Shown: positions 1 through 47,520 of the stretch, piece after piece | Layout of the letters: each line of letters begins with the position of its first letter | Numbering within the stretch: the stretch's first letter is position 1 | Assembly (NCBI GenBank): GCA_003696625.1 | Contig: RFGR01000172.1 | Coordinates: 1-47,520 of the forward strand | Reading direction: 5' to 3' | Length of the DNA: 47,520 nt | Source of the DNA: Planctomycetota bacterium | Lineage (GTDB): Bacteria > Planctomycetota > UBA1135 | Notes under the pieces: model-generated | The model's input: the letters and a program-made list of their open reading frames with translations, nothing else | Told to the model about the DNA's origin: nothing | Databases searched by the model: none | Position numbers and translations under genes: made by a program

Positions 1-156
1 ATCTACCCCGGCGCGGCCCACAGCCTGAGCCTCGCCAGCCACCGGCGGGCCAAGCTCGAGTGGGATCTGGCCTGGTTCGACTACTGGGTGCTGGGGCGGC
101 GGGCGGCCGCGTCAGCGACTCCTCAGTCCGCCACTTCCACCCGCGCGAAGAGGTAG
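1..156 (+). CDS. C-terminal end of a prolyl oligopeptidase-like (S9) peptidase, partial
   Basis: The window opens inside a plus-strand reading frame that runs to TAG at 154-156. The visible 51 residues read like the last helix of S9-family serine peptidases: a 'YPGAAHSLS' stretch, which would carry the catalytic histidine (H7 of the fragment), followed by 'WDLAWFDYWVLG', typical of the closing W-x-x-x-WFDYW segment of secreted dipeptidyl/acylaminoacyl peptidases. The nucleophile serine and aspartate would lie upstream of the window. The 3' end overlaps the minus-strand lipoprotein gene (123-671) by 34 bp, tail to tail. The ORF track missed it because it has no start codon here. The reading frame is solid; the family call rests on a short stretch and is moderate. 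Confidence 0.6.
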   Translation: MYPGAAHSLSLASHRRAKLEWDLAWFDYWVLGRRAAASATPQSATSTRAKR

Positions 157-671
157 CCGCCGCTGGCCGGATTCCGCCCCAGCGGCAGCTCCCATACCCG
201 GCGGTCCGGGGCGGGCTCCAGGCGCAGCGGCTCCTCGGCGGCGGGCTCGCCGCTGGCCAGGAGCAGGCGGAAGGAGCCCTCGGCCCGCCACAGGCCGTGC
301 CACCGGGTCGGCCGCAGCTCCAGCCGCAGCCGCCAGTCGTTCCGCTGCTCGGGGGGAACCACCACCGCCGGCCGGGTGGCGGCATCGCCGGCGGCGGCCA
401 CGGCCTCGGCCGCGCGCAGCGGCTGGTCGGGCAGAGCCTGGACCACCGAGGCGCCGGTCTCGTAGACGATCGTGCCCCCGTCCCAGCCGGCCAGCTCCTG
501 CCGGCCGTAGCCGACCGCCTGCGCGGGGTCGGACAGGTCGGGGTCGGGGCGGTCGGACTCGAACAGCTCGACCACCGCCGTCAGGGTGGCCCGACCCGGC
601 GGCGGCCCCTCCGGTGCGGGCGCCTGGCAGGCGGTGGCGGCCAGCAGGGACAGGAGGATCGCCGGCCTCAT
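123..671 (-). CDS. small putative lipoprotein
   Basis: This gene encodes 182 residues of unknown function. The N-terminus 'MRPAILLSLLAATAC' is a lipoprotein signal with a lipobox (A-T-A-C), so the mature protein should start at Cys15 and be lipid-anchored. The rest is predicted beta-rich, with alternating hydrophobic residues ('WRLRLELRPTRW', 'GYLFARVEVAD'). It is the last of three minus-strand genes (hemerythrin, lipoprotein, lipoprotein); 10 nt separate it from the gene upstream. Its ATG is preceded by TAGAAT with 7 nt between, and the TAG of that box is the stop codon of the upstream lipoprotein. No Shine-Dalgarno sequence is visible. It resembles its neighbour in size and layout (beta-rich lipoprotein with a tryptophan-rich middle), so the two may be distant paralogues. 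I do not recognise the family. Confidence 0.72.
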   Translation of the reverse strand: MRPAILLSLLAATACQAPAPEGPPPGRATLTAVVELFESDRPDPDLSDPAQAVGYGRQELAGWDGGTIVYETGASVVQALPDQPLRAAEAVAAAGDAATRPAVVVPPEQRNDWRLRLELRPTRWHGLWRAEGSFRLLLASGEPAAEEPLRLEPAPDRRVWELPLGRNPASGGYLFARVEVAD

Positions 672-681
672 CGACCGAATT

Positions 682-1206
682 CTAACTCGCTTCGGAGCCC
701 CCGGCAGGCTCTTCCGGCTCGATCCGGACGCTCACCGAGTGCGGCCCGCCGCCGAGGGGGTGCGGCCCGAGGTCGACCGTCCACGCCCCCTCCTCGTTCG
801 GCGGCAGCAGCACCCGTTGGGTCCAAACCGCGCCGGCGCGGGGCTCCCGCCAGATCAGGTTGAAGCGGGCCCGCCAGGCGCCGCCGAAGGCCCGGCCGAC
901 CCCGACTCGGCCGATCTCGACCGCCGGCAGATCGGGCGGCGATGGGGCGGCCGCGTAGCTCACCACCGGCACCGTGGCCGCGGCCGGCCCCTCCCGGCCG
1001 CCGACCAGCTCGGGCTCGAACTGGCGCCAGGACCAGTCGAAGGAGCCGGCGGACTCGACCTCGACCGGCAGCGAGAAGACGGCCTCGTCACCGGACAGCT
1101 CGACGACCAGAACGACCCTTTCCGGGGCGTAGAAGCTCTGGTCCACCACCTGGCGGGTGCAAGACAGGGCGAGCAGGGCCGGGAGCAGGGCGAGGATCCG
1201 CCTCAT
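682..1206 (-). CDS. small putative lipoprotein
   Basis: This gene encodes 174 residues starting 'MRRILALLPALLALSC', a clear lipoprotein signal with Cys16 as the predicted lipidated residue. The mature part is beta-rich and contains 'FDWSWRQFEPELVGG' and 'WTVDLGPHPLGG'. No catalytic motif is visible and I do not recognise a family. It lies 9 nt downstream of the hemerythrin-like gene and 10 nt upstream of the other lipoprotein, all on the minus strand, so a common function at the cell envelope is plausible but unproven. The ATG is preceded by TAGAAT and a 6-nt spacer, and the TAG is the stop codon of the hemerythrin gene; no ribosome binding site is visible. Confidence 0.72.
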   Translation of the reverse strand: MRRILALLPALLALSCTRQVVDQSFYAPERVVLVVELSGDEAVFSLPVEVESAGSFDWSWRQFEPELVGGREGPAAATVPVVSYAAAPSPPDLPAVEIGRVGVGRAFGGAWRARFNLIWREPRAGAVWTQRVLLPPNEEGAWTVDLGPHPLGGGPHSVSVRIEPEEPAGGSEAS

Positions 1207-1215
1207 GGCGGCATT

Positions 1216-1704
1216 CTAGACCCGCTGGATCGCCTCGCACTCCTCCCAGATCCGCCGCCGCTCCTCGCCCTGGATGCACTCGTCCAGCTTCGGGAACAGG
1301 ACCGCCCGCTCGCGCCGGTCGTGGTGGTCGATGACTTCCTTCAGCATCCGCTCCTCCTCGATCACATAGACCTTTTCCCGTGGGGTGATCCGCCCCGCCC
1401 GCTCCAGGGTCAGCATCCGCTCCTGGGTGCGGCGGAGCAGCCGCTCGAGCTTGCGATGCTCGTCGAACAGCAGCTCGGGCGTGCAGCCGAGCTGGGGCTC
1501 GACCCGCTCGGCGAAGATCGGCAGCAGGATCTCGTCTTCGGCCCGAATGTGGGCCTTGAGCATGAGGTTGAGACGGTCGAGATGGCAGCGGGCGCCGGCC
1601 AGGTCGCCCTCGACGATGGCGTCCTGATGGAGGTGGAGTTCCTCCAGAATCGCCTCGTGGACGCGTTCGAGCCGGCGGAAGGAGGGTGTGGAGGCGGGTT
1701 CCAT
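1216..1704 (-). CDS. hemerythrin HHE-domain protein
   Basis: This is a cytosolic 162-residue four-helix protein with the hemerythrin-like iron-ligand pattern: His16 in helix A, His52-x3-Glu56 in helix B, His83 in helix C and a His127/His128-x3-Glu132 pair in helix D ('DHHDRRERAVLFP'). Family members bind a di-iron centre and serve in oxygen or NO sensing, iron storage or redox stress; the exact ligand here cannot be decided. The spacing of the histidines matches the bacterial HHE family and not a pseudogene. The gene is divergent from lpd (114 bp between) and leads a minus-strand cluster with two lipoproteins. Alternative: a regulatory HHE protein of a redox enzyme. Confidence 0.85.
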   Translation of the reverse strand: MEPASTPSFRRLERVHEAILEELHLHQDAIVEGDLAGARCHLDRLNLMLKAHIRAEDEILLPIFAERVEPQLGCTPELLFDEHRKLERLLRRTQERMLTLERAGRITPREKVYVIEEERMLKEVIDHHDRRERAVLFPKLDECIQGEERRRIWEECEAIQRV

Positions 1705-1759
1705 CCGGGCCTAGGAATAGGCCCGCGCCGGGCGATGTCCAGAGCGATCGCCGGCGGCC

Positions 1760-1814
1760 TAGAATGGTCCGCCCGCGGCCGGCCGGGACCGGCCTGGAAG
1801 GCGCCGAAAGGAGG
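1760..1814 (+). promoter_or_regulatory. -10 box and Shine-Dalgarno leading into lpd
   Basis: TAGAAT at 1760-1765 fits a -10 element. A start site near 1772 would give a leader of about 47 nt. It ends with AAAGGAGG (1807-1814), 4 nt before the lpd ATG: one of the few strong Shine-Dalgarno sequences in this window. No convincing -35 is seen. The element lies in the 114-bp gap shared with the divergent hemerythrin gene. Confidence 0.55.
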
Positions 1815-1818
1815 CGAA

Positions 1819-3219
1819 ATGAGCGAGATCCGTACCGATGCGGTGGTGGTCGGCGCCGGTCCGGCCGGCTACGTCTGCGCCATCCGGCTGGCCCAGTACG
1901 GGCGCCGGGTGGTGGTGGTCGAGCAGGCCGAGCTGGGCGGCACCTGCCTGAACCAGGGCTGCATCCCATCCAAGGCCCTGATCGCCGCCGGGCACTTCCT
2001 CGATCAGGTGGACCACGCTCAGGCGATGGGTTTCACGGTCGCCCGGCCGGAGCTGGACCTGGGCAAGCTGGTCGCGTGGAAGGACTCGATCGTCCAGCGG
2101 CTCACCGGCGGCATCGGCATGCTGTTCAAGAAGCGGAAGATCGAACTCGTCCGCGGCCGCGCCCGGCTGGCCGCCCCGAACCGGGTGGCGGTCGAGACCG
2201 CCGACGGCCCGGTCGAAATCGCCGCCCGCGACGTGGTCCTGGCCACCGGCTCCGAGCCGGCGCCGATCCCCGGCTTCGAGTTCGGCGAGCGGGTCTGGTC
2301 GAGCACCGAGGCGCTGTCGCCGACCGAAGTCCCCGGCCGCCTGCTGGTGATCGGCGGCGGCGTGATCGGTTTGGAGCTGGGTATGTTCTACGCCCGGGTC
2401 GGGGCCGAGGTGCGGGTGGTCGAGTACATGGACCAGATCCTGCCCGGGATCGATCCGGAGCTGGTCAAGGTGGTGGCGCGCAAGGCCAAGAAGGCCGGGA
2501 TCAAGATCCACACCTCGGCCGCGGCCCAGGGCTGGTCCGAGGCCGACGGCGCCCTCGAGGTGCGGGTCGAGGAGAAGGGGAAAGAGCAGGTCTTCGCCGC
2601 CGACCGGATCCTGCTGACGGTCGGGCGCCGGCCGGTCACCCGCGGCCTCGGCCTGGAGGAGGTCGGCGTCAAAGTGGACGAGCGCGGCTTCGTGCCGGTC
2701 GACGCCCAGCGCCAGACCAACGTGCCGCACGTCTACGCCATCGGCGACATCGGCCACGGGCCGATGTTGGCCCACAAGGGCTCGGCCGAGGGCCTAGCGG
2801 CGGCGGCGGCCATCGCCGGCCGGCCCGGGGCCGCCTACGACCCGAAGGTGGTGCCGGCGGTGATCTTCACCGACCCGGAGATCGCCTGCGTCGGCCTGAG
2901 CGAGGCCGAGGCGCGCGAACAGGGCCGCGAGGTCAAGGTCGGGCGCTTCAACTTCGGCGCCAACGGCCGGGCACTGTCGCTCCAGCAGACCGACGGCCTG
3001 GTCAAGGTGGTGGCCGACGCGGCCGACGACACCGTCCTCGGCCTGCACATGGTCGGCCCGAACGTCACCGACATGATCGCCGAGGGGGCGGTGGCCATCG
3101 AGGGCGGGCTCACCGCCGAGGACCTGGCCCTGACCATCCACCCGCACCCGACCTTGGCCGAGACGATCATGGAGGCGGCCGAGGACGTCCACGGCCTGGC
3201 CGTGCATGCGGCGAGGTAG
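1819..3219 (+). CDS. lpd: dihydrolipoyl dehydrogenase (E3)
   Basis: A flavoprotein of 466 residues that reoxidises the dihydrolipoyl group of 2-oxoacid dehydrogenase complexes or the glycine cleavage system, passing electrons to NAD. The N-terminal FAD fold 'VVVGAGPAGYVCAIR' is followed by the redox disulfide C43-LNQG-C48. A second Rossmann motif 'VIGGGVIGLELG' binds NAD, 'YAIGD' is the second FAD contact, and the C-terminal 'HPHPTLAETIMEA' carries the catalytic His-Glu pair. Length and order are standard. The start is set by AAAGGAGG just upstream; the ORF track's longer frame beginning at 586 is a shadow. It is followed after 12 nt by lipB, which makes the lipoyl group this enzyme acts on, then by an ADP-forming acyl-CoA synthetase. 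The E1/E2 subunits are not in the window. Confidence 0.95.
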   Translation: MSEIRTDAVVVGAGPAGYVCAIRLAQYGRRVVVVEQAELGGTCLNQGCIPSKALIAAGHFLDQVDHAQAMGFTVARPELDLGKLVAWKDSIVQRLTGGIGMLFKKRKIELVRGRARLAAPNRVAVETADGPVEIAARDVVLATGSEPAPIPGFEFGERVWSSTEALSPTEVPGRLLVIGGGVIGLELGMFYARVGAEVRVVEYMDQILPGIDPELVKVVARKAKKAGIKIHTSAAAQGWSEADGALEVRVEEKGKEQVFAADRILLTVGRRPVTRGLGLEEVGVKVDERGFVPVDAQRQTNVPHVYAIGDIGHGPMLAHKGSAEGLAAAAAIAGRPGAAYDPKVVPAVIFTDPEIACVGLSEAEAREQGREVKVGRFNFGANGRALSLQQTDGLVKVVADAADDTVLGLHMVGPNVTDMIAEGAVAIEGGLTAEDLALTIHPHPTLAETIMEAAEDVHGLAVHAAR

Positions 3220-3231
3220 CGCCGCCCCGCC

Positions 3232-3870
3232 GTGGCCATCAGCACCGCGCCGCGCTGGGAGGTCGAGGACCTCGGGCGCTGCGCCTACCAGGAGGCCGGG
3301 GTGCGGATGGCGGCGGCGGTGGCCGAGCGGGCGGCCGGCGGCGACGCCGACCGCCTCCTCCTGGCCGAGTTCGAGCCGGTCCTGACCGTCGGCCGGGGCG
3401 GCGGACCGGCGGCGGCCTACGCCGGACTCGGCATCCCGGTGTACGAGGTCGAGCGGGGCGGCAAGGCCACCTTCCACGGCCCCGGCCAGGTGGTGGCCTA
3501 CCCGATCGTCGGTCTCGAAGGCCCGGCCCGGGACCTGCACGCCTACCTGCACGCGCTGGAGGAGGCGCTGATCCGCACCGTCGGCCGCTTCGGCCTGGTC
3601 GGCGGCCGCGATCCGCGCAACACCGGTTGCTGGGTGCGGGGGCGGAAGATCGCCTCGATCGGGGTGGCGGTGCGCCGCTGGGTGGCCTATCACGGGGTCG
3701 CGCTGAACGTCAGCACCGATTTGGCCTGGTTTCGGCGCTTCGATCCCTGCGGGCTCGCCCCGGACACGATGACATCCCTGGCGGAGGAACTCCGCCCCGA
3801 CCCCCCGCCCAGCCTCCGGGCGGTCAAGGCCGCGCTGGCCGAGGAGCTGGCGGCGGTTCTGCGTACATGA
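3232..3870 (+). CDS. lipB: octanoyltransferase LipB
   Basis: Transfers octanoyl from acyl carrier protein to lipoyl domains, the first step of lipoate biosynthesis. The 212 residues hold the family hallmarks: 'ERGGKATFHGPGQ' (75-86), 'GRKIASIG' with the catalytic Lys139, 'YHGVALNV' and 'FDPCGL' with the acyl-accepting Cys173. The start is GTG at 3232, 12 nt after the lpd stop, with no visible ribosome binding site, so translation probably follows lpd on the same transcript. The stop overlaps the next gene's start (ATGA). Together with lpd it links lipoylation to 2-oxoacid dehydrogenase function. No lipA is present in the window. Confidence 0.93.
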   Translation: MAISTAPRWEVEDLGRCAYQEAGVRMAAAVAERAAGGDADRLLLAEFEPVLTVGRGGGPAAAYAGLGIPVYEVERGGKATFHGPGQVVAYPIVGLEGPARDLHAYLHALEEALIRTVGRFGLVGGRDPRNTGCWVRGRKIASIGVAVRRWVAYHGVALNVSTDLAWFRRFDPCGLAPDTMTSLAEELRPDPPPSLRAVKAALAEELAAVLRT

Positions 3871-5996
3871 GCACTTCCCACAAGAAGCGGCCGCGCCCGG
3901 CCTCGTTGGACGCGGTCTTCCGCCCCCGTTCGATCGCCGTCGTCGGCGCCAGCCGGCGCCGCCACCAGATCGGCCACGAGATCGTCCGCAACCTGGTCGA
4001 GGGCGGCTTCACCGGACCGGTCTATCCGGTCAACCCCGGCGCCAAGGTGGTGTACTCGATGCACTGCCACCCGCGGGTCTCGGCCATTCCCGGCCCGGTC
4101 GATCTGGCGGTGCTGGTCGTGCCTTCCCGGCACGTGCTGGCGGCGGCGCGCGACTGCGCCCGCAAGAAGGTCAAGGCCCTGGTCGTGATCTCGGCCGGCT
4201 TCGCCGAGGTCGGCGGCGAGGGCGCCAAGCGCCAGGCCGAGTTGGTGGAGCTGTGCCGCCGGCACGGCATGCGGATCGTCGGCCCGAACTGCATGGGGGT
4301 ACTGAACACCGACGAGACGGTGGCGATGAACGCGACCTTCGCCGCCACCACTCCGACGCCGGGCGGTGCCGCCTTCCTGTCCCAGTCCGGCGCCCTCGGC
4401 GAGGCCATCTTGGCCGACGCCCGCGCCCTCGGGGTGGGCATGAGCCAGTTCGCGAGCGTCGGCAACCGGGCCGATGTCGGCCCGCCGGAATTGCTCGAGT
4501 ACTGGGAGAAAGATCCGCGCACGCGGATGATCCTGATGTACCTCGAGTCGCTCGGCGACCCGGAGGCCTTCATGGCCCACGCCCGGCGGGTGTCGCGGCA
4601 CAAGCCGGTGGTGGTCGTGAAGTCCGGCCGGACCGCGGCCGGCGCCCGGGCGGCGGTTTCGCACACCGGCTCGCTGGCCGGCTCCGAGGCGGCGATCGAC
4701 TCGCTCTTCGCCCAGTGCGGGGTGCTCCGGGTGGACTCCATGAAGGACCTCTTCATGCACGCCCGGGTGGCGCAGATGGAACGCATGCCCGCCGGGCGCC
4801 GGGTGGCGATCGTCACCAACGCCGGCGGCCCCGCCATCCTGGCTACCGACGCCTGCGTCGCCGCCGGCCTGGAGTTGGCCGAGCTGCGCCCGGCCACCGC
4901 CCGCCAGCTGGCCAAGGCCCTGCCGCCGGAAGCCTCCTGGGCCAATCCGGTGGACCTGATCGCCTCGGCCGACGCCGCCCGCTTCGACGCCGCCCTCGGC
5001 GCCGTCGTCGCCGATGCCAACGTCGACATGGTGATCGCGATCTTCGTTTCGCCGGTGATGATCGACGCGGCGGCCGTGGCCGAGGTCTTCGCCCGGCATT
5101 CCCGGGCGACCGACAAGCCCTTCGTCGCCTGCCTGCTCGGCAAGCAACAGGGCCAGGCGGCGGCCCGGACCCTGGCCGCGGCCGGGGTGCCGAACTTCCG
5201 CTTCCCGGAGGACGCGGCCAAGGCCCTCGGTGGGCTGTGGAAGATGAGCGAGCTGCGCCACCGCGACGCGACGCCGCCGCCGCGCTTCCGGATCCAGCGT
5301 CGGCGCGGCCGCGAGGCGGTCGAGCGGGCCCTGGCCGCCGGCCGCGAGCTGCTGAAGGGCACCGAGCTGTACGAGCTGCTGACCGCCTACGGCATCCCGG
5401 TGGTGCCCAGCCGGATCGTCCGCGAGCCCGAGGCGGCGGTGGCGGCGGCCGAGGAGATCGGCTGGCCGGTGGTGTTGAAGATCGAGGCCCAGGGCGTCAG
5501 TCACAAGAGCGATCGCGGCGGGGTGGTGCTCGATCTGCGCAATCCTGACGAGCTGCTGGCGGCCTGGGAGGATCTCGACCGTCGCTTCCGGCCGGAGGCG
5601 CCACGGCTGCAGATGCTGGTTCAGGCCCTGCGCCGGGACGGAGTCGAGACCTTCTTCGGCACCACCACCGACCCGCAGCTCGGCCGCCTGATCGCCTTCG
5701 GCCTCGGCGGCATCCACGTCGAGGTGCTGAAGGACGTCGTCTTCCGCCTCCACCCGTTGCTGCCGGCCGACGCCTGGGAGATGGTCGAGGGCATCCGTGG
5801 CAAGGAGCTGCTGCACGGCGTCCGCGGCAAGCCGCCGGTGGACGAGGAGCAACTGGTCGAGATGCTGCTCCGACTGAGCCGGATGCTGAGCGACCTGCCC
5901 GAGATCCGCGAACTCGACCTGAACCCCTTCCTGGCCGGCTACCGCGGCGTGGATTCCTGCGTGCTCGACGCCCGGGTGCGGCTGCGGCGGCTCTGA
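3867..5996 (+). CDS. ADP-forming acyl-CoA (acetyl-CoA) synthetase, fused alpha and beta subunits
   Basis: A 709-residue NDP-forming acyl-CoA ligase that interconverts acyl-CoA, ADP and phosphate with acid, CoA and ATP. Domains in order: CoA-binding Rossmann domain ('IAVVGASRRRHQIG', 22-36), succinyl-CoA-ligase-like domains with the phosphohistidine motif 'VSHTGSLAGSE' (His266), then an ATP-grasp domain from about residue 495 ('GVSHKSDRGGVV', 'ELDLNPF'). It lacks the C-terminal GNAT domain of Pat-type lysine acetyltransferases, so an energy-conserving role is more likely. ATG overlaps the lipB stop by 4 nt, indicating coupling. The last 58 bp overlap the convergent CoA-transferase/GNAT gene. 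The neighbourhood suggests 2-oxoacid to acyl-CoA to acid plus ATP; the substrate is not determined. Confidence 0.88.
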   Translation: MSTSHKKRPRPASLDAVFRPRSIAVVGASRRRHQIGHEIVRNLVEGGFTGPVYPVNPGAKVVYSMHCHPRVSAIPGPVDLAVLVVPSRHVLAAARDCARKKVKALVVISAGFAEVGGEGAKRQAELVELCRRHGMRIVGPNCMGVLNTDETVAMNATFAATTPTPGGAAFLSQSGALGEAILADARALGVGMSQFASVGNRADVGPPELLEYWEKDPRTRMILMYLESLGDPEAFMAHARRVSRHKPVVVVKSGRTAAGARAAVSHTGSLAGSEAAIDSLFAQCGVLRVDSMKDLFMHARVAQMERMPAGRRVAIVTNAGGPAILATDACVAAGLELAELRPATARQLAKALPPEASWANPVDLIASADAARFDAALGAVVADANVDMVIAIFVSPVMIDAAAVAEVFARHSRATDKPFVACLLGKQQGQAAARTLAAAGVPNFRFPEDAAKALGGLWKMSELRHRDATPPPRFRIQRRRGREAVERALAAGRELLKGTELYELLTAYGIPVVPSRIVREPEAAVAAAEEIGWPVVLKIEAQGVSHKSDRGGVVLDLRNPDELLAAWEDLDRRFRPEAPRLQMLVQALRRDGVETFFGTTTDPQLGRLIAFGLGGIHVEVLKDVVFRLHPLLPADAWEMVEGIRGKELLHGVRGKPPVDEEQLVEMLLRLSRMLSDLPEIRELDLNPFLAGYRGVDSCVLDARVRLRRL

Positions 5997-7897
5997 TCCG
6001 CCGGCGCCGGCCCCGTCTCCTCCGCGTCCCGGTCGAAGCGGATGCGGAGCAGGTACTGGCCCTCCTCGAGCCTGGTCTCGACCGGGTAGCCGCAGCGGTG
6101 GAAGACCTTCAGCATCGGTGCGTTCTCGACCTGGACGTGGGCGGTGACCCCCTCGGCGAAGTTCTCCCGCGCCACCTCGAGCAGCTCCTTGAGCAGGGCC
6201 GTGCCGATGCCGCGGTGCTGCCAGGCGTCCTCGACCGTGAAGGCGACGTCGGCCAAGCCAGTGTCCGGGTCGTAGGCGTATTGGGCCAGGGCGACCATCT
6301 GGGCGTGACCGGGCGGGCCGTAGACCGCCACGTGGGCGTAGCGGTTCTTGTAGTCGATGTCGAGGAACTCGCGCAGGTCGGCGTGGCCGATCGAGCGCAC
6401 CGCCGACAGGAAGCGGCGGTGGACGGTCTCCTCCGAGCAGCGCCGGAACATGTCCCGCAGCAGCTCCTCGTCGGTGCCGCGCAGCGGCCGCAGGCGCAGT
6501 TTGCGGCCGTCGCTGAGGATCAGCGGTTTCTCCCGCCCCTCCGGGTACGGGGCCAGGATCGGCGTCGACGGCTGGTCGCGGTAGAGACAGGCGCGGTCGC
6601 GGATCGACTCGAGCAGCCAGGCCCGGAACTTGGGGTGGGCGATGTGGATCAGCTCGAGCGCCCGCTCCCGCACCGTCTTGCCGTGCAGGTAAGCGACGCC
6701 GTACTCGGTGATCACGTAGTGGACGTCGGCCCGACTGGTGACCACCCCGGCGCCCTCAGCCAGGACCGGCACGATTCGGGAGATCGTTCCGCCCTTGGCG
6801 GTCGAGGGCATGGCGATGATCGGCTTGCCGCCCTTGCACATCGCCGCGCCGCGGATGAAATCGACTTGGCCGCCGACCCCCGAGTAGAAACGGGTGCCCT
6901 GCGAGTCGGAGCAGACCTGGCCAGTCAGGTCGACCTGCAGGGCGCTGTTGACCGCCACCAGGCGATGGTTGCGGGCGATCACCGTCGGGTCGTTGACGTA
7001 GTCGCAGCCGCGGAACTCGCACTCGGGGTTGTCGTCGATGAAGTCGTACAGGTCGCGCGATCCCATCGCGAAAGTGGCGACGATCTTGCGCCGATGGATG
7101 GTCTTGCGGCGGCCGTTCACCACCCCTTTGCGCGCCAGCCGGGCGACTCCGTCCGACAGCATCTCGGTGTGGATGCCGAGGTCCTTGCGCCCGTCGAGGG
7201 CGGCGAGGACGGCATCCGGGATCTTGCCGATGCCGAGCTGCAGGGTGTCGCCGTCTTCGACCAGCTCGGCGACGAAGCGGCCGATCCGCTCCTCCACCGG
7301 GCCGGGCGGCGGCGACTCCAGCTCCGGGATCGGCCGATCCGACCAAACGAGGGCGTCGATCCGCTCGACCGGCAAGAAGCTGTCGCCGTGCGTGCGCGGC
7401 ATGTTCGGGTTGACCTCGGCGATGACCAAGTGGGCGTGGTCGGCCGCCGCCCGCACCGCGTCGACCGAGACGCCGAGGCTGACGAAGCCGGCCTTGTCCG
7501 GCGGCGACACCGTGATCAGGGCGACGTCGAGCGGCAGCTGACCGCCCGGCCGGAACAGGTCCGGGATCTCGTGCAGGTGGATCGGCGTGTAGTCGGCCCG
7601 GCCGTCGGCCACCGCCTCGCGGACGTTGGGACCGATGAACAGGGCGTTGTGGCGGAAGCGCTCGGCCAGCGCCGGATCGGCCAGGGGATTGTCGCCGAGG
7701 GTGAGGATGCCGATGGTCTGGGCGTCGTCGGGGCCGACGTCCGGTCGGACCAGGGCCTCGAGCAGGGTGAGCGGGGCGGCGGCGCCCGAGCCGATGAAGA
7801 TCCGGCTGCCGGAGGGGATGCGGCTGACCGCCTCCTCGGGCTCGACCAGCCGGTCGCCGAGCCAGCGCCGTTCCGCAGCAGTCATGACCCTTGCCAT
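5939..7897 (-). CDS. acetyl-CoA hydrolase/CoA-transferase fused to a GNAT acetyltransferase
   Basis: A 652-residue two-domain enzyme. Residues 1-455 are an acetyl-CoA hydrolase/4-hydroxybutyrate CoA-transferase-type domain: 'LQLGIGKIPDAV' (219-230), 'GIHTEMLSDG' with a glutamate (Glu245) at the position I take as catalytic by family analogy, and 'FYSGVGGQVDFIRGAA' (337-352). Residues 465-625 are a GNAT domain with acetyl-CoA loop 'WQHRGIGTALL' (559-569). The tail is basic and low-complexity. The fusion is a known architecture. The neighbouring acyl-CoA synthetase lacks the GNAT module that its Pat relatives carry, so protein acetylation and CoA transfer may be coupled here; that is inference. 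The gene converges on, and overlaps by 58 bp, the synthetase. A TATAAG box 8 nt before ATG suggests a leaderless transcript. Confidence 0.87.
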   Translation of the reverse strand: MARVMTAAERRWLGDRLVEPEEAVSRIPSGSRIFIGSGAAAPLTLLEALVRPDVGPDDAQTIGILTLGDNPLADPALAERFRHNALFIGPNVREAVADGRADYTPIHLHEIPDLFRPGGQLPLDVALITVSPPDKAGFVSLGVSVDAVRAAADHAHLVIAEVNPNMPRTHGDSFLPVERIDALVWSDRPIPELESPPPGPVEERIGRFVAELVEDGDTLQLGIGKIPDAVLAALDGRKDLGIHTEMLSDGVARLARKGVVNGRRKTIHRRKIVATFAMGSRDLYDFIDDNPECEFRGCDYVNDPTVIARNHRLVAVNSALQVDLTGQVCSDSQGTRFYSGVGGQVDFIRGAAMCKGGKPIIAMPSTAKGGTISRIVPVLAEGAGVVTSRADVHYVITEYGVAYLHGKTVRERALELIHIAHPKFRAWLLESIRDRACLYRDQPSTPILAPYPEGREKPLILSDGRKLRLRPLRGTDEELLRDMFRRCSEETVHRRFLSAVRSIGHADLREFLDIDYKNRYAHVAVYGPPGHAQMVALAQYAYDPDTGLADVAFTVEDAWQHRGIGTALLKELLEVARENFAEGVTAHVQVENAPMLKVFHRCGYPVETRLEEGQYLLRIRFDRDAEETGPAPADQSRRSRTRASSTQESTPR

Positions 7898-7905
7898 GGC
7901 CCTGT

Positions 7906-7911
7906 CTTATA
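7906..7911 (-). promoter_or_regulatory. -10 box of the CoA-transferase/GNAT gene
   Basis: On the minus strand TATAAG ends 8 nt before the ATG at 7897. Transcription would begin within about two bases of the start codon, so the mRNA would be leaderless or nearly so. A weak TTCCCG stands 17 nt upstream as a possible -35. No Shine-Dalgarno sequence fits between. Confidence 0.5.
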
Positions 7912-7942
7912 GGCCACGACGGGGCGCGCGGGAACGGTTCTC

Positions 7943-9781
7943 CTACTGGATCGTCATCGGCTCCGGCCCGCCGATCTCGCGCACGACGATGCCCTGGCCG
8001 AGAATGTCCTGGTAGGTGGCGAACAGCGCCCAGACCTGGCGGCCGGCCAGGCTCGGGTTGTTCGGCACCACCATCGAAGTCGGCATGACCTCGCTGCCGG
8101 GGACGAAGCCGCTCCAGCCCGGCAGGCCGGCGGTGGCGTTGAAGCCGGCGTCCAGATTGCCGGGGATGTGGGTGCCGTTCAGGTCGAAGCCGGGGGTCGT
8201 GCTGAGGGTGATCCACCCCTGGTAGAGCATTCCGGCCTCGCCCGGGGCATACCAGTTCATCTCCATGAGCTGGCCGAGCACCGGCGGGGTCACGATCTCG
8301 ACCCGGACGCCGCCGCCGCCGTTCCAGTTCGTGTTGTCGGCGCTGTTGTCGGCGCCCGGTGTGCCCTTGTCGCCCAGGCCGTAGCTGGCCACGGCGGCGG
8401 CGAAGTTGCCGGCCGCAGTGCCGCCGAGGAGGTCGATCCGTTCAGCCGAGACGCCGGCGCCGCCCGGCCAGCCGGAGCCGTAGTCGACCTGATCGAGGAC
8501 GCTGGCGGAGCGCTGCAGCCGGATCGTGTCGGCCGAGTTGACCAGGTCCATGCTGCCGAGCGGCCAGACCAGCACCGGGGCGATGCCGCCGTTGCGCGAG
8601 CCGAGACCGTCGGCGGCGAGCAGGCACTCGTCGCCGGCGGCGAGCCGGATCGGCGCGGCGATCGTGAAGCTGTCGCCCGCCAGGTCGGTGACGACGACCT
8701 GGGCCAGGCTGACCGGCTCGCTCACCCGGGCGCCGGTGACCTCCAGCCACTCGCCGTCGGCGTCGGCGACCTTGGCCGGGTCGCGCATGAACTCGGCCAC
8801 CACCGCGTCGCCGGCGCCGGCCGGGGTCGGGGCGGCCTCGTCGCACCAGGCGGTGAAGGAGTGGCCGCCGGGGGCGACGACCGTGTAGGTCGTCCCGTCG
8901 GTGGTCAGGACGATCGAGCCGCCGGCGTCGACGAAGCCCTCGGTGCCGACGCCGTCGGTCACGCTCCAGACCGGGATCGTGCGGCCGGCGTAGCTCAGCC
9001 GGTCGACCACCTCCTGCTTGGGGAAGCCGTAGCTGTTGGCGTGGCCGCAGGGGATGACGGCGAACTCGGGTTGCAGCCAGCCGAGGAAGGTCGAGTTCGA
9101 GCTGGTGCGCGAGCCGTGGTGGTTGAGCTGATAGACGTCGACGTCGCCGCAAAGCGGGCCGACGTGGGTCTCGAGGTCGGTCGTGCCGTTGCCGCCGCCG
9201 GTCAGGTCGCCGCCGAGGAAGAGCTGGAAGTCGCCGTAGTCGAGCCGCCAGGCGATGCTGGCCGAGTTCTCCCACTGGGCCGAGTTGGAGATGTTGACCG
9301 AGCCGCCGCCCATCAGCGCCCCCTCGACCACCAGGCAGGTCATCGTCGCGCCGCCGCCGAGGTCGACCACCTGGCCGGGGACGGCGGTCTGGCGCACGCC
9401 GCCGAAGGCGCTGGCGTACTCGTTGTAGGACTGGGTGCCCGGCGTGTTCGAGTTGCCGCGGTCGAGGGCGACCGTGGCGTGGATGCCGCTGTTCCAGACC
9501 TCGTCCAGGCCGCCGACGTGGTCGGAGTGGTAGTGGGTGGCGCCGACGTAGTCGAGGTGGTTGATGCCGCGCGCGTTCAGCACCGGCACGACTGAGTTGT
9601 AGCCCTCGTTCCAGGAACCGCCGTCGAGCAGGAAGGTCTTGCCGGTCGGCCCGGTGATCAAGGTGGAGTCGCCCTGGCCGACGTCGATGAAGACCACCTC
9701 GAGGTCCTGGGCGGGCAGGGCGGCGGCGGCGAGGAGGAGGAGAACGAAGGGGGCGAGGCCCCCGCGGAGACGGCGCAGCAT
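7943..9781 (-). CDS. secreted ComEC/Rec2-like metallo-beta-lactamase-fold hydrolase with lamin-tail domain
   Basis: A 612-residue exported protein. The signal peptide ends near 'LLAAAALPAQ' (about residue 25). Residues 28-300 form a metallo-beta-lactamase fold like the hydrolase domain of ComEC: 'VFIDVGQGDSTLI', the metal motif H83-x-H85-x-D87-H88 ('THYHSDHVGG') and a later 'LNHHGSRTSSN'. Such stand-alone domains are likely extracellular nucleases or phosphodiesterases. Residues about 325-430 resemble a lamin-tail domain ('VVAEFMRDP', 'GEWLEVTG'), common on secreted nucleases. The final 110 residues match the C-terminal module seen in other secreted proteins here ('PNNPSLAGRQVWALFATYQD'). A TATGAT -10 candidate lies about 66 nt upstream. 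The neighbours are other exported proteins. The exact substrate is unknown. Confidence 0.82.
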   Translation of the reverse strand: MLRRLRGGLAPFVLLLLAAAALPAQDLEVVFIDVGQGDSTLITGPTGKTFLLDGGSWNEGYNSVVPVLNARGINHLDYVGATHYHSDHVGGLDEVWNSGIHATVALDRGNSNTPGTQSYNEYASAFGGVRQTAVPGQVVDLGGGATMTCLVVEGALMGGGSVNISNSAQWENSASIAWRLDYGDFQLFLGGDLTGGGNGTTDLETHVGPLCGDVDVYQLNHHGSRTSSNSTFLGWLQPEFAVIPCGHANSYGFPKQEVVDRLSYAGRTIPVWSVTDGVGTEGFVDAGGSIVLTTDGTTYTVVAPGGHSFTAWCDEAAPTPAGAGDAVVAEFMRDPAKVADADGEWLEVTGARVSEPVSLAQVVVTDLAGDSFTIAAPIRLAAGDECLLAADGLGSRNGGIAPVLVWPLGSMDLVNSADTIRLQRSASVLDQVDYGSGWPGGAGVSAERIDLLGGTAAGNFAAAVASYGLGDKGTPGADNSADNTNWNGGGGVRVEIVTPPVLGQLMEMNWYAPGEAGMLYQGWITLSTTPGFDLNGTHIPGNLDAGFNATAGLPGWSGFVPGSEVMPTSMVVPNNPSLAGRQVWALFATYQDILGQGIVVREIGGPEPMTIQ

Positions 9782-9846
9782 GTCTCGGGGCGGGTTGGGG
9801 GGGAGGGGTGGAGGCGCCGGCCGGCCCGCGGCCGCCCGGCCGGGCC

Positions 9847-9852
9847 ATCATA
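9847..9852 (-). promoter_or_regulatory. possible -10 box of the metallo-beta-lactamase-fold gene
   Basis: TATGAT on the minus strand is a near-consensus -10 hexamer in otherwise GC-rich DNA, giving a leader of roughly 60 nt before the ATG at 9781. The leader shows no Shine-Dalgarno sequence. No -35 is convincing. Confidence 0.35.
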
Positions 9853-9900
9853 GCGCCGGAGATCCTGGGTGGGCCACGGCAGGATCTCGGTCAGGCCCGG
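9853..9900. repeat. imperfect direct repeat, left copy
   Basis: This 48-bp segment aligns with 10591-10637: 41 of 48 columns are identical, with a perfect 19-bp core (CACGGCAGGATCTCGGTCA, 9875-9893). The two copies flank the zinc-ribbon membrane-protein gene. Read on the minus strand the core encodes '-TEILP-', exactly the end of the FG-GAP protein, but here the stop TGA is replaced by TGG. Confidence 0.75.
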
Positions 9901-9913
9901 CTAGGATGGCCGG

Positions 9914-10540
9914 GTGAGCCCGGCCGAAGGGGGAGACGTCAGATGTCCGTTCTGCGCGGAGTGGATCAAGGGCGAGGCCATCCTCTGCCGCTTCTGTGGC
10001 GCGACCAGGACCGGCGGGCAGTGGCGAGCGCCGGGTTCCGCCGCGGGCCCGGCGCCTCGCCTCGCCCGGCGCACGAGCTTCACCATCCGCAGCGCCGGCC
10101 TCTTCTTCCTGCTCTCCGCCTTCTTCGAGGTCCTCTCCCTGCGCTGCGGGGTCACCCTGTTCGGGGTGGGCGCCGGTCCGGTGGTCTCCCTCGGCTACCA
10201 CCTTCTCTACCTCGGCCTGTTCCTGGCCATGGGGATCGGCCTGTGGTCCGCCCGGTGGTGGACCATCCGGGTGGTGTTCGCCGGCACCGTGGTCTTCACG
10301 CTCGACAAGGCGGTCTACCTGTTCGACCGGGACGCGCTCGCGGCCCAAATCCAGGCGACCCTGGGGGGCAACGGCCAACTCCTCGACCTGGTCGATCTGG
10401 ACGCCCTCCTGAACCTGGCGACCCTCCTCACGGCCGTCGTGGTGGCCTGCTGGTGGGGATTCCTGCTCTACCTTCGAGCGCGCCGAAGCTATTTCGAGGC
10501 CACGCCCGCGCCCCGAACGCGGCCAGAGGATCGAGGTTGA
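9914..10540 (+). CDS. zinc-ribbon integral membrane protein
   Basis: This gene encodes 208 residues of unknown function. The N-terminus carries a zinc ribbon, C11-x2-C14 and C25-x2-C28 ('CPFCAEWIKG', 'CRFCG'), the form found in many bacterial membrane proteins. About four transmembrane helices follow ('GLFFLLSAFFEVLSL', 'LLYLGLFLAMGIGLW', 'VVFAGTVVFTL', 'LLTAVVVACWWGFLLYL'). The start is GTG at 9914; the box TAGGAT ends 6 nt upstream, favouring this start and a leaderless message. It is a lone plus-strand gene between minus-strand genes for secreted proteins and is flanked by a 48-column direct repeat, which hints that it was inserted. It could sense or transport something at the membrane, but the sequence does not say what. 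Confidence 0.75.
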   Translation: MSPAEGGDVRCPFCAEWIKGEAILCRFCGATRTGGQWRAPGSAAGPAPRLARRTSFTIRSAGLFFLLSAFFEVLSLRCGVTLFGVGAGPVVSLGYHLLYLGLFLAMGIGLWSARWWTIRVVFAGTVVFTLDKAVYLFDRDALAAQIQATLGGNGQLLDLVDLDALLNLATLLTAVVVACWWGFLLYLRARRSYFEATPAPRTRPEDRG

Positions 10541-10590
10541 TGCCGCGCTGGCTCGGATCCGGCCCGACCGGGTCCTGGCCCTCGCTCCAG

Positions 10591-10637
10591 GCGCCGGAGT
10601 CCGCGGTGGCTCACGGCAGGATCTCGGTCACGCCCAG
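10591..10637. repeat. imperfect direct repeat, right copy, overlapping the 3' end of the FG-GAP gene
   Basis: Second copy of the repeat at 9853-9900, with the perfect 19-bp core at 10612-10630. It covers the stop codon (TGA, minus strand) and last codons of the gene 10611-12329. The arrangement resembles an integration site at a gene's 3' end that has been duplicated. It could instead be a leftover of a tandem duplication of the gene end. Confidence 0.75.
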
Positions 10638-12329
10638 GGAGGAAAGGGTCCAAACGTCGCCGGGTTCGCCGGGCTCCTCGACCACGACCCGGCTGTAGAG
10701 GGTCTGGCCGACAAGGGCCGGCGGGGGCGGGAGCTGGATGCTGAGGGTGGCCTCGCCGGCGGTGTCGAGGACCCCCCGGTAGAACTGTCCAGGCAGGGTC
10801 TGGGAGAGGAGGAAGGAGGGGGCGAGGAAGGTGGGCCAGCGGTCTGCCAGGAGGGTGCCGCCGTCGCCATCGAAGGCGGTGGAGAGGAGGGTGTGGAAGG
10901 ATCGGCCGGGGGAGGAGGGGATCGAGACGGTGAGGTCGACCGTGGTGCCGGCCTGGGCCTGGGCGGGGACCCAGAGGGTGCGTTGGCCCATGATGGAGAG
11001 GTGCTGGGACTCCTCCGGCCCAGGAACCGAGAGGGCCCGGGAAACCCGGGCCAGTTCCGTGAAGCCGTCTCGGTCGATGTCTCCCAGGGAGGTGGTCCAA
11101 TTATCGTTGAAGGTTGTATTGGAAGGGTCCACCACGAGGTCGGGGGACCATGGCATCAAGTCGGTTGGGAAGGGGATGTGGTCGATGCGTTGGAAGGTTG
11201 TCGGATCGATGTAGACCAATTCCGAGAAAGCTCGATCCGGAAGACCATAGCGGTCTTCCCAGATATGGGCCAAGGCTACAAGCTCCTCCCCTGCGGGAGA
11301 TCCCGCGGTTCCGGTCAAGAACAGAGGAAAGGTCAGACTGTAGAGGTAGGCCGGGGACGGGTAGACATCCTCCAGGAGCCTTTCGCTTCCCTGAAGAATG
11401 AGGGAACCAGTCTGACCGTCAATACCGAGGATCAGGTTGTTTGCTGTGCCCACGATGTCGGGGAATCCGTCCTGGTTGACATCTGGACCCCAAATGTTCC
11501 AGCGGGACAGGTCTTGCCCTTGGAGGGAATCCCGGAAGGACCAGATCTCGTGGCCATCTATACCAGAGAATGCTCTGTAGACATGTTCTTGATACTTATT
11601 GCCCATGGTATAGAGGGTAGTGGCGTAGACGATATCCGGCATCCGGTCACCATCGATATCAGGAAGGTTTCCTTCTCCTCTCCATAGCGGATCAGATGGG
11701 TAAGAGTAATCAGGGTCGGTTTTCCGGATCCATGAAGGAGAAAAGGTCCGTCCACTGATAAGGCTGGTGGTCCGGGCCGCGCCTTCGGTGAACCAATAGA
11801 AATCATCAACGCCATCCAAGTCAACATCTCCCGCCCAGATTAATAAATGCGGAGTTGAAGGAAGCGAGCCTATGGTCTGGCCAGTTTCCAAAAGAACCGC
11901 CCTTGTGGAATAGGTCGGATAATCAGGGATGACGGCAACGTGGAGCCCAAGGTATTGCCCAATGGCGTGGCGAGGGAACCACCCAGTCAATTCGTTCTGA
12001 TCCAGGCCGGGGTGGGCCAACTTAGGGTTCCATTTCCATTCCGGATGTATGAACAATTGATAGAAGAAGCCAATACTGACATTGTGTCCAAACTTCCTGT
12101 CTGCGTAATAGGACAAGGCGAATTCCTGCTTGCCATCTCGGTCGGAATCTCCAAGGGGTGTGGCCGTTTCCCAACGAATATAATGTTCATTGGAAGGAGG
12201 TTTGGCCAAAAATGCCCTGCGAACGGTTAATTCCCGATTCACCACGGGGTTGCCGCCCTGGGGCGGCGTCACCGCCCCAGGGAGAACACCCGCCATCGCG
12301 GACATAGCGACGATGGCGAGGAAGCGCAT
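10611..12329 (-). CDS. secreted FG-GAP/VCBS-type repeat protein
   Basis: A 572-residue exported protein with signal peptide 'MRFLAIVAMSAMAGVLPGAV'. It carries at least five calcium-loop FG-GAP-like repeats of the D-x-D-x-D-G-x-x-(D/E) type ('DSDRDGKQEF', 'DVDLDGVDDF', 'DIDGDRMPDI', 'DVNQDGFPDI', 'DIDRDGFTEL'), the pattern of integrin-like beta-propellers. The last 110 residues match the shared C-terminal module ('GVLDTAGEATLSIQLP'). The start overlaps the stop of the upstream beta-helix gene (TAATG), so the two are translated together and probably act together outside the cell. The 5' two thirds is clearly AT-richer than the rest of the window (line 12061: 27/60 G+C), suggesting acquisition or relaxed codon use. 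The ligand is unknown. Confidence 0.8.
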   Translation of the reverse strand: MRFLAIVAMSAMAGVLPGAVTPPQGGNPVVNRELTVRRAFLAKPPSNEHYIRWETATPLGDSDRDGKQEFALSYYADRKFGHNVSIGFFYQLFIHPEWKWNPKLAHPGLDQNELTGWFPRHAIGQYLGLHVAVIPDYPTYSTRAVLLETGQTIGSLPSTPHLLIWAGDVDLDGVDDFYWFTEGAARTTSLISGRTFSPSWIRKTDPDYSYPSDPLWRGEGNLPDIDGDRMPDIVYATTLYTMGNKYQEHVYRAFSGIDGHEIWSFRDSLQGQDLSRWNIWGPDVNQDGFPDIVGTANNLILGIDGQTGSLILQGSERLLEDVYPSPAYLYSLTFPLFLTGTAGSPAGEELVALAHIWEDRYGLPDRAFSELVYIDPTTFQRIDHIPFPTDLMPWSPDLVVDPSNTTFNDNWTTSLGDIDRDGFTELARVSRALSVPGPEESQHLSIMGQRTLWVPAQAQAGTTVDLTVSIPSSPGRSFHTLLSTAFDGDGGTLLADRWPTFLAPSFLLSQTLPGQFYRGVLDTAGEATLSIQLPPPPALVGQTLYSRVVVEEPGEPGDVWTLSSLGVTEILP

Positions 12330-14562
12330 TAGAGTTGCTCCTTGGCGCCCTTGTCATGTTCGGCAAGGTCGGAAGGTCGCTGGTCCTGAAGGTAGTCGTA
12401 ATTGAACTCTCCGTCCGGGACGTCTGCCGTGATCCAGGGATTGGATTCCAGGAAAACGGAGTTGGGCTGGGCATTGAGAGAGAACCCGGTAGGGTAAACC
12501 GAGGACATCACGATTGGCCCCACCCAAGGAGTCGGAGTGGATGTACTCTTGCTGTCCCCTTGGATGGTGGGCTTGGAGCGGATGCCTGAGACACCTATCT
12601 TGCTCGCAGGGACCGTCGTATTCAGGTCATCGAATACGAGACGGCTTGACAGGAGAGGGGAATAATCTTCGTTGGCTCCGCTCGCCGGTCCCCGCTGGAA
12701 GATCGTGTTGTAGATCCGGTTGCGCAGGTACTTGGCCCCGCCGATAATCTGGACCTCGCCGCGGCTGTACATCGTCGAGCCGGGCAGGCTCTCCGAGATG
12801 TCGAAGGTGTAGGCGTTCCCGTTCTCCGGTCCGACCATGGTGCAGTGCACGATCGGCGCCAGCAGGTAGGGTCCGTTGCCGGCGGGGGAGTTGGCGGTCT
12901 CCGTCTCGGCGTGGAACTCCCCGGCGCCGTTGTTCCAGATGAAGTCGTTGGTGAAGCGGACCGGGATGGCGGCGTAGTTGTTGCTGCCCGGGTCGCTGTT
13001 GCCGCGGAGTTCGAGGAGTACGCCGTGCAGGCTGTTGTTGCTGATCGCGCAGCGGTTCACCCGGCCCTGGCCGGAGCGGATGCCGGCCTCGATGAAGAAG
13101 GGCTCGTAGCCGTAGTCGATGAAACTCAGCTCGCCCTGGGCCATGTCGTAGTTGTCCCAGGTTCCGCCGGCGATTGCCTGGGTGGCGTGGCCGGGGTTGT
13201 TGGTCCACTCGTGGCCGCAGCGGATCCGCAGGCCCTCCCGGGCATTCTGGTGCAGGCGGCAGTCCTCAAGGGACAGCCAGGTGCCCATCGGCACGGGGGG
13301 GTCGTTGGCCAGGGTGGAGGGGGTGTTCAGGAAGACCCCTGAGCCGATGTTCCCGGCCGAGACCAGTCCGTCCGCCTCGACCTCCAGGTAGCCCTGGTCG
13401 TTGTAGGCGTGGAGGCCGGAATGGTGGAAGGTGGAAATCGGGGAGGCGATGCCATTCCCCGTCGACAGGATTGCCGTGCCGCCCTGGAGGTCGAGACGGC
13501 CGCGGGTGTTCGGCGCCACGGTGGCGTAGGCTCCGGCCAGCCCGAACCCTTGCATGGACACTCCGGTGAGGGTCACGTCGTAGCGGGCGGCGAAGTTGGG
13601 CGTTCCAAAGGAAGCGGGCGCGGTCGAGGCATAGAGGCCGAGATCCCAGCCCTCGCCATCGGTGCCGGTGAAGGCGCCCTGCCAATCACCTCCCGTCACC
13701 TCGAGTTCCACCGTGGCGACCAGGGCGGGACGGTAGTCGTTCGGAGCCTGCGGGAATTCCGCCGAGGTTCCGGCGGCATGGACCTCTACGAGTCGGCTGG
13801 CGTTCGCATGCGGGTACGCCAAGTCGGCGGCCGGGAGCCCACCGAGGAAGGGCGCCGGGGCCATCAGGCTGAACTGCCCCACGGTGTCGAGGTTGCTGAT
13901 CCGGGCGTGGATCACGCCGGGAGAACCAGAGGACTCCAGCGCGTGGAACCGCAGGCCGATCGTTGGGGCCGGCGGGTTCGAGATCCAGGTGGAGGCATCA
14001 TCGTCGCGGATCTGGCAATCGTCGATGTCCATGTCGATCACCGCGCCGGCATCAGCGGTGGCCGAGCAGGAGACCGTGTTCCAGAGCAACTTCAGTCCTT
14101 GGAGATGGGCGTCGAAGAAGCCGCCAGTCGAGCCGTCGATGAGGATCCCCTGATCTCCTCCGGCCACCACCAGATTGGAGAGGACGGTGTCCGAACCGGC
14201 CCCAGCGGGGCGGCCTTCGAGCTGGAAGATGGCAGGGGATCCGTTGCGGGAAAGAACCCAGACCGGATCGGCGTCATACGGCTGAACCGTTACGCCCGGC
14301 CTGATGTTGATGGGGAAGGTCTCGACCTTGCCACCTTGGGACGGCAGGGAGACCTCCGAGTAGGGGTGGACGACACCACCTTGGATCATGCCGCGCACAA
14401 GGATGGTGTCTCCCTCGTCAGCCACCGTCGCCGCTTCGGAGATGGTGACGTAGTGGAAGGCCGTCAGGGTGTCCAGACCATCGACGATCCAAACCTGTCC
14501 CGGGGGGGGGCTTGGGGCGGAAGAGCGGCCGCGAGCAGCCACGGGAGGACAGGTGAGAACAT
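12329..14562 (-). CDS. secreted right-handed beta-helix protein, start separated by a frameshift in a C9 tract
   Basis: About 740 residues rich in short beta strands and Asn/Gly turns ('VVAGGDQGILIDGSTGG', 'RCAISNNSLHGVLLEL', 'NDFIWNNGAGEF'), the signature of a parallel beta-helix as in pectate lyase-like or adhesin proteins. The main frame has no good start: its nearest start is GTG at 14542, giving no export signal. One base out of frame, ATG at 14562 begins 'MFSPVLPWLLAAALPPQA', a textbook signal peptide. The two frames meet at a run of nine Cs (14502-14510, minus strand); ten Cs would join them exactly. I therefore annotate from 14562 with a frameshift. Its stop overlaps the next start (TAATG). 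An 18-bp palindrome lies 11 nt before the ATG. The 3' third is AT-rich like the next gene. No catalytic residue was identified. Confidence 0.72.
14502..14510 (-). repeat. C9 homopolymer at the signal-peptide/mature-protein junction
   Basis: Nine Gs on the plus strand (nine Cs on the coding strand), about 50 nt inside the beta-helix gene. With nine Cs the signal-peptide frame reads on into 'PPRDRFGS'; with ten it joins 'PPPGQVWIVDG' and the whole beta-helix. It is either a sequencing error or a slippage site. Confidence 0.85.
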
Positions 14563-14573
14563 GGGAGAAGTCT

Positions 14574-14591
14574 CCGTCTACGGGTAGACGG
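14574..14591. promoter_or_regulatory. perfect 18-bp palindrome before the beta-helix gene
   Basis: CCGTCTAC-GG-GTAGACGG has 8-bp perfect half-sites around a 2-bp centre and ends 11 nt before the ATG at 14562. The short centre suits a dimeric repressor site better than an RNA hairpin. No sigma-70-like -10 is evident beside it. The regulator is unknown. Confidence 0.45.
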
Positions 14592-14703
14592 TTCGGATTA
14601 CCCGGCCGAGAGGAGCACTCAGCTCTGCTGGACCGGGGGCCCTCGGGATCCGAGGGGTTGAATGCGACGGTACGCCCCGCTCCCGGATGGCGCAAGACCC
14701 CTT

Positions 14704-16227
14704 TCAGCCGCCTGGCTGTACCGCCGCGCCGCCGGTGGCCGCCGCGAGATCCCGCATGAAGCGCACCTTCGGCCCGTCCCGGCCGACGCAGACCGTGTGG
14801 ATGCGCACCCCGGTGCGGCGGAACTCGCGCTTCAGGCCGTCGAGCATGTGGCCGGCGTACTGGTGGCTGCCGCTGGAGCCGCCGCCGTCGGAGATCAGGA
14901 CCAGGGTGTCCACGCCCTCGATGTGCTGGGCGGCCACCAGCACGTCGTAGAGCGCCGAGGTGCCGCCGAAGTCGTAGCCGCGCAGGAAGTCGACCGCGGT
15001 GGCGCGGCTGCGGCGGTCGAGCGGCTTCAGGCGACCGAAGACAGGCACCGGCTGGTCGGCGATCACCACCAGCTCGAAGCGGGTGCCCTCGGGGAGCTGG
15101 CCGAGGAAGGCGTCCAGCTCGGCGATCGCCGCCTCGGCGCAGGTCCGCTCGCCGAGGTGGTCGGCGACCATGCTGCCCGAGCCGTCGACCAGCACCGCCA
15201 GCCGCTTGCTGTCCACCGGCAGGCCGAAGACGACCGCGGCGGTGGCCTCCTCGCCGCCGCCGTCGAGGACCGCGGGCGGGGCCAGGCCGGCGCCGGCGCG
15301 GGCGTCGCGCAGCCACTCGCCGCCGCGCTCCTCCCACCAGCGGCGCCACTTCGCCGGCGACCAGCCCAGGTTCTGGCCGGTCAGCGCGGCCAGGGCGGCG
15401 GCGGCGTCGCGCACGAAGCGACCCTCCGCCCGCTCGAGGAAGGACACCAGGAGCGGCGCCGCTTCGTACACCCGAGCGCGGACCGCGGCGTCCAGCGCAG
15501 CCGCTACCGGGCCGGGTTCGTCGCCGGCCAGGGCGCGGTCGATCAGCGCCAGCAGGGCGGTCCGATTGACGTCGCCCCGTTCGGCCAGGGCCCGGAGCAG
15601 CTCGGCGCGGGCGCCCGGATCGCGCGCCTTGGCCGCGGCCTCCACCAGGTCGGCCAGCTCGTCGGCGGGCAGGTCCGGCACCCGGGCCAGGCCGCTGAGC
15701 CAGGGGGCGGTGCTGCGCAGGGCGTTGCGCACGGTGGCGGCAGGGTCGCGGCCACGGACCCCGGCCAGATCCAGCCGCCCGCTGGCCAGGAGAAGGCCGA
15801 GCGCATCCTGCCACTCCCGCCGGACGGGCTCCGGCGCCTTGCGGAAGGCCGCGGCGAGCATGGGCTTGGCCGGCACCGGCCCGTCGCCCAGCGCCAGCGC
15901 CCGCAGGCACAGGCGGCGGAGGAGTTCGCTGGAGCGCCGGTCGGCCGCGGCGGTGATCAGTTGCTCCGCCTCCTCGGCGGTCTGGAAGCGCTGCATGCCG
16001 CTGTAGAACCAGTCGCGCAGATAGACGCCGCGGTAGGTGTCCAGCCGGGCGTCGAACAGCCGCAGGCGCAAGGCCATGGCCTCCGGCCCCGGAATGTCCG
16101 CCAGCTCCTTGGCGGCTTGGTAGGCGCCGGCCTCGTAGCCGGCCTTGTCCGTCGCCCGCTCGAGGGTGCGGGCGAGGGAGGCGAAATCCTGCGGCGGCGC
16201 GAGGGCGAGGAGGAGGGCGGCGAGCAT
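14704..16227 (-). CDS. secreted HEAT-like/von Willebrand factor A domain protein
   Basis: 507 residues with a short signal peptide ('MLAALLLALAPPQ'). Residues about 20-310 are helical repeats resembling HEAT ('RDPGARAELLRALAERGD', 'EGRFVRDAAAALAAL'). Residues 338-500 are a VWA domain with an intact metal-ion adhesion site: D348-G-S350-G-S352, Thr423 in 'FGGTSALYD' and 'LVLISDGGGSSGS'. Metal-dependent protein binding outside the membrane is the expected role. A similar secreted HEAT protein lies at 25182-27458. The C-terminus 'LAAATGGAAVQPGG' closes the VWA fold. A TATCCT hexamer 38 nt upstream of ATG could be its -10. It precedes the beta-helix gene on the same strand after 141 bp containing a small hairpin (14640-14656). 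Confidence 0.82.
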   Translation of the reverse strand: MLAALLLALAPPQDFASLARTLERATDKAGYEAGAYQAAKELADIPGPEAMALRLRLFDARLDTYRGVYLRDWFYSGMQRFQTAEEAEQLITAAADRRSSELLRRLCLRALALGDGPVPAKPMLAAAFRKAPEPVRREWQDALGLLLASGRLDLAGVRGRDPAATVRNALRSTAPWLSGLARVPDLPADELADLVEAAAKARDPGARAELLRALAERGDVNRTALLALIDRALAGDEPGPVAAALDAAVRARVYEAAPLLVSFLERAEGRFVRDAAAALAALTGQNLGWSPAKWRRWWEERGGEWLRDARAGAGLAPPAVLDGGGEEATAAVVFGLPVDSKRLAVLVDGSGSMVADHLGERTCAEAAIAELDAFLGQLPEGTRFELVVIADQPVPVFGRLKPLDRRSRATAVDFLRGYDFGGTSALYDVLVAAQHIEGVDTLVLISDGGGSSGSHQYAGHMLDGLKREFRRTGVRIHTVCVGRDGPKVRFMRDLAAATGGAAVQPGG

Positions 16228-16352
16228 CGGCGGTGGCCGCCAGGGAAGACGGTCGGCGGCTCGTCAGGATACGCCCAAGCTCGATTCCTGCGAGCCGCCG
16301 GTCGGCGCGGGAGAACCCCGTCGATCGCGGCGGGGCCGGGGGGAAACCAAGT

Positions 16353-16378
16353 GGAGGGAGCCCCGTGGGACTCCCTCC
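16353..16378 (-). terminator. stem-loop downstream of the calcium-loop protein gene
   Basis: GGAGGGAG and CTCCCTCC form a perfect 8-bp stem with a 10-nt loop, 24 nt past the stop at 16402. On the minus strand it is followed by ACTTGGTTTCCC, a weakly T-rich tail. It lies in the 174-bp gap before the HEAT-VWA gene; nothing else is seen there except the TATCCT box at 16266-16271. Confidence 0.55.
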
Positions 16379-16401
16379 GGTGGCCGGGGCGCTGGCCCGG
16401 A

Positions 16402-18117
16402 CTAGTGGATGACGCCGTGGATGTAGTCCGAAGTAACCGAGCCGCGCGGGTTGGCGAGCGGATCGATCACGTGCCACTGCATGTAGAAGTCGCGGCCGTC
16501 GAGGGCGGCGTTGACTGGCACCGCGATCGTCTTGGCGGCGTCGCCGCTGCCGGTCGTGAAGGCCGGGTAGCGGTAGTCGATCGAGGTGTAGAGGAAGTTG
16601 CCGGGGGCGCCGAAGGCGGCCAGATCCAGCGGCAGGCTGAACTGGTTCCACTGCGTGTCGCTCCAACCGATCAGCAGCTCGACCGGGCTGCTCGGCAGGC
16701 CGTTGGCCAGGGTGACGTCGAAGGTGGTGCCCATCCACGGGTCGCCGACGTGGCCGATCGCCGGTTGTTGGCCGGCCGAGGTGGTGCCGGCGGTGCCGAG
16801 GATCTCGATGTAGGCCGGCTCGTAGCCGGTGAAGGCGCCGGTCGGGACGGCGGCGATGCTGACGCCGTAGCAGCCGTCCGGTTCCCAGTAGTAGACCATG
16901 GTCTGCTCGCCGGCGTCGTTGGCGTCGCCGTCGCCGTTGAGGTCGGTCAGGGTGTAGACCGCGTTCTGGGCCTGGGTCAGCCCCATCGGACCGGTCGATT
17001 GGAAGATCGTGACGCTGCCGTTGTCGTGCGAGATGCCGTCGTGGATGAAGCTCGGAGGGTAGAGCATCGGCACGATGTTCGGGTCCATCCACAGGGTGAC
17101 CTCGCCGGCGTCGTTCAGGTCGCCGTCGGCGTTGAGGTCCTCGCCGCGGAAGATCATGCCGTTGCCCGGAGCACAGGAACTCGAGGCGGTGCTGATGATC
17201 CAGTAGACGTCGCCGCCGTTGCTGCCGGCGCCGTGGTCGATGCTCAGACCCTCGAGGCTGGCGTACATGCCGACGCCACTCGAGGAGGGGCAGCCCGGGT
17301 TCGGCAGCAGGCCGGCGACCACGTCGGCGTTCTGTTCCAGGCCGGGCACGTCGCCGACCAGGTTGAGGAAGTTCCAGGCTTCGCCCGGGTCCATCGCGTC
17401 ACCGTCGCCGTTCATGTCCTGGAAGGCGTAGAGGACCAGGTCCTGCTGCTCGAAGCCGATGACGACGCCGGCGCTGTCCACCATCAGGGCCTCGAAATCG
17501 GTCAGGCCGATGGTGACCGGGGCGCCGCCGACCCCGGCGACGCTTTGCGTGCCCTGGCCGTCGACGAAGAGCTGGTACTCGCCCGGGCTGAGGCAGACGC
17601 CGTCGCCGTCGAGGTCGGTGTAACGGGTGATGCCGTTGCCGATCTGAGGACCGCCGGCCGTGGCGATCCAGTAGTCATCGGACACGTAGAGTTCACCGGT
17701 CACGGGGTCGAAGTCGAGACCCTTGAGACGACTGTCGGTGCCGCCGTGCGCCGCGAGATGGTCGGCGAAGTAGATCAGTTCGCCCGGAGTCATGCAGACG
17801 CCGTCGCCGTCGAGGTCGACCATCTTCAGGACGGTGTCGCTCTGGCTGACGCCGAAGACCGCCGGCGTGCCCTGGAAGGGCTCGTAGCGCATCTGCTCGA
17901 CATACTTGATCAGGTTGCCGTAGTCGTAGGCGAACTGCCACCCTTCTCCGGGGGTGGTGTAGAGGCCGTCGAAGTCCATGTCGACGGTGCGGCGGATCTC
18001 GTAGCGGGTCGGGATCACCGACCAGTCGCCGCCGTAGAGGACGAACTCGGAAGGGTTCTGGGCCGCCAGGGGCGCAGCAGCCGGGAGCAGGGCGAACAAG
18101 GCGAGGGTCTTTCGCAT
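16402..18117 (-). CDS. secreted protein with EF-hand/dockerin-like calcium loops
   Basis: 571 residues from 'MRKTLALFALLPAAAPLAAQ', a clean signal peptide. I chose this start over the ORF track's upstream Met because the extra 16 residues would spoil the signal. The mature part contains at least five loops of the form D-x-(D/N)-x-D-G-D-x-x-x-x-(P/A)-G-E ('DLDGDGVCMTPGE', 'DMNGDGDAMDPGE', 'DLNADGDLNDAGE'), which look like calcium-binding loops spaced along a beta-propeller-like body. The C-terminal 110 residues match the shared module ('AAKTIAVPVNAALDGRDFYMQWHV'). Preceded by the best promoter of this region (CTGACA-18-TATAGA) and followed by a stem-loop, it looks monocistronic. The function is unknown; calcium-stabilised cell-surface or extracellular protein is the safe description. 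Confidence 0.78.
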   Translation of the reverse strand: MRKTLALFALLPAAAPLAAQNPSEFVLYGGDWSVIPTRYEIRRTVDMDFDGLYTTPGEGWQFAYDYGNLIKYVEQMRYEPFQGTPAVFGVSQSDTVLKMVDLDGDGVCMTPGELIYFADHLAAHGGTDSRLKGLDFDPVTGELYVSDDYWIATAGGPQIGNGITRYTDLDGDGVCLSPGEYQLFVDGQGTQSVAGVGGAPVTIGLTDFEALMVDSAGVVIGFEQQDLVLYAFQDMNGDGDAMDPGEAWNFLNLVGDVPGLEQNADVVAGLLPNPGCPSSSGVGMYASLEGLSIDHGAGSNGGDVYWIISTASSSCAPGNGMIFRGEDLNADGDLNDAGEVTLWMDPNIVPMLYPPSFIHDGISHDNGSVTIFQSTGPMGLTQAQNAVYTLTDLNGDGDANDAGEQTMVYYWEPDGCYGVSIAAVPTGAFTGYEPAYIEILGTAGTTSAGQQPAIGHVGDPWMGTTFDVTLANGLPSSPVELLIGWSDTQWNQFSLPLDLAAFGAPGNFLYTSIDYRYPAFTTGSGDAAKTIAVPVNAALDGRDFYMQWHVIDPLANPRGSVTSDYIHGVIH

Positions 18118-18176
18118 CGGGCTCGGGAGGTTAGGGAAGGGAGCGCCGGGAGCGATCCGGCACAAGGGGGGACCGC

Positions 18177-18208
18177 ATTCTATAGCTCCTGACCGGGGAT
18201 CCTGTCAG
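18177..18208 (-). promoter_or_regulatory. sigma-70-like promoter of the calcium-loop protein gene
   Basis: On the minus strand CTGACA (18208-18203) and TATAGA (18184-18179, extending to TATAGAAT) are 18 bp apart. The -35 overlaps the stop codon of the TPMT-like gene upstream. Transcription would start near 18170, giving a leader of about 53 nt without a Shine-Dalgarno sequence. Confidence 0.6.
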
Positions 18209-18825
18209 GGCTCCGGGCGCTTTTCGGGTGAAGATCGGACGACCCGGCGGAAGCGGCACCAGCGGCTGTCCCAGGCCCGGCCGCCGAACCGACCCGGTAC
18301 CGGTTCGTCGGTCTCGAGCACGAATTCCGGACCCAGCGCGGCTCGGAGGTCGGCCGGGCACATTCCAAACGGCGGGCCACCCTCGGCCGCCGGGCGGTCG
18401 AGAGGGAAGACGAGCGAGACGAGCAACCCGCCGGGCGCCACCGCCCGCCGCGCCAGCCGGCCGAAGTCGGGCCGCCGCCGCGGCTGCAGGGCGCAGAAAA
18501 AGGTGTGGTCGAACAGCAGGTCGAAGGGCTGTTCGGGGAAGGTGGGCTCGAGAACGTCCCTGGCCAGGAACCCGCCGCCGGAACCGAGGAGTGCCTCGAC
18601 CGCTTCCCTCAGCTCTTCGACGACATCCGCCGCGGTCACCTGCCAGCCGGCTTCGGCCAGGGCGGCGGCGTCCCAGCCCCGACCGCAGCCGGGAACGAGC
18701 GCCCGCGCCCCGGGCCGCGGCGGCCGCAGCTCGCCGGCGGCCAGCCGCCGCACCAGCTCGGGGTGGGCCCGGCCCAAGTCCCAGGGGGTGTGGCCCTCGC
18801 GGTAGCGCCGGCGCCAGTCCGTCAT
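18205..18825 (-). CDS. TPMT-family SAM-dependent methyltransferase
   Basis: 206 residues. The N-terminal 'WRRRYREGHTPWDLGRAHPEL' is the hallmark of the thiopurine S-methyltransferase family, followed by SAM motif I 'ALVPGCGRGWDAAALAEAG' (42-60), 'DVLEPTFPEQPFDLLFDHTFF' and the post-motif 'APGGLLVSLVFPL'. Family members methylate thiols, halides, chalcogens or small heteroatom substrates; which one here is unknown. The start ATG at 18825 gives the family's usual length; the ORF track's longer start adds an arginine-rich shadow. TAGGCT ends 7 nt before the ATG, another leaderless-type box. The gene stands alone, after a terminator of the Asp-box gene. Confidence 0.86.
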   Translation of the reverse strand: MTDWRRRYREGHTPWDLGRAHPELVRRLAAGELRPPRPGARALVPGCGRGWDAAALAEAGWQVTAADVVEELREAVEALLGSGGGFLARDVLEPTFPEQPFDLLFDHTFFCALQPRRRPDFGRLARRAVAPGGLLVSLVFPLDRPAAEGGPPFGMCPADLRAALGPEFVLETDEPVPGRFGGRAWDSRWCRFRRVVRSSPEKRPEP

Positions 18826-18855
18826 CCGGGGCAGCCTAGCAGGGCAGGAAGAAGG

Positions 18856-18881
18856 AAGGCCGCGGCGGCTGCCGCGGCCTT
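18856..18881 (-). terminator. rho-independent terminator of the Asp-box protein gene
   Basis: AAGGCCGCGG and CCGCGGCCTT form a perfect 10-bp stem with a 6-nt loop, 21 nt past the stop at 18903. On the minus strand it is followed by the pyrimidine-rich TTCCTTCTTCC. Confidence 0.7.
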
Positions 18882-18902
18882 CGCTCGGGGATGGGGGCGG
18901 TC

Positions 18903-20636
18903 CTACTGGACGGTCACCGTGGTGACGTCCGTGATCGAACCGATCGTGACCACGCCCGCGTTCACGCTGTAGCCGACGCCGACGCAATGCAGCACGGTAC
19001 CGACCGGAACGCTCAGCGGGACGTTCAGGGTCGAGGTGCTGCCGTGGCCGGCCGCGTCGAGGCCGCCGGACAGCGGACCCGGGTTCAGGCCGAGAGTGAA
19101 GTTCAGGTAGGCGTCGTTGGCCAGGCCGGTGTCGTAGCCGCCGCCGAACGGGATGGTGTAGTTGCCGGGGCCGGCAGCCACGAGGGTGCCGAAGCCGGTG
19201 CCGGCCTCGGAGGCGCCGAAGTTGTCGGCCTGGAAGCCGACCGTGCCGCCGGGGGTGAAGTTGCCGACCGGGGTGAGGGTCTGGCAGCGCTCGCCGCCGA
19301 CGTACAGGTGGTTGATGCCAGTGTCGTCCGACAGCCAGGCGGCGACGAAGTTGTTGTACTTGGCGTTGAAGCCCAGCTCGACGTAGTCGGCGTCGCCGGG
19401 TTGGCCGCCCATCGCCAGGTCCTGGGCCGGCAGCCAGGTCATGCCGCCGTCGCGGCTGACCGCGGCCATCGGGTTCTCGGGGTAGGACGGGCCGCCCCAG
19501 TCGGCGCCGATGTAGTCGCCGCCGACGACGACGCGCGGGTAGGCCGCGCCGCCGGCGGAGAGCTGGGTCTCGGTCCAGGTGGCGCCGAGGTCATGGCTGA
19601 CGGCGACGAAGGCCTCGTCGGCCAGGTTGCGGTTGTCCTCCCAGGCGACGGCGAAAGTGCCGCCGTTGTAGTCCATCCAGTGGTTGTCGGTGTCGAAGCC
19701 GGTCTGCAGGACGACCTCGGTGCCCCAGGTGTGGCCGCCGTCGGTGCTGACGTTCCAGTGCAGCTCCTCGTCGACCATCGAGGACGGCAGTTCGTCCTCC
19801 TCCCAGCAGAGGCCGATGACCGGGCCGTCCACGGTCATGAAGATGCCGCCGTACTCGATGTCGCCGTTGGCCGGGCCGGAGGCGTCGATCTGGGCCTCGG
19901 GCGCCATCCAGGTGGCGAGACCGTCGTGGCTCATGCGGAACCAGAGATCGTCGTCGTACAGCGCGTTGCGGTCGTCGTCCCAGGCCACGTAGCAGTTCAG
20001 ACCGTCGGCGCCGATCGCGAAGTTGTCGATGTCGTTGGTCACCGTCGACGCGTTCACCGCCGTGCCCCAGGTCAGGCCGCCGTCGTGCGAGGCCAGCACC
20101 CACAGCTCGTCGTTACCGTTGTCGATCAGTTGGGCGACGTAGATGTGCGGGCCGCTGATCGCCGCCTTGACCGCCAGCACGGTGTTGCTGCCACCGTAGG
20201 GGTAGCCGCCCTTGTCGAGGATCTGGTCCGGCGACCAGGTCTGACCACCGTCGTTCGAGACCGACACCCAGGTGTCGTAGTAGGTGGTCGTGGTGCTGGT
20301 GTTGTTGCGGCCGTCGCGCCAGACCGCGACCAGGGTGCTGCCGTCCATCACCAGTGAGAAGGTGTCGTTGCGCTTCTCGGCCATGGTGGTGTCACTGTCC
20401 AGGCGCACCGGAGTGCCCCAGGCGGTGCCATGGCCGTTGCCGACGACGACGTAGACGCCCTTGTCGCCGCTGTCGTTGTACAGGATGGCGCTCATGTCGC
20501 CGTCCGAGACCACCGACGGGCTGTAGATGGCGCCGGCGGCGGCGGGGGTGAGGTCCTGGTACGCGCGCGGATTCTGGGCGGCCAGGGAGCCGGCGCAGAC
20601 GAGGCCGGCCAAGGGAATCAGGAAGCTCTTGCGCAT
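18903..20636 (-). CDS. secreted sialidase-like (Asp-box/BNR repeat) beta-propeller protein
   Basis: 577 residues beginning 'MRKSFLIPLAGLVCAGSLAAQ', a signal peptide. At least six Asp-boxes of the S-x-D-x-G-x-T-W type are visible ('SNDGGQTWSPD', 'SHDGGLTWGT', 'STDGGHTWGT', 'SHDLGATWTE', 'SRDGGMTWLP'), which mark the blades of a sialidase-type propeller. The catalytic arginine triad of true sialidases cannot be confirmed by eye, so an enzymatic role is open. The last 115 residues match the shared C-terminal module ('GGLDAAGHGSTSTLNVPLSVPVGT'). The ORF track's start at 21071 runs over the intergenic gap and is rejected. A 10-bp stem terminator follows. The leader contains TAGGCT at 20750-20755 as a possible -10. 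Confidence 0.84.
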   Translation of the reverse strand: MRKSFLIPLAGLVCAGSLAAQNPRAYQDLTPAAAGAIYSPSVVSDGDMSAILYNDSGDKGVYVVVGNGHGTAWGTPVRLDSDTTMAEKRNDTFSLVMDGSTLVAVWRDGRNNTSTTTTYYDTWVSVSNDGGQTWSPDQILDKGGYPYGGSNTVLAVKAAISGPHIYVAQLIDNGNDELWVLASHDGGLTWGTAVNASTVTNDIDNFAIGADGLNCYVAWDDDRNALYDDDLWFRMSHDGLATWMAPEAQIDASGPANGDIEYGGIFMTVDGPVIGLCWEEDELPSSMVDEELHWNVSTDGGHTWGTEVVLQTGFDTDNHWMDYNGGTFAVAWEDNRNLADEAFVAVSHDLGATWTETQLSAGGAAYPRVVVGGDYIGADWGGPSYPENPMAAVSRDGGMTWLPAQDLAMGGQPGDADYVELGFNAKYNNFVAAWLSDDTGINHLYVGGERCQTLTPVGNFTPGGTVGFQADNFGASEAGTGFGTLVAAGPGNYTIPFGGGYDTGLANDAYLNFTLGLNPGPLSGGLDAAGHGSTSTLNVPLSVPVGTVLHCVGVGYSVNAGVVTIGSITDVTTVTVQ

Positions 20637-20812
20637 GTTCTCGGCTGAAGCTTTCAGGGAGGCGTGGGTGGTTGGGAACGAATCCTCGGAAGGGGGTTCC
20701 AGGGATGCGGGCCGAGAGCCGGGGCGGGCGGGCTTTCGACCGGGCACCAGCCTAGCAGGCTGTGGAATGCGAGAATGAAGGAAAGGCGCATTCTTCAAGG
20801 CGTCCGGATGAA

Positions 20813-20828
20813 CAAGCGAAACCGCTTG
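20813..20828. other. small hairpin in the 229-bp gap 20637-20865
   Basis: CAAGCG-AAAC-CGCTTG is a perfect 6-bp stem with a 4-nt loop about 40 nt past the stop of the membrane protein gene (20866). It could be a weak terminator on the minus strand. The rest of the gap holds a possible -10 (20750-20755) for the Asp-box gene and nothing else I can name. Confidence 0.35.
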
Positions 20829-20865
20829 CGGGACCGGGAATTGAGGATTCCGACTTCGTAGAGAT

Positions 20866-23544
20866 CTAGTCGCCGTCGGCCATCCCGGGCAGCAGGTGGA
20901 CCTGATCCGGTTCCCCCAGCCCGAGCAGCCGGCGGAGCGGCCGGCTGAGGACGGCCTCGCCCTGCCGGCTGCGGACCCGCTCGGCCAGGTCGCGGGCGAG
21001 GTCTTCCTCGCCGGCGGCCAGGGCCTCCTCGGCCCAGGCCACTTCGGCCAGGACCGGCAGATCGCCGTCATCCGCGGCGGCGGCGAAGGCGGCCAAGGCC
21101 TCCTGATGGCGTTCGAGGGCGGCCAGGGACCGGGCCAGGAGGATGCGGCCGTTCCGGTGCCGCGGCGCTCGGACCAGGATCCGCTCGGCCACCTCGCGCG
21201 CCTGCTCGGGCATGAGCATCTCGAGCCAGGACTGGCCGACCACGAACAGCAAGTCGGGATCGTCCCAACCCAGTTCGTCGGTGATCATCCCGTACCACCG
21301 CTGCGCCCAGTCGGGAACCTTCTTCGCCACCACCAGCGGGGCCAGCCGCCGCCAGAAGTCGGGCAGGAAGGGATCCTCGGGATGGGCGCGAGTCAGATCG
21401 GCGAGCCGGATCAACGGCGTTTCGGTCAGTTCGATCCGGTCGTGATCCGGCGTCTGTTCGAGGTCGTCGCGGACGTCGTAGACCTGGGCCGAGAGATGGG
21501 CGGCGGCAAAGGGAAGCAAGGAGTCGGCCGCCTCCGGGCCGAGGCGCTCGTTCAGGCCGACCAGCAGCTCGGCGGCGCGGGCGGTGGACCTGCCCCGATC
21601 CGGTCGCCGGTATTCGGTGCCGGCCAGGTCCTGGACCACCGGCGCCAGCGGGCCGGAGAGGCTCACCGCCGGCAGAGACCGGAGCGCCTGGTCGGCGGCG
21701 ACCCGGAGCAGCGGCGAGGGCGGGTCGGCGAGGGGGGCGTCCAGGTTCCAGCCGACCAGCAGAAGCCGGGGCCGGCGCCACTCCTGGGGCACGAGCCAGA
21801 GTTCGACGTGCTCCAGCCGCCGGGCCAGCGCGCGGGCGGTGCCGCCGAGGGTCTTCAAGGTGACCCGGGCCGGATCGAGGCCGATCGCCAGCCTCCCGCT
21901 CGGCCCGAGCCGGCGGGCGGCGGCCGCCAGCAGGGAGGACCGGAGCGGGTTTCGGCGCCGCTGCCAGAGGGCCTCGTCGCGGATCAGGATCAGATCGAAG
22001 GGGCCCTCCGTCGCGGCCGGCGTCTCGACCAGCCGCTCGAATCCGGTCGCCCGCAGCGCGGCGTCGCCGGTCAGAGCCAGCTCGGCCAGGGTCGGCGGGT
22101 CGCAGGCCACCACCCTTTCGGCGAAGCCCAGCTCCCGCCAGGTGGACAGGGTGCCGGCGTGCGGAGGTCCGACCAGCATCACCCGGCCGCGGGCCGGGGT
22201 GAGGCGGGCGGCAAGGCGCGCCTCGTCGCGGCGCGGCGAGCGCTGGTCGAACTCCGCGCGCAGGAAGTTGCGGCCGTCGGCCGGGATCGTCGGGCCGGAG
22301 TCTTGGCCGACGCCGCGTCGCTCGAGCAGGCGGAGGCGGGCGACGGGGGTCACCCGGTCGGCGGGAGCGCCGTCGATGGCGGCCAACGGGTACTCGAAGT
22401 TGTCGAAGAACGGCGCCGAGCTGGGCGGCGGCGACAGCGGCGGGGGCAAGGGGAACGGGGCCTGCCGGCCGCCGCCGTCGGCGAGAGCCGGCAGGATCGC
22501 GGCCAAGCCGGCGCCGGCCAAGACCGGTCCGAGACCGACGCGCCCGCGCCCGCCGATCGCCAGCCGCAGGAGGATGCCGGCGCAGACCGCGGCCAGGCCG
22601 GCCGTGTGCAGAGCCAGCCAGGGCACGTAGAGGAAGTCGTCCTCGGTCAGGCGGGTGGCGTCGGCGGCGAAGCGGCGGACGAGTGGATGTTCGAGCAGGC
22701 CGCTGAACACTCTCGGGTCGGCCATGCGCGCCACCGCCGCGGAGCCGAGCGCGCCGGCCGCGACCAGACCGGCGGCGGCCGCCGCCAGCACCGGCAGCCG
22801 CCAGCGGCCCCCGGCCAGGCCGCCGAAGGCCAGCCCGGCCAATGCCGCCGGCAGGCCGAGGGCGAGCAGGCGGCGCAGATCCTGGGTCGAGGAGGAGCCG
22901 TCGAACAGCTCGGTGAGCGGGAAGAGCAGGAAGAAGACGCAGGCCAGGACGAATCCTGCGACCACCAGCACGGGCCCGCCGCCGGCCGGCCGCGGCAGGT
23001 CGTCCGCGCCCGCTTGAGCTTCCGCCTCGGCCTCCTGCTCCGGCGCCGTCAACCAGGCCAGGAGGCAGACGACGAGCCAACCGGAGGGGCCAAGGCCGAA
23101 CGCGGTGATGGCGGCCCCGCCGAGGACCGATCCGAATAGAACGACCTCGCGCCGGCCGGGTCCGCCGCCGGCGAGGGCGGCGCCGGTCGCGGCCGCGAGC
23201 GCGCCGAGCGGCCCCTGCAGCAGCAGGAGCAGGACGATCACCGCCCCGGCCGGGCCGCGGCCTCCTCCCCAGGAGGCGATGCCGGGCAGCAACAGCCCGG
23301 CCAGGGCCAGGAACAGGATTGCGGTCCGCGGCCCCATCCAGTCCGGCGGCCGGAGCAGCCGGTTCCGGAGCCAGGGCGAATCCGGCTCGACCAGGCGCAG
23401 GCCGAAGGCGGTCAGGACGGCGCCGGCTGCCCCGACCGCGGCCAGCGATGTGCCCCCGAAGGCCAGGGCGCCGGCGTCGATCAGGCCACCGAGCAGGGCG
23501 GCCAGCGAAGCGGCGTGGACCAGGAAGACCAGAGCGTCGATCAT
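20866..23544 (-). CDS. multi-pass membrane protein with spermidine-synthase-like and TPR-like regions
   Basis: 892 residues. The first 390 contain about ten transmembrane helices ('LVFLVHAASLAALLGGL', 'AVIVLLLLLQGPLGALAA', 'VLVVAGFVLACVFFLLF'). A soluble region of about 280 residues follows, with a Rossmann-like start 'VMLVGPPHAGTLSTWRELGF', an acidic strand end 'VVACDPPT' and 'FDLILIRDEALW', the layout of membrane-fused spermidine-synthase-like proteins. The C-terminal 130 residues are TPR-like ('ILLARSLAALERHQEALAAF'). The start ATG overlaps the stop of the upstream methyltransferase gene (ATGA), so they are translationally coupled and may modify the same substrate. The usual glycine-rich SAM loop is degenerate (GPPHAG), so polyamine synthesis is doubtful. 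The ORF track's 1531-residue version is a shadow extension. Confidence 0.72.
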   Translation of the reverse strand: MIDALVFLVHAASLAALLGGLIDAGALAFGGTSLAAVGAAGAVLTAFGLRLVEPDSPWLRNRLLRPPDWMGPRTAILFLALAGLLLPGIASWGGGRGPAGAVIVLLLLLQGPLGALAAATGAALAGGGPGRREVVLFGSVLGGAAITAFGLGPSGWLVVCLLAWLTAPEQEAEAEAQAGADDLPRPAGGGPVLVVAGFVLACVFFLLFPLTELFDGSSSTQDLRRLLALGLPAALAGLAFGGLAGGRWRLPVLAAAAAGLVAAGALGSAAVARMADPRVFSGLLEHPLVRRFAADATRLTEDDFLYVPWLALHTAGLAAVCAGILLRLAIGGRGRVGLGPVLAGAGLAAILPALADGGGRQAPFPLPPPLSPPPSSAPFFDNFEYPLAAIDGAPADRVTPVARLRLLERRGVGQDSGPTIPADGRNFLRAEFDQRSPRRDEARLAARLTPARGRVMLVGPPHAGTLSTWRELGFAERVVACDPPTLAELALTGDAALRATGFERLVETPAATEGPFDLILIRDEALWQRRRNPLRSSLLAAAARRLGPSGRLAIGLDPARVTLKTLGGTARALARRLEHVELWLVPQEWRRPRLLLVGWNLDAPLADPPSPLLRVAADQALRSLPAVSLSGPLAPVVQDLAGTEYRRPDRGRSTARAAELLVGLNERLGPEAADSLLPFAAAHLSAQVYDVRDDLEQTPDHDRIELTETPLIRLADLTRAHPEDPFLPDFWRRLAPLVVAKKVPDWAQRWYGMITDELGWDDPDLLFVVGQSWLEMLMPEQAREVAERILVRAPRHRNGRILLARSLAALERHQEALAAFAAAADDGDLPVLAEVAWAEEALAAGEEDLARDLAERVRSRQGEAVLSRPLRRLLGLGEPDQVHLLPGMADGD

Positions 23545-24227
23545 CCGGCGCGCTCGAGGAGCAGGAGGACGTTCTCGGACAGCAGCGGCAGGGTCCGGCG
23601 CAGGCGGAGCAGCCGCCAGCCGGCGGCCTCGACCTCGGCTTGGACCTGGTTCCGCGGGATGTGCTCGCGGATCACCCGGTAGGGCAATCCGAGCCGGCGG
23701 CGGAGCCGGCGCAGGTACATCTTGTAGTGCCAGCCCGGGTAGTAGGCCACCACCGCACGCCGGGCGATCCGGGCCAGACCGCGCAGGGCCTCCACCCGGC
23801 CGGCGGCGTCGAAGTGCTGCAGGAAGCGAAAGGAGATCACCACCGCGTCCGGCGGCGCCACCAGCGGCGGTCGCAGGACGTCTCCGACCAAATAGGCGCC
23901 GGAGCCGTGCTTGCGTCTGGCTTCGGCCAACATCTCGACACTGAGATCGAGGTGGACCACCGCGCACTCGGCGGCCCGCAGACGATCGGTGAAGCGGCCG
24001 GTGCCAGCCGGGGCGTCGATCACCATCGGCGGCAGTCGTCCGCCTCCGGCCTCGCGCAGGAGGACCAGGAGACAGCGCCGGATCCAGGCGTTGTCCAGCC
24101 GGCCGAGCCCGCGGAAGCGCTTGTCGTAGCGCCGGGCCATCGCCGGGTCGCGGTAGGCTGCGCCCCAGTCGGCCCTGCCGCCGCCTCTTCCGCCTCCGTC
24201 GCGCCTGCCGTCGTTGGATTCCGCCAC
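23541..24227 (-). CDS. class I SAM-dependent methyltransferase
   Basis: 228 residues from GTG at 24227. SAM motif I is 'VIDAPAGTGRFTDRL', followed by the acidic 'LDLSVEMLAEARRKHG', 'LVGDVLRPPL' and 'DAVVISFRFLQHF', matching small-molecule methyltransferases of the UbiE/Methyltransf_11 type. The C-terminus is strongly basic ('YLRRLRRRLGLPYRV'), compatible with membrane association or an anionic substrate. The stop overlaps the start of the membrane protein gene by 4 nt. The 5' end overlaps the divergent mutY: with GTG 24227 and TTG 24214 the two genes share 14 bp. ATG at 24140 would remove the overlap and is a real alternative, since conserved sequence begins near there. The substrate is unknown. 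Confidence 0.75.
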   Translation of the reverse strand: MAESNDGRRDGGGRGGGRADWGAAYRDPAMARRYDKRFRGLGRLDNAWIRRCLLVLLREAGGGRLPPMVIDAPAGTGRFTDRLRAAECAVVHLDLSVEMLAEARRKHGSGAYLVGDVLRPPLVAPPDAVVISFRFLQHFDAAGRVEALRGLARIARRAVVAYYPGWHYKMYLRRLRRRLGLPYRVIREHIPRNQVQAEVEAAGWRLLRLRRTLPLLSENVLLLLERAG

Positions 24228-25185
24228 GCTCTCCGCCCGCCTGCTGGCCTGGTACGCCCGCCGCCGCCGCGACCTGCCGTGGCGGCGCGACGTCAACCCG
24301 TATCGGGTCTGGATCTCCGAGGTGATGCTGCAGCAGACCCGGGTCGAGGCGGTGCGGCCATTCTACGAACGGTGGCTGGCCCGATTCCCGGACGTCGCCG
24401 CACTGGCCGTAGCCGAGGAGGAAGAGGTCCTGCGCTACTGGGCCGGCTTGGGGTACTACCGGCGGGCACGGATGCTCCACGCCGCCGCCCGCCGAGTGGT
24501 GGCCGCCGGCGGCGAGCTGCCCCGGAGCCGGGCCGGATGGCGGGAGCTGCCCGGAGTCGGGGAATACACCTCGGCCGCGATCGCCAGCATCGCTTTCGGC
24601 GAGGCGGTGCCGGTGGTGGACGGCAACGTCAAGCGGCTGGCGGCCCGCTTCCTGGCTCTGGAGCTGGCCGCCGATGACCGGGCCCTGCACCGAAAGGCCG
24701 AAGAGTGGGCCGGTCAGCTGGTCGTCGCCGCACCGGCTCCCGGCGACCTGAACCAGGCCCTGATGGAACTCGGCGCCACCGTCTGCACTCCGCGGGCGGC
24801 CGATTGCGAGCACTGCCCGCTGGTCGGCGCCTGCGCTTCCACGGGCGGGGACCCGCTCGCCCGGCCGCTTCCCACCCGGCGCCCACGTTGGCGGGAGGTG
24901 CGACTCGAGCATCGCCTCGCCCGTCGGGACGGGCGGGTTCTTCTCGTGCAGTGCCGGGAATCCGGCTGGACTCCCGGGCTCTGGGAGCCGCCGCGTCTCG
25001 CTGTCGGCGAGGACCGAAGCGGCCTGATCCCGCTCGGGACGGTCCGACACGTGATCTCCCGCCATCGGATCGAGGCGACCGCCTTCCTCGATCCAGGCTG
25101 GGACGGCAGCGGGGGAGTGGACCCCGAGCGGGTGCCGTTGAGCGGTCTCGGTCGGAAGCTCCTGGGGCTGCTCGATCGCGCCTAG
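24214..25185 (+). CDS. mutY: A/G-specific adenine glycosylase MutY
   Basis: 323 residues; removes adenine mispaired with 8-oxoguanine. Visible hallmarks: Glu36 in 'SEVMLQQTRV', helix-hairpin-helix 'ELPGVGEYTSAAI' (111-123), catalytic Asp136 in 'VVDGNVKR', and the iron-sulfur cluster ligands C191-x6-C198-x2-C201-x5-C207. The C-terminal NUDIX-like domain is short and the 8-oxoG recognition loop, usually F-S-H, reads I-S-R here ('VRHVISRHRI'), so damage recognition may be relaxed. The TTG start at 24214 is the earliest possible and places the catalytic core at the usual distance; TAGGCT at 24154 may be a promoter box. Its last 4 nt overlap the convergent HEAT gene. Confidence 0.92.
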   Translation: MDSATLSARLLAWYARRRRDLPWRRDVNPYRVWISEVMLQQTRVEAVRPFYERWLARFPDVAALAVAEEEEVLRYWAGLGYYRRARMLHAAARRVVAAGGELPRSRAGWRELPGVGEYTSAAIASIAFGEAVPVVDGNVKRLAARFLALELAADDRALHRKAEEWAGQLVVAAPAPGDLNQALMELGATVCTPRAADCEHCPLVGACASTGGDPLARPLPTRRPRWREVRLEHRLARRDGRVLLVQCRESGWTPGLWEPPRLAVGEDRSGLIPLGTVRHVISRHRIEATAFLDPGWDGSGGVDPERVPLSGLGRKLLGLLDRA

Positions 25186-27458
25186 AACAGCAGCTTCGGG
25201 GGCGCCGGCGCACCGCCCCGCTTCAGCCGCTCCACCGCCTGCCGGGCGGCGCGGCGGACCTGTTCGTCGGGGTCCCGGAGCAGCCGGATCACCGCCGGGG
25301 CGGCCTCGAACACGCCGAAGCCGGCCAGGACACCGGCCGCCTCGGCCCGGAATTCCGGGTCGGGGTCGGCCAGCATCGCCAGCAGTTCGCGGAGAGCGGC
25401 GGCGCGGGGATCCGCTTCCGGCCCGGTCTCCGGCGCCGGCGGCGAGACCTGTTCCAGCCACTCCTGCTCCTGCTGGATCTGGCTTCGGATCGCGGCCAGC
25501 GCTTGCTCGATCCGGTCCCGGACGCCCGGGTCGCCGACCAGACGCAGGGCCCGGGCGAGTTCGAGCCCCGCCTCGGCGCTCCCGATCCGGCGCAGTCCCT
25601 CCACCGCCGAGGCCAGGACCTCGGGCGACTCGGCGGTGCGAAGCGCTTCGGTCAGGATCGCTCGATCCTCGGGGCGCGGCGCCCGGGCGAGGGCGGCGAT
25701 CGCCCGCCGGGTCGGGAGGGTGTCACCGGCCGGCGGATACCGGTCGAGGATTTCGCGAGCGAGGGCGGCGGCGGCCGGGACGGGCAGCGGCCCGAAGTCT
25801 CCGAGCAGCCGTTCGCGGACCTCCTCGGGCAGCGAGGGCTCGCGCAGAACGAGTCGGAGGAACGCGGCCTGACGGCGGGCGTCCTCCGGGAACAACGGCA
25901 CCAGCAGGTCCAGGGTGACGGTCAGATCCCGATTCGAGCCGACCACCGCCGGATCGGCGAGGAGGTCGAGGGCAGCCTCCTCGACCCCGGCGCGCTCCAG
26001 CCGGGCGGCGGCGGCGATCGCGAAGGCCCGCGCCGCCGGCGGCCGATCGGCGGCCAGACCGGCCGGCGGCAGGATGCGCTCGGCCAGATCCGGCCGCTGG
26101 GCGAGTCCGGCGACCAGGGCCGGCCAGCCGACTTCCTCGAGCAGGTCCGGCAGCTTCCGGAGGTCGAAGGCCGGCCGGGCATCGGCCGGCCCGGCCGCGA
26201 GCAGGAGGAGCAGCGCCTCCGTGCTCCGGCCCCAGTCGGGGCGGAGGAGGAAGGCGGCGGCGGCGCGCTGGCGGAGCCAGCCGGGGCGGCCTTCCTCCAG
26301 CAGCAGCGACCAGACCGACTCGGTGCCGGCGGCGGGCCGCTCGCCGGCGAGCAGTAAGTCCAGGAGCCCGCCGGCGTCCACCGGCCCCAGTTCGGCGGCG
26401 AGATCGGCCACCGTCCGGGCCAGGCGGGGATCGAGGGCTTCGAAATCGACCTGGGCCGACAGGAGCGGCAGCGCCCGCCAGCGGGTGAGGGGGCGGCGCA
26501 GGAGACGGACCGTGAGCGAGGCGAGGCCGGGCCGCGGCCGCGGCTGATTGCCGGCGTCGTCGATCCAGAGGCCGTCCACCAGGTGCGGATCGCCGCGCCG
26601 GAGCAGAAGCTCGAGCGCGTGCAGAGCCCAGGCGTCCGGCGCCCGATCCAGGACAGCGTTCATCAACTCGAGGGTGCCGGCCGGGTCCACGCGGAGGAGG
26701 AGATCGAGCGGATCGCCGGGGCCGGCCGCGTCGGCGCCTTCGAGGCGTTCCAGGACCAACCGGGCCAAGGCCGGCGCGGCGCGCAGGCCGAGGTTCAGGA
26801 TCTCCTTGTCCCCGCCGTCGGCCAGCAGGCGACGAACCTCCCGTTCCAGCGCCGGCGACGGAGGTCCAAAGGAACGGCTCAGGATCTCTTCCGCCGCCGG
26901 GGACAGGCCGGCGACCGCGGGTTCCTGCTCGATGGGGGAGGCGGCGTCCGGCTCTTCGGCCGGCGGCCGGCGGAGTGGGCCGAGTTTGTCTCGGAATCCG
27001 GTCAGTTCCGGGTCGGCGGCGGCGCGGCGGGCCGCAGCGACGGCCGCGGCATCCGGCGGGATCAGCTCCGGCCGGCTGCCGTCGGCGAGCCGGAAGCCCT
27101 CGGGGAGCAGGAACTCGCCCAGCGCCGCGCGCGCCTCCTCCTTGCACCCGGTCGCGGCCAGCACCCGGGCCCGTTCCCGCGCCACCGCGGCGTAGAGCGG
27201 CGCCCGATCGCCGGCGAACCGGGCGTCGTTCACGCTCAGCCGCAGCCGTTCGAGCGCGGCCAGGGCCGCGGCGGGGTCCCTTCGGGCGGCCCACTCGAGG
27301 CGGAGTCTGGCCAGATCCTCTTCGATCCGCTCCCGAGTCGCGGCCGGGGAGGTGCGGGCGACGCCGTCCGCGCCGAGGATGGCACCGCTCCAAAGCCGGC
27401 CCGCGCCGGGATCCTGGAGAAGAGGCAGGAGGAGGAGCGAGACGAGGGCGAGAGTCAT
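25182..27458 (-). CDS. exported HEAT-repeat protein
   Basis: 758 residues from ATG at 27458 ('MTLALVSLLLLPLLQDPG', signal peptide). I prefer this start to 27518, whose 20 extra residues are polar and would bury the signal. The body is helical; the C-terminus has clear HEAT-type repeats ('DPDPEFRAEAAGVLAGFG', 'DPDEQVRRAARQAVERL'). There is no catalytic motif. HEAT scaffolds like this act in periplasmic protein-protein contacts. It lies 67 bp downstream of the response regulator on the same strand, so it may be the third gene of the kinase-regulator operon or a target of it. It is similar in style to the HEAT-VWA protein at 14704-16227. Confidence 0.75.
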   Translation of the reverse strand: MTLALVSLLLLPLLQDPGAGRLWSGAILGADGVARTSPAATRERIEEDLARLRLEWAARRDPAAALAALERLRLSVNDARFAGDRAPLYAAVARERARVLAATGCKEEARAALGEFLLPEGFRLADGSRPELIPPDAAAVAAARRAAADPELTGFRDKLGPLRRPPAEEPDAASPIEQEPAVAGLSPAAEEILSRSFGPPSPALEREVRRLLADGGDKEILNLGLRAAPALARLVLERLEGADAAGPGDPLDLLLRVDPAGTLELMNAVLDRAPDAWALHALELLLRRGDPHLVDGLWIDDAGNQPRPRPGLASLTVRLLRRPLTRWRALPLLSAQVDFEALDPRLARTVADLAAELGPVDAGGLLDLLLAGERPAAGTESVWSLLLEEGRPGWLRQRAAAAFLLRPDWGRSTEALLLLLAAGPADARPAFDLRKLPDLLEEVGWPALVAGLAQRPDLAERILPPAGLAADRPPAARAFAIAAAARLERAGVEEAALDLLADPAVVGSNRDLTVTLDLLVPLFPEDARRQAAFLRLVLREPSLPEEVRERLLGDFGPLPVPAAAALAREILDRYPPAGDTLPTRRAIAALARAPRPEDRAILTEALRTAESPEVLASAVEGLRRIGSAEAGLELARALRLVGDPGVRDRIEQALAAIRSQIQQEQEWLEQVSPPAPETGPEADPRAAALRELLAMLADPDPEFRAEAAGVLAGFGVFEAAPAVIRLLRDPDEQVRRAARQAVERLKRGGAPAPPKLLF

Positions 27459-27525
27459 GTCCCGGTTGTCCGAGTTCCCGCACTCCAGCTTGTCAGCCGC
27501 GGATGGATTCGGTGTCAACCCGGTG

Positions 27526-28251
27526 TCAAGCGCCGTCTTCGCCCTCGGGCGAGAACTTGTAGCCGACCCCGTGCACGGTGAGCAGGTGCCGGGGCCGCTC
27601 CGGCCGCTCTTCGATCTTCTTGCGCAACTTGAGCACGTGGGTGTCCACGGTGCGTGGGGTCGGGAAGGCGTCGCGGCCCCAGACCTCGTCCAGGATCCGG
27701 TTCCGGGCCAGGACCTGGCCGGGGTGGTCGAGGAAGAACCGCAGCAGCTCCAGTTCGCGGCGGGAGAGGCCGTGCCGGGTCCGGCCGCGGACCAGCGAGT
27801 AGCCGGCGAAGTCCACCTCCACCTCGCCGAAGCGGGCGCGGCCGCGGGCGGAGCGGCCGGGTTCGGCGGCGCCCGCGCGCCGGAGCAGCGCCCCGACCCG
27901 GAGGAGCAGCTCCCGCATCGAGAAGGGCTTCACCAGGTAGTCGTCGGCGCCGTACTCGAAGCCCTGGATCCGGTCCCATTCTTCGCCGCGGGCGGAGAGG
28001 ATCAGGACCGGCAGCGCGGTCCGTTCGCGGCGGATCGAGCGCAGGACCTCGAAGCCGTCGCGGCGCGGCAGCATCAGGTCGAGGAGGACCAGGTCGGGAG
28101 CGGAGGAGAGCGCCAGCTCCTCGCCGGCAACGCCGTCGGCCGCTGTGAGGACGGTGTATCCCTCGGCGGCGAGGGCGTCGGCCAGCGCCAAGCGCAGGGC
28201 CTCCTCGTCCTCGATCACCAAGATCCGGGCCGGCGACGGGGGCGGGGTCAT
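27526..28251 (-). CDS. OmpR/PhoB-family response regulator
   Basis: 241 residues. Receiver domain (9-120): acidic pair Glu14/Asp15, phosphoacceptor Asp58 in 'LVLLDLMLP', Ser86, and Lys108 in 'YLVKPF'. DNA-binding winged helix (about 140-235): 'LSRRELELLRFFLDHPGQVLARN' and 'RTVDTHVLKLRKKIE', followed by 'HLLTVHGVGYKF'. All switch residues are present. ATG overlaps the histidine kinase stop by 4 nt, so the pair is made together and should be cognate. The stimulus is not evident; proximity to envelope and secreted proteins suggests an envelope signal. Confidence 0.94.
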   Translation of the reverse strand: MTPPPSPARILVIEDEEALRLALADALAAEGYTVLTAADGVAGEELALSSAPDLVLLDLMLPRRDGFEVLRSIRRERTALPVLILSARGEEWDRIQGFEYGADDYLVKPFSMRELLLRVGALLRRAGAAEPGRSARGRARFGEVEVDFAGYSLVRGRTRHGLSRRELELLRFFLDHPGQVLARNRILDEVWGRDAFPTPRTVDTHVLKLRKKIEERPERPRHLLTVHGVGYKFSPEGEDGA

Positions 28252-30161
28252 GCCAACGGCACCTCCAGCACGAAACAGGCGCCGCGGCCGTCCGGCGGCG
28301 TCTCGCAGCGCACGCTGCCGCGGTGGGCGAGGGCGATCCGCCGAACGATGGCCAGGCCGAGACCGAGGCCTTCGCCGCCCGTGTCCCCGCTGCCGCCGCG
28401 TTCGAACGGCTGGAAGATCCGTTCCCGCCGGCCGGGCGGAACGCCGGGCCCCCGGTCCCGGACCGCCACCCGAAGGACCGGGGCGGAGCGGACCGTCGTG
28501 CCGACCTCGACCCTCACCTCGCCGTCGCCGTGCCGGCAGGCGTTGTCGATCAGATTCAGCACCGCCCGGCGTAGCGCCTCGCCGTCGATCAGGGCCTCGG
28601 GCAGGTCGATTTCCCGCCGGAACTCGAGGCTGGAGCCGTGGCGTTCGGCCAGATCGGCGGCGCCGCGCTCGAGTTCCTCGGCCCAGGCGGCGAGATCGGT
28701 CGTCTCCAGTCGGGGCTCGGGCGGCAGGCCTCGCTCGAGGCGGGAGACGTCGAGCAGGTCCTCGACCAAGCGGCGGAGACGGGCCGCCTCACGCCGAATC
28801 AGCCGGTGGTACCGGGCGGTGGAGCCCGGGCCGGCCCGGCTGCTTTCCAGGTTCTCCGCCATCAACAGGATCGAGGCCACTGGAGTGCGGAGTTCATGGG
28901 AAACGGTGGCCACGAAGCGGGAGCGGAGTTCCTGCAGCCGCCGTTCGCGGGCCAGGGACCGGCCGGCGAACAGGCCGGCGGCGGCACAGAGCAGGCCGAG
29001 AGCGACCAGGCCGAAGCGGCGGGCGCGGGCGCCGGCGCCGGCGGCGGCGACGAAACCCTCCGGGTCGGAATGGACCAGGTCGAAGGCGAAAGTCGGGCCG
29101 GCGAGCTGGATCGGGCCGCGGAGCACCCGACCGGCCGTCGGCCCGCCGAACGAGACCTCGAAGCCGTCTTCGAGGATTCGGGAGTCTTCGAGGGCGGCGG
29201 TGAAGGCCGCTTCCAGCCCCGGCCGATCCAGGAACCAGGCCTGGCAGCCGTCCTTCTCCCGGACGGCGAGGAGGACGTCCGCGCCCCGGACCTGGATCGA
29301 GGCCTCGGCCGCCGAGGGCTCGGGAATCGCCCAGCCGGCGGCGGCCAGAGCCCGCAGATCTCGGGCCGCCTCGAAGGAGCGGAGGCGCGGATCGCCGGGG
29401 GCCAGCATCTCGGCCAAGGCGCTCCGGAGCGGGGGCCGGCTCAACCGCAGCCGCCCGTCCTCACCGCGGATCAGGGCGGGCGGGGAGTCGGGCAAGGCGA
29501 GCGCCCCGGAGGTCCACGCGGAGACCAACCGATCCCGCCCTTCGGACCGTTCCGCGGGATCGAGCAGCGGCTCGGCGGCGAGGTAGGAGAGCAGCAGACA
29601 GGAAAGGCCGTTCTCGGCCTCGTCGCCGGTCAGCTCCTCCACCGCGCGGCGCCAAGACCGGGCCACCGCATCGCGGTCTTCGGCCCTGGCCGCGTACTGG
29701 ATCAGCCGCAACCGGGCGACGGCCCGCCGCCGCGGATCGGAGGTGCCGGCCAGGGCCTCCTCCAGGTCGGCGCGGGCGCCGTCCAAGTCGCCCTCGGCTT
29801 CCTTCTCCTCGGCCGCCGCCAGCAGCGCTTCGAAGGCGGTCGGCCGCTCCGAGCGCCAGGAAGACCAGTCGCGTCCGGTCGATCCGGCCGGCACCGACGC
29901 CTCGCGGGCGGCGGCCCGGTCCCAGCTGAGAGCAGGGGGTTCGGTCCCGATCAGGGCTGACGGATCGCGGAGGAGCCGACGCCATTCCGCCTCCACTGCC
30001 TCCAATGTGGAGGTCGTCGCCCGGGCGAGGGCGGCCTCGCCGATGGCCCGCGGGTCTCCGGAGGGGCCGAAGGCGGCGAGGATCAGGAAGGCGCCGGCGA
30101 GGAGCCCGAGGATCGCGACCCCGCGCTCCAGACCGAAGGCGGACCGCCCGCTGTGCGCCAT
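28248..30161 (-). CDS. sensor histidine kinase, membrane-bound
   Basis: 637 residues. One transmembrane helix at about 14-32 ('VAILGLLAGAFLILAA') and another at 382-400 ('FGLVALGLLCAAAGLFAG') bracket a 350-residue sensor region outside the membrane. That region contains TPR-like helices ('EAEGDLDGARADLEEAL') and no fold I recognise. The kinase core follows: H-box 'VSHELRTPVASI' with His422, N-box 'LNLIDNACRHGDG', G1 'DRGPGVP', F-box 'FERGG' and G2 'GEGLGLGLAIVRRI'. ATG at 30161 is fixed by the promoter TTGACA-19-TACCCT ending 7 nt upstream; the ORF track's start at 30422 runs through the intergenic element. The pair with the response regulator is overlapping and cognate. Confidence 0.92.
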   Translation of the reverse strand: MAHSGRSAFGLERGVAILGLLAGAFLILAAFGPSGDPRAIGEAALARATTSTLEAVEAEWRRLLRDPSALIGTEPPALSWDRAAAREASVPAGSTGRDWSSWRSERPTAFEALLAAAEEKEAEGDLDGARADLEEALAGTSDPRRRAVARLRLIQYAARAEDRDAVARSWRRAVEELTGDEAENGLSCLLLSYLAAEPLLDPAERSEGRDRLVSAWTSGALALPDSPPALIRGEDGRLRLSRPPLRSALAEMLAPGDPRLRSFEAARDLRALAAAGWAIPEPSAAEASIQVRGADVLLAVREKDGCQAWFLDRPGLEAAFTAALEDSRILEDGFEVSFGGPTAGRVLRGPIQLAGPTFAFDLVHSDPEGFVAAAGAGARARRFGLVALGLLCAAAGLFAGRSLARERRLQELRSRFVATVSHELRTPVASILLMAENLESSRAGPGSTARYHRLIRREAARLRRLVEDLLDVSRLERGLPPEPRLETTDLAAWAEELERGAADLAERHGSSLEFRREIDLPEALIDGEALRRAVLNLIDNACRHGDGEVRVEVGTTVRSAPVLRVAVRDRGPGVPPGRRERIFQPFERGGSGDTGGEGLGLGLAIVRRIALAHRGSVRCETPPDGRGACFVLEVPLA

Positions 30162-30168
30162 GGGGTCC

Positions 30169-30199
30169 AGGGTAGTGCGCCGTCGCGATCGGCTGTCAA
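30169..30199 (-). promoter_or_regulatory. promoter of the two-component operon
   Basis: On the minus strand a perfect -35 TTGACA (30199-30194) is followed after 19 nt by TACCCT (30174-30169), and the ATG comes 7 nt later. This predicts a leaderless message. The -35 lies 9 nt outside the left arm of the inverted repeat. Confidence 0.6.
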
Positions 30200-30207
30200 C
30201 GCCCTGT

Positions 30208-30560
30208 GAATCTGGTCCCACCTTCTGGCGCTCGGTTGTTGCCCTTGATGTAACCATGGCCGGTGCGAACCGTCCCCAGCAAGGGGAGGTTTCGCGAGTC
30301 TGCCCGGTCCGCAAGCGGCCGTGGCGGCCGAGTAGTCGTCCCCGGGGCCCCGGGGTCGGCAGGAGGCCGGCATCTTCTCCACGCCCCGATGCGGGCGGGC
30401 GCATCCCAGCTGGGCCGGACATTGGGCCTCGCGATTCCGGCGCAGGACCGGAAGGCGTGAGCCGGTGCTAGGCCCCTGGGGCGCTGCCTCTCGAGGAGTT
30501 CGACGACCAGCGGGTTACACCGGAAGAGGAAGATCAGGGCCACCGGGTGGGACCAGATTC
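30208..30560. repeat. 353-bp intergenic element bounded by 15-bp perfect inverted repeats
   Basis: GAATCTGGTCCCACC (30208-30222) and its exact reverse complement GGTGGGACCAGATTC (30546-30560) bound a 323-bp interior between the divergent kinase and CarboxypepD-like genes. No clear target-site duplication flanks it. The interior has GC-rich local hairpins (around 30339-30356, CCCCGGGGCCCCGGGG) and no convincing gene; the short ORFs in the track show no recognisable domain. It could be a MITE-like element, an invertible segment, or the closing stem of a long RNA. The remaining intergenic sequence holds the two promoters. Confidence 0.65.
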
Positions 30561-30564
30561 GTCC

Positions 30565-30570
30565 TAGGAT
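30565..30570 (+). promoter_or_regulatory. -10 box of the CarboxypepD-like gene
   Basis: TAGGAT stands 14 nt before the ATG at 30585 and 4 nt outside the right inverted-repeat arm. A -35 at normal spacing (30542-30547) would touch that arm, so the element could influence this promoter. Confidence 0.4.
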
Positions 30571-30584
30571 GGTCGGCTCGAGCC

Positions 30585-32702
30585 ATGACCACCCGCCGTC
30601 TCGCGCTCCTCCTCCTCCTCGCCGCCGTCGCCGGCCTGGCCTACGTGGCCTTTGCGCCCCGGCGCGACACGCCGCCGGCCCCGGTCCCGGTCCCCAACGG
30701 CGCCAGCGCCGACGGGGTCGAATCCACCGCTCCCGGAGCGGCTGCGGCGGCCGAAGGAGGCCGGACCACCCTGGATCAGGGCGACCTCGCCCCGGCCGAA
30801 GGGCTCGGCTTCGTGCGCGGCCGGGTCGTCGGTCCGGACGGCCGTGGCCTGCGCGAGGCCCGTGTCCGGCTCGTTCCGGCCGGCGGCTTCCTGGCTCTCG
30901 GCATGCCGCGATCCGCCCTGGTCGAGGGGATGACCGCCTGCCGCCCGGACGGAGGCTTCTCGTTGCCGCTCACCGACCCGGATCAGCCGTTCACGGTCGG
31001 TGCGGTCGCCCCGGGTTATGCCCCACGCCGGGCGCCGGTCGAGGATCCCTCGCGGCCGGTCACGGTCCGCCTAGTGCCCGAGGTCCAGGTGTCCGGTTCC
31101 GTGGTGGACGAGGCCGGTGCTCCGGTGGCCGAGGCCGAGATCCGACTCACCGGGCCTCCGCAGCTCGACGGTCTGCCGGATCCGGCGGTCAGCGGGCCGG
31201 ACGGCTCCTTCGTCCTCGCCGCTCCGGGCGCCGGCACCTACGGGCTGAAGGTGCGGAGCGCTGCCGGCGCCGATGTCTTCCTGGAGGGAATCGAGGTGGC
31301 GGAGGGCATGGAGCCCTTGCGGGTGGTGGTGCGCGGTTCCGGCGGGGTGATCGTTCGGGTGAGCGAACGCGGCGGCGGACCGATCGAGGGGGCCGAGGTC
31401 GAGCTGCGGTCGACCAGCGTGGCCCTGGCCCGCGACGGCAGCAAGCGGACCCGGACGGACTCGGCTGGAGTTGCCAGGATCCTGTCGGTCGACCCGGGCT
31501 CCTGGATCCTGCGGGTGGCTGCGCCCGGCTACGCCGAGGTGCGGCGCCGTCACCAGCAGCGGAGCGCCGGGCCGGAGGAGATCCGGGTGGAGCTGGCCCA
31601 GCCCGGAACCCTCGAGGCGACGGTCGTGGACCGGTCCGGGTTGCCGGTACCGGGTTTCCAGGTCTTGCTCCAGGCCCGCGACCTCCAGCAGCGGCTTCAA
31701 GAGGCGGCCGGTCCCCGGACCACGGACCCGTCCGGGGTCGCCCGTTGGAGCGGGCTGGAGGCCGGCTCCTACTTCGTGATCGGCGGCGGCGAAGGCTGGC
31801 AGATGGATCTAGAAACCACCCTCGGCGGCGGCGAAGGCGACCTCGGGGAGAAGAAGGGCGGACTCGGCAGTTCGGTGGTCGAGGTCGAGGTCCTTCCCGG
31901 ACAGGTGGTGCGGGCTGAGCTGGTTCTCCGCGGTCACGCCCGCGTTCGGGCCGAGGTCCACGACGACTCCGGCCCGGTGGTCGGAGCCGAGGTCCGACTG
32001 CACCGCCGGGGGGTCGCCTCCGAGCATGCCGTGGCGCGCGGGGTCACCGGCCAGGACGGCTCGGTTCTGTTGCCGCCGGTTCGTCCGGACGTCTACCAGT
32101 CGTCGGTCCTGTTGGCGGAAGGGAGGATCCAGGTCGCCGGCCCGGAAATCCGGATCGAGGGGGCCAGTCGGACCGTCCGGATCGACCTGCCCGCCGGCGA
32201 GGTGGTCGGAACGCTCGCGGCCAGCGACGGCCCGGTGGCCGGAGCGCGGGTGGAGATCACCGGTGCCGGCGCGCCGCGGTCCTGGGCTGTGACCGCCGCC
32301 GACGGGTCCTTCCGCCTCCCGTATCTGCCGGAAGGAGAACTCCTCCTGCAGGCCAGAGTGGACGGCTTCCTGCCCTGGAAATCGCGGCCGCTTGCCAGCG
32401 ATGGTCGCAGTCGGGTGGACTTGGGGGTGGTGCGCCTCGATCGTGCGGCCACGATCGCCGGCCGGGCCCTCGGTCTGCCGCCGGAAAGCCAGCAGGGCTT
32501 CGCCTTCCGGCTGGTCGAACTTCACGACACCCAGGGCCGCCGGGTGGCGGTCTCGGCGCTGGAGAACGGAGATCGGTTCCGTTTCGATGAGGTGCGTCCG
32601 GGCAGTTACACCCTCGTCGTCACTGCGGCCGGCCGCATGTACCCGGGGATACCGATCCAAGTGAGCGAGGGGCGGAACGAGGTCGAGATTCGACCAGAAT
32701 AG
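30585..32702 (+). CDS. membrane-anchored protein with carboxypeptidase-regulatory-like (Ig-like) repeats
   Basis: 705 residues. The N-terminus 'LALLLLLAAVAGLAYVAFA' is an uncleaved anchor or signal peptide. At least six to seven beta-sandwich repeats follow, each with the pattern G-x-V-x-(D/G)-x-x-G-x-P-(V/L)-x-x-A-x-V-x-L ('GRVVGPDGRGLREARVRL', 'GSVVDEAGAPVAEAEIRL', 'ATVVDRSGLPVPGFQVLL', 'GTLAASDGPVAGARVEI'), typical of CarboxypepD_reg domains, often ending in 'PGxYxLxVxAxGY'. No enzyme domain is visible, so a surface scaffold is likely. ATG at 30585 is supported by the hydrophobic anchor that follows; the ORF track start at 30465 lies in the inverted-repeat element. It is divergent from the two-component operon. 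Confidence 0.82.
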   Translation: MTTRRLALLLLLAAVAGLAYVAFAPRRDTPPAPVPVPNGASADGVESTAPGAAAAAEGGRTTLDQGDLAPAEGLGFVRGRVVGPDGRGLREARVRLVPAGGFLALGMPRSALVEGMTACRPDGGFSLPLTDPDQPFTVGAVAPGYAPRRAPVEDPSRPVTVRLVPEVQVSGSVVDEAGAPVAEAEIRLTGPPQLDGLPDPAVSGPDGSFVLAAPGAGTYGLKVRSAAGADVFLEGIEVAEGMEPLRVVVRGSGGVIVRVSERGGGPIEGAEVELRSTSVALARDGSKRTRTDSAGVARILSVDPGSWILRVAAPGYAEVRRRHQQRSAGPEEIRVELAQPGTLEATVVDRSGLPVPGFQVLLQARDLQQRLQEAAGPRTTDPSGVARWSGLEAGSYFVIGGGEGWQMDLETTLGGGEGDLGEKKGGLGSSVVEVEVLPGQVVRAELVLRGHARVRAEVHDDSGPVVGAEVRLHRRGVASEHAVARGVTGQDGSVLLPPVRPDVYQSSVLLAEGRIQVAGPEIRIEGASRTVRIDLPAGEVVGTLAASDGPVAGARVEITGAGAPRSWAVTAADGSFRLPYLPEGELLLQARVDGFLPWKSRPLASDGRSRVDLGVVRLDRAATIAGRALGLPPESQQGFAFRLVELHDTQGRRVAVSALENGDRFRFDEVRPGSYTLVVTAAGRMYPGIPIQVSEGRNEVEIRPE

Positions 32703-32761
32703 TCCGGATCCGACCTGAAAACTAATTCTTGAAAAGAAAGCAGGTTCCCTGGGGAAATCTT

Positions 32762-32770
32762 TGGTATTAT
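32762..32770 (+). promoter_or_regulatory. extended -10 promoter of the three-repeat secreted protein
   Basis: TG-G-TATTAT (32762-32770) is an extended -10 element in an unusually AT-rich patch (32717-32775). A TTGAAA at 32729 is too far (30 nt) to be its -35. Start near 32777 gives a leader of about 77 nt with no Shine-Dalgarno sequence. Confidence 0.5.
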
Positions 32771-32853
32771 CCTGAAGTCAGATCCGGTCCTCGGGTCCTC
32801 CGTCCCGGCGCTCCGCGCCTTCCCAACCCCTTCCCCAACCCACCGATTCCTCG

Positions 32854-34941
32854 ATGAGACATCGACTCTTCCTCGGGGCCGTCCTCGCGACCGCCCTGGC
32901 CTCCTCCGCCGCGGCGCAGGATTGGCCGAATCTTCCGACCACCTTCCAGCCCGCCAACAACTACACCGACGGCTTCGAGACCTATGCCGGGGTCGTGCCG
33001 CCGCACATGGCCACCAATGCGCTGGACTCCCTGACCGGTCTGCCCGATCCGGAGGCTTGGTGCAACATCGGCCAGCAGGGCCTGCCGCTCAGCGCCGCCA
33101 CCGGCACCTTCTGCCTCGAGATGGGCCTCGACCCGGCCTCGAACAACTACCACGACGTCCGCAACGGCCTGGTCATCGGCCTCGACGGCACCGGCGCCGG
33201 CGCCGACCTGTGGCTGCGCGCCAAGGCGATCAACCACGGGGAGGAGACCGACACCTGGGACGGCGTCTGGGTCTCCACCGACGGTCTGAACTGGACCCAG
33301 GCCTTCGGCGGCTGGAGCAACCTGCGCCTCTCGACCGGCGTCTGGGGCGATACTCCGCCGATCGGCCTGAGCACCACCGGCACCTCCACCGCCGGCCAGT
33401 TCTACCTGCTGTTCGCGCAGGACGACAACTTCCCCTATGGCTACCTCGACGGCATCGGCATCGACGACATCTCGATCGACACCAACGCGCCGCCGCCGCC
33501 GTTCGCCAACCTGCCGACCACCTTCCAGCCGGCCGGCTCCTTCTTCGAGGACTTCGAGTCCCTGGGCGGCGTCGTGCCGAGCTACTTCGGCGTCAACGCC
33601 ACCAACGCCGCCACCAACCTGCCCGATCCCGAGGCCTACTGCAACGCCGGTCAGACCCCGGCGATCTACAGCGCCGCTTCCGGCATGTACTGCCTGGAAA
33701 TGGCCTTTGACCCGATCAGCAACAACAACCACTACGTGCGCAACGGCCTGGTCATCGGTCTCGACGGCACCGGCGTCACCAGCGATCTCTGGCTCGACTT
33801 CCAGTTCCTGGAGTACTACGAGACCTCCGACCAGTGGGATGGCGTCTTCCTGTCCGACGACGGCGTCAACTGGGTCCTGGTCCAGCAGCTCTGGAACGGC
33901 TCCACCACCTGGGCGCCGCAGGCCAAGGTCAATCTGAGCAACCTCGGCGTCAACGTCAGCGGCCAGTTCTACCTGCTCTTCGCCGAAGAGGGGAACCAGG
34001 GCTACGCCTACTCCGACGGTATCGGCATCGACGACATCGCCGTCAACACGACGCCGCCGCCGCCGGCCTGGCCGAACCTGCCGACCTCCTTCCAGGCGGC
34101 CGCCGGCTACCACGACGACTTCGAGTCCTATCTGGGCGTCGTGCCGAGCCACTTCGGGGTCAACGAACTGGATTCCCTGACCGGGTTGCCGGATCCGGAG
34201 GCATGGTGCAACATCGGTCAGCACGCCCTCGCCATCACCACCACCTCGGGCGTCTACTGTCTGGAGATGGGCCTGATCCCGGGCAGCACCAACTACCACA
34301 ACGTGCGCAACGGCCTGGTGATCGGCCTGAACGGCGCCGGCGCCACCGAATTGAACCTGGACTTCCAGGCCATCGACCACGGTGAGGAGACCAACACCTG
34401 GGACGGTGTCTGGGTTTCCGACGACGGCCTCAACTGGTACCAGAGCTATGGCCCGTGGACGGCCCTGCTCAGCTCCTGGCAGCCCGTCACCGCCGGCGAT
34501 CTGATGACCGCCGGGGCCAACACCAACGGCGACTTCTACCTGCTGTTCGCCCAAGAGGACAACTTCCCGTACGGCTACCTGGACGGCATCGGCATCGACG
34601 ACGTGAACATCGTCGATCCGGGCCCGCCCGGCCCGACCCTCTCGGTCACCGGTTTGGTCGCCGGCGGCCTCGCCACCGTGCAGGTCGATTTCGCCACTCC
34701 GGGCGGCCTCGTCCGGCATGGCTACTCGCTGGTTGGCGGCGGCCCGACCACCACTCCGTACGGCGATCTCCTGCTGAGCCCGCCCTACAGCGAGCTGCCG
34801 GCCATGACGGCCAACGCCTCCGGCACCGCCCGCATGACCATGCCGATCCCGCCTGGGACCACCGGCGTGGCCGTCTGGCTGCACGCTTTCGACGTCGGCT
34901 CGCTGACCTTCACCAACGGCATCGCGACTTTCGTCGGCTGA
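32854..34941 (+). CDS. secreted protein with three tandem ~190-residue repeats
   Basis: 695 residues with signal peptide 'MRHRLFLGAVLATALASSAAAQ'. Three tandem repeats span 24-216, 217-405 and 406-590; each opens with 'NLPT(T/S)FQ' and closes with 'DGIGIDD'. Each looks like a jelly-roll/concanavalin-type domain ('RNGLVIGLDGTG', 'WDGVWVSxDGLNW'). Repeats 1 and 3 are closer to each other than to repeat 2. Proline-rich linkers ('PPPP') join them. The tail (591-695) resembles the shared C-terminal module. Sequons N-W-T, N-A-T, N-G-S, N-V-S, N-T-T and N-A-S are present, of interest because an STT3-like enzyme is encoded 5.5 kb away. A strong stem-loop follows. The binding target is unknown; carbohydrate is a reasonable guess only. 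Confidence 0.82.
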   Translation: MRHRLFLGAVLATALASSAAAQDWPNLPTTFQPANNYTDGFETYAGVVPPHMATNALDSLTGLPDPEAWCNIGQQGLPLSAATGTFCLEMGLDPASNNYHDVRNGLVIGLDGTGAGADLWLRAKAINHGEETDTWDGVWVSTDGLNWTQAFGGWSNLRLSTGVWGDTPPIGLSTTGTSTAGQFYLLFAQDDNFPYGYLDGIGIDDISIDTNAPPPPFANLPTTFQPAGSFFEDFESLGGVVPSYFGVNATNAATNLPDPEAYCNAGQTPAIYSAASGMYCLEMAFDPISNNNHYVRNGLVIGLDGTGVTSDLWLDFQFLEYYETSDQWDGVFLSDDGVNWVLVQQLWNGSTTWAPQAKVNLSNLGVNVSGQFYLLFAEEGNQGYAYSDGIGIDDIAVNTTPPPPAWPNLPTSFQAAAGYHDDFESYLGVVPSHFGVNELDSLTGLPDPEAWCNIGQHALAITTTSGVYCLEMGLIPGSTNYHNVRNGLVIGLNGAGATELNLDFQAIDHGEETNTWDGVWVSDDGLNWYQSYGPWTALLSSWQPVTAGDLMTAGANTNGDFYLLFAQEDNFPYGYLDGIGIDDVNIVDPGPPGPTLSVTGLVAGGLATVQVDFATPGGLVRHGYSLVGGGPTTTPYGDLLLSPPYSELPAMTANASGTARMTMPIPPGTTGVAVWLHAFDVGSLTFTNGIATFVG
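32923..34623 (+). repeat. three in-gene tandem repeats, about 0.56-0.58 kb each
   Basis: Unit 1 is 32923-33501, unit 2 is 33502-34068 and unit 3 is 34069-34623. They encode the three ~190-residue domains. Units 1 and 3 share motifs absent from unit 2 ('LDSLTGLPDPEAWCNIGQ', 'NFPYGYLDGIGIDD'), giving an A-B-A pattern. Confidence 0.85.
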
Positions 34942-34967
34942 TTCCGTCCCCGGCCTTGCGACCGGAT

Positions 34968-34997
34968 GCGGGCCCCCTCCTGCGGGAGAGGGCCCGC
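34968..34997 (+). terminator. rho-independent terminator of the three-repeat protein gene
   Basis: GCGGGCCC and GGGCCCGC pair as an 8-bp stem, with an inner CTCC/GGAG extension, followed by CCTCTCTTT. It lies 27 nt past the stop, in a 152-bp convergent gap; it could serve both strands. The rest of the gap shows nothing else. Confidence 0.7.
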
Positions 34998-35093
34998 CCT
35001 CTCTTTGCCGGCGCCGCGGTCGGCTTCGCGGCGACGGCGCCCGGCCCGTTCCTAGAGGCCTGGGATGCCGCCGGCCCCCCCCCGCCGCCGGCC

Positions 35094-36068
35094 TCAGTCT
35101 TCGATGTGCGTCGGCGCCCGGCCGGTCCGGTCGGCCACCGCCCGGCGGTGGCGCTCGACGATGCGGTCGGCGATCTGCCGCACCGCCGTGCGGAGCCACA
35201 TCGACGTGTGGCTCTCCGGTCGGTAGTCGGCCTCGCCGAAGGCGTGGATCCGGCCCTGCCGCTGCAGCTCGTTGACCTGCATGAACTCGGCCTCGCTGCC
35301 GGCCTTGTAGACGGCGAAGGTCTTGCCGCCGTTGCGGTTGACGACCGAGAAGACCGGCACGTCGCTCGGGCCGTCGGCGACATAGATCATGTTCTCGAAC
35401 GGCACCCGGCGCAGCTCCTCGGCGATGGCGGCGTTGACGTGGATCTCCGGGTTCTTGTTGCTGCCCTTGTTGATCTCGAACACCGCCCGGGTCTTGGTCG
35501 TGTTGTCGATGGCGTAGGCGACCTCGGTGATCTCCGGGCCGGCCTTGGACAGGAAGCTGCCCTGGCGTTCTTCGGCCAGATAGCCCGGACCGGGTGTGCC
35601 CTCGACGAATTCGCAGGCCCAGACCCCCTCGAGCCAGGGCGCGATGCTGCTGCCGAGGATCATCTGCCGCAGCCCGGTGCTGATCACGTAGTGCTCGACC
35701 TCGATCTCGCGTTTGATGTATTCCGGCTTCTCGGTCACCTGCCGCTGCAGCCGTTCGAACACCTCGGGAACGCCCGGGTAGAACTCCAGCTCGGCGCCCA
35801 GTTCGCGCAGCATCCGGTTGTTGAGGCCGCGGAAACGACCGGCCCGGACGTAGGCCAGGATGTGGTTGAGGTAGATCGTGTCGCGGGCGACCAGCTCGGC
35901 GCCGCGCTCGCGGTAGGCCTGCGGCAGCCGGTTGACCTCGCGCCAGAACTCGGCGCCGTCGACGCCGAAGCGCCGGAACAGCGGCTCCTGCATGTACCCC
36001 GGGATCAGGGTCTTGTCGAAGTCCCAGATGATCGCGATCGTGTTCTGGGTGAAGAGGGGGCCGGGCAT
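35094..36068 (-). CDS. HAD-superfamily phosphatase
   Basis: 324 residues. Motif I is 'IIWDFDKTLIPG' (nucleophile Asp in D-x-D), motif II 'YVISTGL', and motif IV 'IYVADGPSDVPVF' with the metal-binding DG-x-SD pair. Between them is a large helical cap containing 'MQEPLFRRFGVDGAEFW'. This layout is close to phosphoserine-phosphatase-like HAD enzymes; the substrate cannot be told. The start ATG at 36068 is supported by TACAAT 12 nt upstream; the ORF track's 720-residue version reads through the sulfatase-fold gene in a shadow frame. It lies 68 bp downstream of that gene on the same strand, so the two may act on the same phosphorylated compound, but it has its own box. Confidence 0.85.
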   Translation of the reverse strand: MPGPLFTQNTIAIIWDFDKTLIPGYMQEPLFRRFGVDGAEFWREVNRLPQAYRERGAELVARDTIYLNHILAYVRAGRFRGLNNRMLRELGAELEFYPGVPEVFERLQRQVTEKPEYIKREIEVEHYVISTGLRQMILGSSIAPWLEGVWACEFVEGTPGPGYLAEERQGSFLSKAGPEITEVAYAIDNTTKTRAVFEINKGSNKNPEIHVNAAIAEELRRVPFENMIYVADGPSDVPVFSVVNRNGGKTFAVYKAGSEAEFMQVNELQRQGRIHAFGEADYRPESHTSMWLRTAVRQIADRIVERHRRAVADRTGRAPTHIED

Positions 36069-36136
36069 GGCAGCAGCCCGATTGTAGATCCGGCTTGGCG
36101 CCACGATCCGACGGGGCCGGCGACAGAGAGCAGAAT

Positions 36137-38074
36137 CTAGCCGGGGGCGCCGGGATCCCGGCGAAGCAGCGCCGCCGCCTCGCGCCGGCCGCGCTCGACC
36201 TCCTCGCGCGGGATATCGAGCTGGATGATCTTCATGACCGCGGCCGTGAGGTCCCAGGGCACCCGGGTGGCGCTGAGGGCGTCGTCGCCCCGGCGGTTGC
36301 GGCGGGCCGGGTCGGCGCCGCGCGCGAGCAGCAGGCGGACGACCTCGGCCCGGCCGAAGAAGGCGGCGGCGATCAGCGGTGTGGTGCCGTCGGCGGCGGC
36401 GAAGTCCACCCCGGCGCCGCCGGCGAGCAGGGCCTCGACCACCGCCCGGTCGCCGCGGCTGGCGGCCTGTTGCAGGGGCGTGGTGCCGAACACCTCCTCG
36501 CGTTGATCGGGCGGGGCGCCGGCGGCTAGCGCCGCCCGGACCCGCTCTGGATCGCCCGCCGCCACCGCCGCCCACAGGTCGGGCGGGGCCGGCGCCTCCG
36601 CGTCCTCCTCTTCGCCCAGGTAGCCGAGCCCGCGTAGTTCCTCGAGGACCGCCGGATCCAGCTCCGCCTCGGCCGCCACCTCGGCGCCGTGGCCGTGGCG
36701 GGCGCGGAAGGCCTCGACCTCGCGCTCCAGCTCGCGGGCCAGGTCGGGGTGCTCGGCCGCCACGTTGTGGCGTTCGCCCGGGTCGGCGGCCAGGTCGTAC
36801 AGCTCCAGGCGCGGTCGGTCGAAGAACTGCGAGCCGAGGTGATTGACCAGCAGCTTCCAGTGACCGCGCCGGATGCTGGTCAACACGCCCGAGCCCTGGC
36901 CGAGGCGGCGCAGCACCGGGTCCTCGCGGTGCTCGGCGATCACGTCCGGCGGCGGCCCGCTCTCCTCGCCGCGGGCCAGCGGCACCAGGCTGCGGCCAGC
37001 CAGTCCGGGCGGCGCCGGGATGTCGAGCAGATCGAGCAGGGTGGGGAAGATGTCGATGCTCCGCACGGGCTCCGTCACCCGGCGCCCGGCCGGCAGCAGC
37101 CCCGGCGCGTAGATCATCAGCGGCACGCGGACCATCTCCTCGTACAGGCTGTAGCCGTGGCTGGTGCCGCCGTGCTCGAAGAACTCCTCGCCGTGGTCGG
37201 AGGTGACGATCACGATCATGTCCTCTCCCCAGCCGTCGTCGGCCAGCGCCCGCCACAGGCGGCCGATCTCATCGTCGTTGGCGCAGACGTCGCCGTCGTA
37301 GAGATTGCTGGCGTGGCGGATGAAAGAGGCGCGGTCGATGCCGGTGCGGTCGAAGTTCTCCTGGGTCACGAACAAGCCCGGAATCGGCGGTCGGCTGGCC
37401 AAGAGCCGCCGCCACTCCTCGCGGAAGCGGTCGTGTCGGGCAGGGTCGGCGAAGCGCTCCAGATACTCGGGCGCCGGCTCGTACTCCTCGTGCGGGTCGA
37501 CCGAGTGCAGGTAGAGCAACAGCGGCCAGGAGTCATCCGCCTGCAGCCAGGGCAAGACGATCTCGTTCAGCTTGCGGGCCGAACCGCTGGCGAAGCGGAT
37601 CGGGTCGCCGCCGTTGATCACGGTGGACTCGACGAAGGAGTCGAAGCCCTGGGCATAGTTCGACAGCAGGTTGCCCATGACGATGTTGGCCGAGAAGCCG
37701 GCCGTGAACCAGCCGTTGTCGCGCAGGACCTCGGGGAAGGTCAGGGCCTCGTCCGGCAACCGGTCCTGGAGCCGGTGCATGCCGTGGTCGGCCAGGTAGC
37801 TGGAGGTCAGGAGCGAGGCCATGGACGGCTTGGTCCACGGCGCCTGGCTCGAGCAGTGCTCGAACACCACCGAGCGCGCTGCCAGCTCCGCGAGAAAGGG
37901 ACTGGTCGGCCGGTCGTAGCCGTCGGCGCTGAGCCGGTCGTAGCGGCAGGTGTCGATCAGATAGAAGAGTACGCTGCGCGGCCGGGCGGCCGGATCACCG
38001 GCGGGGTCGCTCTCCTGGGCGGGGAAGGGTACGGCGGCGGCCAGGAGGAGGAGGGCGGGAAGGGCCGGTCGCAT
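36137..38074 (-). CDS. exported sulfatase/alkaline-phosphatase-fold hydrolase with ankyrin repeats
   Basis: 645 residues with signal peptide 'MRPALPALLLLAAAVPFPAQ'. The sulfatase-fold domain (about 30-480) has metal ligands in 'LIDTCRYDRL' (Asp41) and 'TSDHGEEFFEHGGTSHG'. At the nucleophile position, where activated sulfatases have C-x-P-x-R, it reads 'PWTKPSMAS', so the nucleophile would be Thr81 as in phosphodiesterase and phosphotransferase members of the superfamily. No formylglycine is possible. C-terminal residues of about 520-615 form two to three ankyrin repeats ('GTTPLQQAASRGDRAVVEALLAGG', 'GTTPLIAAAFFGRAEVVRLLLARG'), an unusual partner. TAGGAT ends 8 nt before ATG. It is divergent from the DUF5916 gene. 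Phosphoester hydrolysis outside the cytoplasm is the best guess. Confidence 0.84.
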   Translation of the reverse strand: MRPALPALLLLAAAVPFPAQESDPAGDPAARPRSVLFYLIDTCRYDRLSADGYDRPTSPFLAELAARSVVFEHCSSQAPWTKPSMASLLTSSYLADHGMHRLQDRLPDEALTFPEVLRDNGWFTAGFSANIVMGNLLSNYAQGFDSFVESTVINGGDPIRFASGSARKLNEIVLPWLQADDSWPLLLYLHSVDPHEEYEPAPEYLERFADPARHDRFREEWRRLLASRPPIPGLFVTQENFDRTGIDRASFIRHASNLYDGDVCANDDEIGRLWRALADDGWGEDMIVIVTSDHGEEFFEHGGTSHGYSLYEEMVRVPLMIYAPGLLPAGRRVTEPVRSIDIFPTLLDLLDIPAPPGLAGRSLVPLARGEESGPPPDVIAEHREDPVLRRLGQGSGVLTSIRRGHWKLLVNHLGSQFFDRPRLELYDLAADPGERHNVAAEHPDLARELEREVEAFRARHGHGAEVAAEAELDPAVLEELRGLGYLGEEEDAEAPAPPDLWAAVAAGDPERVRAALAAGAPPDQREEVFGTTPLQQAASRGDRAVVEALLAGGAGVDFAAADGTTPLIAAAFFGRAEVVRLLLARGADPARRNRRGDDALSATRVPWDLTAAVMKIIQLDIPREEVERGRREAAALLRRDPGAPG

Positions 38075-38165
38075 CGAACCGGATCCTAGGTCATCCTTCG
38101 CCGGTCCGCCCGGCCGGCGGCGTCACCGGGACTGGAATCGACGGTGCGGGCGGCCCTTCTAGACT

Positions 38166-40346
38166 GTGCCGTCCTTGGCGACCTTCCTCCCCGTTCTGGC
38201 CCTGCTCGCGGCCCTGGGCGGCGGTTCCGGCCCGGACCCGGAGCCGCCGGCGGTGCAAGTGGTGGTCACCGAGCGCCGGCCGGTGATCGACGGCCGCCTC
38301 GAGCCCGAGGTATGGGCGCGGGCCGCGCGGCTCGGGCCGCTGACCGAGGTTGACCCCGACGAGGGCGCCCCGGCCGACCCGCCGACCGAGATCCTGCTGC
38401 TGCGCGACGACGAGCACCTCTATCTGGGGGTCATCTGCCACGAGGCGCAACCGGAGCGCTTGGTGCTCCAGAACATGGAGCGCGACGCCTTCCTGAACGA
38501 GGACGACCGCATCCAGTTCGTCTTCGACACCTTCCGCGACGGCCGCACCGGCTACTTTTTCCAGATCAGCGCCGCCGGCTCCCGCGGCGACGCCCTGCTC
38601 GGCGCCAACGGCGGCACTTTCAACAAGCGCTGGGACGGATTCTGGGAGGGACGGACCTGGATCGGCCCCGACCGCTGGACGGCCGAGATCGCGATCCCGT
38701 TCAAGACCATGGCGGCCGGGCCGGGCGACACCTGGGGTTTCAACCTCGAGCGCTACCGCGGCGCCGATCGCACCCGCTACCGCTGGGCCGCTCCGCGCCG
38801 CGACCTCCGGATCATGATCGTTTCCGAGGCCGGCGAGATCCGCGGTCTGGGCGGAACCGAGGACGGTCTCGGCCTTGAACTCGTGCCCTACTTCAAGGTC
38901 CGCCGGAGCGAGCTGGAGGATCCGGAGCGCAAGAACCTGGTCGGCGCTGGCGGTGGCGAGTTCAACTGGCGGATCACACCGCAGCTCACCGGCTCCCTGA
39001 CCTGGAACACCGACTTCGCCGAGACCGAGGCCGACCAGCGGCGGGTCAACCTGACCCGCTTTCCGCTCTTCTTCCCCGAGAAGCGCGACTTCTTCCTCCA
39101 GGACTCCAACCTGTTCGAGTTCGGCGAACAGAGCGGCTTCGGTCACCGCGGCGGCGGCGGCAACCTGCTGCCCTTTTTCAGCCGCCGGATCGGACTGTCC
39201 GGGGCGGGCGAGGAGATTCCGATCGAGGCCGGCGCCCGCCTCGCCGGCCGGGTCGAGGACCTCGACCTCGGCCTGCTGGCGGTGCGGACCGGCGCCGCCG
39301 CCGGCGCCCCGGCCGGAGAGCTGTTCGTCGCCCGCCCCTCCTACCGCTTCACCGATGAACTCTCCGGCGGTCTGCTCTTGACATCCGGCAACCCGGAGAC
39401 CAACGACACCAACCTGGTCACCGGCACCGATCTGCGCTTCAGCCGCACCGACTTCCTGCCCGGCTACCGCCTCAACCTGAACGCCTTCGTCGTCCGCAGT
39501 TCGGACGAGGAGCACCACGAGATCGGCAGCGCCTGGGGCGCCCAGGCCAGCCTGCAGAGCCGCGACTGGACCCACCGGTTTGACACCCTCTGGTCGCAGT
39601 CGGCGTTCCATCCCGGTCTTGGCTTCGTCCGGCGCCCGGGTGAGCGCTACTACCGGCTGGAAACCCGCTGGGAACCCCGCCCCGAGAACGGCGGCGCCAT
39701 CCGCGAGTACGTGTTCGGGTTCCGGCCGCGGTGGTGGACCGACTCCAGCGGACGGGTCCAGAGCCACGGCATCGACTTGACCTTCTTCGGGCTGGAGTGG
39801 AACAGCGGCGACCGCTTCAGCGCGACCTGGGCTTACGACGGCGACCGGCTCGACCAGCCCTTCTCGCCGGTGAAGGGCACGACGATCCGCAAGGGCTTCC
39901 ACCACTGGAACGCGCTCGAGACCAGCTTCCGTTTCTCGGACGTGCGGCCGCTGTCGGGCAGCCTCGACCTGCGCGCCGGCCAGTGGTACGACGGCCGGGC
40001 GGTCCGCGCCGGCGGCGGCCTCGACTGGCGCCCCGACGCCCATCTCCGTCTTGGGTTGGACCTCCGGGAGGACCACTTCTTCCTGCCCGGCGGCGACTTC
40101 GTCTCCCGCGTCGGCATCCTGCGGGGGAACTACTCCTTCTCGCCGGACCTCTCCTGGAACAACCTGCTCCAGGCCGACAACCAGTCCGATGTGGTCGGGC
40201 TGCAGTCGCGCCTGCGCTGGATCCTGGCCGACGGACAGGAGTGCTTCCTGGTCCTGAACTACGCCTGGCAGGAACTCGCCGGCGGTCCCTTCGTTCCGGC
40301 CTCCCGCGACCTCACCGCCAAGGTGGTCTGGACCCTTCGCTTCTGA
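38166..40346 (+). CDS. DUF5916-type outer-membrane protein with CBM9-like domain
   Basis: 726 residues. After a hydrophobic N-terminus ('FLPVLALLAALGGG'), residues 30-240 form a CBM9-like sugar-binding sandwich ('RPVIDGRLEPEVWARAARL', 'HLYLGVICHE', 'WTAEIAIPF'). The rest is beta-rich with alternating aromatic strands to a final phenylalanine ('AKVVWTLRF'), as in outer-membrane barrels. 'FFPEKRDFFLQDSNLFEFG' is the hallmark of the DUF5916 family. The ORF start is GTG 38166, but the box TAGACT touches it; TTG at 38175 lies 9 nt past the box and is likely under the leaderless rule. It is followed by the STT3-like gene on the same strand after 64 bp. It is thought to handle carbohydrate at the outer membrane; the role is uncertain. 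Confidence 0.85.
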   Translation: MPSLATFLPVLALLAALGGGSGPDPEPPAVQVVVTERRPVIDGRLEPEVWARAARLGPLTEVDPDEGAPADPPTEILLLRDDEHLYLGVICHEAQPERLVLQNMERDAFLNEDDRIQFVFDTFRDGRTGYFFQISAAGSRGDALLGANGGTFNKRWDGFWEGRTWIGPDRWTAEIAIPFKTMAAGPGDTWGFNLERYRGADRTRYRWAAPRRDLRIMIVSEAGEIRGLGGTEDGLGLELVPYFKVRRSELEDPERKNLVGAGGGEFNWRITPQLTGSLTWNTDFAETEADQRRVNLTRFPLFFPEKRDFFLQDSNLFEFGEQSGFGHRGGGGNLLPFFSRRIGLSGAGEEIPIEAGARLAGRVEDLDLGLLAVRTGAAAGAPAGELFVARPSYRFTDELSGGLLLTSGNPETNDTNLVTGTDLRFSRTDFLPGYRLNLNAFVVRSSDEEHHEIGSAWGAQASLQSRDWTHRFDTLWSQSAFHPGLGFVRRPGERYYRLETRWEPRPENGGAIREYVFGFRPRWWTDSSGRVQSHGIDLTFFGLEWNSGDRFSATWAYDGDRLDQPFSPVKGTTIRKGFHHWNALETSFRFSDVRPLSGSLDLRAGQWYDGRAVRAGGGLDWRPDAHLRLGLDLREDHFFLPGGDFVSRVGILRGNYSFSPDLSWNNLLQADNQSDVVGLQSRLRWILADGQECFLVLNYAWQELAGGPFVPASRDLTAKVVWTLRF

Positions 40347-40410
40347 GGCGCGGATCGACGGCGGCGACGCCTAAGATCGCCCGCCCGGGCGCCCGCCGCC
40401 CGTCCTTCCG

Positions 40411-42582
40411 ATGTCCCGAGACTGCCGGATCCGGCTCGCGCTACTCGCCCTGGTGGCGGCCCTTTCCTGGGGCGCGCGCGAGGCCCGCTCGGCCCGCTTT
40501 CAGCGCCTGGCCGCCGGCGGCGGGCAGCCGGCGCCGGCGGCCGAGTGGTTCAGCGCCGAGCCGGACGGACTCTACCACGTGCGCCGGGTCGAGCGGGCGC
40601 TGGCGGAAGGGTTGCCGCCGGCACCGCGCGATCCGGCGATGGCCTTCCCCGCCGGTGCCCCGATCCCCTGGCCGCCGTACTACGACGCACTGCTGGCGGT
40701 GGCCGCCCGACCGGTCGTCGGACCGCCGCCCGCCGGCGACCGAACGCATTGGCGGAACCGGCTGGAGCGCTTCGCCGCCACCCTGCCGGTCGTCTTCGGG
40801 GCGGCGACCAGCGTCGCCGCGGCGGCGGCCGGGGCCGCTCTGGCCGGGCCGCCGGGGCTCCTCGCCGTCGGGCTCCTGCACGCCCTCTCCTACGGCGCGA
40901 TCCACTATTCGGTGCCGGGGGTGGCGGATCATCACGCCTTCGTCTCGCTGCTCCTGGCCCTTCTGTTGCTGCTCGTCGCCGAGGCGATCCGGCGCCGCGC
41001 CTTCGCGCGGCCGGGCGCCGGCTGGCGCTTCGGGGCGGCGGCCGGGGTCGCCGCCGGCCTGCTGCTCGGCACTTGGGTGGCATCGCTGGTCTTCGTGGTG
41101 GTGGTGCAGGCCGCACTCGGTCTGTGGGTGGTCTGGGTCTGCTGGCGCCGGCGGCCGGCGCCGGGGCTGGCGCCGTTCGGCCTCGGCTTCCATCTGGCGG
41201 CGCTGCTGACGGTGCTGCCGGCGGTCCTCCAGTCGCCGTGGCGGGAGACGCAGCCCTGGATGGTGGTGAACCTGAGCTGGTTCCACCCGCTCCACCTCGC
41301 CGCCGGCGCGGTGGTGTTCCTGCCGCTTTGGGGCTGGCCGGTGGCCTCTCCCTGGCGCCGCCGCTGGCCCTTCCTGGTCGCCGGCGCCCTGGCCGCCGCC
41401 GCCGCCGCACTGGCCCTCGCCGGTGCCGGGCCGGTGGCCGGAATCCGCGAAGGCTTCGCCTGGGCGGCGCGGGCCAATGTCTTCATGGGCGACATCGCCG
41501 AATCACAGCCGCTGCTCGGCCCCGACCGCTACGGCACCGGCGGGCTCTTCGGCTGGCTCGGCTACACCGTGCTGCTGGTGCCGGCCGCCTGGCCCTTCGG
41601 CCTGTGGGCGCTCCGGCGGCGGCCGGATCTCCTGCCTTGGTTGGTGGCCTTGCCGGTGCTGCTGGCCCAGGCTCTGGCCCAGCGCCGCTTCGCCGCCGAC
41701 GCCGCTCTGCCGCTGGCGGTGCTCGTCGGCTGGGGACTGGCCTCCGGCCTTCCCCGTGGTCGGTGGCGTTGGCTGGCGCTCCCGGCGGCCGTGCTGCTCC
41801 AGCTACCAGGCGTCGCCAAGGTGGCCGACGGTCTGGCCCACCGGCGGCCGGATCAGACCGACCTCGAGGCGGTGCGGATGAACGGCCTGCGGGCCGCCCA
41901 CGAGTGGCTCGGCGCCCACGCCGCGCCGGACTCCTCGGTGATGGCCCACTGGGATCAGGGCCACGCGATCGAACTCCTCACCGGCATGGGCAGCGTGGCG
42001 ACCAACTTCGGCAGCTACGTCGGCGAGGAGGGCTTCACCGACGCCGCCCGCTTCTTCACCGCGCAGGATCTGGAGGCGGCCGAGTGGTTGCTCGACCGAC
42101 ACCGCTGCCGCTACGTCCTGGTCCACGGCGGTCCTCTCTGGGCCTGGGACCAGCTCCGCGCGGCCGCCGGGGGGACGGCGGCCGAGGCCTGGCGATCGAG
42201 TCTGGCCGGCATTCTCTACCGTCCGGACGCGGCGCCGCCCTGGCTGCGCCTGCGCTGGGTCGCCCCGTTCCGCGACCCGGACCTGCCCGATGGAGTGCTG
42301 CCGGCGGTGGCGCTGATCTACGAGCACGTGCCGGGGGCGCGGTTGGAGGCCTCGGTTCCGCCCGGCGCCGAGGTCGAACTCGGCATCCCGGTGGCGGTCC
42401 CGGGCGGGGTCGCCGCCTTCACCTGGCGGATCGCGGCCGCCGCCGACGCCGGCGGCCGCGTGCGCTTCCGGCTGCCCTACCCTGGGAAGGCCGTGCTGAG
42501 CTGGGAAGCCGGACGAATCGAGGTGGCCGTGTCGGAGGAGGCCGTCGCCACCGGGGCGAGACTCACCGCCGGGGACGACTGA
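40411..42582 (+). CDS. STT3-like oligosaccharyltransferase (AglB/PglB superfamily)
   Basis: 723 residues: about 12 transmembrane helices then a 230-residue external C-terminal domain. STT3 landmarks in order: 'EPDGLYHVRR' with Asp52 in the first external loop; 'YSVPGVADHHAF' (167-178), matching the archaeal 'G-x-A-D-H-H' second metal motif; 'GDIAESQP' (360-367), in the place of the TIxE loop; and 'HWDQGHAI' (513-520), in place of the WW-D-x-G sequon-binding motif. Such enzymes move a lipid-linked glycan to the Asn of N-x-S/T sequons on exported proteins. The variations (D for T in TIxE, H for the first W) are real departures. A DUF5916/CBM9 gene precedes it and its stop abuts that of a secreted protein gene. 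No glycan-assembly genes are in the window. TAAGAT is 33 nt upstream. Confidence 0.78.
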   Translation: MSRDCRIRLALLALVAALSWGAREARSARFQRLAAGGGQPAPAAEWFSAEPDGLYHVRRVERALAEGLPPAPRDPAMAFPAGAPIPWPPYYDALLAVAARPVVGPPPAGDRTHWRNRLERFAATLPVVFGAATSVAAAAAGAALAGPPGLLAVGLLHALSYGAIHYSVPGVADHHAFVSLLLALLLLLVAEAIRRRAFARPGAGWRFGAAAGVAAGLLLGTWVASLVFVVVVQAALGLWVVWVCWRRRPAPGLAPFGLGFHLAALLTVLPAVLQSPWRETQPWMVVNLSWFHPLHLAAGAVVFLPLWGWPVASPWRRRWPFLVAGALAAAAAALALAGAGPVAGIREGFAWAARANVFMGDIAESQPLLGPDRYGTGGLFGWLGYTVLLVPAAWPFGLWALRRRPDLLPWLVALPVLLAQALAQRRFAADAALPLAVLVGWGLASGLPRGRWRWLALPAAVLLQLPGVAKVADGLAHRRPDQTDLEAVRMNGLRAAHEWLGAHAAPDSSVMAHWDQGHAIELLTGMGSVATNFGSYVGEEGFTDAARFFTAQDLEAAEWLLDRHRCRYVLVHGGPLWAWDQLRAAAGGTAAEAWRSSLAGILYRPDAAPPWLRLRWVAPFRDPDLPDGVLPAVALIYEHVPGARLEASVPPGAEVELGIPVAVPGGVAAFTWRIAAAADAGGRVRFRLPYPGKAVLSWEAGRIEVAVSEEAVATGARLTAGDD

Positions 42583-43713
42583 TCACAAGTGGGCCAGGCC
42601 GTTGCTCCAGGCCAGGACCTGGCGGCCGCTCGCGTCGGTGAACGCCGCTTGGGCGAAGATCGGTCCCCGGGCCGAGGGGGGGATCGGCGCCGTGAACACC
42701 GCCTCCCCGCTGGGGAGGACGGTCATTTCCGGTGCGGCCAGCAGCGCCCGGCCGACCAGGATCCGGCCGGCAGGGTGCGGCCGGTCGGCATGGCTCCGGC
42801 TCAACAGAAGAAAGGCCCGGTCGCTGTTGGTGACCGCGGCTCTGCCGGTCCAGGTGATCGGATTGCCCGGGATCCAGGCCGTGCTTTCCAGGGTGGACCG
42901 GTTCGGATAGGAGCCTTGGAAGGGGTAGGAACCGGCCTCCGGACCATAAAGAACCAGGTCGAGGGCGGCGTAGGGGACGCCTCCGAACCACCAACAGCCG
43001 TTGGCCAGGTTCGAGGTCGTCCCCCAAAGGAGCTGGTTCAGGTTGCCGCCGTTCGACCAGCCGCCGGCGGTGGAGCAGCCGGCGACCGGGGTCGGGCAGG
43101 GGCGGGCGAGCACCGGCCCCATCTGGGCAATCGGGGGGCCGTTGAAGGTGTACATGCCTTCGATCCGGTAGCCGAAGGAGCGGCCAGCGGCGCCACTGCT
43201 GTGAAACGGGGCGGAGATGGAGGATGTGCACTCCAATCCCCCGGTGAGGTCCACTGCGACCGACCAGCAGGAAAGGTTGCCGGTCGAAGATACCGGCAGG
43301 TCGGTGAGCAGGTATTCGCAGTTCGGCGCCGGCGGCAGGGTGCAGGGCACGTAGTCGTCGTAGAACGAAAGCTTGAAGGAGACTCCGTTCCTCGTGGAGG
43401 CCAGGGTCGGCGTGCAATAGGCGAAATCGAAGCCGCTGATCTGCTCCAGTTCGAGGGCATTGGCGTCGGGGATCACGCCCTCGTCAGCGACGAAGCCGCC
43501 GCCGGTCCACGAGCTCCCCTGCGGGAAGTAGTAGCCGGTGGGGAAGGTGCAGTTGTAAAGGACCCGGGCCCTGGACCGACCGGTTGGACCACCCAGGGTC
43601 CAGGTGCCGGTGGCCAGGTGGTACTCGCCGTAGTAGCGGATCGGGACGTCACCGATCGGCACGGGCTGGCCGGGGACCTGGGCGAGAAGGAGGAGGAGAG
43701 GGGCGATGATCAT
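42583..43713 (-). CDS. secreted protein with the shared C-terminal module
   Basis: 376 residues starting 'MIIAPLLLLLAQVPGQ', a short signal peptide. The mature part is beta-rich, with ten or more cysteines ('YNCTFPTG', 'YVPCTLPPAPNCEY', 'GLECTSS', 'RPCPTPVAGCS'), suggesting disulfides. The last 75 residues match the shared module ('LPSGEAVFTAPIPPSARGPIFAQAAF'). Three sequons are present (N-C-T, N-L-S, N-R-S). The best-formed promoter of the window (TTGACG-17-GATACT) precedes it with a leader of about 30 nt. The stop TGA and the STT3-like stop together form TGATCA with no spacer. The function is unknown; the family is not recognised beyond the C-terminal module. Confidence 0.76.
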   Translation of the reverse strand: MIIAPLLLLLAQVPGQPVPIGDVPIRYYGEYHLATGTWTLGGPTGRSRARVLYNCTFPTGYYFPQGSSWTGGGFVADEGVIPDANALELEQISGFDFAYCTPTLASTRNGVSFKLSFYDDYVPCTLPPAPNCEYLLTDLPVSSTGNLSCWSVAVDLTGGLECTSSISAPFHSSGAAGRSFGYRIEGMYTFNGPPIAQMGPVLARPCPTPVAGCSTAGGWSNGGNLNQLLWGTTSNLANGCWWFGGVPYAALDLVLYGPEAGSYPFQGSYPNRSTLESTAWIPGNPITWTGRAAVTNSDRAFLLLSRSHADRPHPAGRILVGRALLAAPEMTVLPSGEAVFTAPIPPSARGPIFAQAAFTDASGRQVLAWSNGLAHL

Positions 43714-43749
43714 GGAAGGGATCCGGTCGGGGGAAAAGAAACCCAGTCG

Positions 43750-43778
43750 AGTATCTGCCCCGAAGGCGGGCCCGTCAA
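43750..43778 (-). promoter_or_regulatory. sigma-70-like promoter of the secreted protein gene
   Basis: On the minus strand TTGACG (43778-43773) and GATACT (43755-43750) are exactly 17 bp apart. It points away from, and partly overlaps the upstream region of, the divergent 3-hydroxyacyl-CoA dehydrogenase promoter (TAGGAT, 43795-43800, 8 nt before its ATG). Confidence 0.68.
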
Positions 43779-43808
43779 GGCGGCCGCCCGCTGCTAGGAT
43801 CCCGCCCC

Positions 43809-44672
43809 ATGAAGAACGCCGCCACGATGGAGGTGGCCGCGGTCCTGGGTGCCGGCACGATGGGGCACGGCATCGCCCAGGTTTGCGCCCAGGCCGGATT
43901 CCAGGTCCGGCTCTACGACGTTGCCGAGGAACCCCTGGCCCGCGGGCTGGCCGGGATCGAGCGGATGCTGGGCAAGGCGGTGGAGAAGGGCAAGCTGCCG
44001 GCCGGGGAGGCCGCGGCCGTCCGGGCCCGCATCTGCGGCGTCACCGACCTGGCCGAGGCCTGCGCCGGCTGCGACCTGGTGATCGAGGCGGTCCCGGAGC
44101 GGGAGGAGTTGAAGCGGGAGGTTCTGGCCGCGGCCGAGACCGCCGCCGGTCCGGAGGCCCTGTTGGCGACCAACACCTCCTCCTTGCCGGTGAGCCGGAT
44201 CGCCGAGGCGCTGGCCCGACCGGAGCGGTTTCTCGGTCTGCACTTCTTCAATCCAGTGCCGGTCATGGTCCTGCTCGAGATCGTGACCGGGGAGCGCACG
44301 GCGCCGGCGACGGTCGCCTGTGCCCGTGCCCTGGCCGCACGGCTCGGCAAGGAAGCGATCGTGGTTCGTGACGCGCCCGGCTTCGCCAGCTCGCGGCTCG
44401 GGCTCGCCCTCGGCCTGGAGGCGATCCGGATGGTCGAGGAAGAGGTGGCGAGTCCGGCCGACATCGACCGGGCGATGGAACTCGGCTACCGCCACCCGAT
44501 GGGACCGCTGCGCTTGACCGACCTGGTCGGCCTCGACGTGCGCCTCGGTATCGCCGAACACCTCGCCCGCACCCTCGGTCCGCGCTTCGAGCCGCCGGAG
44601 CTGCTGCGGCGCATGGTGGCCGAGGGCCTCCTCGGCAAGAAAGCCGGACGCGGTTTCTACGACTGGGACTGA
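43809..44672 (+). CDS. 3-hydroxyacyl-CoA (3-hydroxybutyryl-CoA) dehydrogenase
   Basis: 287 residues; oxidises 3-hydroxyacyl-CoA to 3-oxoacyl-CoA with NAD in beta-oxidation or butyrate/PHB metabolism. The Rossmann motif is 'VLGAGTMGHGIAQVCAQAG'; catalytic elements 'NTSSLPVS', 'GLHFFNPVPVM' (His) and 'LLEIVTGE' (Glu) are in place; the C-terminal helical domain holds 'YRHPMGPLRLTDLVGLD' and the usual ending 'KKAGRGFYDW'. The conserved 'PGF-x-x-NR' Asn is Ser here ('PGFASSR'), as I recall from some related enzymes. TAGGAT ends 8 nt before ATG (leaderless type). It is a single gene, divergent from the secreted protein gene, and could join the CoA enzymes at 3.9-7.9 kb metabolically. Confidence 0.92.
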   Translation: MKNAATMEVAAVLGAGTMGHGIAQVCAQAGFQVRLYDVAEEPLARGLAGIERMLGKAVEKGKLPAGEAAAVRARICGVTDLAEACAGCDLVIEAVPEREELKREVLAAAETAAGPEALLATNTSSLPVSRIAEALARPERFLGLHFFNPVPVMVLLEIVTGERTAPATVACARALAARLGKEAIVVRDAPGFASSRLGLALGLEAIRMVEEEVASPADIDRAMELGYRHPMGPLRLTDLVGLDVRLGIAEHLARTLGPRFEPPELLRRMVAEGLLGKKAGRGFYDWD

Positions 44673-44715
44673 GTGTTCCTCCGGCCGGCGCCTCCTCGGC
44701 GGTTCCTGGGGTGCT

Positions 44716-45282
44716 TCAGAGGAAGCGGATGCAAGCCGGGTAGCGGTAGATCCGCCCGCGGCTGGCGTGGTAGGCGGCCAGGACCGTGCAGATGAACCCG
44801 AACACCGGCAGCAGCATCAGGAAGGGCAGGCCGATCAACGCCAGCGCGAGGATGCCGAACACCAGGCTGTAGATCATCAGCGAGATCTGGAAGTTCAGCG
44901 TCTCGCGTCCGGCTTGATCGACGTTGGGGAACTGGTCCTTGAAGATCAGCCAAAGGACGAGCGGCCCCAGCAGCGGCGCCAGGAAGGTGCTGAGCGGGAT
45001 CAGCGTGGCCCACATCCGTTCCTCGCCGACCGCGAGCCGGCCGCCGCTGCCCCGGTTTCCTGCACCCGGGTCACCGGCGTCGTCGCCGCCGCCCGGCGGC
45101 GGGGGCGGGGGCGGCGGCGGCGGGCCGCCGGGCGCCTCCCCACCGGCGGGCGGCCCTCCGGCACCGGCGGCCGGCCCCGGGCCGGGCAAGTCGCTCGGCA
45201 CCCCCGGGCGATAGTGGGCGCCGTCCGGACCGTCGGCCTCGAAGGGGTCCGGCGGCTCGATGAAGGGAGGCTGCGGGGTCAT
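44716..45282 (-). CDS. DUF4870 membrane protein with proline-rich N-terminus
   Basis: 188 residues. The first 90 are disordered and proline/glycine-rich, with a run of ten prolines; the rest is a DUF4870 domain: 'ERMWATLIPLSTFLAPLLGPLVLWLIF', 'TLNFQISLMIYSLVFGILAL' and a third hydrophobic helix, ending 'YPACIRFL'. The family is of unknown function and usually spans the membrane three or four times. ATG at 45282 gives a full protein; the ORF track's 638-residue version is a shadow. A TAGGGT box (45332-45327) may be its -10, overlapping that of the divergent amidohydrolase. A purine stretch AAGGAAGAG in the leader could help ribosome binding. Confidence 0.82.
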   Translation of the reverse strand: MTPQPPFIEPPDPFEADGPDGAHYRPGVPSDLPGPGPAAGAGGPPAGGEAPGGPPPPPPPPPPGGGDDAGDPGAGNRGSGGRLAVGEERMWATLIPLSTFLAPLLGPLVLWLIFKDQFPNVDQAGRETLNFQISLMIYSLVFGILALALIGLPFLMLLPVFGFICTVLAAYHASRGRIYRYPACIRFL

Positions 45283-45326
45283 GGCGGACGGCTCTTCCTT
45301 GGGAAAGAGACCCACCGTCTTTCGCG

Positions 45327-45336
45327 ACCCTACCAT
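45327..45336. promoter_or_regulatory. overlapping divergent -10 boxes
   Basis: ACCCTACCAT contains TAGGGT on the minus strand (for the DUF4870 gene) and TACCAT on the plus strand (6 nt before the amidohydrolase ATG). They share two base pairs, so the two promoters should exclude each other. The whole divergent gap is only 60 bp. Confidence 0.45.
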
Positions 45337-45342
45337 CCTGCC

Positions 45343-46230
45343 ATGAGCGCCGCCGCCGGTGGACCGGCCCCGACCGCCGGGGTCACCGACGTCCACGTCC
45401 ACATCCAGCCCTGGGAACAGCTTCGGCCCGAGGTGCGGGCCAGCCTCGGCGGCGGCCGGGACGATCTGGCCGAGATCCGTCGCTTCGAGACCGATCCGGA
45501 CGCCTTCGCCGATCATCTGGCGGCCAACGGTGTCGCCCGGGCGGGCCTGGTCAACTACCCCTCGCCGGAGGTCATGGGCTTCGACCGGACGACGAACGAC
45601 TTCGTCGCCGCCTATCGCGACGCCCGGCCGGAGGTCTTCCTGGCCTGGGGCGGCATGTACCCGCCCGCCGAACCCGATCCGGAAGCCGAGGTCCGCCGGT
45701 TGCTCGACGAGCTGCGGCTGGACGGCATCAAGGTTCATCCGCCACATCAAGGCTTCGCCGCCAACGCCTACCTGGACGGCCTCGACGGGCTGCGCGTCCT
45801 CTACGCCGGCTGCCAGGAACGCGGCCTGCCGGTGATGATCCATACCGGCACCAGCATCTTCCCCGGTGCCCGCAGTCGGCTGGGCGACCCGATGGCGGTG
45901 GATGACGTCGCGGTCGACTTCCCGGAGCTGAAGATCGTGATCGCCCACTGCGGCCGGCCGCTTTGGTACGAGCAGGCCTTCTTCGTCGCCCGCCGACACC
46001 CGAACGTCTGGCTCGATCTGTCCGGGATCCCGCCGCGGCAGATCCCGCAGCGGCTGCCCTGGCTGCCGCGGCTGGCGGACAAGGTATTGTGGGGCACCGA
46101 CTGGCCCAGCCCCGGGGTGCGGAACCTGCGCGCCAACCTCGACGCCTTCCTCGCCCTGCCCGAGCTGGACGACGACCTCAAGGAGGCCGTGCTCGTTCGC
46201 AACCCGGCCCGGTTGTTTCCGCCGCGCTAG
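45343..46230 (+). CDS. amidohydrolase (PF04909-type metal-dependent hydrolase)
   Basis: 295 residues of TIM-barrel fold. Visible metal-site elements: 'TDVHVHIQP' (His18, His20), 'GIKVHPPHQGF', 'MIHTGTS', 'IVIAHCGRP' and 'VLWGTDWPSPG' with the catalytic Asp. These match amidohydrolase-2 enzymes such as aminocarboxymuconate-semialdehyde decarboxylase relatives, which hydrolyse or decarboxylate small aromatic or cyclic acids. The substrate is unknown. ATG at 45343 follows TACCAT by 6 nt. The next gene starts 11 nt after its TAG stop, and that TAG lies within the next gene's TAGGCT box. Confidence 0.88.
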   Translation: MSAAAGGPAPTAGVTDVHVHIQPWEQLRPEVRASLGGGRDDLAEIRRFETDPDAFADHLAANGVARAGLVNYPSPEVMGFDRTTNDFVAAYRDARPEVFLAWGGMYPPAEPDPEAEVRRLLDELRLDGIKVHPPHQGFAANAYLDGLDGLRVLYAGCQERGLPVMIHTGTSIFPGARSRLGDPMAVDDVAVDFPELKIVIAHCGRPLWYEQAFFVARRHPNVWLDLSGIPPRQIPQRLPWLPRLADKVLWGTDWPSPGVRNLRANLDAFLALPELDDDLKEAVLVRNPARLFPPR

Positions 46231-46241
46231 GCTTCGTCGCC

Positions 46242-47456
46242 ATGCCCGTCGCCTGGAATCTGCCCCGTGGTTGCCGAGGTCCGAAGTGGCGTCAGGACGT
46301 GCTGCGGCCGCTCGCCACCGAGGCGCTGCGACACGTCCTGCCCCGGCCCACCGCACCCTACGCCGAGGCCCATGCCGCCGCCGCGGTCCGCGCCTGGGCC
46401 GAGGCCCGAAACTGGCGAGTCCGCGCCGACGAGGCCGGCAACCTCCTGGTTGCGGTCCCGGGCCGCAGCGGCTTCCGCGGGCGCCCGACCATCGCCTTCG
46501 AGGCCCACCTCGACCATCCGGCGATGGTGGTCGAGCGGGTTCTTCCCGACGGCCGCCTGTGTGCCGCCTTCTACGGCGGTCATCCGCCGGAGCGCATGCC
46601 CGGCGGCCGGGTCCAGCTGTTTCCGCCGGCACCGGGATCGGCCTCCCGCCCCCGCCGCACGAGGGTGCTCGAGGCCGGGGCCCGCAATCGAAGAAGCGGC
46701 CGGATCCCGCTCCTCCTGGCCGCCGCCAGCGGTCCCGGACCGGCTCCCGGCTGGATCGGCGCCTGGGATTTTCCGCTCCGGATTAGCGCCCGCACGATCA
46801 GCAATCCGGTTTGCGACGACCTTGGCGGCGTCGCCGCCATCCTGGCCGGTCTCGACCTGGCGGCGCGCAACCGCCCGGACCGTCCAGTACTCGGGATTTT
46901 CACCCGCTGCGAGGAGAACGGCTTCATCGGCTGCCTGGAGGCGATCCGGCTCGGGACCGTGCCTCGTCAGGTGCCGGTTGTCGTCCTCGAATGCTCGCCG
47001 CGGCTGCCCCACGCCCGCCCCGGCGATGGTCCGATCTGTCGAGTGGGGGACCGCCTGAGTGTCTATGACCCCCCCTTGATCGCCCGGCTGGAGGAGGCGG
47101 CCCGCGACCTAGTGGCCTCCTCGCCCGGATTCCGCTGGCAACGCAAGCTGATGGACGGCGGCGCTTGCGAGGCGACCGCGTGGTGCGAAGGCGGCTACCG
47201 TGCGGCCGGACTGGCAGTGCCGCTCACCAACTATCACAACGTCCCCGACGATCGCCGCCGCCGCGGCCAAGCGCCGGAACAGATCGACCGCTGCGACTTC
47301 GAAAGTCTGGTTCTCTGGGTGGCCACCCTCGCGCTCGGCCGGCGGCCGGAGGCGCCGGCGCCGGGGCACGAGCTGTCCGGGACGAGTGGCGCCCTGGAAC
47401 AACTCCGCCGTGCCCGCTCCCCGAAACTGGCCCCACCCTCTGGATCACAATCCTGA
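46242..47456 (+). CDS. M42-like metallo-aminopeptidase
   Basis: 404 residues. The co-catalytic zinc ligands are recognisable: H89-x-D91 in 'EAHLDHPAM', the bridging Asp in 'NPVCDDLGGVAAIL', the Glu pair in 'TRCEENGFIGCLEAI', a further acidic residue in 'VLECSPR', and the last His in 'TNYHNVPD'. The insert between them forms the M42 dimerisation-type domain. Such enzymes trim peptides in the cytosol as large oligomers. The N-terminal 20 residues are basic and there is no signal peptide. ATG at 46242 lies 8 nt after TAGGCT, whose TAG is the stop codon of the amidohydrolase. The pair may form a small degradative cluster, but each seems to have its own box. Confidence 0.84.
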   Translation: MPVAWNLPRGCRGPKWRQDVLRPLATEALRHVLPRPTAPYAEAHAAAAVRAWAEARNWRVRADEAGNLLVAVPGRSGFRGRPTIAFEAHLDHPAMVVERVLPDGRLCAAFYGGHPPERMPGGRVQLFPPAPGSASRPRRTRVLEAGARNRRSGRIPLLLAAASGPGPAPGWIGAWDFPLRISARTISNPVCDDLGGVAAILAGLDLAARNRPDRPVLGIFTRCEENGFIGCLEAIRLGTVPRQVPVVVLECSPRLPHARPGDGPICRVGDRLSVYDPPLIARLEEAARDLVASSPGFRWQRKLMDGGACEATAWCEGGYRAAGLAVPLTNYHNVPDDRRRRGQAPEQIDRCDFESLVLWVATLALGRRPEAPAPGHELSGTSGALEQLRRARSPKLAPPSGSQS

Positions 47457-47457
47457 T

Positions 47458-47520
47458 TCACAGCGTCACCCGCCACCGCAGAAAATCCGCCACCGCCCAC
47501 CTCCGCTCGGCCGCCCCGAC
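47458..47520 (-). CDS. C-terminal fragment of an unknown gene, cut by the window edge
   Basis: A minus-strand frame enters from the right edge and ends at TGA (47460-47458), one base past the plus-strand peptidase stop at 47456. The 20 visible residues, 'VGAAERRWAVADFLRWRVTL', read like the amphipathic end of a protein and not like a shadow, and the tight convergent spacing fits this genome. Too short to name. Confidence 0.35.
   Translation of the reverse strand, partial: VGAAERRWAVADFLRWRVTL

Follow-up and report, generated by a model that had tools for sequence, protein, structure and literature searches.

Contingency genes with homopolymeric tracts are familiar from Campylobacter, Helicobacter and Neisseria. 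The contingency genes of Campylobacter are treated in PMC8437040, and the opa genes of Neisseria carry pentameric CTCTT repeats within the leader-peptide coding sequence (PMC3745409). According to the passage of PMC4060949 that cites Mrazek et al. 2007, long repeats are strongly associated with reliance on a eukaryotic host. Repeat-based phase variation has so far been described mainly in host-living bacteria. Our searches of a collection of open-access papers turned up no account of phase variation in Planctomycetes. The original prediction for the locus presented here called such a switch, as known from pathogens, unexpected in an environmental bacterium, in agreement with a 2025 review (PMC11868660).

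Our analysis suggests that this planctomycete locus is, with high probability, a phase-variable (contingency) locus of the Opa-like type, subject to slipped-strand mispairing at a leader repeat. By analogy it would work like opa, but it is no opa gene. As in opa, a multi-copy secreted family displays a frame-shifting leader repeat, with some copies in frame and others not, and one genome (G016) likewise uses a pentamer, TCGGC. Unlike Opa, however, the protein is a predicted beta-helix without a Pfam match and not a beta-barrel, and no homology to Opa was found. Moreover, the repeat units vary among the planctomycete paralogs (single C, tetramer, pentamer, heptamer) whereas opa shares one unit, and the planctomycete cassette includes a probably coupled FG-GAP partner, belongs to an uncultured planctomycete and is a putative switch. 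With the homopolymeric-tract genes the locus shares runs of roughly 8-13 C or G in coding sequence and a putative on/off control by single-base slippage, but its tract is placed at the junction of signal peptide and mature protein, in one family, and in a non-pathogen lineage with MutS-type proteins.

The window, that is the whole stretch of 47,520 nucleotides that was analysed, is the entire contig C53 of the Planctomycetota MAG G000 (3,038,382 bases, 186 contigs, 90.5% complete). The features of the locus are:

10611-12329, minus strand: FG-GAP-repeat secreted partner gene (PF13517, 3.1e-7; PF01839, 3.1e-7)
12329-14506, minus strand: mature beta-helix frame P0001, 725 codons and TAA, one frame off the leader
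14464-14562, minus strand: the OFF reading, a truncated 32-codon open reading frame ending at TGA (from translation)
14502-14510, minus strand: C9 homopolymer, the putative slippage tract at the leader/mature junction (from sequence; repeats in 14 other members at the same region)
14511-14562, minus strand: leader-coding region, ATG and hydrophobic signal peptide MFSPVLPWLLAAALPPQ (from translation and hydropathy)

The original prediction described a leader that runs out of frame at nine Cs, and a beta-helix frame beyond them, one base away and without a signal of its own. The translations agree with it exactly. On the minus strand the ATG at 14562-14560 opens the leader MFSPVLPWLLAAALPPQA, immediately followed by exactly nine Cs (14510-14502), G14511 being the first base of the Ala codon that the tract completes. 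The leader frame translates as MFSPVLPWLLAAALPPQAPPRDRFGSSMVWTP, 32 amino acids, and stops at the TGA at 14466-14464, while the beta-helix frame reads PPGQVWIVDG... from the tract to the TAA at 12331-12329. A search of ATG, GTG and TTG starts over about 110 bases upstream yielded no hydrophobic leader belonging to the mature frame itself; the sole mature-frame start that reads through to the tract is a GTG without a hydrophobic stretch. The leader reaches a best 9-residue Kyte-Doolittle mean of 2.06, signal peptides being called by hydropathy alone in all members. The window copy sits in the OFF phase in the present assembly.

Taken alone, the C9 tract of the window is only moderately unusual, and it becomes compelling through comparison of the family. 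Under a first-order Markov model of the gene body, C9 or longer is expected at 3e-3 per 60 nt in the leader region; within the gene body of this copy C-runs reach at most 7, and the window contains 4 matches to C8+ (two overlapping pairs) against a mean of 17 in shuffles, i.e. fewer. The sole other C9 of the window (35075-35083) is intergenic, with convergent genes on either side and no leader. The GC content of the beta-helix gene (12329-14506) is 0.65, below most of the window (~0.72), and G009 shows a comparable drop (0.51-0.58 vs ~0.65).

The beta-helix protein (profile A1) is present in 8 of the 26 genomes of its GTDB family, where a single genome can have as many as 10 matches, and absent from all 128 other genomes of the order by the same profile. 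A narrower alignment (A3) led to 7 related loci, all in Planctomycetota MAGs; the named MAGs with the protein are Bin8, OFTM274, isolate 128-326, NIOZ-UU23 and NIOZ-UU38. A scan of IMG/VR for relatives in which alleles might be seen found none, and searches of Pfam and NCBIfam gave no family match. The AlphaFold2 model is mostly beta (pLDDT 72, pTM 0.80) with the C-terminal 80 residues uncertain, and its best solved Foldseek matches are parallel beta-helix proteins, namely TSP3 of phage CBA120 and AlgE4/AlgE6 (E 9e-5 to 9e-4), at ~10% identity and with low TM-scores. The predicted fold is like that of the secreted right-handed parallel beta-helix proteins such as the alginate epimerases AlgE, PL6 lyases and phage tailspikes. 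We regard the product as a predicted beta-helix protein with a hydrophobic leader, presumably displayed at the surface when exported.

An FG-GAP gene lies directly downstream in nearly all cassettes, its start often sharing bases with the stop codon of the beta-helix gene (as ATGA or as TAATG, the latter in the window at 12331-12327), and these overlaps suggest translational coupling. The window genome carries about six such cassettes: C53, C109 (with C15 perhaps its continuation), C117/C36, C153/C130, C168 and C173. Two, probably three, of them have leader repeats. At C117/C36 and C153/C130 the contig ends overlap by exactly 99 bp, with the breaks inside beta-helix genes (loci L212, L217, L215 and L216), and look as if repeats or strain variation had halted the assembler.

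Among the 24 profiled members, 15 carry a perfect frame-shifting repeat in the leader-coding region. Counting the additional leaders named below, the repeats are poly-C (C8-C13), (TCGGC)6-13, (CGCAGCT)3-7 and (CTAC)n, with unit sizes of 1, 4, 5 and 7, none a multiple of three; as in SSR-mediated phase-variable genes they are perfect, lie in coding sequence and are longer than expected by chance. By genome and contig they are distributed as follows:

Poly-C in G000: nine Cs in C53, eight in C109
Poly-C in G009: ten Cs in C136, thirteen in C141, nine in C13
Poly-C in G012: twelve Cs in C159, nine in C214, eight in C380, nine in C376
Poly-C in G002 and G003: thirteen Cs in G002:C12, eight in G003:C54 (G003:C36, with only seven, is not among the 15)
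Pentamer TCGGC in G016: six copies in each of C96, C51 and C48, thirteen in C266
Heptamer CGCAGCT in G002: seven copies in C27, three in C7
Tetramer (CTAC)n in G000:C173 (locus L211): at the contig end, 15258-15271, within the leader of a further beta-helix gene

The pentamer leaders of G016:C48 and C266 and the tetramer of G000:C173 are additional to the 15 of 24, and the membership of G016:C48 and C266 rests on the leader and the first mature residues since contig ends cut both just downstream. Across the 26 genomes, TCGGC in four or more copies occurs at only four places, all leaders, CGCAGCT in three or more copies at only two, both in members of the beta-helix family, and the CTAC 14-mer once, in the leader of G000:C173. 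On the tree of members the repeat state changes at least 5-6 times, and pentamer and heptamer are each restricted to one genome. Repeat-free members with an intact leader are three in G014, G001:C500, and G000:C153, C168 and C117.

With fixed repeat definitions and a 110-nt leader box in the 24 members, the automatic score found repeats in the box in 14 of 24, against 7 repeats in the remaining 105,974 bases of these loci; the pentamer of G016:C51 lies in the leader but just outside the box, and moving it over gives 15 vs 6. The number of members expected to have a leader repeat is 0.17, for a nominal P of 2e-24 (automatic count of 14, members treated as independent), which overstates the significance since the members are related. 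As a matched control, the 5' regions of the FG-GAP partners showed such repeats in 0 of 24, with a longest C-run of 5, and we reject poly-C as a general trait of secreted genes on that ground. The C12 and C13 tracts occur in genes of 46-58% GC, where the Markov model predicts 2e-6 to 1e-5 such tracts per 60 nt. Gene bodies have a maximum C-run of 4-7.

Both in-frame and out-of-frame copies exist. Five are in frame (G009:C13, G012:C159, G012:C214, G003:C54 and G003:C36) and 10-11 out of frame (G000:C53 and C109; G009:C136; G012:C380; G002:C12, C7 and C27; G016:C96, C51 and C48, and probably C266), close to the 1:2 ratio of random slippage. These states should be interpreted as those of different copies (paralogs or homologs) and not of alleles of one locus, every genome being a MAG with one consensus each. 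Two copies were left out of the count: G012:C376 (nine Cs), owing to a deletion or frameshift at its N-terminus, and G009:C141 (thirteen Cs), because two leader frames compete. The OFF copies retain long open frames. In the OFF-OFF pair G002:C7/C27 the differences by codon position are 0.36, 0.28 and 0.66, the third being highest, and since such pairs differ mainly at codon position 3, their coding is maintained and they are not simply dead genes. This pattern indicates that OFF copies are under purifying selection. Some copies are decaying: G012:C214 is in frame with its nine Cs, yet its mature part has a TGA in place of a conserved Trp (locus L137), and G012:C376 looks degraded.

The original prediction left the choice between a contingency-type export switch and a base lost from the consensus, and proposed comparing homologous loci, of which intact frames without a homopolymer would speak against a switch. 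The relatives decide strongly for the switch, through repeats in paralogs and other genera, unrelated units and mixed states; an intact frame free of repeats is found in a minority of members only. Consensus or assembly error, whereby the true C count differs and the gene is constitutively intact, is in our judgement improbable. The window does come from a fragmented MAG, and the most frequent kind of indel error is a single base in a homopolymer. However, the C tract is a feature of the family, as are the pentamer, heptamer and tetramer at the same place, and out-of-frame copies occur in five genomes (G000, G002, G009, G012 and G016), non-homopolymer repeats included. A lone base error is insufficient because errors cannot place pentamers and heptamers at this leader position, and an error at C53 alone would leave the family-level reading of phase variation standing. 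Slightly more doubtful is programmed slippage, in which RNA polymerase or the ribosome would slip on the C tract and deliver a fixed in-frame share from unchanged DNA. Homopolymers of at least nine can promote transcriptional slippage, and the position of the tract is conserved; yet tract lengths vary between 7 and 13 without a constant frame offset, some members are in frame already, and the pentamer and heptamer repeats, which to our knowledge are not recoding signals, are left unexplained.

That the window copy is a pseudogene, a decaying paralog frameshifted by chance, we consider very unlikely. Its 725 codons are open with full-length homology and an intact partner, the frameshift falls exactly at the repeat site of the family, and the codon-position bias among OFF copies also speaks against decay, although two members do show it through a nonsense codon (G012:C214) and a damaged N-terminus (G012:C376). 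The least probable alternative is an effect at the protein level, whereby a proline closing the signal peptide would, in GC-rich genomes, happen to be encoded by C-rich codons. Repeat-free members can carry proline there (MLFAPISAQQ) and the window has ~72% GC, but the repeats are strongest in genes of 43-58% GC, tracts out of frame do not specify a functional run of prolines, the pentamers and heptamers do not give proline runs, and C-runs are short in gene bodies (maximum 4-7) and in the partners' 5' regions (at most 5). Phase variation, the reading that we favor, should itself be viewed with some caution insofar that the presence of a tract is not fully independent among related members, the tree needs only 5-6 changes, and a minority of members are repeat-free with an intact leader.

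Under phase variation, DNA slippage at the leader-coding repeat would alter its length. With matching frames, the cell would make the beta-helix protein together with its signal peptide, export it and presumably display it; with mismatched frames, translation would halt after ~32 codons and leave no exportable product, and the OFF state would probably lower the FG-GAP partner too via lost translational coupling. The tract, the frames, the recurrence of different repeats at one place, the mixture of states, the intact OFF frames and the overlapping partner are observed; we infer that the repeats slip in living cells, that the protein lies at the surface, that the OFF state has a polar effect on the partner, and that phage, grazers or neighbours select for heterogeneity. 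With less assurance, we think it rather probable that this GTDB family of uncultured Planctomycetota possesses multi-locus phase-variable two-gene cassettes, that the leader switch was re-invented with different units in different lineages, and that heterogeneity is selected in this presumed environmental lineage, probably by phage, grazers or competitors and not by host immunity. A repeat-switched multi-copy two-gene system in which the unit type is swapped among paralogs at one site would suggest that fluctuating selection acts on a secreted component, and makes the question of such switching in uncultured Planctomycetota testable with existing metagenome reads.

Loss of mismatch repair was considered as the cause of the repeats and rejected, MutS_V proteins being found in 8 of 8 genomes. 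The remaining C9+ tracts of the window genome were likewise rejected as switches; of twelve, only the one at 14502-14510 of the window lies in a leader beside a long mature frame. C9+ runs number 283 in G001 and 318 in G009, against 2-29 in the six other genomes searched, and many of those in G001 lie at contig ends. A run of 29 Cs in G000:C40 (7537-7565, locus L025), ~40 bases from the contig end, is probably an assembly or sequencing artefact. A sulfatase-like gene in G009:C10 (locus L115) carries a C9 (9565-9573), in frame, where its leader ends, and is possibly a second switched family, or the tract is possibly due to chance given the number of such runs in G009. The beta-helix member in G012:C73 (locus L218) has no leader repeat, and its frame is broken at an internal G9 (contig positions 12989-12997) on a conserved Gly-Gly motif. 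In G000:C117 (locus L212) a C8 at 2327-2334 lies ~95 bp upstream of the intact repeat-free leader and beside a TATA-like box, where it could be a promoter tract.

Follow-up and report, generated by a model that had tools for sequence, protein, structure and literature searches.

Which reaction does the product of the gene at 40411-42582 catalyse, and which acceptor does it recognise? The question arises because this product resembles an oligosaccharyltransferase (OST) of the STT3/AglB type in which a motif reading the acceptor peptide is altered. The gene lies in a stretch of 47,520 nucleotides (the window), which is an entire contig (C53). The host genome is a UBA1135-like planctomycete MAG of 3.0 Mb, 90.5% complete, and the close relatives that bear names are MAGs of Planctomycetota, among them UBA1135 and UBA7888. 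Closest is NIOZ-UU38, at 63-65% identity.

Gene and family assignment

The gene had been proposed from the letters of the sequence and proved to be real: the open reading frame occupies exactly 40411-42582 on the + strand, starts with ATG, contains 723 codons and has a coding-type base composition (gc1 0.80, gc2 0.58, gc3 0.91). The gene and the domains recognised in its product are as follows.

40411..42582, + strand: AglB/STT3-type membrane glycosyltransferase gene, 723 aa (open reading frame and translation, Pfam, profile against AglB-L, AlphaFold2 and Foldseek)
41920..42123, + strand: AglB_core-like domain (PF22627), residues 504-571 (Pfam)
42334..42501, + strand: AglB_L1-like peripheral beta domain (PF18079), residues 642-697 (below the Pfam cut-off here; matched in 43 of 55 relatives)

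The AglB_core-like domain scored 32.9 bits against a cut-off of 27 (E 8.7e-8) and was detected in 49 of the 55 relatives. PF02516 (STT3) was just missed by hmmscan (24.4 bits, cut-off 24.5) and passed in the genome search (25.9). The sole NCBIfam match was to TIGR04154, archaeal STT3, with an E value of 2.9e-47 and a score far below the cut-off. When a profile of 18 orthologues was compared with the PDB, Archaeoglobus fulgidus AglB-L was found at E 8.4e-28, in a motif-by-motif alignment that covers the membrane region as well as the core and C-terminal domains; PglB gave no match at E <= 1 in the same search.

An AlphaFold2 model built from 55 sequences (pLDDT 93.5, pTM 0.93) has both the GT-C membrane domain and the C-terminal mixed alpha/beta core used as the GT66 criterion. 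Its top Foldseek match was A. fulgidus AglB (7e9s, E 1.6e-23, TM 0.78). Eukaryotic STT3 followed with a TM of about 0.6, the C-mannosyltransferase DPY19 with 0.57-0.58 (E 7e-9 or weaker) and PglB with 0.46-0.51, while ALG9/ALG12, ArnT and Pmt4 were far below AglB at about 0.35-0.38. The analysis confirmed, at the level of the modelled fold, that the product is a GT-C enzyme of the STT3/AglB type with a predicted catalytic function, nearer to archaeal AglB than to Campylobacter PglB, as the sequence-only reading had it.

A monosaccharide transferase of the ArnT/PMT/GT39-83 type, using a polyprenol-phosphate-sugar, would share the GT-C superfamily relationship, and weak PMT Pfam scores do occur in some distant relatives. 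Against this, the TM to ArnT and Pmt4 was 0.35-0.37 compared with 0.78 to AglB, and the AglB C-terminal core and peripheral domains are present, which leaves this explanation very improbable. A better match to ArnT or PMT had been named as the result that would overturn the STT3/AglB assignment; as none was found, the assignment stands.

Catalytic and donor residues

The motifs quoted in the sequence-only reading, DGLYH (52-56), ADHH (172-175), DIAE (361-364) and HWDQGH (513-518), were all found and are conserved among relatives. HMM alignment with A. fulgidus AglB-L (AfAglB) placed them and one further residue as listed below.

40564..40566, + strand: D52, equivalent of the catalytic/metal Asp47 of AfAglB, first DXD motif (invariant in 55 rows)
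40927..40935, + strand: D173-H174-H175, equivalent of AfAglB D161-H162-H163, second DXD motif, metal ligands (invariant; roles from PMC8342417)
41491..41505, + strand: D361-I-A-E364-S365, TIXE site of the EL5 loop, Glu kept and Thr replaced
41686..41688, + strand: R426, equivalent of AfAglB R426, near the donor phosphate (invariant; role from PMC8342417)
41947..41964, + strand: H513-W514-D515-Q516-G517-H518, WWDYG variant without the first Trp

In AfAglB the TIXE site reads T357-I-A-E360 and the last segment W550-W551-D552-Y553-G554-H555. Ten residues (D52, D173, H174, H175, E364, S365, R426, W514, G517 and H518) are invariant in the 55-row alignment. E364, the EL5 Glu of TIXE/SVSE, is thus strictly kept, and the preceding Thr position is variable in the family.

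The metal ligands of AfAglB are these Asp and His residues; its E360 works via metal-bound waters and its R426 is close to the donor phosphate (PMC8342417). By analogy, the protein would use metal-centred inverting chemistry as AglB does, with D52, D173 and H175 round the metal, E364 at the acceptor amide and R426 at the carrier phosphate. It would sit in the cytoplasmic membrane and expose its globular domain on the outer side. Its most likely reaction is the transfer of a preassembled glycan from a polyprenol-phosphate carrier to an acceptor on proteins that are secreted or belong to the outer membrane. The counterpart of AfAglB His81, a residue close to the donor phosphate, is Pro86 in the sequence alignment, and to judge from this substitution the donor pocket may also be different. 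Near the site aligned with the DK/MI motif of the kinked helix no conserved Lys was seen in that alignment.

The variant WWDYG motif

The replacement of the first Trp of WWD by His, pointed out in the sequence-only reading, is real, and the loss is fixed across the whole clade: the first position is never W in the 63 clade proteins (H, A, G, T, N, S, P, L, V, Q, D, E and F were seen), and the second is W in 63/63. The third is D in most of them and elsewhere S, T, N, G, A or R. In a maximum-likelihood tree calculated without the motif columns the clade formed one well-supported group, with the loss of D concentrated in one part of it; this was a quick run with a single AglB outgroup and long branches, so that deep placements are unsure. 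More distant planctomycete STT3 proteins, of which those scanned have STT3, AglB_core-like and/or AglB_L1 domains, include one that keeps WWD (L111) and others having YWD, FWD, PWD, VWD, TWS, PWG or VWG. Three divergent STT3-like proteins of the phylum (L112, L113 and L114) have the motif scrambled or absent (NPA in L112, PWW in L113, and PWT).

In PglB the ring nitrogen of the first Trp holds the +2 Ser/Thr hydroxyl, and simulations of the C. lari enzyme gave values for holding this hydroxyl of 0.78 for the first W, 0.32 for the second and 0.92 for D (PMC8479172). WWDYG is described as strictly conserved, and C. jejuni PglB lost its activity when the motif was mutated (PMC3527161), so that a protein without it could have a different acceptor. 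Since WWDYG is changed and the catalytic set is kept, the change sits in the acceptor pocket and the chemistry side is retained. Because the first Trp is lost throughout the lineage, an altered acceptor or sequon rule is possible in this clade.

The Asp in place of the TIXE Thr, which had also been taken as a sign of a new sequon rule, gained no support from closer comparison. In AglB and PglB this Thr pairs with the acceptor via its backbone carbonyl (PMC8342417, PMC8479172), and the position varies freely in the family. The substitution is weak evidence because the known structures use the backbone of that residue.

From the predicted fold, homology, conservation pattern and gene neighbourhood we infer that the gene probably encodes a protein glycan transferase that derives from AglB, is specific to this lineage and has its +2 pocket remodelled. 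The missing Trp might be made good in the window protein by H513, which could supply the +2 hydrogen bond and so preserve N-x-S/T, and in relatives with A, P or T at this position, or with the Asp also lost, the +2 rule would be looser or different.

It could also be that the first Trp is simply dispensable. The enzyme would then be an ordinary OST that N-glycosylates normal sequons, the His or other residue compensating together with the conserved GH and NFGSYVG segments. We give this appreciable weight, though somewhat short of an even chance. The catalytic core and the second W are wholly conserved, D515 is kept in most members including the window protein, His is able to donate a hydrogen bond, and the WWDYG segment is plastic in AglB structures (PMC3703281). 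However, many members have A, P, G, L or V at the first position, that is, no side-chain hydrogen-bond donor, D515 is lost in a subclade, and the motif is, as mentioned above, described as strictly conserved and needed for PglB activity.

A further explanation is that an AglB scaffold has been repurposed and the glycan goes to a target other than protein Asn, be it a residue of another kind, a lipid or a polymer of the cell surface. The donor and metal side is fully conserved and the hydroxyl-reading pocket is degenerate, as would be expected in this case, and other planctomycete relatives (L112 and L113) are without W-W-D altogether. Nevertheless E364 is invariant and its equivalent contacts the Asn amide in both AglB and PglB, the second W is invariant throughout the clade, and the full-length fold is closest to AglB. 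We consider such repurposing unlikely and prefer a glycan transferase acting on proteins through a remodelled acceptor pocket.

Paralogues

Several genomes carry 2-4 OST copies, typically one of the HWD type and one of the xWS/xWT type (L038/L047, L041/L044, L042/L045, L043/L050, L051/L067, L057/L073 and L071/L089). In two genomes a third copy, of the SWD type, is in tandem with the HWD type (L103/L122 and L102/L123). Paralogues within single genomes thus differ exactly at the WWD site. In archaea, the paralogues found in a single organism reportedly all have the same DK/MI pocket type (PMC3703281). The variation within genomes, as seen in aligned sequences, fits diversified acceptor choice without proving it. 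Tentatively, and with less than even confidence, the group might be regarded as a planctomycete-centred family in which the Ser/Thr-reading pocket was rebuilt and the paralogues of one genome (HWD, SWD, LWS/EWS, partly in tandem) came to follow different acceptor rules, giving N-linked or other glycosylation off N-x-S/T.

Distribution and gene neighbourhood

A profile search of the phylum found matches in 20 of 294 genomes, 13 of them in the family and order of the window and the rest scattered. Within the family (f1) the gene was found in 21 of 26 genomes. Family members were also seen in three MAGs labelled Gemmatimonadota (L074, L080 and L095), which may reflect transfer or mis-binning.

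The gene has a conserved upstream partner.

38166..40346, + strand: DUF5916 gene, putatively of the outer-membrane barrel type, in the same orientation as the OST gene and separated from it by 64 nt

In 20 of the 21 OST-positive f1 genomes the OST gene is directly behind the DUF5916 gene, and in the remaining one the locus is cut by contig ends. At most of the 13 loci measured the two genes lie within a few bases of each other; the extreme gaps, -82 and +64 nt, hinge on which start codon is assumed. DUF5916 is held by all 26 f1 genomes, including five in which no OST was detected. In three OST-negative genomes, which belong to the same genus-level group, the DUF5916 gene is followed by a gene for a short, exported-looking protein and then by two genes whose relatives also come after the OST gene in OST-positive genomes. 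The short genes at the place of the OST gene are at L136:5847-6410, L137:5725-6582 and L138:5663-6223, and a similar one follows DUF5916 in L140. As DUF5916 is kept in the OST-negative genomes, and the genes that follow in the three just described, gain or loss of the OST gene has taken place at one fixed site and DUF5916 is independent of it. Any functional link between the two proteins is conjectural.

Some members of the same genus-level group lack the OST gene and retain DUF5916; the OST gene is therefore dispensable. This could point to a decaying or inactive paralogue, but the frames are intact, the catalytic residues are invariant across 34-65% identity and the adjacency to DUF5916 is conserved, so that decay has very little to recommend it.

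In loci outside f1 the gene before the OST gene is often one of the sulfatase family. At L082:10288-11964 and eight other loci, including that of Poly30 (L085), a conserved protein without a Pfam match at E 0.001 is encoded directly downstream of the OST (+1, same strand). Among the neighbours that were clustered and, in part, annotated, no glycan-assembly cluster was seen beside the OST gene; the recurrent ones were DUF5916, sulfatases and others. Three other genes of the window were noted in passing. The product of 36140-38074 (- strand) is a sulfatase that carries ankyrin repeats at its C-terminus, a combination of domains seldom expected in a protein that, like this one, looks exported. 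A secreted protein with three long internal repeats and no Pfam match is encoded at 32854-34941 (+ strand), and an acetyl-CoA hydrolase/transferase fused to a GNAT acetyltransferase domain at 5939-7897 (- strand).

Glycan supply and sequons

The genome encodes four initiating transferases of PF02397 (PglC/WbaP type), one of PF00953 (WecA/MraY type) and four flippase-like proteins. From these genes lipid-linked glycans appear plausible in the host, but the evidence is not specific, because such families are common in bacteria and match most of the bacterial controls.

Nearby secreted proteins had been said to carry several N-x-S/T sites. The counts were roughly right, with eight sites rather than six in the product of 32854-34941 and three in that of 42583-43713, but the meaning given to them was wrong: shuffling leads one to expect 6.1 (P = 0.25) and 2.1 (P = 0.35), that is, chance level. 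Sequon enrichment was also rejected as evidence for the secreted proteins of the neighbourhood as a whole (148 sites observed, 147 +- 10 after shuffling). The absence of enrichment is in line with a target other than Asn. In secreted proteins of OST-positive genomes the ratio of N-x-S/T to shuffle was 1.21, slightly above expectation as an ordinary OST would suggest; yet in OST-negative relatives it was nearly equal (1.15), showing no clear difference in a comparison of modest sample with crude signal-peptide calls. Conserved sequons of DUF5916 (NL[ST]R and DNxSD) were considered as acceptor sites and discarded, as they mostly persist in the DUF5916 proteins of OST-negative genomes.

Significance

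The data describe an AglB-like OST group in Planctomycetota in which the catalytic centre is kept and the sequon pocket is changed in every clade member. The clade provides naturally occurring variants with which to study the reading of the +2 rule. No report of this family was found in the literature searched, an open-access subset and hence weak evidence of novelty. A cultured, completely sequenced carrier exists (strain Poly30, CP036434.1), whose homologue is at L085:7857-10331; this makes the family directly testable. If the acceptor rule does differ, such enzymes could widen the choice of acceptors for glycoengineering.

Comparison with known systems

With ArnT and PMT the protein has the GT-C fold superfamily in common, at a TM of about 0.35, and differs in having the AglB core domain. 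TIGR04154, the archaeosortase-associated archaeal STT3, is the best NCBIfam match, of which the protein at 161.6 of 450 bits is not a member. Like Campylobacter PglB, it is bacterial and has the same GT-C oligosaccharyltransferase architecture; unlike PglB, it has an altered WWDYG and no pgl-like cluster seen beside it, in addition to the weaker structural similarity and the lack of a profile match described above.

The closest known system is A. fulgidus AglB-L (PDB 7e9s/5gmy, CAZy GT66). The window protein differs from it in its bacterial host, its shorter length, the missing first W of WWDYG, the replaced TIXE Thr, the Pro86 at the His81 position and the lack of a DK motif recognisable by sequence. 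It shares with AglB-L the full-length fold (TM 0.78), the peripheral beta domain, the catalytic Asp, the second DXD (D-H-H), the EL5 Glu, Arg426, the second W with the following Asp, and the Gly-His after the motif. Overall, by fold and catalytic residues the protein is an AglB-type oligosaccharyltransferase of predicted activity with one defining motif, WWDYG, altered, and we therefore file it as a variant presumed to act like an AglB rather than as a standard member of GT66.
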